Assembly: GCA_007135755.1 (NCBI GenBank)
Contig: SLIG01000002.1
Span: 1 to 42,501 of the forward strand
Source of the DNA: Cyanobium sp.
GTDB lineage: Bacteria; Cyanobacteriota; Cyanobacteriia; PCC-6307; Cyanobiaceae
Direction: 5' to 3'
DNA: 42,501 bases
Positions 1 through 42,501 of the stretch are shown one piece after another. How positions within the stretch are numbered: position 1 is the first letter of the stretch; every line of letters begins with the position of its first letter. The notes below the pieces were generated by a model. The model had not been told where the DNA came from, ran no database searches, and worked only from the letters and a program-made list of their open reading frames with translations. Made by a program: the position numbers and the translations under genes.

Positions 1-340
1 CCAGCAGCCGGCGCTGGGCGGCCACGTTGTCGCGCTGCTGCACCACCCAGCCCTGCTCGGCCAGGCCCATGGCGCTGTTGCTCGGGCTGCTCGAGGCGCC
101 GTTGCCGAACAGGCCGGCGATCACGATGCACCAGCGCTGCGGGTCGAGCACCGGCCCCGCCAGCCAGGCCAGATCCTCCACCCGGGCGCCGTAGGAGCTT
201 GGAACCAGGATCAGGTTGGAGCGCTCGGCGTTGAGTTCGCCGATCTGCAGATAGCTGAGCCGGGCCTCGGCGATGGTGTGGCCGCAGACCAGGGGCAAGG
301 GGCCCAGGGAGTGCAGGCCCTGGTGCCGGGGTAGCGCCAT
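1..340 (-). CDS. MetX-like alpha/beta-fold hydrolase, 5' part only
   Basis: The first 113 codons of a gene that runs off the left edge of the window. Translation from the ATG at 340 contains LVPSSYGARVEDLAWL, then VLDPQRWCIVIAGLFGNG followed by ASSSPSN. The FGNG-x-SSSPSN stretch is typical of the homoserine O-acetyltransferase (MetX) branch of alpha/beta hydrolases. The catalytic Ser nucleophile elbow and the Asp/His lie beyond the window, so activity cannot be judged. Many cyanobacterial members are annotated simply as alpha/beta hydrolases, and an acyltransferase role is inference. The start lies 11 nt after the stop of the upstream desaturase gene, so the two are probably co-transcribed. 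No clear Shine-Dalgarno is visible. Confidence 0.75.
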   Translation of the reverse strand, partial: MALPRHQGLHSLGPLPLVCGHTIAEARLSYLQIGELNAERSNLILVPSSYGARVEDLAWLAGPVLDPQRWCIVIAGLFGNGASSSPSNSAMGLAEQGWVVQQRDNVAAQRRLL

Positions 341-351
341 TGTCGAGGAGG

Positions 352-1284
352 TCACGCCGCCGCGCCGCCGGCGGGCAGAGCCAGGGCCGGCAGGTTGGCC
401 AGCAGGCGCCGGTGCACGCTGAGGTAGCCCTGATCGAGGTGCTCCAGGTGGGGAGCGATCAGCTGGTGGGCCGCCGGCAGGGCATGGAACGGCAGGGAGG
501 CATAGAGGTGGTGCTCGGCGTGGAAGGGCATGTTCCACATCAGCCAGCGCACCAGTGGGTTGGTGAGCGTGGTGCGCGTGTTGGCGGTGCCGTCGGCGCT
601 GAAACTGCAGCCGCTGTGCTCCGCCAGCAGCACGAAGCGCAGGAACGGCTGGCCCACGGCCAGAGGCAGCAGCCAGAACCAGAACAGAAAGCCGCTGCCG
701 CCGATCAGGGACAGGGCCGCCAGGGCCAGGTACACCCCCATCTGCAGCCATACCGAGCGGCGCACCTGGGGAATCACCTGGGCATTGAGGTAGGGCACCG
801 CCGAGAGGTCACCCCAGAGAAGCTGGGCGTAACTCTGCAGCTTGCTCGTCCACCAGTTCCAGCCGCTCAGCTCCAGCAGGTAGGCCCCGAGACTGGTGGG
901 CACCGGATCATCCAGCTCGGGATCGAGGCCCGGCTGGTGGGTGTAGCGGTGGTGCCACTGGTGGTAGCGACGGTAGGCGGTGGCGTTGTAGAAGCTCAGC
1001 AGCCCCAGCAGCCAGGCCACCGCGTCGTTGACACGCTTGCTCCGGAAGGCGGTGCGGTGGCTGCACTCATGCAGGCCGGCGAAGCTGGTGGCCAGGCCCA
1101 GCCCGCAGGCCGTCAGAGCGGAGAGCCGCAGGGCCAGCGGCAGGGCCTGCTGCCCCCAGAGCATCCCGCCGGCGGCGATCAAGCCCAGATGGGCGAGCAA
1201 CCGCCGGACCGCCGGGCCATCGCGGAGGCTGTTCAGCTCTGCCAGCCGGAAGCGTTCGATCAGGGCCGGTGTGGCGGGGGCCAT
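352..1284 (-). CDS. Fatty acid desaturase family membrane protein
   Basis: 310 residues. The three His boxes of membrane di-iron desaturases are present in order: HECSH (about residue 72), HQWHHRYTH (about 107) and HAEHH (about 255). Hydrophobic segments flank them, as expected for an integral membrane enzyme that inserts double bonds into acyl lipids using O2 and ferredoxin electrons. The HECSHRT form and the length suit the fatty-acid type rather than carotenoid hydroxylases, but regiospecificity cannot be read from the sequence. It starts at an ATG (MAPATPALIERF). The next gene downstream on the same strand is the MetX-like hydrolase. About 160 nt separate its start from the divergent small gene at 1445, so the promoter lies in 1285-1444. 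Confidence 0.85.
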   Translation of the reverse strand: MAPATPALIERFRLAELNSLRDGPAVRRLLAHLGLIAAGGMLWGQQALPLALRLSALTACGLGLATSFAGLHECSHRTAFRSKRVNDAVAWLLGLLSFYNATAYRRYHQWHHRYTHQPGLDPELDDPVPTSLGAYLLELSGWNWWTSKLQSYAQLLWGDLSAVPYLNAQVIPQVRRSVWLQMGVYLALAALSLIGGSGFLFWFWLLPLAVGQPFLRFVLLAEHSGCSFSADGTANTRTTLTNPLVRWLMWNMPFHAEHHLYASLPFHALPAAHQLIAPHLEHLDQGYLSVHRRLLANLPALALPAGGAAA

Positions 1285-1444
1285 GCGGTGGTGGGTGGGG
1301 GCTTGCTGGGTGCGGCTGACAGGGACCGGAACGCTCTGCCCGGTGGGTTGATCCCAGCAGTGCCAACGACCCCGGTGCGGTAGGCGTTGTCACCGCTCTG
1401 AACCTTAGAGTCGGGATTCGCAGGACCCGACCCTGCAGGAGCTC

Positions 1445-1633
1445 ATGGCCACGTCCCTGTTCATGGCCCAGTCCCCGGCCCAGTCCGATCCACGCCGCCC
1501 GCAGTTGGTGGATTCCCTGCGCCGGCGCTATGCCGCGGCCGAGCAGCGCCGGGATGCCGAGGCCAAGCAGGCGCTGTTTCAGGAGGCGGTGTACCTGGGC
1601 ATCCAACCGGATGAGTTCATGACGCTCAACTGA
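1445..1633 (+). CDS. Small helical protein of unknown function, 62 aa
   Basis: A 62-residue, charged, probably helical protein (core VDSLRRRYAAAEQRRDAEAK, end DEFMTLN). It has no membrane segment or Cys motif. The ATG at 1445 is preceded by AGGAG at good spacing (GCAGGAGCTCATG), which supports this start over the internal ATG at 1466. It resembles the small conserved hypothetical proteins of picocyanobacteria, but I do not recognise a function. Its 3' end overlaps the end of the convergent ABC ATPase gene by 8 nt, leaving no room for a conventional terminator between them. Confidence 0.7.
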   Translation: MATSLFMAQSPAQSDPRRPQLVDSLRRRYAAAEQRRDAEAKQALFQEAVYLGIQPDEFMTLN

Positions 1634-2393
1634 GCCCTGGATCCAGACCCCGCAGGCTACGGGCCAGTTCCTCCCGCAGATCGAGGAACTCCCGTGACAC
1701 CCGCAGGTGGCGCAGGTCGGAGCGATCCAGATCCACGGCCACCGTGCGCACGATGCGTCCGGGGTTGGGCGCCAGGATGTGCACCTGACCCGCCAGCAGC
1801 AGGGCCTCCTCCAGGTCGTGGGTGATCAGCAGGGCCGTCAGCCCCGTGTGCTGCCAGAGATCGTGCATGAACTCCTGCATCGACTCGCGGATCTGCAGGT
1901 CCAGGGCGCCGAAGGGTTCATCGAGCAGCAGCACCCGGGGCTGGGCGGCCAGGGCGCGGGCGATCGCCACCCGCTGCTGCATCCCGCCGGAGAGTTCCCG
2001 CGGCAGCCGCCGGGCCGCGTCGGCCAGCCCAACCACCTCGAGGAAGTAGCTGGTGCGTTCGCGGATCTCGCGCCGGTTCAGTCCCTGCAGCTCCATGCCG
2101 AAGGCCACGTTCTGCGCCGCCGTGAGCCAGGGGTAGAGGCTGTACTTCTGGAACACCATGCCCCGGTCGGACCCCGGGCCGCACACGGGACTGCCATCGA
2201 TGCTGATCGCACCCGCACTGGGCCGGTCCAGGCCGGCCACGAGCCGCATGATCGTGGATTTGCCGGAGCCCGAGCTGCCCACCAGGGCCACGAACTCGCC
2301 GGTGTTGACGCTGAAGCTGATGCCATCGAGCACGAGCTTGCGGGTGCGGCCCGTGCCGAAACTCTTGTCCACCTGATCGACGCGCAGCTGCAT
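1626..2393 (-). CDS. ABC importer ATPase, nitrate/sulfonate/taurine type (candidate guanidine uptake)
   Basis: 255 residues. Walker A GSSGSGKST (about 39-47), Q-loop region, signature LSGGMQQRVAIARALA, Walker B LLLDEPFGAL and the H-loop (LLITHDLEEALLL) are all intact. This is the NrtD/SsuB/TauB group, which pairs with one permease and one NrtA/SsuA-type binding protein, both encoded just upstream. It is the last gene of the seven-gene set that begins with the guanidine-I riboswitch at about 8.1 kb, so guanidine is the most likely substrate of the transporter. That is inference from context; the ATPase itself carries no substrate information. It starts at an ATG 27 nt after the permease stop. 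Confidence 0.9.
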   Translation of the reverse strand: MQLRVDQVDKSFGTGRTRKLVLDGISFSVNTGEFVALVGSSGSGKSTIMRLVAGLDRPSAGAISIDGSPVCGPGSDRGMVFQKYSLYPWLTAAQNVAFGMELQGLNRREIRERTSYFLEVVGLADAARRLPRELSGGMQQRVAIARALAAQPRVLLLDEPFGALDLQIRESMQEFMHDLWQHTGLTALLITHDLEEALLLAGQVHILAPNPGRIVRTVAVDLDRSDLRHLRVSREFLDLREELARSLRGLDPGLS

Positions 2394-2420
2394 GGCGGAG
2401 GGTGCGGAGTGGGTGGCGGT

Positions 2421-3188
2421 TCAGTTGGCCCAGGCGCAGGCCCGGCGCATCACCAGCCGGAAGCCCAGATCGATCACCAGGCCGATCAGGCCGATGACGA
2501 TCAGGCCGAGAAAGATCTCGTCGGTGCGCAGAAAGCGCTGGGCCAGGCTGATGCGCCGTCCCAGCCTCTCGGTGGCGGCCACCAGTTCGGCCACGATCAC
2601 CAGATTCCAGGCCGCCGCCATGTTGATCCGGTAGGCATCGATCACCTGGGGCGCGATGCAGGGGGTGATCACCCGCAGCAGCACCTGGGAAGTCCGGCCG
2701 CCGAGGGTGAGGGCCGTCTCCACCAGTTCGCGGGGCACGAACTTCACCGCGTCCATGATCATCAACGTGTTGAAGAACAGGGTGCCGATGAAGATCAGCA
2801 GGATCTTCGGCAGCTCACCCAGCCCGAAGTAGATGATCAGCAGGGGAATGAACGCCGGTGCCGGCATGTAGCGGATCAGGCCCATCAGCGGCTCCAGCAG
2901 CCGGTTGATCACCGTGCTGGTGCCCATGGCGATGCCCAGCGGCAGGGCGACCACGGCCGAGAGGCCGAATCCCCCCAGCACGCGCCCCACGCTGGCCACC
3001 AGGTCAGCCCAGAGCAGGCCCTGGGCCGCCTGGCTGCGGCCTGCCGCCAGCACCGACGCCGGGCTGGGCAGGAACAGGGGGTCCACCAGCTTCAGGCTGG
3101 TGGCCACGGTCCAGATCAGCACCACCACCAGCACCCCGGTGAGCCCCAGCACCCAGGGGTGCTGGATCAGTTGCCTCAGTCGTGCCAT
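2421..3188 (-). CDS. ABC importer permease, nitrate/sulfonate/taurine type (candidate guanidine uptake)
   Basis: 255 residues from the ATG at 3188 (MARLRQLIQHPWVLG). The frame stays open further upstream but that part overlaps the binding-protein gene, so the short start is preferred. About six membrane helices are visible, with a coupling-helix (EAA-like) loop ETALTLGGRTSQVLLRVITP that contacts the ATPase. The family is SsuC/TauC/NrtB (BPD_transp_1), inner-membrane subunit. The gap to the binding-protein stop is 20 nt. It is part of the riboswitch-headed guanidine operon, and the substrate is inferred from that position. Confidence 0.88.
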   Translation of the reverse strand: MARLRQLIQHPWVLGLTGVLVVVLIWTVATSLKLVDPLFLPSPASVLAAGRSQAAQGLLWADLVASVGRVLGGFGLSAVVALPLGIAMGTSTVINRLLEPLMGLIRYMPAPAFIPLLIIYFGLGELPKILLIFIGTLFFNTLMIMDAVKFVPRELVETALTLGGRTSQVLLRVITPCIAPQVIDAYRINMAAAWNLVIVAELVAATERLGRRISLAQRFLRTDEIFLGLIVIGLIGLVIDLGFRLVMRRACAWAN

Positions 3189-3208
3189 GGCCGTCCCTGC
3201 CCGCGTCC

Positions 3209-4225
3209 TCAGTTGCCCTGCGCCGCCTTGAGAAAGCGGCCCTCGAACAGGCCCTCCAGGTTCGGTGGGCTTGCCGCCAGGCCCACCTGCTGCAGGAAGG
3301 TGCTGATCTGCCCGGCGGCGAACGGCAGTGAGGCCATCGTGGTGCCGGGCTCCAGGGCCCGGAGGTTGTCCTCGAGGCTGAACAGGGTGGTGCCGGCCTC
3401 GTACTCCCGGTACTCGTCCTCGCTCACACCGGCCCGGGCGCTGAGCATGGCCAGGGATCCCTGGGGGTCGGCCTCCATCGCCGCCAGGGTGGCGAACCAG
3501 GCATTCACCACCTCCTGCACCTTCTCGGGGTTGGCCTCCACGAATTCGCGGCGGCACACCAGGTGGTCGCTGATGGCACCGGGGAAATCGGCGGAGCTGA
3601 ACAGGGTGCTGCTGCCCTCGCGCCGCAGGGCCTGGGTGGTGAAGGGGGCGAACACGCCCACCGCATCCACCTGGCCGGCCACGAAGGCGGCGGCGGCGGC
3701 ACCCGTTTCCAGGGGCACGAAGGTGATGTCGTCGGCGCTCAGGCCGGCCTGCTCCAGACCCAGCAGCAGCAGGTAGTGATCCACCGTGCCCTCCTCGGCG
3801 GCCACGCGCTTGCCCTTGAGATCAGCTACTGAATTGATCCCCTCGGCCACGATGATCTGGTCGTTGCCGGTGGAGTTGTCGTTGGTGAGCACCACCTGCA
3901 GATCGGCTCCGCCGGCGATCGAGCTGATCGTGTCGTTGAGGGTCTGGCTGTTGCAGTCGAGCTGGCCGGCGTTGAGGGCGTTGATTGAGTCGAGATAGCC
4001 GTCGAACCACTGCAGGGTCACCGGCACGCCGAACAGACCCTTCTCTTCGGTGACCTTCCAGGGGATCCAGCCCGGCCAGGCGCTGTAGCCGATGCGCACC
4101 GTGCCATCGGGGGCGCCGCCGCAGGCGGTGAGGGTGGTGGCCCCCAGCCCCAGCAGCAGCAGGGTGGAGAGCAGGCGCCGGCGCCGGCGACCGGGGCTGG
4201 AGCTGGTCAGGAGGGGAAATCGCAT
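3209..4225 (-). CDS. ABC substrate-binding lipoprotein, NrtA/SsuA-like (candidate guanidine binder)
   Basis: 338 residues from the ATG at 4225. The N-terminus is a lipoprotein signal: a run of five Arg, a Leu-rich stretch and a lipobox LTAC, followed by GG. The mature part begins VRIGYSAWPGWIPWKV and continues through IIVAEGINSVADLKGKRVA, typical of NMT1/NrtA-like periplasmic binding proteins. The frame can be extended to a TTG at 4276, but the signal peptide favours the ATG. It lies 102 nt downstream of the glutamine-synthetase-like gene. Such proteins usually bind small N or S compounds; with gdmH and a guanidine riboswitch in the same set, guanidine is the likely ligand, which is inference. 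Confidence 0.88.
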   Translation of the reverse strand: MRFPLLTSSSPGRRRRRLLSTLLLLGLGATTLTACGGAPDGTVRIGYSAWPGWIPWKVTEEKGLFGVPVTLQWFDGYLDSINALNAGQLDCNSQTLNDTISSIAGGADLQVVLTNDNSTGNDQIIVAEGINSVADLKGKRVAAEEGTVDHYLLLLGLEQAGLSADDITFVPLETGAAAAAFVAGQVDAVGVFAPFTTQALRREGSSTLFSSADFPGAISDHLVCRREFVEANPEKVQEVVNAWFATLAAMEADPQGSLAMLSARAGVSEDEYREYEAGTTLFSLEDNLRALEPGTTMASLPFAAGQISTFLQQVGLAASPPNLEGLFEGRFLKAAQGN

Positions 4226-4327
4226 GGCAAACAATCGAGAAGTGATTGGGTCGTCAGGGGAGCGCGCGGCGGGCAAGGAGGTGTGCCGGGTGGCGGGGTG
4301 GGATCAGGGCGGTCTGCCGGCCATGGC

Positions 4328-5704
4328 TCAGAACAGCTCCAGGTAGCGCTCCCGTTCCCAGGCGGAGATCGCCGAGTGGTAGGAGGCCCACTCCTCGCGC
4401 TTGAAGCTGATGAAGGCGTCCGCCATGGCGTCGCCGAACACCTGGCGGGAGAGGGGGTCGGCGGCGAAGGCCTCGATCGCTTCGCCGAGGTTGCGAGGCA
4501 GGGTGGTGAGTCCGCGCTCGGTCCGTTCCCGGGGGCTCAGCCGGTAGGCATTCACCAGGTTGGGCTCGCCGGGATCGAGCTGTTCGCGGATGCCCTCCAG
4601 GCCGGCGGCGAGGAGCATGGCCGCCGCCAGGTAGGGGTTGCAGGAGCTGTCGGCGGCACGGCATTCCACCCGGCTGCCCGCCCCGGGAATGCGCAGCATG
4701 TTGGTGCGGTTGTTGTTGCCGTAGCAGCTGAACACGGGCGCCCAGGTGAAGCCCGACATGCTTCCCTGCACTACCAGCCGCTTGTAGCTGTTCACCGTGG
4801 GGGCGATCACGGCGCAGATCGCCGGTGCATGGCGCAGGACCCCGGCGATGAACTGGCGCCCCAGGTTGCTCACCCAGCCCCCGCGGCCATCCTCCGGGGT
4901 GAACAGATTGGTGCCGCTGCCCAGGTCCGCCAGCGACATGTTCAGGTGCGCGCCGCTGCCGGTGCGATCGGCGAACGGCTTGGGCATGAAGCTGGCGATC
5001 AGGCCGTGGCGGCGGGTGACCTCCCGGGCCATCAGCCGGAAGAAGGTCACCCGGTCGGCCATCACCAGAGCATCGGCGTAGTTGAAGTCGATCTCGAACT
5101 GGCCGTTGCCGTCCTCGTGGTCGAAGGAGTACACCCCCCAGCCCAGGCCGTTCATGGCCTGAACCAGCTCATCGAGCCAGTGGAGGTTGTCGAGCAGCCC
5201 GCGCAGGTCGTAACAGGGTTTCTCCAGCGTGTCCTGGCCGCTGGCCGGCACCAGGCTGCCGTCGGCCTGGCGCCGCAGCACGAAGAACTCCGTCTCCACG
5301 CCGAGGTTGAAGCGCAGACCCATGCGCGCCGCCTGGTCGCGCACCCGGCAGAGGATGGTGCGGCTGCAGGCCGGGAAAGGCTGGCCGTGGAGCTGCAGAT
5401 TGCTGGCCATCCACACCGTGTCAGCCCGCCAGGGGAGCACAGTGGCGGAGCCGAGATCGGGCATCGCCGCCACCTCGTCGTCGCTCACGTCCTGGGGCAC
5501 GCCGTCGAGGGCCGCACCGGTGAACAGCTCGGAGCCGGCGAGCATCGTGGGCAGGTGATCGATCGGCACCGCCTTGGCCTTGCACACCCCGTGCAGGTCG
5601 ACGAAGCTGGCCAGTGCATAGCGCACGCCCTGCCGCTCATAGCTGGTGCGGGCGGCCTCCACCCCGGCCTCGGCCGGCAGGGGGATGGTGGTGGGGGCGG
5701 TCAT
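4328..5704 (-). CDS. glnT: Type III glutamine-synthetase-like ligase
   Basis: 458 residues. The glutamine synthetase fold motifs are visible: GVETEFFVL (metal-binding Glu, about 136-144), [12 protein letters not shown] (about 195-206), the His-bearing [10 protein letters not shown] (about 249-258), NSYKRL, and the Arg-rich [16 protein letters not shown]. The [10 protein letters not shown] form and the length fit the type III (GlnT) group, which includes glutamine synthetases and gamma-glutamyl-amine ligases such as glutamate-methylamine ligase. The ATG at 5704 overlaps the hypB stop as ATGA, so translation is probably coupled. In the guanidine operon it could assimilate the ammonium released by GdmH, or ligate glutamate to an amine; the sequence alone does not decide. 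Confidence 0.85.
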
Positions 5705-6408
5705 GCGCTCACCAGGGCGGCCGGGGCCGCCGGAGCGATGGCCGCAACCTGCGCCTTCAGCCACTGATGCCAGGCCTCCAGCCCCTCGCCGCTGGTGGCG
5801 GACACCGGGATCACCGCGCAGTGGGGGTTCACCTGGCGGATGTGGGCCTCGATGCGCTCCAGCTGCACGGGCAGATAGGGCAGCAGGTCGATCTTGGTGA
5901 TCAGCACGCAGTGGGCCTCGCGGAACATCACCGGGTACTTGAGGGGTTTGTCGTCGCCCTCGGTGACGCTCAGCAGAGCCACCTTGCGGTGTTCGCCCAC
6001 CTCGAATTCGGCGGGACACACCAGGTTGCCCACGTTTTCCACCCAGAGGAGGTCGAGCTCGGCGGGATCGAGGCGCTGGCGCAGGAGCTTCAGGCCGCCG
6101 CTCACCATCGCCGCGTCCAGGTGGCAGCTGCGGCCCGTGGTGATCGGCACCACCGGCACCCCCACAGCCTCCAGGCGCTCGGCATCCAGCTGGGTGGTCA
6201 TGTCGCCCTCCAGCACCGCCATGGCGTAGGCGCCGGCGAGGGCGGCCAGGCTGCGTTCCAGCAGGGAGGTCTTGCCGGCACCCGGGCTGCTCATCACGTT
6301 CAGGCAGAGCAGGCGCCAGGCGTCGAAGTGCTCACGGTTGTGCTCGGCCTGGTGCTGGTTGGCGGCCAGCAGGTTGAGGCCAAGGGTGTCTTCCAGGGGC
6401 ATGTGCAT
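5701..6408 (-). CDS. hypB: HypB-like nickel-insertion GTPase
   Basis: 235 residues. Walker A SSPGAGKT (40-47), the HypB-specific [13 protein letters not shown] (Cys131), GRSCHLDA (Cys95-His96) and the G4 motif TKIDLL are present. Cys95, His96 and Cys131 match the metal site at the HypB dimer interface. It lacks the N-terminal CxxCGC motif and the His-rich stretch of many hydrogenase-associated HypB proteins. No hydrogenase genes are in the window. It sits between hypA and the ligase downstream of gdmH, so the likely client is the nickel guanidine hydrolase, as reported for Synechocystis. The start ATG at 6408 is 5 nt after the hypA stop; an ATG at 6402 is an alternative. Confidence 0.92.
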
Positions 6409-6413
6409 GGCGG

Positions 6414-6809
6414 TCAGGCCGGTGTGGCGGCGGGGAGGGCGTCGGCGGGATGGTCGCTGAAGGCGTAATCAACGGAGCGGATGCGCAGCTCGCGGCCGCT
6501 GACGATCTCCTCCATCGGCTGTTGGCAGCAGGGGGAGCGATAGGCCTGCTCGGGATCGGGGCTGTAGGTGGCGTTGCAGCGCACACAGCGGCCCACCAGG
6601 GGCACCGGCTCGATCACCAGTTCGGCGCCATCGAGCCAGGTGTTCTGCACGGCAACCCGCCAGGTGAACACCAGCTGGTCGGGCTCCACGCAGGTGAAGC
6701 TGCCCACCTGCAGATGCACCTGGCTCACCCGGGGGATGCGGGGTTCGTGCTGCTGCTTCCACTCGTTCATGGAGAGCAGCAGGCACCTGGTCATGTCGAC
6801 TTCGTGCAT
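6414..6809 (-). CDS. hypA: HypA-like nickel metallochaperone
   Basis: 131 residues, slightly longer than usual HypA (about 113). It starts MHEVDMT; the MHE start supplies the nickel ligands (N-terminus, His2). The zinc domain has Cys75-x-x-Cys78, but the second half reads SPCC (92-95) instead of the usual CPxC, followed by the normal end [12 protein letters not shown]. One zinc ligand is thus changed or shifted. It lies 4 nt after the gdmH stop and 5 nt before hypB, and is probably dedicated to loading nickel into GdmH rather than into a hydrogenase. Identification is firm; the effect of the altered zinc site is unknown. Confidence 0.9.
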
Positions 6810-6813
6810 GCCG

Positions 6814-8016
6814 TTATCTCCACCTCTGATCGACCTGCATGTTGCAGACGTCGCTGATCCAGCTCGGTTTCTCCGTCCTGGGCAGCTGGCCGCTCACCAC
6901 CAGGTGGGCCATGGTGTCGCAGATCACCCGGGTGGCCATCAGCGAGGTCATGTCGCTGACGTCGTAGGGGGGTGAAACCTCCACCACCTCCAGGCCGCAG
7001 ACAGGCACGTTGCGGACAATCAGCTCCAGCAGCTTGAGGGCTTCGCGGGGCAGCAGACCGCCCGGTTCGGGCCAGCCGGTGCCGGGCACGAAGCCGGCAT
7101 CGATGCAGTCGATGTCGAAGGAGATGTACACACAGTCGGTGCCGTCGGTGGCCCGCTCGATGGCGTACTGGGCGGCCGCCTCCAGCCCCATGTCGCAGAT
7201 GTCGGTGACGGTGAGCACGTTGGTGCCCCGCTCACGGCACACCTTCACCCCTTCCCGTGGCACCTGCCAGCCGCCGATGCCCAGCTGCACGAGGTTTTCG
7301 GCCGGCGCATTGGCCATGTTGGTGGCATGGAACCACGGACAGGTGTGCATGCGCTCATCCAGGTCGATCTCCTGGGTGTCGACATGGCGGTCGAAGTGGA
7401 TGATGCCGACTTTCTTGTCACCCAGGTGACGGCAGACGCCGCGCACGGTGGGGAAGCCGATCGAATGATCGCCGCCCAGGATGATCGGGAAGGCGCCGCT
7501 GGCGAACACGTGGGCGATGCCCTTGGAGATCTGGTCGATGCTCTTCTCGTTGTTGGCGGGGATGGTGAAGATGTCGCCCACGTCGCAGAGCCGGATCTGC
7601 TCGCGCAGGTCCACCCCCATTTCGTAGTTGTAGGGGGTGTAGAGAGCGGAGATGCGGCGGATGCCCTGGGGCCCGAAGCGGGTGCCGGGTCGGTAGGTGG
7701 TGCCGCTGTCATGGGGCACGCCCACCACGGCCACATCGAAGTCTCCGACGCGGTTGACGTCCTCGATGTAGGGCGCCTTCATGAAGGTGTTGATGCCCGC
7801 GTAGTGGGGCAGTTCGCCGCGCGAGAAGGTGGAGATGCGCCGGTCGACGATGCTCTCGGCGGCTTCCAGGCCGTAGCGGTGCCCCTGCTCCACCTCCTGC
7901 TGCCAGCCGGTGAGGGGCAGGCGTGCTTCTTTCTCCAGGGCTTCGGCGCCCTGCTGGCCGCGTGGACGTTCGAACGCGCCTTCAGGGCCGGAGGCCGCGC
8001 CGGTGGGATCGCTCAT
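6814..8016 (-). CDS. gdmH: Ni-dependent guanidine hydrolase (ureohydrolase family)
   Basis: 400 residues, with an N-terminal extension of about 90 residues before the ureohydrolase core, as in the Synechocystis guanidine hydrolase Sll1077. Metal-site motifs: GGDHSIG (His184), FDRHVDT (Asp209, His211, Asp213; agmatinases usually read DAHxD) and SFDIDCIDAGFVPGTG (Asp301, Asp303). Ureohydrolases of this group are commonly annotated agmatinase (SpeB), but the hypA/hypB neighbours and the guanidine-I riboswitch directly upstream point to guanidine, giving urea plus ammonium. It starts at the ATG at 8016; no good Shine-Dalgarno lies at normal distance, and an out-of-frame upstream ORF overlaps the start. 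Family call is near certain; the guanidine specificity is strong inference. Confidence 0.92.
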   Translation of the reverse strand: MSDPTGAASGPEGAFERPRGQQGAEALEKEARLPLTGWQQEVEQGHRYGLEAAESIVDRRISTFSRGELPHYAGINTFMKAPYIEDVNRVGDFDVAVVGVPHDSGTTYRPGTRFGPQGIRRISALYTPYNYEMGVDLREQIRLCDVGDIFTIPANNEKSIDQISKGIAHVFASGAFPIILGGDHSIGFPTVRGVCRHLGDKKVGIIHFDRHVDTQEIDLDERMHTCPWFHATNMANAPAENLVQLGIGGWQVPREGVKVCRERGTNVLTVTDICDMGLEAAAQYAIERATDGTDCVYISFDIDCIDAGFVPGTGWPEPGGLLPREALKLLELIVRNVPVCGLEVVEVSPPYDVSDMTSLMATRVICDTMAHLVVSGQLPRTEKPSWISDVCNMQVDQRWR

Positions 8017-8038
8017 GGGGATGCACGGGTTGGTTCAT
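7982..8038 (-). CDS. Possible 18-codon leader ORF overlapping the gdmH start
   Basis: An ATG at 8038 opens an 18-codon ORF (MNQPVHPHERSHRRGLRP) that ends at TGA 7982-7984, about 30 nt inside gdmH in another frame. GGGAG from the 3' strand of the riboswitch core lies 5 nt before this ATG, a much better placed ribosome site than anything before the gdmH ATG. It may be chance, or translating it could bring ribosomes to the gdmH start. The peptide resembles nothing I know. Confidence 0.3.
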   Translation of the reverse strand: MNQPVHPHERSHRRGLRP

Positions 8039-8041
8039 GCG

Positions 8042-8170
8042 GTCTCCCGGGCTTTTATCCCTCCGTGCAACCAGGGCGATCCCCGGTGAGCTTCTCTCGG
8101 ACCAGCCATTCCACCGCTGCACAGGGCAGAAACGGTGAGAATCGGAACCCTAGAAGCTGCTTCCGCGCAC
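8042..8170 (-). promoter_or_regulatory. Guanidine-I riboswitch (ykkC class)
   Basis: The minus strand carries the hallmark blocks of the guanidine-I aptamer in order: CTAGGGTTCCG (plus coordinates 8143-8153), CTGGTCCGAGAGA (8093-8105) and GGGATAAAAGCCCGGGAGA (8043-8061). These are the most conserved positions of the ykkC RNA, which binds guanidinium and normally turns expression on. The pairing P1 is approximate: GTGCG upstream of the first block could pair with CGCAT just after GGGAGA, at the leader-ORF ATG. Only 26 nt separate the core from the gdmH ATG and there is no following U-run, so control is more likely at translation or through P1 than by a classical downstream terminator. The 5' limit is estimated. 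Confidence 0.93.
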
Positions 8171-8217
8171 CCACCCTCACCTTGTTGGCTGAGCTCCGTT
8201 GTGCCGGTGGCTACTTT

Positions 8218-8877
8218 CTAGGCGCCAGTGGTTGCGTGGGCATCGAAGAAGCCGATCTCCAGCTCCATGGCCCGCCCGTAGATGCGTTCGGTTTCGGCGC
8301 TGGGCTCGGCCAGGCGGTTGAGCAGGTCTTCCAGGCGGCAGGCCAGGGCCTCAAAGGCCGGATCGGCGTAGGTGTCGATCCAGTCGGCGTAGGCGTGGCC
8401 GGGGTGGCCCACCTGGGCGCGCAGCTGCTGGCCCAGCCAGGCGTAGAGCCGCAGGCAGGGGGTCATGGCGGCGCAGATCAGGCCGGCATCGCCGCCCCGG
8501 GCGGTGGCCAGCAGGAAGTCGGTGTAGGCGCTGGTGGCCGCCAGGGGAGTGATGGCCTCCAGGTCGATTCCCCAGCGCTGGGCGTAGCCGGCGTGGAGCT
8601 CCAGCTCCTGCAGCACCCCCTGCAGCAGGGCGTTGAAGGCGATCAGGCTGTCGCGATCCGGGCTGTGGGCGATTGCCAGGGCGTAGGCCCGCGCGAAGCT
8701 CTCCAGGAAGCAGGCGTCCTGGGCCACGTAGCCGGCGAACACCGCGCGGGGCAGGGTGCCCAGCGCCAGCCCCTGCACGAACGGGTGCTGGAGGCAGCCC
8801 TCCGCCAGCTCGCTGCTGGCCAGCCAGAGCTGCCGGGCCAGGGAGGAGGGGGACGGGCCTTGGCTGGCGCTGCTCAT
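8218..8877 (-). CDS. tenA: TenA/thiaminase II family protein
   Basis: 219 residues, all-helical TenA fold. Recognisable parts are FAGYVAQDACFLESFARAYA near residues 48-67, the Cys-containing AAMTPCLRLYAWLG near 140, and the C-terminal Glu-bearing AMELEIGFFDAH. TenA hydrolyses aminopyrimidine precursors in thiamin salvage in the cytosol. It lies upstream of the guanidine riboswitch on the same strand, with about 50 nt between its stop and the aptamer, and 30 nt downstream of fumC. It is probably the end of the fumC-side unit rather than part of the guanidine response, although read-through into the riboswitch is possible. Confidence 0.85.
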   Translation of the reverse strand: MSSASQGPSPSSLARQLWLASSELAEGCLQHPFVQGLALGTLPRAVFAGYVAQDACFLESFARAYALAIAHSPDRDSLIAFNALLQGVLQELELHAGYAQRWGIDLEAITPLAATSAYTDFLLATARGGDAGLICAAMTPCLRLYAWLGQQLRAQVGHPGHAYADWIDTYADPAFEALACRLEDLLNRLAEPSAETERIYGRAMELEIGFFDAHATTGA

Positions 8878-8907
8878 GGGGTGGGCCGGGTCAGGGTTGG
8901 GCCGGCG

Positions 8908-10307
<1,400 letters not shown>

Positions 10308-10311
<4 letters not shown>

Positions 10312-10961
10312 CGCCGGGCGGCTCCAGAGCCCACCACTTCCGCGTTGAGCTCGTTGAAACTCACGGTGCTGCCGCTGCCGCGGAAGGCTTCGGGCAGCTC
10401 GATGCCCGTGGCCTCACTCACCGCCGCGTTGATGGCGTCCAACTCCACCTGGCCCTCGGCATCGAGCAGCACGCGCCCGTCGCCGGCCAGCACCACCACC
10501 TGGGGCGTGTAGCCGCGCCAGTAGTGGGCCGGATCACCGGGGCCGCCGTCGGGGCGGTTCTGGAGCGGATCAGTGACCAGTGGGATCAATTCCACGGTGT
10601 TGCCCCACAGGCGCTGCAGCTCCGACACCACCGGTGCGAACTGCTTGCTGGCCGCGTCGTCGTCGAGGTAGTACACCACCACGGCCGTTCGGCCCTGGGC
10701 CAGTGCCTGGGCCAGGGTGCTGCTGGGCGGCACCAGGGATCCGTTGCCGGCATAGAGGGCGTAGATGTTGCCGTCGTAGGTGTCGTTGCTGAGGGCGGCC
10801 CGGGCCGGCGGCGCCGCCACCAGGGGCAGCACCAGCAGCAGCAGGGCCAGGGCCAGCCGAGCGAGCCGGGCGGCCAGGGGCGCCGGACGCGCCCGCCCGG
10901 AGAACTGGCTGGTGCCGTTGTGCCGCTCGCTGCTCACCCGTCTCGCCCGTGGTGGCGCCAT
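10308..10961 (-). CDS. Exported thioredoxin-like protein (possible PSI accumulation factor type)
   Basis: 217 residues. The N-terminus has a basic region, a Leu/Ala-rich hydrophobic segment (about 31-50) and an APPARA-A cleavage-like site, so it is probably exported to the thylakoid lumen or periplasm. The mature part begins [20 protein letters not shown] and has a thioredoxin-like pattern ([20 protein letters not shown], then [19 protein letters not shown]), but DDDAASKQ stands where CxxC would be, so it is not a redox thioredoxin. It resembles cyanobacterial proteins named thylakoid photosystem I accumulation factor; that match is from memory. It overlaps fumC by 4 nt and follows the DUF3685 gene by 15 nt. 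Confidence 0.7.
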
Positions 10962-10976
10962 TGTGGCTGGCGGCGT

Positions 10977-12650
10977 TCAGGGGCGGTTCAGGCTGCGGCC
11001 CATCCCCTGAAGGATGCCGCGGCCCACCAGGCCGATCGCCCGCCCCACCACCTGGGTGAGCAGCACCACCACCAGATCGCCGATTCCCTTGAGCAGGGCA
11101 CGCAGCTGGGGGGCAACGGCATCGCGGGTTTCCAGCGCCAGGGTCACCAGCTGCTGCAGCCCGGCCAGCCGCCGCAGTTCCCCATCCCGCGGCTCCAGCA
11201 GTTGCACGCTGGCGATGCCGGTGCCCTCGACACAGAGCAGCTGGCGTCGGCTCTCGTAGAGCGCGATCGGCCGCTCCACCCAGCTCAGCCAGCGCTGCTG
11301 GGCATTGAGCTGGTTGCGCAGCCGCTCCAGGTTTCGGGTGGCGAGCAGCTCGGGGCGCAGCAGGTAGCGGCGCAGTTCCGGCCAGGAGCCGCAGCAGGCG
11401 AGCACATCGGCTGCCAGCAGCTCGGCGCTGCGCAGCAGCCAGTTGGCCACCAGCCGCTCCAGGTGCAGCACGGCGCGGGGGTCATCCACCGGCAGCAGCT
11501 GGCCGTCCACCAGCAGCGGCCGGGCCAGCACCAGGGCGGCGAGCATCGGTTGGGCATCCGGCAGCTCCGGGTCGTCGGCCCGCAGGTCGCTGCCGCTCAC
11601 CAGGGTGGCCGCCACGGGGCGCAGATCGCCCGCCTGGGGCAGCTGCACGTAGGGGCTGGCCATCTGCCGCAGCGCCTGCTCGCGCAGCTCGGGCTGCAGG
11701 GCGTTCCAACGGGTGATCAGTTCGACAACCGCACTGGCTTCCGAGGCGCTGGCTGCCGCCGGGTCACGACCGGCCATTTCGCTGGCCAGCTGCCGGCGGA
11801 GGCGGTCGAGCTGTTGCACCAGGGCCATCAGCAGGTCGCCGCGGCGGTCGTGGTTGAGGCCATCGATCGCCAGCAGCTGGCCCGTGCGGTTGGCCAGGCC
11901 GGTGCTGATCGCGGCGTTGAGCCGCTGCTGCACCGCCATCCAGATGCCGGCGGCATCGCGCTCCCGCAGGGTGAGGCTGCCCCCTGGCCCGGGCAGGCCC
12001 TCGGCTGCGCTGGGGAGAGGTGTGGCCGCTGGAGCCGGGTCGCTCCAGGCCATGCTCACCGGACCCCACAGCCACAGCAGCAGGCGCCGGGCCCAGGCCA
12101 GTTCCCGCAGCCGACCCTCCAGCATCAGCCGCGCCAGGGGATGGATGGAGGGGCGGGCCAGCAGCAGCCGGCAGCCGGCCGTGGCCATGGCGATCTGATC
12201 CAGGCCGCTGAGCAGCAGGGCCTGGCCCAGGCTGCGGGCCGCCGCTGGCTGGTCGTTGCCAGCCACAGCCGGCTCGGTGGCGGGCTGCAGATCGAGCACC
12301 CGGCCGCCGCTGCGCAGGGTGGCGATCGCCTCCAGCAGCCGCTCCGGGCTGGGGTCGTCGAGAAGCCCCTGGCAGGGCAGCTCCAGCAGCGTCTCGTTGC
12401 CCAGCCCATGGCCGCCTCCCAGCAGCACCAGCAGCGGGGCCGGCTGCCAGCGCTCCCGCAGCAGGGTGGCTTCCCGGCGCAGGCTGGCGGCCGTGGTGCC
12501 GGTGGACGGTCGCCAGAGCACCAGGGCCGGGGCACCGGCGAGGCTGGCGGGGCCGTCCGCCACCGTCAGGCCGGGGAGTTCGTCGCCGAGGAACCGCTTC
12601 AGCCCGGCGGCGAGCAGGGGTTCAGCGATCAGCAGCAGCTCGGTGCTCAC
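10977..12650 (-). CDS. DUF3685 (Ycf55-like) protein
   Basis: 557 residues from a GTG start (MSTELLLIAEPLLAAGL). The first 120 residues look like a receiver/pseudo-receiver fold (ELLLIAEPLLAAGLKRFL at the start, then PLLVLLGGGHG) but without a clear acidic pocket and phospho-Asp pattern. The rest is a long Leu-rich helical region ending in hydrophobic GIGDLVVVLLTQVVGRAIGL. This arrangement fits the DUF3685 family, shared by cyanobacteria and some plastids (Ycf55), whose function is not established. The family name is moderately sure. It lies 80 nt downstream of the Fur-type gene and is likely co-transcribed with the next two genes. Confidence 0.7.
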   Translation of the reverse strand: MSTELLLIAEPLLAAGLKRFLGDELPGLTVADGPASLAGAPALVLWRPSTGTTAASLRREATLLRERWQPAPLLVLLGGGHGLGNETLLELPCQGLLDDPSPERLLEAIATLRSGGRVLDLQPATEPAVAGNDQPAAARSLGQALLLSGLDQIAMATAGCRLLLARPSIHPLARLMLEGRLRELAWARRLLLWLWGPVSMAWSDPAPAATPLPSAAEGLPGPGGSLTLRERDAAGIWMAVQQRLNAAISTGLANRTGQLLAIDGLNHDRRGDLLMALVQQLDRLRRQLASEMAGRDPAAASASEASAVVELITRWNALQPELREQALRQMASPYVQLPQAGDLRPVAATLVSGSDLRADDPELPDAQPMLAALVLARPLLVDGQLLPVDDPRAVLHLERLVANWLLRSAELLAADVLACCGSWPELRRYLLRPELLATRNLERLRNQLNAQQRWLSWVERPIALYESRRQLLCVEGTGIASVQLLEPRDGELRRLAGLQQLVTLALETRDAVAPQLRALLKGIGDLVVVLLTQVVGRAIGLVGRGILQGMGRSLNRP

Positions 12651-12730
12651 GCCGCGAAACCAGGCATCCGCCCAAGGTACCGGTCACGGCAAGGGGCTAC
12701 AGCCATGGGTCACCGGCGCTGGCTGGGGGA

Positions 12731-13228
12731 TCAGCGCTGTGGCCGACCGGTGAGGTGGAGGGTGTAGCTCTCGATGCAGTAGCCGGTATGACGCTCGATC
12801 TGCTCGAGCAGCTCCGGCGGCAGCTCCACATCCAGGTCGCGGATGTCGCCCGTTTCGGCGCAGGTGAGGTGGCTGTGGGGATCGCTGCGGTAGCCGTAGA
12901 GCCGCCCACTGGCCCGGTCGAGGCACTCGATCACACCCGCCGACTGCAGAGCCTCCAGGTTCTGGTACACGGAGGTGTGGCCGATGTTGCGGCCCAGGTT
13001 GTTGAGCTTCTCGAAGATGTCGCGGGCGCTGAGGTGGCTCTTCTCGCTCCAGAGCAGATCGAGAACCATGCGGCGCTGGCGGCTGAGGCGCATGCCCAGG
13101 TCGCGACAGCGGCGGTAGACGTCGTCCACTCCTGTGCAGGACGTGCCAGTTGGGTGGGTGCCGGTGCGGGGGTTGCCGGTGCAGGGGGTGCTGCCGGGGG
13201 GCCCAGAGGTGGTTGGGGCGGCAGTCAC
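12731..13228 (-). CDS. perR: Fur-family regulator, FurC/PerR type
   Basis: 165 residues if the GTG at 13228 is used. The winged-helix part reads LGMRLSRQRRMVLDLLW, HLSARDIFEKLN and IGHTSVYQNLEALQSAGVIE, followed by the metal-binding part GRLYGYRSDPHSHLTC. It closely follows my memory of Anabaena FurC (Alr0957), the peroxide-responsive PerR-type protein. As in that protein, the CxxC structural zinc pair of Fur is absent: HSHLTCAETGD has a single Cys. The first 33 residues are Pro/Thr-rich low complexity, and the true start may be the GTG of VDDVYRRC. A TTATAA palindrome (13271-13276) lies 43 nt upstream of the start. Confidence 0.8.
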   Translation of the reverse strand: MTAAPTTSGPPGSTPCTGNPRTGTHPTGTSCTGVDDVYRRCRDLGMRLSRQRRMVLDLLWSEKSHLSARDIFEKLNNLGRNIGHTSVYQNLEALQSAGVIECLDRASGRLYGYRSDPHSHLTCAETGDIRDLDVELPPELLEQIERHTGYCIESYTLHLTGRPQR

Positions 13229-13267
13229 GGGTGGCAGCGGCGCTTGACAGCGGGTGGAAACCTGATC

Positions 13268-13280
13268 CTGTTATAAGCCA
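13268..13280 (-). promoter_or_regulatory. Possible -10 element of the perR-like gene
   Basis: The minus strand reads GGCTTATAACAGG between the hisA stop and the regulator start. TATAAC would serve as a -10 box, and TTATAA is also half of the AT-rich boxes bound by PerR-type Fur proteins, so autoregulation is conceivable. No convincing -35 is visible; low confidence. Confidence 0.3.
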
Positions 13281-13315
13281 ACCCGCAATCACTCCGCCTT
13301 GGCTGCACGCCGGCC

Positions 13316-14089
13316 TCAGGCGATGCCGGCGCTGCCCGGTGGTTCGAACACGTCCTGCAGCCGCCCGTCGTCGATGGCCTGCAACGCTTCGGCCAGGTCC
13401 ACGCGGCCGTCGTAGAGCGCCCGGCCCACGATCACCCCCTCCACCCCCAGGGGCTCGAGGGCCAGCAGGGAGAGCAGGTGCTCGAGGCTGCCGATGCCGC
13501 CTGAGGCGATCACCGGCACGGCGCTGGCCTCGGCCATCGCCCGCAGGGCCGTCAGGTTGGGGCCCGCCAGGGTGCCGTCGGTGGCGATGTCGGTGCTGAT
13601 GATCGCGGCGATGCCGCTGCCGCTGAAGCGCCGGGCCAGGGCGGTGGCCTCGGTGCCGCTCTCCTCGATCCAGCCGCGGGTGGCCACCTTGCCGTTGCGG
13701 GCATCGATGCCCACCACGATGCGGCCGGGATGCCGGGCCGCAAGCCGCTCCACCAGCTCCGGCTGCTCCAGGGCCACCGTGCCCAGGATCACCCGGTCGA
13801 GCCCGCAGGCCAGCAGCTCCTCGGCCCGCTCGGCGCTGCGCACCCCGCCACCGAGCTGCACCGGAATGTCCAGGGCGGCGGTGATCGCTTTCACAGCGCT
13901 GTCATTCACGGGCAGGCCGCTGCGGGCGCCGTCCAGATCCACCAGGTGCAGGCGGTGGGCCCCCTGCCGCTGCCAGCTGAGGGCCTGGGTCACCGGCTCG
14001 TCCGAGAAGCGGGTCACCTGGTCGTAGTCGCCCTGGTGCAGGCGCACGCAGTGGCCGTCGAGCAGGTCGATGGCGGGGATGAGTTGCAT
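13316..14089 (-). CDS. hisA: Phosphoribosylformimino-AICAR-phosphate isomerase
   Basis: 257 residues. The (beta/alpha)8 barrel motifs are clear: MQLIPAIDLLDGHCVRLHQG at the start, the catalytic Asp8, QLGGGVRS, GIDARNGKVATRGW, TDIATDGTLAGPN (second catalytic Asp) and ASGGIGSLEHL. It catalyses the fourth step of histidine synthesis in the cytosol. It has the usual length and an ATG start. The next gene on the same strand is the perR-like regulator 87 nt downstream. It is divergent from the AEC permease with only 50 nt between starts. Confidence 0.95.
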   Translation of the reverse strand: MQLIPAIDLLDGHCVRLHQGDYDQVTRFSDEPVTQALSWQRQGAHRLHLVDLDGARSGLPVNDSAVKAITAALDIPVQLGGGVRSAERAEELLACGLDRVILGTVALEQPELVERLAARHPGRIVVGIDARNGKVATRGWIEESGTEATALARRFSGSGIAAIISTDIATDGTLAGPNLTALRAMAEASAVPVIASGGIGSLEHLLSLLALEPLGVEGVIVGRALYDGRVDLAEALQAIDDGRLQDVFEPPGSAGIA

Positions 14090-14139
14090 CGCGGGCTGGC
14101 GCTGAAGGCTGTGCCGCCCATCCTGAAGCGCCGTGTCCG

Positions 14140-15039
14140 TTGCCCTTGGCCTTCCTGCTGGAGCTGGTGCCGGCCCTGGCCGCCGGCCTGCTGCTGGCCC
14201 GACGCCATCCCCGGCTGGCCGGCCGGCTGGCGGTGCCGTTGATGCAGTGGGGTGTGCCGCTGAGCATCACGGCGCTGCTGTTGCGTGCCGGCCTGGACTG
14301 GCGCTACGGCGAGGTGCTGCTGCTCGCGCTGGTGGCGGTGCTCGGCGGACTGCTGCTGCTGGCCCTGGTGCCGACGCTGCGAGCGGGCTTCCGCACCCCG
14401 CCCCAGCGCCTCGGGGCCGTGGTGGGCAACACCGCCTACTTCGGCATTCCCGCCGCCCTGGCGCTGCTGCCCAGCGGGGCCGTGGGCTACAGCATCAGCT
14501 ACGACCTGGCCGCCACCCTGCTCACCTGGTGCATCGGGCCGGCCCTGATCGGCGGCGCACCGCTGCGGCCGGCCAGGCTGCTGGGGGCGATGGCGGCCAG
14601 TCCGGCGACGCGGGGGCTGCTGGGGGCGCTGCTGCTGTACTGGACACCCTGGCAGGAGGCCCTGGCGGCGGCCCTCTGGTGGCCGGCGCGGCTGGTGATC
14701 TGGCTGGCCCTGGTGGTGGTGGGCCTGCGCCTGGCACCGGCCCTGGGGGCCCGGCTGCCGCTGCAGCTGCTGCCGGCGCTGCTGGTGAAGCTGCTGCTGT
14801 TTCCCCTGCTGCTGCTGGCCGCCGTGGAGCTGCTGGGCATGGCCGAGCCGGCCCGCTCGGCGGTGGTGCTGCAGGCGGCGGCGCCCACGGCCGTGGCGGT
14901 GCTGCTGCTCTCGGAGGGGGCCACTGCCGATGGGCAGGCCGGTGAACAGGTGGTGGAGGCGGCCGCCCTGGTGCTGTGGAGCACCCTGCTGGCCCTGGTC
15001 ACCGTGCCCCTGTGGGCCTGGCTGCTGACGGGGGCCTGA
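14140..15039 (+). CDS. AEC family permease
   Basis: 299 residues, about ten hydrophobic helices. It fits the auxin efflux carrier (AEC) family of bacterial organic-anion or amino-acid permeases: FLLELVPALAAGLLLAR at the N-terminus, the conserved mid-protein GNTAYFGIPAALALLP, and the late AAAPTAVAVLLLSEGA. The start is uncertain: the frame begins with TTG at 14140 and no in-frame ATG lies before the first helix. Substrate unknown. The next plus-strand gene begins 55 nt later. Confidence 0.75.
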   Translation: MPLAFLLELVPALAAGLLLARRHPRLAGRLAVPLMQWGVPLSITALLLRAGLDWRYGEVLLLALVAVLGGLLLLALVPTLRAGFRTPPQRLGAVVGNTAYFGIPAALALLPSGAVGYSISYDLAATLLTWCIGPALIGGAPLRPARLLGAMAASPATRGLLGALLLYWTPWQEALAAALWWPARLVIWLALVVVGLRLAPALGARLPLQLLPALLVKLLLFPLLLLAAVELLGMAEPARSAVVLQAAAPTAVAVLLLSEGATADGQAGEQVVEAAALVLWSTLLALVTVPLWAWLLTGA

Positions 15040-15093
15040 ATCCGCGGGGCTTGAATGGCGCCCAGTTCACAGGGGCCCGGGGCCCGCCGGCGC

Positions 15094-16011
15094 ATGAAGA
15101 TCCTGGTGATGGGTGGCACCCGCTTCGTGGGCCGGCCCCTGGTGGAGCTGCTGCAGGCGGCCGGTCACGAGCTCACCCTGTTCACCCGCGGGCGCAACCC
15201 CGTGCCGGCGGACGTGGAGCACCTGGTGGGTGACCGCAGCAGCACCGAGGGCCTGGAGCCGCTGCGTGGGCGGGCCTTCGAGGTGATTGTGGACAGCTCC
15301 GGCCGCAGCCTCGCCGACACCCAGGCGGTGGTCGAGCGCACGGGCGCGCCGGAGCACCGGTTGGTGTATGTGAGTTCCGCCGGGGTGTACGCCGACAGCG
15401 AGCTCTGGCCCCTGGACGAGAACAGCCCCACCGATCCGGCCAGCCGCCATGCCGGCAAGGCCGAAACCGAGGACTGGCTGCGCCGCCAGGGCATCGCCTT
15501 CACCAGTTTCCGGCCCACTTACATCGTGGGTCCGGGCAACTACAACCCGGTGGAGAGCTGGTTCTTCGATCGGATCGTCCACGGCCGGCCGGTGCCCCTG
15601 CCCGGCGATGGCAGCACCATCACCCAACTGGGCCACGTCCGCGATCTGGCCACCGCCATGGCCCGTTGCATCGAAGTGGATGCCGCCGCCAACCGCACCT
15701 ACAACTGCAGCGGCCGCCAGGGCATCACCTTCCGCGGCCTGGTGGCCGCCGCCGCCCGAGCAGCCGGCAAGGATCCAGCGGCGGTGGAGATCCGCAGCTT
15801 CGATCCTGCCGGCCTCGACAAGAAGGCCCGCAAGGCCTTCCCCCTGCGGATGGCCCATTTCCTCACCGACATCACCCGCGTGCGGCGCGAACTGGCCTGG
15901 GAGCCGGCCTTTGATCTGGAGGCCACCCTGGTCGACAGCTACGCGAACGACTACGCCCGGTGCTCACCCACCACGCCCGATTTCAGTGGCGATGCGGCCT
16001 TGATCGGCTAA
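15094..16011 (+). CDS. NAD-dependent epimerase/dehydratase-like protein, CSP41 type
   Basis: 305 residues from the ATG at 15094 (MKILVMGGTRFVGRPL). The frame is open to 15055, but the dinucleotide motif GGTRFVG normally sits at the very start. Further motifs are LVYVSSAGVY, SRHAGKAETEDWL in place of the canonical YxxxK, and FRPTYIVGPGNYNP. The HxxGK form and the GGTRFxG start match the chloroplast stem-loop-binding (CSP41) group, atypical SDRs linked to RNA stabilisation in plastids. Whether this one binds RNA or a nucleotide sugar is unknown. Its TAA overlaps the convergent amine oxidase stop by 3 nt. Confidence 0.82.
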   Translation: MKILVMGGTRFVGRPLVELLQAAGHELTLFTRGRNPVPADVEHLVGDRSSTEGLEPLRGRAFEVIVDSSGRSLADTQAVVERTGAPEHRLVYVSSAGVYADSELWPLDENSPTDPASRHAGKAETEDWLRRQGIAFTSFRPTYIVGPGNYNPVESWFFDRIVHGRPVPLPGDGSTITQLGHVRDLATAMARCIEVDAAANRTYNCSGRQGITFRGLVAAAARAAGKDPAAVEIRSFDPAGLDKKARKAFPLRMAHFLTDITRVRRELAWEPAFDLEATLVDSYANDYARCSPTTPDFSGDAALIG

Positions 16012-17447
16012 CCCGCCGCACCGCAACCTGCCGCGCCGAGCAGCGTCTGCACCTGCTCGGCCGCTGCCAGGCCGGCCTCGATCGCCCCCTCGAAGTATCC
16101 CGGCCAGTGGCTGGCCGCTTCGGTGCCGGCCCACACCACCCGCTGGTGGGGCTGTTGCCAGATCCGGCCGTAGCTGGTCCAGGCGCCGGGGGTGAGAAAG
16201 CTGGTGAAGGCCCCGCCGCTCCAGGGCTCCCCGTTCCAGTTGTGCAGCACCAGTTCAAGCGGCTCGGCTGCTGCGGGTCCCCACCAGGCCTGCAGGTCGG
16301 CCAGCACCGCCTGGCGCCGCTCGCGCTCCGGCAGCCCCTGCCAGCGCACGGCCCGCTCGCCGGCGATGAAGCCGGCCAGAACCCCCGGTCCCCCCGGCGG
16401 TGAGCTGTCCACGGTGAGCTCCAGGGTGGGCCGGTTGCCGATGCCCAGGCCGTTGAGCCCCCGCTCTCGCCAGAACGGGCGCGGGTAGAAGGCCAGCACC
16501 TTCACCATCGAGCCCATCGGCGAGCGCTGCAGCAGGCCGCTCCACTGCGGCGGCAGGGCAGGCTCATAGTGGATCGCCTGGCGCAGCGGCGGCGGGATAG
16601 CCACAACCACTGTCCCCGCTTCGATCACGGTGCCGTCTGCGCAGCCCGCCGCCACCCTGCCGTTCTCCTGACGGATCGACACCACGGGGGCGGCCAGCTG
16701 GATCAGCCCCGCCAGCTCGGCGCCCAGCCGCTCGGTCACCTGGGCGACGCCTCCCTCCACCAGCCAGGCCTCCGGCGTCTCGTGCTGGGGCGCCACGGCC
16801 TGGGTCCAGGCCAGGTGCAGGATCGAGCTCTCATGGGGTTCAAAGCCACCGGAGCCGCCCATGCGGGTGAGCCAGGCCAGCGGATAGCCCGCCAGCTCGC
16901 CGGCTCCCTGCCGCTCCAGCCACTGGGCCACGCTGGTGCGGTCGAGGCCCTCGGCACCGGGGGTGGTCCAGGGGGCCTGGGGCTGCACCTGCGCCACCAG
17001 CTGCTGGAAGCGGCCCTGCACCGCCAGGGCCTGGGCCAGCTCGGCCGCTGGCAGACCCAGCTCGGCCGGTCGGAAGAACAGCAGGCTGGCGGCGAAGTTG
17101 TGCTCCACGCCAGCGCGGTGCGGCACGCCGTTCCAGATGAACACGCCGTCGCCGTCATAAAAGGTGGGGTAGCGGTGGAGGCCGAACTCCTCCAGCAGCG
17201 CCAGCAGCCGGTGGTGGCTGGCGCCCACCCACTGGCCGCCCAGGTCCACCGGGATGCCGGCGGCAGTGGCCCGGCGATGCATCCGCCCCCCCAGGCGGTC
17301 GCGGGCCTCCAGCAGCCCCACCCGCAGGCCCGCGCGGTGCAGCGTCCGGGCACAGATCAGGCCTGACAGCCCGGCTCCCACCACCACGGCGTCCAGCACC
17401 CCTGCTGCCAGGGTGGTGCCGTTCCGGGTCGTGGTGGACATCGGCAT
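16008..17447 (-). CDS. Flavin monoamine oxidase family protein
   Basis: 479 residues from the ATG at 17447 (an ATG at 17441 is equally possible). The FAD site reads VVVGAGLSGLICARTL (about 20-35), then LLEARDRLGGRMHR, DLGGQWVG, and the C-terminal WAGTEAASHWPGYFEGAIEA, which covers the FAD ring. This is the amine-oxidase family: oxidative deamination of primary or secondary amines with release of H2O2. No transit signal is visible. The start abuts a remnant of a polyamine ABC permease on the opposite strand, so polyamine breakdown is a reasonable but unproven role. Confidence 0.87.
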   Translation of the reverse strand: MPMSTTTRNGTTLAAGVLDAVVVGAGLSGLICARTLHRAGLRVGLLEARDRLGGRMHRRATAAGIPVDLGGQWVGASHHRLLALLEEFGLHRYPTFYDGDGVFIWNGVPHRAGVEHNFAASLLFFRPAELGLPAAELAQALAVQGRFQQLVAQVQPQAPWTTPGAEGLDRTSVAQWLERQGAGELAGYPLAWLTRMGGSGGFEPHESSILHLAWTQAVAPQHETPEAWLVEGGVAQVTERLGAELAGLIQLAAPVVSIRQENGRVAAGCADGTVIEAGTVVVAIPPPLRQAIHYEPALPPQWSGLLQRSPMGSMVKVLAFYPRPFWRERGLNGLGIGNRPTLELTVDSSPPGGPGVLAGFIAGERAVRWQGLPERERRQAVLADLQAWWGPAAAEPLELVLHNWNGEPWSGGAFTSFLTPGAWTSYGRIWQQPHQRVVWAGTEAASHWPGYFEGAIEAGLAAAEQVQTLLGAAGCGAAG

Positions 17448-17461
17448 CTGGTGGGGATTGC

Positions 17462-17754
17462 TGACGAACGGCGCCTCTCCGCGGCGACCTTGTTGTTTGA
17501 GTCTGTCTCGTCCACCACTGCTGGCCACGGGGCGCCTGGCACCGGGCCTGCTCAGCTTCTCGCCGTCGTTCGACGACGATGTGATCAGCAGCTTCACCGC
17601 AGGCGAAACCGTGACCCTGCCGCTCGATCTGGCCGGAGCGTGTCAGCGGAAGATGTCGCCCCAGATCCAGGCGCTCTCCACCCTGGTGCTGCTGGTGAGC
17701 GGGGTGTTGCTCATCCTGGCGACACCCCGCAGTTCCTGTTCAGGGCGGCGTTGA
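17462..17754 (+). pseudogene. potC: Remnant of a PotC-like spermidine/putrescine ABC permease (C-terminal part)
   Basis: The plus frame here reads NGASPRRPCCLSLSRPPLL, then LSFSPSFDDDVISSFTAG, then TLPLDLAG and MSPQIQALSTLVLLVSGVLL. This follows the end of PotC/PotI permeases (LGASP...LPLLAP...LLAFTLSFDDFVISSF...TLP...SPEINALATL). Only the last 80-95 residues survive, from the EAA loop onward. There is no start codon in context, the upstream part is replaced by the amine oxidase start, and the residues between the blocks are disrupted (PRRPCCLSLS, LAGACQRK). It is the relic of a lost polyamine importer. An ATG at 17653 could express a 33-residue membrane peptide, but nothing suggests it does. 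Confidence 0.72.
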
Positions 17755-17776
17755 GCCCCTCCGCTCCAGGCCGGGG

Positions 17777-18358
17777 CTAGTGCCGGGTTCGATCAGGTTG
17801 TCTGACGCCCAGATAGCCCCAGGCCGAGCTGAGAGCCAGCAGCAGGGACGGCCAGAACAGCCACCAGCCGAGCTGCTGGAGGAGGGGCGGCAGACCTCCC
17901 AGTTCAAGATCGGCGCCCCAGGTCGCCGGCCAGAGCAGCAGGAGCAGGCTGGCGAACTGCAGCACCGTCTTGGCTTTGCCAGTCAGGGACGCCGGCCCCC
18001 CGCCCGTGGCGCCGCTGCGCCAGCCGGAGATCAGCAGTTCCCGGGCCAGCAGCAGCCACACCGCCCAGAGCGGCAGCTGCTGGGGCCAGGCCGGCTGGGC
18101 GGCCAGCCAGAGCAGGGGGGCGGCGATCAGGATCTTGTCGGTGAGGGGATCGAGGCGGGCGCCCCATTCCGAGCCGCCGCCGGCGCGCCGGGCCAGCAGA
18201 CCATCGGCCCAGTCGCTGAGTCCGCCCAGCAGCAGCAGCCACCAGGCCAGGCCCGCCGCACCGCCGCTGAGGGCCAGGATCAGGGGCAGGCCGAGCAGGG
18301 CCCGACCCACGGTCAGCCCATCGGCCAGGCGGCGCAGTGGGGCTGGGGAGCGGCTCAC
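17777..18358 (-). CDS. pgsA: CDP-alcohol phosphatidyltransferase, PgsA-like
   Basis: 193 residues from a GTG start. The family signature DG-x2-AR-x8-G-x3-D-x3-D is complete in SDWADGLLARRAGG and GARLDPLTDKILIA. Several hydrophobic helices follow, including LLARELLISGWRSG. The size and signature suit phosphatidylglycerophosphate synthase, which makes the precursor of phosphatidylglycerol, an essential thylakoid lipid. A paralogue using another alcohol cannot be excluded. Its GTG overlaps the COQ4-like stop by 4 nt (18355-18358), so the two are coupled. Confidence 0.85.
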   Translation of the reverse strand: MSRSPAPLRRLADGLTVGRALLGLPLILALSGGAAGLAWWLLLLGGLSDWADGLLARRAGGGSEWGARLDPLTDKILIAAPLLWLAAQPAWPQQLPLWAVWLLLARELLISGWRSGATGGGPASLTGKAKTVLQFASLLLLLWPATWGADLELGGLPPLLQQLGWWLFWPSLLLALSSAWGYLGVRQPDRTRH

Positions 18359-19053
18359 GGCAGGGGGCCCAGCTGGCCGTCGAGGCCGTAGGGCTCGGCG
18401 TCAGCCGGGTCGCTGATGCCCAGCTCCTCGCGCCACTGGCGCACGGGCTTCTCCCAGCCCTCCTCCCACTTCACCGCCGCCAGGCACTGGGCCTGGCGGG
18501 CGATGGTGTGGCCATGGGCCTGGGCGGCACTGAGCAGGGGGAAGCGCTCCGGCTGGAAGCGGAAGGAAGCCAGCTGGCCGGCGCTGGTGAGCAGCACATA
18601 GCCGGGGAAGCCGATCTGGGCGGCGGTGATCGCCAGCACGCCGTTTTCTCCGGCCGTCTCGGTGCCGAAGCCGGCCACCACGTGGTGGATGTCATGGGTG
18701 GTGGCGATCCTCTGGGTGAGCCAGCGGTCGTCTGTGCTCACATCGCGGGGGCGGAAGAACGCGGGGTCGTAGCCCAGGGAGAGGATCAGGTCGGCGTAGC
18801 GGCGGCCGAGGCTGCCTGGCGGCAGCTGGCGCAGGCTGTCGATGTCCGGCTGCAGGGGGGGATAGCGCTGGCTGAGCATCTCCGCGCCGCCCGGAACGCC
18901 CTTGAAGCGTTCCACGCTGGCGGAGAGCTGGGGGCTGCCCAGAAAGTTGTCGATCAGGTCGGCGATGCTGCTGAGTTCGCCTCCGCTGCGGCCCACGGCC
19001 GCCAGCAGGCGCAGGTTGTTGGTGGCGCGCAGCGCCTCCTGGAAACGGCTCAT
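18355..19053 (-). CDS. COQ4-family protein
   Basis: 232 residues from the ATG at 19053 (MSRFQEALRATNNLRLL); the longer open frame upstream is Pro-rich and unlikely. The COQ4 signature HDxxHx11E is exact: His120-Asp121, His124 and Glu136 (HDIHHVVAGFGTETAGE). Flanking blocks RRYADLILSLGYDP and ITAAQIGFPGYVLL also fit. In eukaryotes and proteobacteria COQ4 acts in ubiquinone synthesis as a metal-binding scaffold or C1 decarboxylase-hydroxylase. Cyanobacteria make plastoquinone, so the role here is open. It overlaps pgsA by 4 nt. It is divergent from the CBS gene with a 191-nt gap (19054-19244) that should hold both promoters. Confidence 0.82.
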   Translation of the reverse strand: MSRFQEALRATNNLRLLAAVGRSGGELSSIADLIDNFLGSPQLSASVERFKGVPGGAEMLSQRYPPLQPDIDSLRQLPPGSLGRRYADLILSLGYDPAFFRPRDVSTDDRWLTQRIATTHDIHHVVAGFGTETAGENGVLAITAAQIGFPGYVLLTSAGQLASFRFQPERFPLLSAAQAHGHTIARQAQCLAAVKWEEGWEKPVRQWREELGISDPADAEPYGLDGQLGPLP

Positions 19054-19244
19054 CGGCTGGGGTGGGGTAGGAGCAGTTCGCTGTGGCCCGCAGAGCCCAG
19101 CTCCATTGCCGCGCAACTGGTGTGGGAAGGCCAGCAGGGGATCGATCAGCCGCAGCGTCACACCCCGGCTGGGCTCCCCATTGTGAAGGCGGCACCGGCC
19201 CAGTCCCAGAATGCCCCCACAGCCCTCCCGCTCCCCCAGCCGCC

Positions 19245-19709
19245 GTGGTGCAACAGCCCGTCTCCGCCGTGATGACCAGCCCGGTGCTCAGCGTCACGGC
19301 CGACACGCCCCTGCAGAACGCCGTGAAGCTGATGAGTGAGCACCACATCAGCGGCCTGCCGGTGGTCGACGCGGCCGGCGCACTGGTGGGGGAGCTCACC
19401 GAGCAGAGCCTGATGGTGCGCGAGAGCGGCTTCCAGCCCGGGCCCTACGTGATGCTGCTCGACGCGGTGATCTACCTGCGCAATCCCCTCAGCTGGGACA
19501 AGGAGGTGCACCAGGTTCTGGGCAGCACCGTGGGGGAGGTGATGAACCGCCATCCCCACAGCTGCGCGGCCGAGCTGGCGCTGCCGGCGGCGGCGCGGCA
19601 ACTCCATGAGGGCAGCACCCAGCGCCTGTTCGTGCTCGATGAGTCCCGCCGCCCGCTGGGGGTGCTCACCCGCGGCGATGTGGTGCGTGCCCTGGCCGCT
19701 GAGGCCTGA
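19245..19709 (+). CDS. Two-CBS-domain protein
   Basis: 154 residues. CBS domain 1 runs through VSAVMTSPVLSV and HHISGLPVVDAAGALVGELTE; domain 2 through VGEVMNRHP and TQRLFVLDESRRPLGVLTRGDVVRAL. Stand-alone CBS pairs bind adenine nucleotides and regulate partner proteins. The start is uncertain: tandem GTG codons lie at 19245 and 19248, and the first ATG at 19272 would cut into the first domain. The following HAD gene begins 5 nt after its stop, so the two are likely co-transcribed. Confidence 0.85.
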   Translation: MVQQPVSAVMTSPVLSVTADTPLQNAVKLMSEHHISGLPVVDAAGALVGELTEQSLMVRESGFQPGPYVMLLDAVIYLRNPLSWDKEVHQVLGSTVGEVMNRHPHSCAAELALPAAARQLHEGSTQRLFVLDESRRPLGVLTRGDVVRALAAEA

Positions 19710-19713
19710 GCCT

Positions 19714-20655
19714 GTGACAGGGACGGTGCCATCAGCTGCTGATCCGCTGCCCTCCTGGCGGCCTGGCGCCGTGAAAGAGGCCCTGCTCTCCTTCGTGACG
19801 GCGGTGACCACCGAGGACTCGGCGGCGTTTGTGCCGGAGCCGGAGCGGGTGGCGGTGGTCGACAACGACGGCACGCTCTGGCCGGAGCAGCCGATGCCCT
19901 TCCAGGCGGCCTTCGCCTTCGACGAGCTGAGGAGCGTGCTGCAGAGCCAGCCGGCCCTGGCCGCCGATCCGATGGTGCAGGCGGCCCTGGCGGGCGACAT
20001 CGCGGCCCTGCTGGCCGGGGAGCATGGCCACGGCCTCTTGCGGGTGATCGCCGTGAGCCATGCCGGCCTCACCACCGATGCCTTTGCCGCGGCGGTGGAG
20101 GCCTGGCTGCGCTCCGCCCGTCATCCCCGCTTCGAGCGGCCCTATGACGCCCTCACCTACGGGCCGATGCAGGAGGTGCTGCAGCTGCTGCGAACCCATG
20201 GCTTCCGGACCTTCATCGTGTCTGGCGGTGGCGCCGACTTCATACGCGTGTGGGTGGAGCGGGTGTACGGCATCCCGCCGGAGCGGGTGGTGGGCTCCAC
20301 CGGCCGCACCAGTTTCGAGTTGCGCGAGAGCGGCCCAGTGCTGCTCAAGTCGCTCGACACCCTGTTTGTGAACGACGGTGCCGGCAAGCCGGCGGGCATC
20401 CATCAGTTCATCGGCCGCCGGCCGCTGATGGCCTTCGGCAACAGCGACGGCGACCTGGCCATGCTGCAGTACACCACGATCAACAACCCGCGACCCAGCT
20501 TCGGGCTGATCGTGCACCACACCGACGCTGAGCGGGAATACGCCTACGACGCCGAAACCAGGAGCACCGGCACGTTGGTGAAGGCCCTGCAGCAGGCCCC
20601 CGAGCGCGGCTGGCACGTGGTGGACATGCAGCGCGACTGGCTGCGGGTGTTCTAG
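19714..20655 (+). CDS. HAD-superfamily phosphatase
   Basis: 313 residues from the GTG at 19714, four nt after the CBS stop. Motif I is VVDNDGTLWPE (Asp50, Asp52); motif II is FIVSGGGADF; a Lys-bearing GKPAGIHQFIGRRP and motif IV FGNSDGDLAML follow. These are the four HAD motifs with a helical cap between I and II, as in phosphoserine-phosphatase-like enzymes. The substrate cannot be named. Its end overlaps the convergent pdeM stop by 4 nt (20652-20655). Confidence 0.83.
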   Translation: MTGTVPSAADPLPSWRPGAVKEALLSFVTAVTTEDSAAFVPEPERVAVVDNDGTLWPEQPMPFQAAFAFDELRSVLQSQPALAADPMVQAALAGDIAALLAGEHGHGLLRVIAVSHAGLTTDAFAAAVEAWLRSARHPRFERPYDALTYGPMQEVLQLLRTHGFRTFIVSGGGADFIRVWVERVYGIPPERVVGSTGRTSFELRESGPVLLKSLDTLFVNDGAGKPAGIHQFIGRRPLMAFGNSDGDLAMLQYTTINNPRPSFGLIVHHTDAEREYAYDAETRSTGTLVKALQQAPERGWHVVDMQRDWLRVF

Positions 20656-21299
20656 AGCGCCAGCACGGCTCCTTCGGCCACCAGCCACTGGCGTTCGTGG
20701 CGGGCCAGGGGCATGCCGCCCGTGAGGGCGCCGAAGGCGGGCAGGGCCAGCCGCTCGCTGCGCGGGCAGTAACTGAAACAGGGCAGGCGCAGGCGGTCGC
20801 CCCTGCCGCCCAGCAGGGTCACCGGATGCAGGTGGCCGCAGAGGTTGAGCCGGCTGGAGTGCGGCTCGGGTTCGTGGCTGAGCCACCAGGGCCCCAGCGC
20901 CTGGCTGGGTTCCTGGGCCAGGCCGGCGATCCAGCTGCCCCGCTCGTGGTTGCCGCCGATCAGCCGCAGCGGGCAGCCCAGCAGCTCCGGCAGGGCCGCC
21001 AGCTTGGCCCGCAGCTCGCCGGTGAGCCCCAGGCGGCCGTGGATCAGGTCGCCCAGCACGATCACCTGCTCCGGCCGCAGCCGCGCCGCCAGCTCCAGCA
21101 GGGCGTTGAGGGTGGCGGCGTCGCCGTCACTGGGCAGGGGGATGCCCTGGGCCTGGAAGCTCTCCGCCTTGCCCAGGTGCAGGTCGGCCAGCAGCAGCAC
21201 CCGCCGCAGCGGGTCCCACACCGCCCGCTCGGCCAGCAGCTCCAGGGTCTCGCCGCCCCAGCGGAACGCTGCCATCTCAGCCGTCGCCGCTGCGCTCAC
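20652..21299 (-). CDS. pdeM: Ligase-associated metallophosphoesterase PdeM
   Basis: 215 residues from the GTG at 21299, which overlaps the GST stop as GTGA; an ATG at 21275 is a shorter alternative. The calcineurin-like phosphoesterase motifs are in order: LLLADLHLGKAESF, VLGDLIHGR, GGNHERG, SHEP and NLCGHLHPV. This is the PdeM form, a DNA-repair endonuclease normally encoded next to an ATP-dependent DNA ligase, a DEXH helicase and an MBL exonuclease. Here the helicase and ligase lie 4 and 13 kb away. The protein is probably cytosolic and Mn-dependent. Confidence 0.87.
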   Translation of the reverse strand: MSAAATAEMAAFRWGGETLELLAERAVWDPLRRVLLLADLHLGKAESFQAQGIPLPSDGDAATLNALLELAARLRPEQVIVLGDLIHGRLGLTGELRAKLAALPELLGCPLRLIGGNHERGSWIAGLAQEPSQALGPWWLSHEPEPHSSRLNLCGHLHPVTLLGGRGDRLRLPCFSYCPRSERLALPAFGALTGGMPLARHERQWLVAEGAVLAL

Positions 21300-21907
21300 C
21301 GGCGGCCCATCGCCCGCTGGTAGGCGGGGCTGGCGTTGGCGCTGGCGATCGCTGCCCGCACCCTTGGCCAGGGCTCCAGATCGATCTGGGGGAAGAAGAT
21401 CGGCAGGTAGGCCAGGTAGGCCTGCACGGCGCAGTCGGCCGCGCCCCACTGCTCGCCCACCAGTGGCCGGCCGTCGGCGAGCAGGTCGTCGAGCACCCCC
21501 ATCAGGCGGGGGAACTCCCGCTCCCGGTTGCTGGGCACGAACAGGGCCACGGCCAGGGTGGCATTGGCGAACAGCAGCCACTGGGCCACCAGTGCCCGGC
21601 GGGCGGCCGCCTGCTCCGGTCCGCCGGCCAGGTCGGGGTTGAATTCGCCGCCGAAGCGCTCGGCCAGGTGCAGCAGGATGGCGCCGCTCTCGAACAGGCG
21701 CAGTGGTCCGCCGCCGGGGGCTTCGAGTCCGTCGTCCTCCAGGGCCGGCAGCTTGGCGAAGGGGTTGATGGCGGTGAACGCCGGCTCGCGGTGTTCGCCC
21801 GCCTGCAGGTTGAGCTCCACCCAGCGGTAGGGGATGCCCTTCTCCTCCAGATACCAGCGGGGCATGGAGGCCCGGGTGCGGGCACCGCCGTAGAGGGTGA
21901 GAGTCAT
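21296..21907 (-). CDS. Glutathione S-transferase family protein
   Basis: 203 residues. The N-terminal thioredoxin fold begins MTLTLYGGARTRASMPRWYLEEKGIPY, with the cis-Pro block NPFAKLPALEDDG and FESGAILLHLAERFG (glutathione gamma-Glu contact). The helical C-terminal domain contains PLVGEQWGAADCAVQAYLAYL, with the conserved Asp N-cap. It is a cytosolic conjugating or reductase-type GST; the substrate is unknown. It starts at an ATG and overlaps pdeM by 4 nt. Confidence 0.87.
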   Translation of the reverse strand: MTLTLYGGARTRASMPRWYLEEKGIPYRWVELNLQAGEHREPAFTAINPFAKLPALEDDGLEAPGGGPLRLFESGAILLHLAERFGGEFNPDLAGGPEQAAARRALVAQWLLFANATLAVALFVPSNREREFPRLMGVLDDLLADGRPLVGEQWGAADCAVQAYLAYLPIFFPQIDLEPWPRVRAAIASANASPAYQRAMGRR

Positions 21908-22013
21908 GGCAGTGGGCGCGCGGCGCTGAGCCTATGGGCACACCAGATCAGCCTGTGGGCACCCAACCTCTCCCCAGGGGCACACAATCGGAACAGCGGC
22001 GCGGACAGGGCGG

Positions 22014-24179
22014 ATGGCGGACACCGGCGGCAGCACCGATCCCGCTGTGACCAACCAGCAGGCTTGTCTGCTCAAGCTGGCGCCCCACCTGCTGGGCCGC
22101 ACCCGCCGCGGCGTGGTGGGCAGCAGCCGCTACGCCGAGCGCCTGCGGGAGGCGGTGCGCCGAGCTGCCGCCGACCCGGACGCCGGGCCGGTGCTGATCA
22201 GCGGCGAACCGGGCCTGGGCAAGGACAACCTGGCCGCCCTGATCCACTTCGGCAGCCCGCGCCGGCGGCGGCTGATGGCCCGCATCGACGCCGCCACCCT
22301 GGGCGATGACGGCGCCGCCCTGTTCGGCAGCGGCTCCAGCGGCGGTGACGGCTCCCTGCTCGACTGCCTCGGTGATGGTGCCCTGCTGATCGACAACCTC
22401 GATCGGGCCGATCCCCGCCTGCAGCCCCAGCTGCTGGAGCTGCTGCGCAGCGGGCGCTGGCGGGCGGCGGGGGCGGCCGGCCCCGAGCGCCTGTTCCGGG
22501 GCCGGCTGTTCTGCACCACCGAGTCGGCCCTGCCCGCGTTCGACGGCTGCGCCACCGTGATCCGGGTGCCGCCCCTGCGGGTGCGCCGCCAGGACCTGGG
22601 CGAATGGCTGCGCTATGGCCTCCGCCAGCAGGCGCGGGGGCTGGGCTGGAGCCGGCCGCCCCAGGTGAGCGAGGCGGTGGTGAAGCGGCTGCAGAGCCAC
22701 GACTTCCCCGGCAACCTGCAGGAGCTGGAGGGGCTGATCGAGCGGGCGCTGCGCCAGAGCGCCGCCGACAGCCCCAGCGATCTGCCGGCCGCGCTGCCGG
22801 CCACCCTGCCCGAGGAGGTGTTCTGGACCGGCTCGCGCGGGCTGCGGGCGCGCTTCGATCTCTGGCGCTGGAAGCCGCGGCTGCGCTTTGTGATGCGCTC
22901 GCCGCGGCTGTGGAACGCCCTGCTGTTCGGCCTGGTGAGCTGGGTGTTCGTGCTGGTCAACCTGTGGCTCTGGCTCGGTCCCCAGGACCGGGCCCACAAC
23001 GGCGGCCTGAACCTCTTCTGGGCCTGGTGGTGGCCCCTGATCCTGCTCGGCTACCCGCTGGTGGGGCGGCTGTGGTGCTCCTTCTGCCCGTTCATGGTGT
23101 GGGGGGAGATCAGCCAGCGCCTGGCCCGTGCCATCGGCTGGCGGCCGCGCCCCTGGCCCCGGGGCGACAGCGACCGCTGGGCGGCACCGCTGCTGGCGGC
23201 CGGATTCGCCCTGATCCTGCTCTGGGAGGAGGTGTGGAACCTGGAGAACACCGCCTGGCTGAGCAGTTGCCTGCTGCTGCTGATCACCGCCGGGGCGGTG
23301 CTGGGTTCGCTGACCTTCGAGAAGCGCTTCTGGTGCCGCCATCTCTGCCCGGTGGGGGGCATGAACGGCCTGTTCGCCAAGCTTTCGATCCTGGAACTGC
23401 GCGCCGAGGCCGGCACCTGCAGCGGCAGCTGCAGCACCTACGGCTGCTTCAAGGGCGGACCAGCCGTGGGCGAGGGCCTGGCCACGGCTGGCTGCCCCCT
23501 CGGCACCCATCCGGCCCACCTGGCCGACAACCGTGACTGCGTGCTCTGCCTCACCTGCGCGGCGGCCTGCCCCCATCGCTCGGTGCAGCTGCGCCTGCGC
23601 CCGCCCGCCGCCGACTTGCAGCGGGAGATGGAGCCACCGGCCGGAGAGGCCGGCCTGATCCTCGTGCTGGCCGGTGGCATCCCCCTGCACCACTGGCAGC
23701 GGCTGCTGGGCTGGCTGCCGCTGGCGCCGGCTTCGCTGCAGGAGGGCCCGCTGCTGCCGCGCCTGGCCATCGGCGCTCTGGCCCTGGCCACCCCCAGCCT
23801 GCTGTTCCTGCTCAGCCGGCCCCTGCTGGCCGCCCGCCAGCGGCGCCTGCTGCTCTACGCCCTGCTGCCCCTGCTCTGGGCGCTGCTGCTGGCCCGCCAC
23901 CTGCCTCTCGGCATGGCGGAGGCTGGCCGGGTGGTGGCGGTGAGCGTGGCGCCGTTGGGATCGGCCGTGCCGGCACTGCCGGCCTGGAGCGCCGACCCCC
24001 ACGTGATCGCCTTCTGCCAGAGCGCCGCGGTGCTGCTGGGGCTGGTGTGGGCGGCGGCGCTGGTGCGGCGGCTGTGGCCAGCGCCGCAGCTGCAGCTGGC
24101 CGGGCTGGGGGTGGCGCTGCTGCTGGCCGCCGGCGGGCGCTGGCTGGTGGCGGCACCGGCTGCGCTGATGCCGGGATAA
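22014..24179 (+). CDS. Degenerate sigma-54-activator AAA+ domain fused to a membrane polyferredoxin
   Basis: 721 residues. Residues 35-250 follow the NtrC-type AAA+ domain: Walker A GEPGLGKDN (64-72), a Walker B-like ALLIDNLD where the usual DE is DN, and FPGNLQELEGLIERAL near 231-246 (normally WPGNVRELxNxIER). The GAFTGA loop that contacts sigma-54 is missing. Residues 300-470 carry membrane helices with CSFCP (355-359) and CRHLCP (441-446), then C469/C473/C478/C494 and a classic 4Fe-4S set C509-x2-C-x2-C-x3-CP. More helices follow to the end. The second half resembles NapH/NosR/CcoG polyferredoxins, which move electrons across a membrane. Cyanobacteria have no sigma-54, so the AAA+ part probably has another role. 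Function unknown. Confidence 0.8.
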   Translation: MADTGGSTDPAVTNQQACLLKLAPHLLGRTRRGVVGSSRYAERLREAVRRAAADPDAGPVLISGEPGLGKDNLAALIHFGSPRRRRLMARIDAATLGDDGAALFGSGSSGGDGSLLDCLGDGALLIDNLDRADPRLQPQLLELLRSGRWRAAGAAGPERLFRGRLFCTTESALPAFDGCATVIRVPPLRVRRQDLGEWLRYGLRQQARGLGWSRPPQVSEAVVKRLQSHDFPGNLQELEGLIERALRQSAADSPSDLPAALPATLPEEVFWTGSRGLRARFDLWRWKPRLRFVMRSPRLWNALLFGLVSWVFVLVNLWLWLGPQDRAHNGGLNLFWAWWWPLILLGYPLVGRLWCSFCPFMVWGEISQRLARAIGWRPRPWPRGDSDRWAAPLLAAGFALILLWEEVWNLENTAWLSSCLLLLITAGAVLGSLTFEKRFWCRHLCPVGGMNGLFAKLSILELRAEAGTCSGSCSTYGCFKGGPAVGEGLATAGCPLGTHPAHLADNRDCVLCLTCAAACPHRSVQLRLRPPAADLQREMEPPAGEAGLILVLAGGIPLHHWQRLLGWLPLAPASLQEGPLLPRLAIGALALATPSLLFLLSRPLLAARQRRLLLYALLPLLWALLLARHLPLGMAEAGRVVAVSVAPLGSAVPALPAWSADPHVIAFCQSAAVLLGLVWAAALVRRLWPAPQLQLAGLGVALLLAAGGRWLVAAPAALMPG

Positions 24180-24210
24180 TGGAGTTCTGCCCCCTTCGGC
24201 CGCCGCTCCG

Positions 24211-24291
24211 ATGACCACCGCCCTGCTGATCGCCCTGGCCGCCTCCCTGGGGCTGATGGCCTACATCATCAAGCGCATGGAGCAGGCCTAG
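24211..24291 (+). CDS. Putative 26-aa single-span membrane protein
   Basis: ATG at 24211 gives MTTALLIALAASLGLMAYII and then KRMEQA before TAG. It is one hydrophobic helix with a short basic/acidic tail, the build of small photosynthetic-complex or regulatory membrane subunits. It lies 31 nt downstream of the polyferredoxin gene on the same strand and ends 4 nt into the convergent diguanylate cyclase stop region. I do not recognise it as a named Psb, Psa, Pet or Ndh subunit. No strong ribosome site is seen. Confidence 0.45.
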   Translation: MTTALLIALAASLGLMAYIIKRMEQA

Positions 24292-25421
24292 TCGCCGGCC
24301 TGGGCGGTGATCTGCCCGGCGATCCGGCTCCTGCCGCCCCCGCGGGCCTTGGCCGCGTACATCGCCCGGTCGGCGGCCGCCAGCAGCTCGTTGGCGTTGC
24401 GGGCGTTGTCGGGGTAGCGGGCGATGCCGACGCTGGCCGAGAGGCTGAGATCGCTCGCCAGCGGGCTGAGGGGCTGCTCGCTGGCCCGGATCAGCTTGGT
24501 GGCGATCCAGATCAGTTCCTCGTCGCCGCCACCGTCGGGCACCAGCACCACGAATTCATCGCCTCCCAGCCGGCAGAGCAGGTCGGTTTCGCGCAGCACC
24601 CCCTGCAGGCGCTGGGCCATCAGCTGCAGCACCTGATCTCCCAGAGCGTGGCCGTGGCGGTCGTTGACCCGCTTGAAGCCATCCAGATCCAGGAACAGCA
24701 GCGCCACGCCCCGCTGATGGCGCCGGGCCAGGGCCAGGTCGCGCTCCAGCTGCTCCACCAGCAGGCCGCGGTTGCCCAGACCGGTGAGCAGGTCGTGGCG
24801 GGCCTCGTGAAGCACCGCCTTGTCGGCGGCATAGCGCTCCGTGATGTCCTCGAGCATGCCCACGAAGTAGAGCGGCCGGTGGTCGGCGCCCCGAACGGTG
24901 GAGATCGCGAGGTGGTGGCGGCGCAGCTCACCGCTCCGCACCCGGTTCCACAGGTCTCCCTGCCAGTGGCCCCGGCTCAGCAGGCTGGCCCAGAGCTCGG
25001 CGTAGAAGTCGGCGCCGTGGCGGCCGGAGCGCAGCAGGTTGGTGTGCTGCCCCAGCACCTCCACCGCCCGGTAGCCGCTCAGCCGGCTGAAGGCCTCGTT
25101 CACCATCAGGATGCGGCCCTCCGGGTCACTCACCACGATCCCCAGACGCGACGCCTCGAACACGGTGCTGGCCAGGGCCCGCTCCCGGGCCGCGGCCTCG
25201 CTCACGGCCAGGGCCGCCCGCAGGGTGAGGTGGCTGTTCACCAGGGCCCGGGCGCAGAGCGCTGCCAGGGCGCTGGCCGCCGTGCCCACGGCCAGCAGCC
25301 CCCAGAGGTTGGGACCCGCCGCGCCCGCGGCCCCCACCAGGGCGGTGAGCAGCAGACCGCCCGCCAGCACCAGGGGCGGCAGACAGCGCAGGGACAGGGC
25401 CAGGGCTGGTGCTTTGGCCAT
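24288..25421 (-). CDS. PAS-GGDEF diguanylate cyclase
   Basis: 377 residues. Two N-terminal membrane helices (about 10-32 and 38-60), a PAS domain (about 85-195: FEASRLGIVVSDPEGRI and ITERYAAD), and a GGDEF domain with intact RLGGDEFVVL (286-290). The RxxD inhibitory site is present as RETD (277-280), five residues before GGDEF. It should make cyclic-di-GMP from GTP at the membrane, with product feedback, in response to a signal sensed by the PAS or membrane part. No EAL or HD-GYP partner is in the window. It starts at an ATG and is convergent with the small ORF at 24211. Confidence 0.92.
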   Translation of the reverse strand: MAKAPALALSLRCLPPLVLAGGLLLTALVGAAGAAGPNLWGLLAVGTAASALAALCARALVNSHLTLRAALAVSEAAARERALASTVFEASRLGIVVSDPEGRILMVNEAFSRLSGYRAVEVLGQHTNLLRSGRHGADFYAELWASLLSRGHWQGDLWNRVRSGELRRHHLAISTVRGADHRPLYFVGMLEDITERYAADKAVLHEARHDLLTGLGNRGLLVEQLERDLALARRHQRGVALLFLDLDGFKRVNDRHGHALGDQVLQLMAQRLQGVLRETDLLCRLGGDEFVVLVPDGGGDEELIWIATKLIRASEQPLSPLASDLSLSASVGIARYPDNARNANELLAAADRAMYAAKARGGGRSRIAGQITAQAGD

Positions 25422-25465
25422 CGCCTTGAGCCCTGGGGCCAGGCCCCATCCACAACCCCACTGGC

Positions 25466-28063
25466 CTAGCAGGCCTCGGCCCGTTCTGCCTCGGTCCGCA
25501 GCCGCGCGATGCGCTCCAGCAGCGACTCGTTGCTCATGCGGTTGTTGAGCCGCTCGGCCAGCAGCGGGAAGGCCAGGGGCCCCGGCCTGGGGGTGCGCTC
25601 CAGCAGCAGGTGGCAGCCCAGCAGCCGCTCCATCGCCGAGCGGATGCGCGGCAGTTCCAGCTGCTCCTGCAGCACCTCACGCCGCGCCTGGGCCAGCAGC
25701 CGGTTGCCGGGCTCATGGCGGCAGAACACATCGAAGAGCAGGGCGGCACTGATCTGCAGCTGGCCGCCGCTGCGGCTCTGGCCGGGGTAGCCGTTGCGCA
25801 CCAGCCCGGCGATCTGGGCGATGGCGCGGAAGCGGCGGCGGCCCAGCTCCGAAAGGTTCACCGCCTGCTCCAGATCGGCCTCCAGGTGCTCCACGTCCAG
25901 CAGCCCGTCGCCATGCAGCTCGAACAGCTCCTCGAACGGGTAGCCGCGCGGCGCCAGCAGCTCGAACCCGTAGTCGTTCACTGACACCGTGATCGTGCTC
26001 GGCTGTTGGCGGGCCAGACGCCAGGCCCACAGGAAGCCCAGCCCCTCGTGCACGAAGCGCCCCTCGAAGGGATAGGCGTAGAGGTGGCTGCCCTCGCGGC
26101 TGCGGCACACCTCCACCAGGAATTCATCCCGGCGGGGCAGGCGCGAGAGTTCGGCCTGGCGGCGCAGCAGGGGTTCGAGGGCCCGCAGCTCCGGTGTGTC
26201 CAGCCCCGTGTCGACATGGGCATCGGCGTCGTCCTGCCCCGGTCCGGCAGCAAGGGCGCGGGCGCAGCGGTCGACCTCGGCCCGCAGTCCCTCGCTGAGC
26301 AGATCGGAGAGGGCCATCTGGCCGCCGGCCCAGGCCGGCACCGCCGAACTCTTCTTCGTGGTGGCCTTCACCTGGGCGGTCATCTCGCGCAGACGCACAA
26401 ACTCCAGCTGGCGGCCGGCGAAGAAGAACACATCGCCCGGTTTGAGTCGGGAGATGAAGGTCTCCTCCACGTGGCCCAGCACGGCCCCGCGCACGAAGCG
26501 CACCGTCACAGCCCGTTCGGCGGTGATCGTGCCGATGTGCAGCCGGTGCAGGCGGGCGACCGCCTTGTCGCGCACCACGTAGCGGAACCCGTCGCAGGCG
26601 GGCTCGCGCTCCAGCTTGCGGTAGCGGGGGTAGGCCCCCAGGCACTCGCCGCCCTCCTCGAGGAAGCGCAGGCACCACTGCCAGTCGCCTGGGCTGAGGC
26701 CGCGGAAGCTCCAGGCGCTGCGCACCGTGGCCCACTCCCGTTCCGGCTCGAAGCCCGGGCCGCAGGCCAGGCTGGTGAGGTGCTGGAGCAGCACGTCGAG
26801 CGGCGCCTGGGGCGGCCGGCGCGTTTCCACCAGCCCCTGCGCCAGGCCGCGGCGCATGGCGCTCACCTCCAGCAGCTCCAGGGCGTGGGTGGGCATGAAC
26901 AGCACCTGGGAGGTGCCACCGGGGCAGTGGGCGCTGCGGCCGGCCCGCTGCAGCAGCCGGGCCAGGTTCTTGGCCGAGCCGATCTGCACCACCCGCTCCA
27001 CCGGCTGGAAGTCGACCCCCAGATCCAGGGAGCTGGTGCACACCACCCAGCGCATCGCCCCCCCCTTCACCGCCGCCTCGATCGCCTCCCGTTCGGCGCG
27101 GTCGATGGCGCTGTGGTGCAGGGCGAGGGCCCCGTCCATCTCCGGGCAGGCGTAGCGCAGGCACTGGTGCCAGCGCTCGGCCTGGTTGCGGGTGTTGGTG
27201 AACAGCAGGGTGCTCACGGCCGGATCGAGGGCGGCCACCAGCTCCTCGTACATGCGCAGGCCCAGGTGGCCGGCCCAGGGGAAGCCGTCGATGGTTTCGG
27301 GCAGCAGGCTGCGGATGGCGGTGGGACGCTCGATGGCGGCGCGGATGATCAGGGGCTCGGGGTCGCCTCCGCTGGCCGCCCCCGCCGGCAGCCCCACCGC
27401 CGCCCGGGCGGCCTCCTCGAGGTTGCCGATGGTGGCGCTGATCGCCCAGGTGCGCAGCGCCGGCCGCAACCGCCGCAGCCAGCTCAGGCAGAGCTCGGCC
27501 TGGCTCCCGCGCTTGCTGCCCAGCAGCTCGTGCCACTCGTCGAGCACCACGCAGTGAAGCTGGCCGAACAGCTCCGGAGCCCGGGGATTGGCCAGCAGCA
27601 GCGACAGCGACTCGGGGGTGGTGATCAGGATCTCGGGGGGGCGGCGCAGCTGCCGGGTGCGTTCGCTGCTGGCGGTGTCGCCGTTGCGGATCGCCACCCG
27701 CAGCGGCCAGCCCATGGCCTCGATCGGCTGGCGGATCGCCAGGGCCAGATCCCGGCTCAGGGCCCGCAGCGGGGTGATGTAGAGCAGCCGCAGCCCCGCC
27801 GGGCTCCCCTCCTTCGCCGCCGCCTCGTCCTCAGCGAGCAGCTCGGCGATCGGGCCCATCACCGCGGCGTAGGTTTTGCCCGAGCCGGTGGGCACCTGGA
27901 TCAGGCCGCTGCGGCCCGCCAGGTAGGCCTGCCAGCACTGCCGCTGGAAGACCAGGGGCTCCCAGCCCTGCCGTGCGAACCAGGCTTCGATCGGAGCCAG
28001 CACCGCGGCGCTGCCCCGCTTCGCCGTCAGGCCCCGATCTGCCATCAAGGCCGGCTTCGCCAT
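25466..28063 (-). CDS. Lhr-like ligase-associated DEXH box helicase
   Basis: 865 residues from the ATG at 28063 (28045 is also possible; the frame extends upstream without an ATG). Helicase motifs: Walker A VPTGSGKTYAAV, TPLRALSRDLA (Ia), LDEWHEL (II), SATIGN (III), TSSLDLGVDF (V) and QRAGRSAHCPGG (VI). A long C-terminal Lhr-type region follows. It belongs to the 3'-5' helicases found with ATP-dependent DNA ligase, PdeM and an MBL exonuclease in bacterial DNA repair. It is the only gene of that set here without a close repair neighbour. Confidence 0.9.
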   Translation of the reverse strand: MAKPALMADRGLTAKRGSAAVLAPIEAWFARQGWEPLVFQRQCWQAYLAGRSGLIQVPTGSGKTYAAVMGPIAELLAEDEAAAKEGSPAGLRLLYITPLRALSRDLALAIRQPIEAMGWPLRVAIRNGDTASSERTRQLRRPPEILITTPESLSLLLANPRAPELFGQLHCVVLDEWHELLGSKRGSQAELCLSWLRRLRPALRTWAISATIGNLEEAARAAVGLPAGAASGGDPEPLIIRAAIERPTAIRSLLPETIDGFPWAGHLGLRMYEELVAALDPAVSTLLFTNTRNQAERWHQCLRYACPEMDGALALHHSAIDRAEREAIEAAVKGGAMRWVVCTSSLDLGVDFQPVERVVQIGSAKNLARLLQRAGRSAHCPGGTSQVLFMPTHALELLEVSAMRRGLAQGLVETRRPPQAPLDVLLQHLTSLACGPGFEPEREWATVRSAWSFRGLSPGDWQWCLRFLEEGGECLGAYPRYRKLEREPACDGFRYVVRDKAVARLHRLHIGTITAERAVTVRFVRGAVLGHVEETFISRLKPGDVFFFAGRQLEFVRLREMTAQVKATTKKSSAVPAWAGGQMALSDLLSEGLRAEVDRCARALAAGPGQDDADAHVDTGLDTPELRALEPLLRRQAELSRLPRRDEFLVEVCRSREGSHLYAYPFEGRFVHEGLGFLWAWRLARQQPSTITVSVNDYGFELLAPRGYPFEELFELHGDGLLDVEHLEADLEQAVNLSELGRRRFRAIAQIAGLVRNGYPGQSRSGGQLQISAALLFDVFCRHEPGNRLLAQARREVLQEQLELPRIRSAMERLLGCHLLLERTPRPGPLAFPLLAERLNNRMSNESLLERIARLRTEAERAEAC

Positions 28064-28223
28064 CAGGCCCCGCGTGCACTCAACCGACTTCCTGCTCAAT
28101 GATGCGCCAGTTGGCGGCCGCGCCGATTCCCCCGCTGCCCTGGCTCCGCTGCCTCCCTGCCAACCCTCCCTGCTGCGCGTTCTGCATGGAGCGATGCTGC
28201 TGCTGGTGCCGCCCGCCAGGGCC
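28064..28223. other. Intergenic gap, no feature recognised
   Basis: 160 nt between the helicase start and the end of the DUF350 gene. I see no gene, hairpin or promoter that can be supported. The helicase promoter should lie here. Confidence 0.4.
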
Positions 28224-28433
28224 TCAGCTCAGCAGCACGGCCACCACCACCGCCGCCACCCCGAGGATCACGGCGGCCATCACCACCCCGGCGGCCACGT
28301 TGCCCTTGCGGATCTCGCTGCGGTAGTCGAGGGGGGTGAGGCGGTCGAACAGCCAGGTGCCGCCGTAGATCAGCAGCACGCCGATCACCGTCCAGCCGAT
28401 GGTGAGCAGCAGTTGGGTGAACCGTGGGGCCAT
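28224..28433 (-). CDS. DUF350 (YjfL-like) small membrane protein
   Basis: 69 residues with two membrane helices (about 8-28 and 45-68) separated by a conserved loop LTPLDYRSEIRKGNVAAGVV. The (D/E)xRxEIxKGNxAAG pattern is the DUF350 signature. Family members have one or more such repeats; this is a single-repeat form. DUF350 proteins often neighbour DUF4178 and SpeE-like genes, as here, and are thought to belong to membrane-stress modules, with no proven biochemistry. It is divergent from the unknown gene at 28492, with 58 nt between the starts. Confidence 0.85.
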   Translation of the reverse strand: MAPRFTQLLLTIGWTVIGVLLIYGGTWLFDRLTPLDYRSEIRKGNVAAGVVMAAVILGVAAVVVAVLLS

Positions 28434-28491
28434 GGCAGCCGGTGGCGGGCCGGAGCGGGTTCCTTAGGGTATCGGCAGCTCCTGGGCCGCC

Positions 28492-29601
28492 ATGGCGATG
28501 CCGTCATCGCCGCGGCAACCACCCCCGCCGCCGCCCCCTGCCCCCGGGCCGGCGGCCGCGGGCCAGCCCGCTGGTGAGCCGGTGTCTCCAGCCCGTCAGA
28601 TCAGCGGCGGCGACGAGCTGGTGCGCTGGCCCCTGCTCACCCTGCTGCTGCCTCTGGTGCCGCTGCTGGTGCTGCTGGCGGCCGTGAGCGTTCCCCGCCA
28701 GCGTCAGCTGCTGGTGCTCGACGGCCAGCAGCCGGCCCTGAGCCGCCCGTTCCGGCTGCGCGATGGCTGGCTGGGCAGCCCGGAACTCCGCCTGCGTGCC
28801 GAGCTGCCCCCCAACACGGCCATGGCCCTGGCGGTGGATCTGCTCGATCCCGCCGGACAGACGGTGCTGCAGTTCGATCAGGAGGGCTGGCGCGAGCAGG
28901 GCATCTGGCGGGAGGACGGCGAGAGCGGCAGCTACGACGAGAGCGACGCCGAACTGCGCCTGCAGCTGCGGCCTCGCCAGGGAGGAGAGCACAGCCTGGT
29001 GGTGGCGCTCGAGGAGTTCACGGATGCGGCCGGCCGCCCCCTGCCGCCGCCGCTGCGGGTGGCGCTGGTGGTGGACAACCACAGTGTGGACCGGCCGCTG
29101 CTGCTGCTCACCGCCGCCGTCACCGCCCTGATGGTGCGGTTGCTGTGGGTGGCGGTGTATGGCGACTGCCGCCAGCGCCGCCGCCTGCGGGTGGACGACG
29201 ACGTGGTGGCCCTGCGGCTGGAGCTCGGCGGCGCCGGTCTGATGCGGCTTCAGGTGCTGGGCCGCTACGAGGAACCGGACCTGCCGCCGCGCCGCCCCGC
29301 GCCGCCGCCGAAGCAGGTGCCGCTGGAGCTGGCCATCACCGATGCCTGGGGTGCGGTGCTGCTGCACGAGCGCCTGGAGCTGCCGCTGCGCCCTTTCAGC
29401 GACGAGGACGACCACTGGTGGCTGGTGGAGTCCAGCCGCTACCTGCGCCTCAACGCGCCCACCCAGGTCCGCCTGCGGGCCTCGCTTCCCGACCCCCTGG
29501 CCAATGGGGCGGTGGAACTGGAGTGGCTGCAGCTGCTGGTTGAGGATGGGGTGGTCACCGCCTGGCCGGTGGCCGTGACTCCCCTGCGCACGCCCGGCTG
29601 A
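28492..29601 (+). CDS. Two-span membrane protein of unknown function
   Basis: 369 residues, not recognised. A Pro-rich cytosolic N-terminus (residues 9-35) precedes one membrane helix (46-66), about 130 residues outside the membrane with beta-rich patterns (LRLRAELPPNTAMALAVDLL, SLVVALEEF), a second helix (201-223), and a C-terminal cytosolic domain of about 145 residues that includes RPAPPPKQVPLELAITDAWG. It is followed with a TGATG overlap by the lipoprotein-like gene and then the SpeE-like gene, and preceded divergently by DUF350. It is therefore a member of that membrane module. Confidence 0.8.
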   Translation: MAMPSSPRQPPPPPPPAPGPAAAGQPAGEPVSPARQISGGDELVRWPLLTLLLPLVPLLVLLAAVSVPRQRQLLVLDGQQPALSRPFRLRDGWLGSPELRLRAELPPNTAMALAVDLLDPAGQTVLQFDQEGWREQGIWREDGESGSYDESDAELRLQLRPRQGGEHSLVVALEEFTDAAGRPLPPPLRVALVVDNHSVDRPLLLLTAAVTALMVRLLWVAVYGDCRQRRRLRVDDDVVALRLELGGAGLMRLQVLGRYEEPDLPPRRPAPPPKQVPLELAITDAWGAVLLHERLELPLRPFSDEDDHWWLVESSRYLRLNAPTQVRLRASLPDPLANGAVELEWLQLLVEDGVVTAWPVAVTPLRTPG

Positions 29602-29825
29602 TGGAGCGCCAGCTGCTGTTGCTGCTCACCCTGCTGGCGCTGCTGCTGGGTTGCGGTTTTGCGATCACCCGTCCGGCGCTTTACCGCATCGGCCAGGAGG
29701 GCACCCCGCGGGCGCGGGGGGCGGTGGCCTTCCGGGGCCGCACCGTGGGCGGCCGCTGGCAGCCGGTGGCGGGCCAGCGCACCTGGGGTGGCTTCCAGGG
29801 CCGCGGGCCGAGCGGGGCGAAGTGA
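29601..29825 (+). CDS. Small lipoprotein-like protein, 74 aa
   Basis: 74 residues. It starts MERQLLLLLTLLALLLGCGF, a signal peptide with a possible lipobox (LLGC), followed by a short basic, Gly/Arg-rich tail with paired Trp residues. The ATG shares its A with the TGA of the upstream gene, and its TGA overlaps the GTG of the SpeE-like gene (GTGA). It is translationally coupled on both sides, which supports its being real although no homologue is recognised. Confidence 0.7.
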   Translation: MERQLLLLLTLLALLLGCGFAITRPALYRIGQEGTPRARGAVAFRGRTVGGRWQPVAGQRTWGGFQGRGPSGAK

Positions 29826-31387
29826 GACTGAGCCGCGTGCGGCGGACGGCCGCCCGGTTGAGCGCGGCCCAGGTGCGTCTGCTGCTGCTCACCGCCGCCA
29901 TCTCCTCCGCTGTGGGGCTGGTGCTGGAGCTGCTGCTGGTGACCCAGGCCAGCTACCTGGTGGGCGATGCGGCCCTGGCCACCGGCGTGGTGGTGGGCAC
30001 CTTTCTGGCGGCCATGGGTCTGGGGGCCTGGCTGAGCCAGTTCCTGGCCACCGGCGCCGAGCCCGCCGCTCGCCTGCTCCAGGCCCTGGTGCTGGTGGAA
30101 CTGGGGCTCTGCCCCCTCTGCCTGCTCGGCCCCCTGGCCCTGTTCGCCCTGTTCGCCGTCGACGGCCCGCTGTGGCTGGCGGTGGTGCTGCTCACCGTGT
30201 TGGTGGGCGTGCTGGGGGGCATGGAGCTGCCCCTGATCACCCGTCTGCTGGAGGGTCAGCAGCAGCTGCGCACCGCCCTGGCGCGGGTGCTGGCGCTCGA
30301 CTACGCCGGCGCCCTGGCCGGCGCCCTGCTGTTCCCCCTGGTGCTGCTGCCCTGGCTGGGACTGCTGCCCACGGCCGCCGCTCTGGCCGTGGTGCCCCTG
30401 GTCACCAGTGCCCTGCTGGCCTGGTGGTTCCCGGCGCTGCGCTGCTGGCGCTGGCCCCTCAGCGCCGCGCTGCCGCTGGTGGGTCTGGCCGGGGTGCTGG
30501 TGGCCCCGCTGGGGGATCGCATCGAAGACAGCCTCTACGCCGATCCCGTGGTGGGCCGGCTGCAGTCGCGCCATCAGCGCATCGTGCTCACCCGCCGCCG
30601 CAGCGACCTGCGCCTCTATCTCGACGGCAGCCTGCAGTTTTCGAGCCTGGATGAATACCGCTACCACGAGGCGCTGGTGCACCCGGCCATGGCCCTGCAC
30701 GGCGCCCCCGAGCGGGTGTTGCTGCTGGGCGCCGGCGACGGCCTGGCCCTGCGGGAGGTGCTGCGCTGGCCCCAGGTGCGCCAGGTGGATGTGCTGGAGC
30801 TCGATGCGGCGATGCTGCAGCTGGCCCGCCGCCATCCCCAGCTGCGGCGCCTCAACCGCGGCAGCCTCGAGGATCCGCGGGTGCGGCTGCACGTGGGCGA
30901 TGCCTTCGCCCGGGTGGCGGAGCTGGCGGGCCCCTACGACGTGGTGATCGCCGACTTCCCCGACCCCGCCAGCGCCCCCCTGGCCCGGCTCTACAGCGTG
31001 GGCTTCTATGGCCGCCTGCAGCAGCGCCTGGCCGCTCACGGGGTGCTGGTGACCCAGGCCTCGACGCCGTTCTTCGCGCCGAAGGTGCTGGCCTCCATCC
31101 AGGCCAGTCTGGAGCAGCTGGGGCTGCACACCCGCCCCTACAGCGTCACCGTGCCCAGCTTCGGGCCCTGGGGCTTCGTGCTCGCCCACCGGCCCGGGCC
31201 CGAGCGCCCCTTCGCCCCGTTGCCGTTTACGGGCCGCTGGGTGGACGCCACCGAACTGGAGCGATTGCTGGAGTTGCCCCGGGACCTGCAGCCCGGGGCT
31301 GGTGAATCCGTGCTGCCCAACCGTCTGGGGCGGCCGGTGCTGGTGGAGTACCAGCGTCGCGGCCGCTGGCGCCAGACCACGCCCTGA
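29822..31387 (+). CDS. Membrane SpeE-like (polyamine aminopropyltransferase family) protein
   Basis: 521 residues from a GTG at 29822. About seven membrane helices fill residues 18-235; the C-terminal half is a spermidine-synthase fold: YLDGSLQFSSLDEYRYHEALVHPA, the nucleotide loop LLGAGDGLALRE (about 301-312), LELD, VGDAF, and VIADFPDP, whose Asp378 matches the SpeE catalytic Asp. Membrane-fused SpeE proteins are widespread next to DUF350 and DUF4178; true spermidine synthesis has not been shown for this arrangement as far as I know. It may modify a lipid or amine at the membrane instead. It is coupled to the lipoprotein-like gene. Confidence 0.85.
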   Translation: MRLSRVRRTAARLSAAQVRLLLLTAAISSAVGLVLELLLVTQASYLVGDAALATGVVVGTFLAAMGLGAWLSQFLATGAEPAARLLQALVLVELGLCPLCLLGPLALFALFAVDGPLWLAVVLLTVLVGVLGGMELPLITRLLEGQQQLRTALARVLALDYAGALAGALLFPLVLLPWLGLLPTAAALAVVPLVTSALLAWWFPALRCWRWPLSAALPLVGLAGVLVAPLGDRIEDSLYADPVVGRLQSRHQRIVLTRRRSDLRLYLDGSLQFSSLDEYRYHEALVHPAMALHGAPERVLLLGAGDGLALREVLRWPQVRQVDVLELDAAMLQLARRHPQLRRLNRGSLEDPRVRLHVGDAFARVAELAGPYDVVIADFPDPASAPLARLYSVGFYGRLQQRLAAHGVLVTQASTPFFAPKVLASIQASLEQLGLHTRPYSVTVPSFGPWGFVLAHRPGPERPFAPLPFTGRWVDATELERLLELPRDLQPGAGESVLPNRLGRPVLVEYQRRGRWRQTTP

Positions 31388-31416
31388 TTCAGGCCCCTGA
31401 TCAGGCCTCGCCCTGA
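31388..31416. terminator. Possible shared terminator between convergent genes
   Basis: Between the SpeE-like and frp stops, AGGCC and GGCCT flank CCTGATCA, and CCTGATCAG is repeated. This allows a short hairpin on either strand. There is no U-run, so it is weak evidence. Confidence 0.25.
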
Positions 31417-31812
31417 TCAGAACTTGGAGAGGGCGGCGATCTTGGCCAGCTTGGTGGCCTCAAGGCCCTGCAGTTCATCCAGCGACAGCAGCTGGTCGCG
31501 GACCAGGCCTGCGAACACGATCAGCAGGCCCTCGAGCCGGAAATCGAAGCGCCCCTCCATGGCATGGCGCTGGGTGCTCAGGTAGTCGTGCAGCACCCAC
31601 ACGCTCTCCACGCTGTCGAGGCCACTGGCGTGGACCTGAACCGTCTCCACCAGGGAGCGGATGGCGCGCTGCTGGGCACGGTCGAAGGCACAGCGGGCGA
31701 CGATCCGCTCGGCTTCGCTCCAGCCGGCATCGGAAGCCTGGGGCGGCTCGGGAGCGTGGCCCGCCTGGGACGCCGGTGCTGGGTGGGACGACGTCTGGGC
31801 TGCCTTGGCCAC
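31417..31812 (-). CDS. frp: Fluorescence recovery protein
   Basis: 131 residues from a GTG. After a Pro/Ala-rich N-terminus of about 28 residues comes the FRP domain: WSEAERIVARCAFDRAQQRA, then VWVLHDYLSTQRHAMEGRFD, then LIVFAGLVRDQLL and TKLAKIAALSKF. Trp72, His75, Asp76 and Arg82 match the residues of Synechocystis FRP (Trp50, His53, Asp54, Arg60) needed to bind OCP. FRP binds the C-terminal domain of photoactivated OCP and speeds its return to the orange form, restoring phycobilisome energy transfer. It is the last gene of the ocp-crtW-frp unit, 33 nt after crtW. The GTG start is weakly supported; a shorter form is possible. Confidence 0.93.
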   Translation of the reverse strand: MAKAAQTSSHPAPASQAGHAPEPPQASDAGWSEAERIVARCAFDRAQQRAIRSLVETVQVHASGLDSVESVWVLHDYLSTQRHAMEGRFDFRLEGLLIVFAGLVRDQLLSLDELQGLEATKLAKIAALSKF

Positions 31813-31845
31813 GGGCTGAGGTAGGGATTCGCTGACCTTGCGAAC

Positions 31846-32583
31846 CTATCGCCTGTGGGCTCGGGCCGCGAGCCCGGTCTGCTCTTGCAGTCGACGGTGG
31901 CAGGCCGGCAGCTCGTACCAGGGCAGGGAGGGATGGCAGTGGTGCTCCACGTGGTAGCCGAAGTGGTAGCAAGCCAGCAGTGACAGGGGTTCGGGCCAGG
32001 CCAGGGTGATGGCGCCGTGGGGCGAGGCCATGGCCCGGCCGCGGTGGGGCAGGTAGGTGCCGAACAGGAACAGCTGCAGGGCGCTGAGGGCCAGGGGCAG
32101 GGTGCAGAAGCTGAACACCACCTGCAGCCCATGGCCGTGGAGGGCGTCGGCCGCCAGGGCGGCGCCACCCCACAGCGACACCAGCACGGTGAGGGAGGTG
32201 AGGCTGAGGTAGCCCCCCAGGAAGCGCACGAACCAGCCCACGACGCCAGGCTGATGGGGGGCGTGGAAATCGGGATCGCGGCTGCCGCCGGGGCCGCGGT
32301 GATGGAGCAGGTGATTGCGGCGACAGAGCTTGTAAGGGAGGCAGGCGTAAAGCCCCAGAGCAACCCGGCCGAGGCGGTCGTTGAGCATGGGGCTGGCCGG
32401 CACCACGGAGCGGTGCATGGCGTCGTGGCCGACGATGAACAGGCCCGTCTGCAACAGGGTGCGCAGCAGCACCGCTGGCAGCCAGGCCGCCGGCGGCAGG
32501 GCTGCTCCGAAGACCAGCAGCAGCAGGCTGAGGCACCAGCCGCCGATCAGGGTGAGAGCGACGGTGGTGCCCCGGGTGATCAC
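31846..32583 (-). CDS. crtW: Beta-carotene ketolase, CrtW type
   Basis: 245 residues from a GTG at 32583 that overlaps the ocp stop as GTGA. The di-iron His boxes are HDAMH (53-57), HLLHH (91-95) and HVEHHCH (211-217), in a membrane protein with hydrophobic segments around them. The HVEHHCHPSLPWYELP ending is typical of CrtW rather than CrtR hydroxylases. It adds keto groups to beta-carotene, giving echinenone and canthaxanthin, the pigments OCP binds. Cotranscription with ocp makes that role very likely. Confidence 0.9.
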   Translation of the reverse strand: MITRGTTVALTLIGGWCLSLLLLVFGAALPPAAWLPAVLLRTLLQTGLFIVGHDAMHRSVVPASPMLNDRLGRVALGLYACLPYKLCRRNHLLHHRGPGGSRDPDFHAPHQPGVVGWFVRFLGGYLSLTSLTVLVSLWGGAALAADALHGHGLQVVFSFCTLPLALSALQLFLFGTYLPHRGRAMASPHGAITLAWPEPLSLLACYHFGYHVEHHCHPSLPWYELPACHRRLQEQTGLAARAHRR

Positions 32584-33533
32584 TGTCCGAGCTTCAGCAG
32601 CTCGGCGGGGGAGGCCAGCAGGTCGATGGCCACGAAGTAGATCTTGTTGTCGGGATCGAGCAGGAAACGCCAGGCCACGTTCATGCCCACGCCGGCGCCG
32701 AACCAGGGGGTCTGCACCTTGCCGGTGACCTTGATCTGGTTGAAGCCACCATCGGTGGGTTCGCTGTAGCCCCGCTCGGGCAGCAGTCTGAGGTTCTGGC
32801 ACTCCTCACGGAAGAAGCGCATGATCGCCTCGGTGCCCACGATCGGACTCTTGAACGGGGGCTGCAGAGCGCCGTCGGGCAGGAACAGCTGGATCAGCTG
32901 GTCGAAGTCGTTGGCGTTGAGCAGCTCCATGTAGGAGATCACCGTGGGATTGAGCACCCCTTCGATGAACACCTTGGTGCGCTGGTCCTCGGCTATGGGT
33001 ACCTCCACCGGCTCCATCATCCGCTGGCCCTCGCCCTTGCCGGGGTCGAAGCCCATGTCCACCACGAAGTTGCGCAGCACGGTGATCTGCTGGCCCGCCT
33101 CCAGGCCCCGCAGGCTGGCAAGCACGGAGGCGGCGTTGGCGGAGAGCTGGTAGCCGGCGGGAATCGGGGCCACGATCCCCTCATCCATCCACTCGCCGAG
33201 CTTGTACCAGAAGCCCAGCTTGATGTTCACCGACCAGTAGGCGTAGGTGCGGCCGATCTCGGTGTCGACACGGTTGGCCAGATCACACATCACCTGGCTC
33301 TGCTGGGTGAAGTCCATCGCCTTGATCTGGTTCAGCACCGGCTCGGCGAACTGCATCCGGGCCGCGCCCGGGGCTGCGATCGTGATCGTCTGGCCCATCT
33401 CCAGATAGGCGTACCAGATCAGGGCCAGCTGATCTTCGGCGTTGAGCAGCTTGTAGCGGGCGGTGAGGGCGGGAACCGCGTCGGCTGAAAGCGTTTCCGG
33501 AAAAATCTTGGTGGCCTTGTCCAGCGTGAACAT
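32580..33533 (-). CDS. ocp: Orange carotenoid protein
   Basis: 317 residues, the standard length. The all-helical N-terminal domain (1-165) and the NTF2-like C-terminal domain (about 190-317) are both complete. Carotenoid contacts are present: Tyr43, Trp109, Tyr201, Trp277 and Trp288, and the Arg154-Glu244 interdomain pair. Key blocks are LALIWYAYLEMGQTITIAAP and TPWFGAGVGMNVAWRFLLD. It quenches phycobilisomes in strong blue-green light. The presence of FRP and the sequence suggest the OCP1 group. ATG at 33533. The promoter region is shared with the divergent DUF4178 gene. Confidence 0.96.
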   Translation of the reverse strand: MFTLDKATKIFPETLSADAVPALTARYKLLNAEDQLALIWYAYLEMGQTITIAAPGAARMQFAEPVLNQIKAMDFTQQSQVMCDLANRVDTEIGRTYAYWSVNIKLGFWYKLGEWMDEGIVAPIPAGYQLSANAASVLASLRGLEAGQQITVLRNFVVDMGFDPGKGEGQRMMEPVEVPIAEDQRTKVFIEGVLNPTVISYMELLNANDFDQLIQLFLPDGALQPPFKSPIVGTEAIMRFFREECQNLRLLPERGYSEPTDGGFNQIKVTGKVQTPWFGAGVGMNVAWRFLLDPDNKIYFVAIDLLASPAELLKLGQ

Positions 33534-33661
33534 GGGGCGGGTCTCCAGGGAGCAGGGGTCCACCCCAAAAGTTAGGTGCTGCATCCCCCACCCGACTGGT
33601 GCGGTGACCCGCCATACCCTGGGGCGGTCATCCTCTGCCGGGCCTGCCAGGCTCCGCCGCC
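33534..33661. promoter_or_regulatory. Divergent promoter region, ocp and DUF4178 gene
   Basis: 128 nt between the two ATGs. On the ocp side the strand reads GGAG about 13 nt before the ATG. The stretch CCTAACTTTTGGGG is the only AT-rich patch and could be a -10 region for ocp; no reliable -35 is seen. Both genes must be driven from here or near it. Confidence 0.4.
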
Positions 33662-34279
33662 ATGGCCCTGGTTCTGCTGGCCTTGCTGGTGCTGCTGGGG
33701 GCGGGGGTGCTGGTGCTGCAGCGCCAGCGCCGGCGGGCGGCCCAGCGGGCACGGCAGCAGCAGTCGCGGGAGCGCACCCTGTTTGACCTGCGCCTGGGCG
33801 ACATCGTGCAGGCTGAGGCGGCCGACTGGGTGGTGGAAGATCGGCTCCTCTACGACCAGGACGGCTTCCAGTGGCTGGAGTATCTGCTCCGCGACGGCGG
33901 CCGCAGCCGCTGGCTGGTGGTGTGTGAGGACGACTGGCTGGAGGTGAGCTGGCTGGAGACGGTGTCGCTGGTGCCGCCCCCGCCGCTGCCGCCACCGGCC
34001 GAACTCAGCTGGCAGGGGGGCACCTATCAGCTCAAGGAGCAGGGCACTGCCACGGTCACCGCCAGCCACCGGCGCATGAACCAGCACCTTGGCCGTTGCC
34101 GCTTCGCCGACTACAGCGGCCCCGGCGGCCGGGTGCTGGGCCTGGAGATCTGGAGCCAGCCCGGCGGCTCGCCGGCGGATGCGGAGATCGAGGTGACGGC
34201 CGGGCGGGTGATCGACCCCCGCAGCCTCACCCTGCTGCCCGGCGATGGGCGCTCGGTGTACCGCAGCGCCACGGGTTGA
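33662..34279 (+). CDS. DUF4178 protein with N-terminal membrane anchor
   Basis: 205 residues. A hydrophobic anchor (1-18) and a basic stretch are followed by the DUF4178 domain: LFDLRLGDIVQAEAADWVVE, then LLYDQDGFQWLEYLL, WLVVCEDDWLEVSW, and late FADYSGPGGRVLGLEIW. The function of DUF4178 is unknown; it commonly occurs with DUF350 and SpeE-like genes, which lie 2-5 kb away here on the other side of the ocp operon. It ends 12 nt from the convergent ligase stop. Confidence 0.82.
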   Translation: MALVLLALLVLLGAGVLVLQRQRRRAAQRARQQQSRERTLFDLRLGDIVQAEAADWVVEDRLLYDQDGFQWLEYLLRDGGRSRWLVVCEDDWLEVSWLETVSLVPPPPLPPPAELSWQGGTYQLKEQGTATVTASHRRMNQHLGRCRFADYSGPGGRVLGLEIWSQPGGSPADAEIEVTAGRVIDPRSLTLLPGDGRSVYRSATG

Positions 34280-34290
34280 GCGCCGGCGGC

Positions 34291-36021
34291 TCACTCCGGC
34301 GGCAGCAGGGCCAGGGCGCTGGCGAGACAGTCGGCCTCTGGGGCGGGCTTGTCGCGGCGCCAGCGGGCGATGCGGGGAAAGCGCACGGCAATGCCGCTCT
34401 TGTGGCGGCTGGAGCGCTGCAGGCCCTCGAAGGCCAGCTCGAACACCTGCAGCGGCTCCACGGCCCGCACCGGGCCGAAGCGCTCGGTGGTGTGGCTGCG
34501 GATCCAGCGGTCGAGCGCGCCGATCTCACCGTCGTCGAGGCCGGAATAGGCCTTGGCGAAGCTCACCAGCCGTGGGGGATCGCTGCCCGGGGCGCTGGGG
34601 GGGCGGTTCCAGAGCCCGAAGGTGTAGTCGGTGAAGAGGTTGGCGCGGCGGCCGCTGCCGGCCTGGGCGTAGAGCAGCACGGCATCGAGGCGGCAGGGGT
34701 CGAGCTTGTGTTTCCACCAGTGCCCCCGCTTGCGGCCGGCCAGGTAGGGGGAGTCGGCGCCCTTCAGCATCAGCCCTTCGGCGCCGGCGTCGCGGGCCTG
34801 CTGGCGCCGGGGCTCCAGCTGCTCCCAGCTCTCCAGGGGCAGCAGCGGGGAGAGGCGCAGGCGCCCGGCTGCGGGGTGCTCCGCCGCCTGCAGATGCCCC
34901 TGGATCAGGGAGTCCAGGGCGGCCCGGCGCTGGCTCAGGGGCCAGGAGCGCCGGTCCTCGCCTCCCTGCTCGAGCAGGTCGTAGGCCAGGAACACCACCG
35001 GGCACTCGGCGAGCAGCCGGCGGCCCGGTGCCTTGCGCCCCAGCCGGCGTTGCAGCCGGGCGAAGGAAGCCGGCCGCCCGGCGCCCTCCGGCCACACGAT
35101 CACCTCCCCGTCGAGCACGGTGCCATCGGGCAGGGCGGTTGCCGCCTCCATCAGCTCCGGGAAGGCGTGGTTGATCAGCTCCTCGCCACGGCTCCAGAGA
35201 AAGCCCTCGCCACCGCGGCGGATCAGCTGGCCGCGGATGCCGTCCCATTTCCACTCGCACAGCCAGGCCGTGGCTGCACCGGCGAGGGGTGCCGCCGCCG
35301 GATCGGCTGGCGGCAGCGCTGAAGCCAGAAAGAACGGATAGGGGCGGCTGGGCACCGCCTCCTCGGCAGCGGCCGGGGCGATCAGCTTGCGGTAGGCCTC
35401 GGCCGAGGGCTGGAATCCGCCCATCAGCCGGTGGGCCAGCAGCGGCTCCTCCAGGTCGCTGAGCTGGGCCAGGGCACGGATCACCAGCCCCTGGGCCACC
35501 CCCACGCGGAAGCCACCGGTGAACAGCTTGTTCATCACCAGCAGGGCGCCGGGCTTCAGGCCGCTCCAGAGCTGCCGCACCCGGTGGGCCTGGGGCTCGT
35601 GCTCGAGAGCGGCGGCCGTGGGCAGCAACGCCTCCATCCACACGTGCAGGGGGCAGGCGTGCAGGGGGGAATGCTGCGGCGGCCTCTGCAGCGGGGAGGC
35701 CTGGCTGCCGGCCGGATTCAGCTGCTGCCAGAGCAGGGCGATGGTCTCGGCTGAATCGCCCACGTGGGCGTAGCACTCCTCAAACAGCCAGTCCGGCAGC
35801 GGCGATCCCTCCAGGCAGATCTGGCGCAGCCGGCGGCCGGTGATCAGGCGCCGGCGCTGCTTTCCCAGCAGCACCTGCAGGGCCCAGGCGGCATCGGCGG
35901 GCGCAGCGCCGCTGAAGTACTCCACCAGGGCCTCCACCTTGGCGGTGGTGCCGGTGCTCCGGTCCAGCTGCTCCACCAGGGCAACGAACGCTGCCAGCCC
36001 GGTCGTTGCGACCTCAGCCAT
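34291..36021 (-). CDS. ATP-dependent DNA ligase
   Basis: 576 residues from the ATG at 36021. The catalytic Lys258 is in motif I EWKWDGIRGQ; motifs III (LDGEVIVW), IIIa (PVVFLAYDLLE), IV (AGAEGLMLKG) and V (WWKHKLDP) follow. An N-terminal DNA-binding domain of about 200 residues and a C-terminal OB domain (LDAVLLYAQAG to the end) give the Lig-B-like bacterial repair form. It works with the DEXH helicase and PdeM in the ligase-associated repair set; the usual MBL exonuclease is not in this window. Its start overlaps the mscS stop by 8 nt, so it is cotranscribed with a channel gene. Confidence 0.93.
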   Translation of the reverse strand: MAEVATTGLAAFVALVEQLDRSTGTTAKVEALVEYFSGAAPADAAWALQVLLGKQRRRLITGRRLRQICLEGSPLPDWLFEECYAHVGDSAETIALLWQQLNPAGSQASPLQRPPQHSPLHACPLHVWMEALLPTAAALEHEPQAHRVRQLWSGLKPGALLVMNKLFTGGFRVGVAQGLVIRALAQLSDLEEPLLAHRLMGGFQPSAEAYRKLIAPAAAEEAVPSRPYPFFLASALPPADPAAAPLAGAATAWLCEWKWDGIRGQLIRRGGEGFLWSRGEELINHAFPELMEAATALPDGTVLDGEVIVWPEGAGRPASFARLQRRLGRKAPGRRLLAECPVVFLAYDLLEQGGEDRRSWPLSQRRAALDSLIQGHLQAAEHPAAGRLRLSPLLPLESWEQLEPRRQQARDAGAEGLMLKGADSPYLAGRKRGHWWKHKLDPCRLDAVLLYAQAGSGRRANLFTDYTFGLWNRPPSAPGSDPPRLVSFAKAYSGLDDGEIGALDRWIRSHTTERFGPVRAVEPLQVFELAFEGLQRSSRHKSGIAVRFPRIARWRRDKPAPEADCLASALALLPPE

Positions 36022-36853
36022 CCCTTTCGGACCCGCTCTCCCCCCTGATCCCGGGCCAGCCGGCGGGGAGGCTGGGGTAGGCGAGGCCATGGCGGCGGAA
36101 GGCCTGCTTGCTGCGGCGGATCAGATCGGTGCGATAGGTGAACTCGTCGCGGATGTCCAGCGGGTAGCAGCGCAGCTTGAACTGGGTGCCCCAGGGGTAT
36201 TCCCGCATGATCACGGTCACCGGCAGGCGCAGCTGGGTGTAGGGACTGCTGTAGGCGGCCTGACGCAGAATCGTGATCACGATGTCGCTCTCGATCTGGT
36301 GATCAAAGTAGAAATCCGTGGCCACCTGGGCTTCCAGCGCACCGGTGTTGGCATTGACGATGGCTTCGGTCCAGGTTTTGTTGTGGGGGATGGTGACGAT
36401 GTTGTCGTCGGGGGTGTGCAACTGAATTGCCCGCAGTCCATAACCCACCATCTCGCCGTAATGATCACCGATTTGGATGCGATCGCCCACTCGGTAGGGC
36501 GCTTCGAACAATGCGATAACGCCGGCAATGACTGAACTCACGTAGTCCTTCAACGCGAAGGCCAGCGCGATCGCGATTGTTCCGGTGATCGCCAGCAGGT
36601 TGGTTTGGGAGAGGTTGAGGAACTGCTGCAGCAGAAAGCTGATGGTGGTGATCAGAATGATCGCCTTCCACAACGGCCGCGACTGCTTGATCAGCATGCG
36701 AAACCGGCGCGCCACCTTTTCTGAGGCCCAGGTTGTGGAGACCTCCACCAGCCAGATGCCGCCATAGGCGATGCCGATGGCGATCGCTGCCCGCAGCAGC
36801 TTGGCCAGGGTGAGGTCGGTGAATACGTTGGAATCGAGCTGGACGATCGGCAT
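36014..36853 (-). CDS. MscS-family mechanosensitive channel
   Basis: 279 residues from the ATG at 36853, which shares its A with the upstream TGA. Several membrane helices (residues 15-115) lead into the pore helix and beta domain: FALKDYVSSVIAGVIALFEA, YRVGDRIQIGDHYGEMV, then TIPHNKTW and RYPLDIRDEF-like C-terminal alpha/beta region. It is a small-conductance osmotic safety channel of the inner membrane. By eye its base composition is lower in GC (about 50% at 36601-36660) than neighbours, and three HIP1 octamers lie in it (36479, 36567, 36780). It is part of an overlapping three-gene unit. Confidence 0.9.
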   Translation of the reverse strand: MPIVQLDSNVFTDLTLAKLLRAAIAIGIAYGGIWLVEVSTTWASEKVARRFRMLIKQSRPLWKAIILITTISFLLQQFLNLSQTNLLAITGTIAIALAFALKDYVSSVIAGVIALFEAPYRVGDRIQIGDHYGEMVGYGLRAIQLHTPDDNIVTIPHNKTWTEAIVNANTGALEAQVATDFYFDHQIESDIVITILRQAAYSSPYTQLRLPVTVIMREYPWGTQFKLRCYPLDIRDEFTYRTDLIRRSKQAFRRHGLAYPSLPAGWPGIRGESGSERDG

Positions 36854-38028
36854 CAGGCGCTCTCCACGAAGAAATTGTTGTTGGCGAGATCGCTGGCGAT
36901 TCGCCCGTAATGGAGTGGCGACACCATCAGGATGTCTCCCCGGATCTCCAGGATTCCCTGGCGCAGCAGCCACTGGGTCCGGGCTTCAACCCGGCCATCT
37001 GCGTCCCCCAGGCTGCGGATGAGGTGGCGTCGGCTGATGCGTCCATGGATCAGGACGGCATGCAGCAGGTAGCGATCGATCCCGACCAGCGACGGCAGGG
37101 AGCGCAGGGCCGGCACCGTGGCGATGAGCCTGGGCTCGTCGCCGGCCCCGTTGGGCTGCTCCTCGACGCGCAGGCCATCGAGCCAGAGCCGGGCGGCAAT
37201 GCTGCTGACACCATTGGCCAGATCGGCCAGCTCCTCCCAGTCGAAGCTGTCGGTGTTTGCCTCAACGGCCGGGGGGAGGGACTCGAGAGACAGGAGCCAG
37301 GGCTTCAGGTCGTCGCCACCCAGCCTGGGCAGGCTGACGGGTGCGCCGAAGCAGGCTTCGGCCTGGGCGACGGCATCGAGAAAGCACCAGGCCCAGCGGT
37401 TGCAGCCGATCACCCAGAACAGATCCGGCCGCTGCACCAGCTCGGAGCGCAGCACTTCGATGCTCTCCCAGCCGCCGATGCAGCGCAGGAAGAGCATGTC
37501 CAGCGCCGGGATCAGCACCAACCTGGCCCGCTCGCCTCCCTCCGCGCCTCCCTCAGCGCCACCGTCCTCGTCTCTGTTGTTGTCACCGGACGGCATGGCC
37601 GGCAGGGCGCGAAAGGCCTCTCGCACCAGCTCGGGCATGGTCAGCGGATCATCGCGGCGCTGATCGGCCGCCAGGGGTGTGATCAGATCACTGGCCCTGA
37701 AGCCTGCCTCGGCGCTGAGGGCATCGCTGAGGAGGTGGTCGAGCGGCTCGAGCGGGTTTGCCAGGATCACCAGGGCATTCCCGGCCTGCGGTTGCTGCCG
37801 CCACCGCTTCAGGCCCTCCTGGACCGCTGTGCAGATGGTGGTGCGGGAGGCTTCCGGGGCCAGCAGGCTCTCGATGTCTCGCTGCAGTCGGTTCCGCAGG
37901 GGCTCCGGCAGGTCGCTCAGTTCCCCATCGCTGAATCCGCTCTCCTGGGAGCTCCGGAGCCAACGTCGCAGCGATCGCCACCAGCCCCCCCCGAGGCCAG
38001 CAGTGACGGAGCCGATGATCGCCTTCAT
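36853..38028 (-). CDS. AAA/STAND-like protein without a P-loop, partner of the MscS channel
   Basis: 391 residues, not named. Where a Walker A would be expected it reads ALVILANPLEPLDHLL (85-100), with no GKT/S. A Walker B-like ARLVLIPALDMLFLR (168-182), a sensor-like FWVIGCNRWAWCFLDAVAQA (204-223) and a region resembling a winged helix (about 300-385, IHGRISRRHLIRSLG) follow. The acidic Gly-rich insert DNNRDEDGGAEGG lies near 149-162. The pattern suggests an AAA+-like regulator that has lost ATP binding; this is inference. It is translated directly before mscS with a TGATG overlap, so it probably controls or senses channel activity. Confidence 0.7.
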   Translation of the reverse strand: MKAIIGSVTAGLGGGWWRSLRRWLRSSQESGFSDGELSDLPEPLRNRLQRDIESLLAPEASRTTICTAVQEGLKRWRQQPQAGNALVILANPLEPLDHLLSDALSAEAGFRASDLITPLAADQRRDDPLTMPELVREAFRALPAMPSGDNNRDEDGGAEGGAEGGERARLVLIPALDMLFLRCIGGWESIEVLRSELVQRPDLFWVIGCNRWAWCFLDAVAQAEACFGAPVSLPRLGGDDLKPWLLSLESLPPAVEANTDSFDWEELADLANGVSSIAARLWLDGLRVEEQPNGAGDEPRLIATVPALRSLPSLVGIDRYLLHAVLIHGRISRRHLIRSLGDADGRVEARTQWLLRQGILEIRGDILMVSPLHYGRIASDLANNNFFVESA

Positions 38029-38251
38029 GGTGAGCGAAGCCCGGCATTGACGCTTGATCCTGACAGGGTGCGAACTCGCCCCGCAGTCAATAGCATGTTA
38101 CGACATGCAAACAAATGATGAATAGCGATGAGCCGTGCGCTTTCGACTACACCGGAATCGCGCGGCTGAATCCTCTCGGTCGCGGCCTCGTGCCTTCGCC
38201 CCTGCTGCGCACCGCTCCGAGCAAGCGCAGGCCCCGGCTGCGGCCCGGAGC
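38029..38251. promoter_or_regulatory. AT-richer intergenic region with promoter-like palindrome
   Basis: 223 nt, lower in GC than the flanks. On the minus strand a TTGTTT is followed by GCATGTCGTAACATGC, a perfect 6-bp-arm palindrome at 38093-38108, and then TATTGA. That is a -35-like box, a 16-nt palindromic spacer and a weak -10-like box, 60-85 nt before the ATG at 38028. It is the likely promoter of the AAA-like/mscS/ligase unit, possibly with an operator. The gltS unit ends at the other side. Confidence 0.4.
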
Positions 38252-39625
38252 TCATGCGGAGCCGTCGACGGCCTGGGATCGGGGCAGCAGCCGCAGGCCC
38301 ACCACCAGGGCGCCGAGGGTGAATGCCAGGCACAGCGCTGTCCAGCGTCCCAGCCCCATGCTGCTGATCGCCAGGGGGGCAAACGCTGTGATCAACCCCC
38401 CGCCCAGAAAGGGCTCAAACAGCAGCTGCTTGAACGAAAACGCCTCCAGCACCTGGCTGCGGCCCGTGGGATCGGCCATGCGCAGCAGCAGCAGCCCGTT
38501 GGCCGTGCTGCCGGTGGCCTGGCCGAAGTCGGCGATGGCGCGCTCGAACCAGGCATCGGGGAAGAGCCGCGGCGCCAGCAGCAGCACCATCAGCACGTTC
38601 CAAACCAGGCCCACCACGGCCAGCACCGTGAACGGCAGCAGGTTGTCGGCCAGCAAGGGCAGGTTGAGGCTGGCCATGGCGGCGGTGATCAGCACATCCA
38701 TCGACAGCGAGGCGATGCTGGCCTGATCCGATGCCGAGGCCAGAAACGGCTGGTTGAGCTTCTGCAGCAGCAGCTGCACCAGCAGCCCGCCCACCATCGC
38801 CAGGGGGAACACCGGCACGGCATCGAACAGCGGCGAGATCTGCATCAGGATCTGCTTGAGCAGCGCACCCACGCCCACCGCCACCCCCGCCAGGCAGAGG
38901 TTGAGGGTGAGCACATCGAGGCTGATGGTCTGGTGTGCCGGAATCAGCCCGGCGGCCCGCTCCCCGGCCAGCCGCCCCTCGGCGCCGAAGCTGCCCTTGC
39001 GGCCGCCCACCAGCGCTGAAGGGCTGCGGTGCCGCTGGCGCAGCAGCCAGGTGCGGGCCTGGCCAACGAGCACCAGAGCGGTGCCGAGCAGCACCGAGGC
39101 CATCACGCCCACGGTGGCCATGGCCAGGGCCAGGGTGCGCCCGGCGGGAAAGCCCAGCTCCGTGTAGGTGCGGCCCAGACCGGCCGCCGTGCCGTGGCCG
39201 CCTTCGAAACCCACCTCCACCAGGGTGGCCATCAGTGGGTGGCTGCCCAGCAGCGGCCCCAGCAGCACCAGCACCACCACCCCAGCCACCAGGTACTGGC
39301 CGAAGCCGATCACCATCGAAAAGGCGGTCTGGTGGGCGGCCCGCTCCCACAGCCGTTGGGGGCTGGGCAGCCGCTGGCCCAGAAACAGGGTGGCGAACAC
39401 CAGGGCGATCAGGGCCGCCGGTGCCTGCGACCACACCTCCTGAACCGTGTCGGGCACCAGCTGCAGCGGGCCGTAGGGGCCGATCGCGAGTCCCAGCAGC
39501 CCGGCGATCAGGGCTTCCGGCAGTCCCAGCTGGCGCAGCAGTGGCACCCGCCTGCGCAGCACCAGAGCGATCAGCAGCAGCAGGCTGAGCACCGAGAAGG
39601 CGATCAGCACGTCGTAGACCTGCAT
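38252..39625 (-). CDS. gltS: Sodium/glutamate symporter, GltS family
   Basis: 457 residues, about ten to twelve membrane helices in two inverted halves. Characteristic pieces are GFEGGHGTAAGLGRTY in the first half and ADFGQATGSTANGLLLLRMA in the second; these are the re-entrant signature loops of the ESS (GltS) family. It imports glutamate with sodium. It starts 3 nt after the polyketide synthase stop, so it is in the same unit; its substrate in that context is unclear. Confidence 0.88.
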   Translation of the reverse strand: MQVYDVLIAFSVLSLLLLIALVLRRRVPLLRQLGLPEALIAGLLGLAIGPYGPLQLVPDTVQEVWSQAPAALIALVFATLFLGQRLPSPQRLWERAAHQTAFSMVIGFGQYLVAGVVVLVLLGPLLGSHPLMATLVEVGFEGGHGTAAGLGRTYTELGFPAGRTLALAMATVGVMASVLLGTALVLVGQARTWLLRQRHRSPSALVGGRKGSFGAEGRLAGERAAGLIPAHQTISLDVLTLNLCLAGVAVGVGALLKQILMQISPLFDAVPVFPLAMVGGLLVQLLLQKLNQPFLASASDQASIASLSMDVLITAAMASLNLPLLADNLLPFTVLAVVGLVWNVLMVLLLAPRLFPDAWFERAIADFGQATGSTANGLLLLRMADPTGRSQVLEAFSFKQLLFEPFLGGGLITAFAPLAISSMGLGRWTALCLAFTLGALVVGLRLLPRSQAVDGSA

Positions 39626-39627
39626 GG

Positions 39628-40743
39628 TCAGCGCTCCGGGGTGTCCAGTAGAGCGGCTTCCACCGTGAGGCCGGGGCCGAAGGCCAGGGCCACCCAGGGT
39701 CCGGGGGCCTTCGCCCGGCGCAGCCGCTCAAGGATGAACAGGATCGTGGCCGACGACATGTTGCCGTGTTCACGCAGCACGGCTTCGGACACGGCGATCT
39801 GCTCCGGCGCCAGCCCCAGGGCCGCGGCACTGGCCTGCAGGATGCGCGGGCCGCCGGGGTGCAGGGCCCAGGAGCCGATGGCCTCGATCGTCAGGCCCTG
39901 GCGGCCCAGCCAGCCCTCGAGCCAGGGGCGGAGGTGGGCCGCCACCGCCGCCGGCACCCGCGGTGAGAGGCCCATGGCGAAGCCGTGGTCGCCGATCGTC
40001 CACGACATCAGCTCCGCCGTGTCCGGGATCACGGTGGAGCCGGAGGCCAGGGCCCGCAGGGGCGCCCCCCCGTCGCCAACCCTGTCGCCAACGCCCTGTT
40101 CGCCGGCGGTGGCCACCAGGGCGGCGGCCCCGTCGGCGAACAGGGCGTTGGCCACCACCTTCTCCGGATCCCAGCCGTAGTGCAGGTGCAGGCTGCAGAG
40201 CTCCAGCGAGCACAGCAGCACGCAGGCCTGGGGGTCGGCCTCCACGAAGGCCCGCGCCACCCGCAGGCCGTTGAGGGAGCCGTGGCAGCCCATGAAGCCC
40301 ACCTGGGTTCGCTCCACGTCGGGCTGGAGGGGCAGCTGGGCGATCAGCTCCAGGTCGAACCCCGGGGCCTGGAAGCCCGTGCAGCACACCGTCACCAGGT
40401 GGGTGATGCGCTCGGCCGGCAGATCGGCGTCCGCCAGGGCCTGCCGCGCCGCCGCCAGGGCCAGGGGCCCGGCATGGACGGCGAAGCGCTGCATGCGCTC
40501 GGCGGTGGAGGGATTGCGCTCGCCGTAGAAGGGCAGCCGCTCGGCAATCGGGCTCTCGGGCTCGCCGTTCTCCAGCAGCACGCTGTGGCGGGTGTGCACC
40601 CGGGTGCGCCGCTGGATGCGCTCCAGCAGGGCCAACCGCTCCGGGCTGTCGGCGATCAGGTGGCGGCCCAGGGCGACAGCGTCGTTCTGGTTGGCCCTGT
40701 GGGCGGGAACAGCGGCGCCGATGCCGCGGATGCTCAGCGGCAT
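39628..40743 (-). CDS. Type III polyketide synthase
   Basis: 371 residues. The thiolase-like catalytic triad is intact: Cys153 in GFMGCHGSLNGLRVA, His295 in WALHPGGP, and Asn328 in REHGNMSSATILF. This is the chalcone/stilbene synthase superfamily, which extends an acyl-CoA or acyl-ACP starter with malonyl units and cyclises the product. Next to an FAD oxidoreductase and a methyltransferase the product is probably a modified alkyl-resorcinol, quinone or pyrone; starter and ring cannot be read. The start overlaps the FAD gene by 10 nt. A 19-bp inverted repeat lies in the coding region (40087-40152). Confidence 0.93.
   Translation of the reverse strand: MPLSIRGIGAAVPAHRANQNDAVALGRHLIADSPERLALLERIQRRTRVHTRHSVLLENGEPESPIAERLPFYGERNPSTAERMQRFAVHAGPLALAAARQALADADLPAERITHLVTVCCTGFQAPGFDLELIAQLPLQPDVERTQVGFMGCHGSLNGLRVARAFVEADPQACVLLCSLELCSLHLHYGWDPEKVVANALFADGAAALVATAGEQGVGDRVGDGGAPLRALASGSTVIPDTAELMSWTIGDHGFAMGLSPRVPAAVAAHLRPWLEGWLGRQGLTIEAIGSWALHPGGPRILQASAAALGLAPEQIAVSEAVLREHGNMSSATILFILERLRRAKAPGPWVALAFGPGLTVEAALLDTPER
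40087..40152. repeat. Perfect 19-bp inverted repeat inside the polyketide synthase gene
   Basis: 40087-40105 GCCAACGCCCTGTTCGCCG is the exact reverse complement of 40134-40152, with a 28-nt loop. In the protein the arms code for VANALFAD (197-204) and GEQGVGD (214-220). Next to it the short repeat GTTGGCGACAGG/GTTGGCGACGG adds RVGDGG. The arm that encodes GEQGVGD looks like a local inverted copy, as produced by template switching. Confidence 0.85.
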
Positions 40744-41957
40744 GGCACGGGTCCGACCACGGGTGAGGGGGCGCCAGCGACGGAGGGCGGCTGGTTGAGC
40801 TGGCGGATCAGCCGGCGAGGCAGCGGCGGCACCCTCCTCGCCAGCTGGAACAGGGCGGTGGCGGCGACCGGCTGACGCAGCAGGGCGGCCACGCCGCGGC
40901 AGAGCCGCTGCCGCCGGCCGATCTGGCGCTCCAGAGTGTGCCGCCAGCGGCGCTCCAGTGCCGGTTGCCAGCCCCGCACCCCTTCCAGCACGAGGGGAGT
41001 GGCGGCGGCGGCGGCGGTGAGGGCCCAGCCCATGCCCTCGCCCGTGAACGGCTCCACGTAGCCGGCCGCATCCCCCAGCACCAGAAAGCGTTCCCCCGCC
41101 AGGGGCGTGGCCCGGCGGCTCAGGGACGGCGTGGCCTGCCAGCTGGCCGCGTCCAGGCCGGCGGGCACGGGAAACCCGGCCTGCTCCAGCACCAGGGCGG
41201 CGGCGCCGGCGGACCCGCCGGTCTCGGCCAGCAGGGGCCGATCGAAGGCGGCGGCCAGATCGAGGCGGCCATCCTCCAGCCGCACCAGCCCCACGTAGCC
41301 CCGGCGGCCCACGGCCATGTGGATGCAGCCCGGGGTGTAGGCGCCGGTGCCGGCCGGCAGCACACAGCCGGCCCCCACCCGGGAGCGCGGCTGGATGTGC
41401 ACGCCGGCGCCCGGCTCGTCCTCGAGGCAGCGGTGGGCCAGGCCGGCGGCCACCAGCACCACGGCCGCCCGCACCGCGGTTTCACCTCCTCCCCCGGGCG
41501 GCCGGCCGCCGCCCGGGCGCAGGTGCACCGTGCGCCCACGGACATCCGCCGCCCCCAGCCGGGCGCTGGTGTGGGGCCGGAAGCTGGCACCGGCGTCGAT
41601 CGCCGCCTGCACCAGCGCCTGATCGAAGCGCTCCCGCGACAGGGCGCGGCCATCGGGCAGCGGGAAATTGGCCTGGCGGCCCCCCAGCCCCACGCGGATC
41701 TGATTGAGGGGCACGGCCCCCTGGCCGTCGATCAGCCCCCCCAGCCCCACGCCGGCGAGTACCGAGCGGGCCTGGCCGTTGAGGCAACAGCCGCACACCT
41801 TCCAGCGCGGGAAGCGGCGCTTCTCCACCAGCAGCACGCGCAGACCCTGCCGTGCCAGATCAAAGGCGGCCAGGGCCCCGGCGGGTCCGGCACCCACCAC
41901 CACCACATCCCAGTCGCGGTCTGGGGCAGGGTTGGCGGCGGTTGGGCTGGAACCCAT
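40734..41957 (-). CDS. FAD-dependent oxidoreductase, geranylgeranyl-reductase/hydroxylase-like
   Basis: 407 residues. FAD site VVVVGAGPAGALAAFDLARQ (about 18-37), followed by VEKRRFPRWKVCGCCLNGQA, in which CGCCL stands where related reductases have CGGGL, and the second FAD motif FLVLGDAAGYVEPFTGEGMG. It belongs to the UbiH/geranylgeranyl-reductase group. Placed between a methyltransferase and a type III polyketide synthase, it probably oxidises the polyketide ring, as the SrsC flavoprotein does for Streptomyces phenolic lipids (recalled, not checked). It starts at an ATG one nucleotide past the methyltransferase stop. Confidence 0.83.
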   Translation of the reverse strand: MGSSPTAANPAPDRDWDVVVVGAGPAGALAAFDLARQGLRVLLVEKRRFPRWKVCGCCLNGQARSVLAGVGLGGLIDGQGAVPLNQIRVGLGGRQANFPLPDGRALSRERFDQALVQAAIDAGASFRPHTSARLGAADVRGRTVHLRPGGGRPPGGGGETAVRAAVVLVAAGLAHRCLEDEPGAGVHIQPRSRVGAGCVLPAGTGAYTPGCIHMAVGRRGYVGLVRLEDGRLDLAAAFDRPLLAETGGSAGAAALVLEQAGFPVPAGLDAASWQATPSLSRRATPLAGERFLVLGDAAGYVEPFTGEGMGWALTAAAAATPLVLEGVRGWQPALERRWRHTLERQIGRRQRLCRGVAALLRQPVAATALFQLARRVPPLPRRLIRQLNQPPSVAGAPSPVVGPVPCR

Positions 41958-41958
41958 C

Positions 41959-42501
41959 TCAATCCCGGCTCCAGCGCAGAAGGTAACGCTCAGGCCAGCA
42001 GCGCCGCAGTTCGGCTCCCGCCAGCCCCGCCCGCTCGGCCATGGCGGTCACCTCAGCCAGCTGGAATGCACCCCGCACCGACAGGGGGCCATCGGTGTGC
42101 ACCACCGGCGAGCGGCTCAGCAGCCGGGTGCCGGCCCAGGCCAGGGCAAAGCCCAGGGGGCTGCGGATCAGGTCGTTCACCAGCACCAGCCGGCGGGCGC
42201 GCCGCGCCATCAGGGCCAGGAGGCGCACGGCGGCGTCGCCATCGAGGTGGTGCAGGAACAGGGAGCAGAGCACCACGTCGTAACCCTCGGGGTGGGCGCC
42301 CCCGGGGCCCTGCGGCCAGGGATCGGCCAGGGCATCGGCCGCGTAGAAGCGCAGGGGCGCGCCGCGACGGCGGGCATTGGCGCTGGCGATGGCCACCGCC
42401 TCCGGATTGAGATCGCAGCCCTCCACCTCCAGCTCAAGGCCATGGCGCCGGCCCATCAGGGCCAGGTCGATGGCCGTGTCGCCACCGCCGCAGGCCAGAT
42501 C
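41959..42501 (-). CDS. Class I SAM-dependent methyltransferase, 3' part (start outside window)
   Basis: 181 codons, open to the right edge. The SAM motif I is DLACGGGDT at the very edge, motif II-like LEVEGCDLNPEAVAIA, and motif IV YDVVLCSLFLHHLDG; the end is LRRCWPERYLLRWSRD. The HHLDG block suits small-molecule methyltransferases rather than rRNA or DNA ones. It is the first visible gene of the polyketide unit. The missing 5' part is probably some 50 codons. Confidence 0.85.
   Translation of the reverse strand, partial: DLACGGGDTAIDLALMGRRHGLELEVEGCDLNPEAVAIASANARRRGAPLRFYAADALADPWPQGPGGAHPEGYDVVLCSLFLHHLDGDAAVRLLALMARRARRLVLVNDLIRSPLGFALAWAGTRLLSRSPVVHTDGPLSVRGAFQLAEVTAMAERAGLAGAELRRCWPERYLLRWSRD

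Follow-up and report, generated by a model that had tools for sequence, protein, structure and literature searches.

The window, i.e., the whole stretch of 42,501 nucleotides of Cyanobium DNA analysed here, contains on its forward strand an open reading frame that begins with ATG, has zero internal stops and encodes a protein of 721 residues, in which an AAA+ domain of the sigma-54-activator type is joined to a membrane polyferredoxin (Table 1). An antisense open reading frame (21948-24218, 756 aa) is longer than the fusion frame, but the homologues favour the forward one. With Pfam, the protein (the window protein hereafter) matches Sigma54_activat at residues 35-173 (6e-10) and AAA_lid_14 at residues 189-261 (3e-08), and Fer4_5 is matched in two stretches, the best being residues 422-457 (5.2e-08). 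The membrane part, at about residues 298-712, has two Cys pairs and eight clustered Cys. The AF2 model of the window protein has a mean pLDDT of 81.1 and a pTM of 0.62.

Table 1. Features of the fusion gene and of the adjacent microprotein gene, in window coordinates
Feature	Residues or motif	Position	Strand	Basis or remark
Whole open reading frame, pseudo-AAA+ domain and membrane polyferredoxin	721 aa	22014..24179	+	ORF list, translation, homologues
AAA+ domain, sigma-54-activator type	34-262	22113..22799	+	Pfam, PDB sequence matches, fold
Walker A	GEPGLGKDN, 64-72	22203..22229	+	family alignment
Walker B, catalytic Glu replaced by Asn	ALLIDNLD, 123-130	22380..22403	+	family alignment
PGNLQEL helix	DFPGNLQEL, 230-238	22701..22727	+	translation, PDB matches, family alignment
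Transmembrane helices 1-4	298-434	22905..23315	+	AF2 secondary structure, hydropathy, loop charge
First Cys pair	C355-x2-C358-P	23076..23087	+	alignments
Second Cys pair	C441-x3-C445-P	23334..23348	+	alignments
Eight clustered Cys	469, 473, 478, 494, 509, 512, 515, 519	23418..23570	+	conservation, sidedness; cluster binding predicted
C-terminal five transmembrane helices	543-712	23640..24149	+	AF2, hydropathy, loop charge
Microprotein, single helix	MTTALL...KRMEQA, 26 residues	24211-24291	+	31 bases past the stop of the fusion gene

The fusion of an AAA+ domain to a membrane polyferredoxin, as claimed in the original prediction, is confirmed by the single intact frame of 721 residues, the Pfam matches and the fold of the AF2 model. 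The possibility that the domain boundary is a frameshift joining two genes was checked and rejected, because the fusion, in one conserved reading frame, recurs in 163 distinct cyanobacterial members and is constant throughout the family. It is noted that the copy in one related genome (G007) is itself matched as two overlapping pieces and looks broken. In comparisons of the window gene with six relatives, the AAA+ part gives dN/dS values of 0.20-0.42 against five of them and of 0.75 against the most distant one, and the Fe-S stretch gives 0-0.16, the lowest among five regions in all six comparisons; judged from these ratios, the AAA+ part is still under purifying selection. The fusion is thus real and conserved, with known parts in a new or unusual architecture.

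The microprotein is found as one copy each in 19 of the 40 related genomes, including all 13 of the genus (the own genome included), with weaker matches, at E 3.5e-5 to 0.0096, in G013, G021, G022 and G023, all of which are without the fusion gene. That it is an obligate subunit was rejected, since it has matches also in relatives without the fusion gene; it is probably a separate, unannotated small membrane protein. Elsewhere in the window, at 18358-19161 on the reverse strand, a Coq4-like protein (PF05019, 6.1e-18), of a ubiquinone-pathway family, is encoded in this cyanobacterium.

The AAA+ domain and the regulator label

In the AF2 model, residues 29-273 align with the AAA+ domain of FleQ with a Z of 19.7 and an rmsd of 2.8 over 226 aligned residues, so that structure prediction of the full chain bears out the assignment of the domain. 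The PF00158 score of the window protein is 39.5 bits against a cut-off of 20.2, and four further PF00158 matches in the own genome score 20.5-32.1 bits in frames of 669-957 aa. With phmmer, 34 distinct PDB sequences are matched at E <= 0.1 (best E 3e-17), being by name NtrC-type activators (NifA, PspF, LuxO, FleQ and the like), and the alignment to PspF has gaps at the position of GAFTGA and at the segment preceding V-P-P-L-R.

All motif claims of the original prediction, i.e., that Walker A is present, that Walker B reads DN, that GAFTGA is missing and that the PGNLQEL helix is retained, are right according to the sequence and the family alignment. The Walker-B Glu occurs in none of the 163 members, the second position being Q, K, N, G, C, R or H. 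Neither GAFTGA nor a relaxed form of the pattern is found in any of the 163, so no homologue with an intact GAFTGA, which would have spoken for a working activator, is present among them. The DFPGNLQEL helix, which we take to be the sensor-II helix of sigma-54 activators, has Gln at residue 236 in the window protein, where many relatives have Arg.

The P-loop is more variable. Its Lys is present in 163 of 163 members, and the last Gly (residue 69) is Glu in 99 of them (76/82 picocyanobacterial, 23/52 other clade I and 0/29 clade II members) and is retained in 60 (5/82, 26/52 and 29/29, respectively). The intact P-loop of the window protein, one of the five in the picocyanobacterial clade that keep Gly, is thus a minority state there; in clade II the P-loop reads G-[ST]-G-K-T in 29 of 29. 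Parsimony on a FastTree tree rooted on clade II, in which a duplicate (L021) was included, gives Gly at the root, Glu at the picocyanobacterial base and at least 13 changes, from which it is deduced that Gly69 of the window protein was probably regained. The proposal that the domain serves as a nucleotide sensor is therefore weakened for the family at large, because residue 69 is Glu in 99 of 163 members and the Walker-B Glu is never present, and it may still apply to the 60 members that keep Gly.

No partner sigma factor was found. The sigma-54 core-binding domain PF04963 is matched in 0 of 242 genomes of the class, with 4 of 14 controls positive; PF04552 has no match in the own genome and is matched in 4 of the 242, over 33-41 positions and with one match over the curated cut-off, again with 4 of 14 controls positive. 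A sigma-54 gene, which would have favoured a role as regulator, is thus missing from the own genome, and from all 242 by PF04963. This is consistent with a 2011 survey, which states that sigma-54 and its activators are absent from all 29 cyanobacteria considered (PMC3162934); in a 2025 survey two cyanobacterial exceptions are named (PMC12316311).

Compared with the enhancer-binding proteins (PspF, NtrC, NifA, NtrX, FleQ), the window protein shares the central AAA+ fold and has an intact P-loop, but it is without GAFTGA, the Walker-B Glu and a DNA-binding domain, its genome is without sigma-54, and in the alignment to PspF the stretch ahead of V-P-P-L-R is shortened. Most enhancer-binding proteins have a C-terminal DNA-binding domain; in the window protein no HTH family is present among the Pfam matches at E <= 1, and the AAA+ lid leads into the membrane part. 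The AAA+ fold apart, the window protein does not belong with the enhancer-binding proteins. It is most unlikely that such proteins act as sigma-54 regulators, and the regulator label is unsupported.

The label is nevertheless found in annotations. A protein of the paralogue clade (clade II) from Aulosira is annotated 'nitrogen assimilation regulatory protein', and so is slr1529, a putative Synechocystis homologue of the fusion family; the shared product name is only suggestive of homology. The slr1529 gene is listed under that name in PMC3516471 and PMC4182526, and its deletion mutant belongs to a group of six in which metabolites had changed most strongly by 72 h (PMC5318462). Another candidate homologue, slr2059 (Fed9), was dropped, being a two-[4Fe-4S] ferredoxin according to passages of PMC4284462 and PMC8887894. 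A search covering CC-licensed PMC papers yielded no paper on the AAA+/polyferredoxin fusion or its function.

The membrane polyferredoxin and its relatives

The 'many helices' and 'several Cys clusters' noticed originally correspond to nine transmembrane stretches, assigned from the AF2 helices with borders set by hand, and to 12 family-conserved Cys. These 12 are invariant in 162 of 163 members, the remaining one having X at two sites, and all 12 are kept in 29 of 29 members of clade II. From their conservation and placement, the eight clustered Cys are predicted to be the ligands of two cytoplasmic [4Fe-4S] clusters. Four of these Cys form one canonical C-x2-C-x2-C-x3-CP motif, and the other four are conserved with the odd spacing C-x3-C-x4-C plus a distant GCP; PF00037 and PF13237 are both under their cut-offs on the window protein, and pLDDT of the Fe-S loop is below 50.

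With the AAA+ domain placed inside, K+R of the inside loops is 25.3 on average versus 2.3 for the outside ones, the inside loops being longer, and per residue it is 0.13 versus 0.05. By this pattern the two Cys pairs as well as the eight clustered Cys would be cytoplasmic, and it is supportive only, because the helix borders were set by hand. The loop charges thus agree with an Fe-S stretch that shares its side of the membrane with the AAA+ domain.

Among solved structures no relative of the membrane part was found: the best sequence-profile match is to a PAPS-reductase beta-subunit (E 0.016, 53 positions), the best Foldseek match has E 1.1, and the best VIA-align match has Z 5.8 and rmsd 6.9 over 146 aligned residues. 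The absent structural match is no proof of a new fold.

Relatives of the membrane part standing alone are present outside Cyanobacteria. In Deinococcus ficus, a protein of 452 aa annotated '4Fe-4S binding protein' has all 12 Cys, with the second pair as C-x3-CF and without an AAA+ or cyclic-nucleotide-type domain. More distant homologues lie on haloarchaeal plasmids, where four matches cover 69-75% of the Deinococcus protein at 24-25% identity; in three records no shared neighbour pointing to a function was found. Since the module exists there without the regulator domain, the two would have been joined in Cyanobacteria or an ancestor.

As regards known membrane modules, the NCBIfam NapH/MauN model matches residues 349-526 (1.5e-10), but the score of 41 bits falls far short of the curated cut-off of 213.05 for NapH (TIGR02163); by this score the window protein does not qualify as NapH proper. 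As described in PMC5928378, NapH, NosR and RdhC share a membrane module with two CX3CP motifs, which is needed for the integrity of NapH and the activity of NosZ, and the membrane segments of NapH are proposed there as a quinol-oxidising domain. The window protein resembles this module in its membrane helices, two Cys-Pro pairs and C-terminal 4Fe-4S-type Cys. It differs in having one C-x3-C-P and one C-x2-C-P in place of two C-x3-C-P, about nine helices instead of four, the AAA+ domain where the flavin domain would be, and a first Fe-S motif of C-x3-C-x4-C plus a distant GCP. No nap, nos or rdh gene is present among the annotated or scanned neighbours.

The other known relative in kind is CcoG, a polyferredoxin-type membrane protein with Fe-S clusters, with which the window protein shares this general character and from which it differs by the AAA+ fusion and the extra C-terminal helices; among the scanned neighbours there is no cbb3-type gene. 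CcoG is a cupric reductase (PMC8456105), and one may thus conceive the window protein as a metal reductase that serves in metal supply or detoxification by passing electrons via Fe-S to cytoplasmic Cu(II) or Fe(III). This would agree with the location of the Deinococcus homologue, which has DUF305 and DUF3105 genes near it and a gene for a heavy-metal P-type ATPase at a distance of about 10 kb, and with the repression of slr1529 at high copper (PMC4182526). By contrast, no metal genes recur beside the cyanobacterial gene in shared clusters, slr1529 is only a putative member of the family, and no CcoG model appears among 25 of the 29 NCBIfam matches, those listed. We regard the metal reductase as quite improbable.

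Distribution, architecture and neighbourhood of the family

The fusion gene is matched in 25 of 40 related genomes, the own one included, with all 12 other genomes of the same genus among them, and it has no match in the other 15; the named relatives at 86-94% identity, among the best 80 of 390 encoding stretches, are Cyanobium genomes. In the class sample, a longer relative (L018) as query matches 204 of 242 genomes at E <= 1e-3, some of them weakly and probably through unrelated proteins, and a paralogue as query matches 164 of 242 at E <= 1e-120, with the window's own clade left out. In the phylum-wide sample 73 of 292 are matched at E <= 1e-30, all in the window's class, with the share of the 292 outside the class not shown. 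In a plasmid collection, two copies with a query coverage of 80% or more were found, and both come from cyanobacteria. A further copy, with 71% identity to the window protein, lies in L058, a record whose title, Bifidobacterium breve MAG, is probably mistaken.

The 163 distinct aligned members comprise 82 picocyanobacterial, 52 other clade-I and 29 clade-II sequences, and clade II is monophyletic with support 1.0 (FastTree). Ahead of the AAA+ domain, PF00027 is above its cut-off in all three relatives that were scanned, namely L018, L020 and the Aulosira paralogue, whereas the window protein has no cyclic-nucleotide-type domain in Pfam. Such an additional domain at the N-terminus is the rule among relatives outside the window's clade. 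Among the matches listed from other families to the 845-residue L018, nearly all span from its first residues; 13 of those listed begin at residue 112-142, in frames of 726-777 aa, where the N-terminal domain is seemingly lost. At least 120 residues precede the AAA+ start in 51 of 52 non-picocyanobacterial clade-I members, 29 of 29 clade-II members and 13 of 82 picocyanobacterial ones, these being lengths of open frames, irrespective of the presence of the domain and with calling weakened by long antisense frames. The window protein seems to start within the stretch that forms the linker in its longer relatives. In L149 (7143-10508, 1121 aa) the AAA+ domain occurs twice in tandem, as seen by eye, in one frame with a cyclic-nucleotide-type domain and the polyferredoxin, and two further genomes of that genus have frames of like length. 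The N-terminal half is thus plastic, with a domain missing or doubled, and the membrane part is constant.

No partner gene recurs across clade I in 45 loci; long antisense frames weaken the calling of open reading frames there, with even the family gene called in just 44 of 50 loci. Picocyanobacteria show local synteny, in that 8 of 16 loci have an Lhr-type helicase gene (Pfam; 25466-28099 in the window) on the opposite strand, 0.6-4.7 kb downstream, and a PALP gene is present, outside the clade-II position, in the clade-I loci L156 (opposite strand, 1.2 kb) and L162 (4.3 kb).

In clade II, represented by L138, L139, L170-L172 and L211-L230 with two copies on named plasmids, a PALP enzyme is encoded in 19 of 24 loci; in 18 of them its gene follows on the same strand, no more than 1.2 kb downstream, and in one it lies 6.9 kb upstream. 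The two named plasmid records give this enzyme as cysteine synthase or cysK; the first of them is among the 24 loci, and the second is counted only as L220, a record of equal length. Rarer neighbours are Rieske, psbA-type and NUDIX genes (6 of 24 each), Pyr_redox_2 and YgaP-like genes (5 each) and rhodanese, DUF302 and ArsR genes (4 each), the psbA-type one in L138 being annotated photosystem Q(B) protein. Note that these counts are not independent, because some loci come from one genus. We read this mix, from the gene content, as a redox and sulfur, or sulfide, setting; it is described in no paper found, PMC8002359 included.

The psbA-type and Rieske genes would also suit a factor that assembles or repairs other Fe-S or photosynthetic complexes and in which the AAA+ domain acts as a chaperone-like platform adjoining the cytoplasmic Fe-S Cys. 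Against this, the gene is unmatched in the 15 related genomes mentioned above, presumably all photosynthetic, and its catalytic residues are lost, unlike in working AAA+ chaperones. Such a factor is very unlikely.

Another possibility is a membrane redox or Fe-S sensor, where the polyferredoxin senses redox state, sulfide or a metal and thereby reshapes the AAA+ part, to which a regulator or an enzyme would be bound, with a regulatory output and no bulk electron flow. The purifying selection on the AAA+ part, the ArsR-type and sulfide-type genes near part of the clade-II loci, and the nucleotide binding that may persist in clade II with its uniform P-loop are in its favour. However, no DNA-binding domain is matched and there is no sigma-54; the window protein lacks any cyclic-nucleotide-type domain; and where this domain is present its presumed ligand sites, placed by hand, mostly differ from the expected Glu and Arg. 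In the 52 clade-I rows the Glu site is Ser, Ala or Thr in 51 and a gap in one, with Arg at the Arg site in 5, and in the 29 of clade II the Glu site is Glu in 10, Asp in 16 and Asn in 3, with Arg in none. The sensor is possible, though we think it rather unlikely.

Proposed function and its meaning

We propose a membrane electron carrier like NapH, NosR or CcoG, with cytoplasmic Fe-S and with the presumably dead AAA+ domain as a docking, oligomerisation or gating platform, to which we give an even chance. In the model, electrons would be traded along the helices bearing the C-x2-CP and C-x3-CP pairs, between the two predicted cytoplasmic [4Fe-4S] clusters and a carrier within or at the membrane, for which the plastoquinone pool is the likeliest candidate. 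The standard potentials make electron flow from quinol to low-potential cytoplasmic clusters uphill, and the reverse flow, from ferredoxin to quinone, would thus be energetically easier and more plausible. The AAA+ domain, of sigma-54-activator descent, would no longer hydrolyse ATP or contact sigma-54 and may serve as the platform for a soluble partner.

The carrier is supported by the near-invariant 12 Cys, the NapH/MauN match, the lowest dN/dS in the Fe-S stretch and the lost AAA+ catalytic residues; by the absence of sigma-54, the loop charges and the plastic N-terminal half versus the constant membrane part; and by the cysK-type gene beside the paralogue clade in 18 of 24 loci, which suggests a redox and sulfur setting. 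It is weakened by the NapH score below the cut-off, the C-x2-CP pair, the non-canonical first Fe-S motif, the low pLDDT of the Fe-S loop, the lack of a recurring clade-I partner gene and the lack of a solved relative of the membrane part. The earlier proposal of a membrane redox device using an old regulator domain as a putative platform fits the conservation. A more specific form, in which a dead AAA+ ring gates the polyferredoxin as a ferredoxin:plastoquinone or sulfur-linked electron valve and a sulfide-tolerance paralogue feeds CysK with reduced sulfur, is speculative and has a slim chance.

Finally, we note that the protein is a regulator by name and probably a redox machine in fact, with the old regulator part now only holding or gating. 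The family, present in most of the sampled cyanobacteria (164 of 242 by the paralogue query), has a regulator-type annotation in a relative of the paralogue clade. If the redox reading is true, the family has been wrongly counted in transcription-factor surveys, and an electron-transfer module conserved in a model photosynthetic lineage is still without an assigned function; the paralogue beside the cysK-type gene offers a direct handle on a possible sulfide link.
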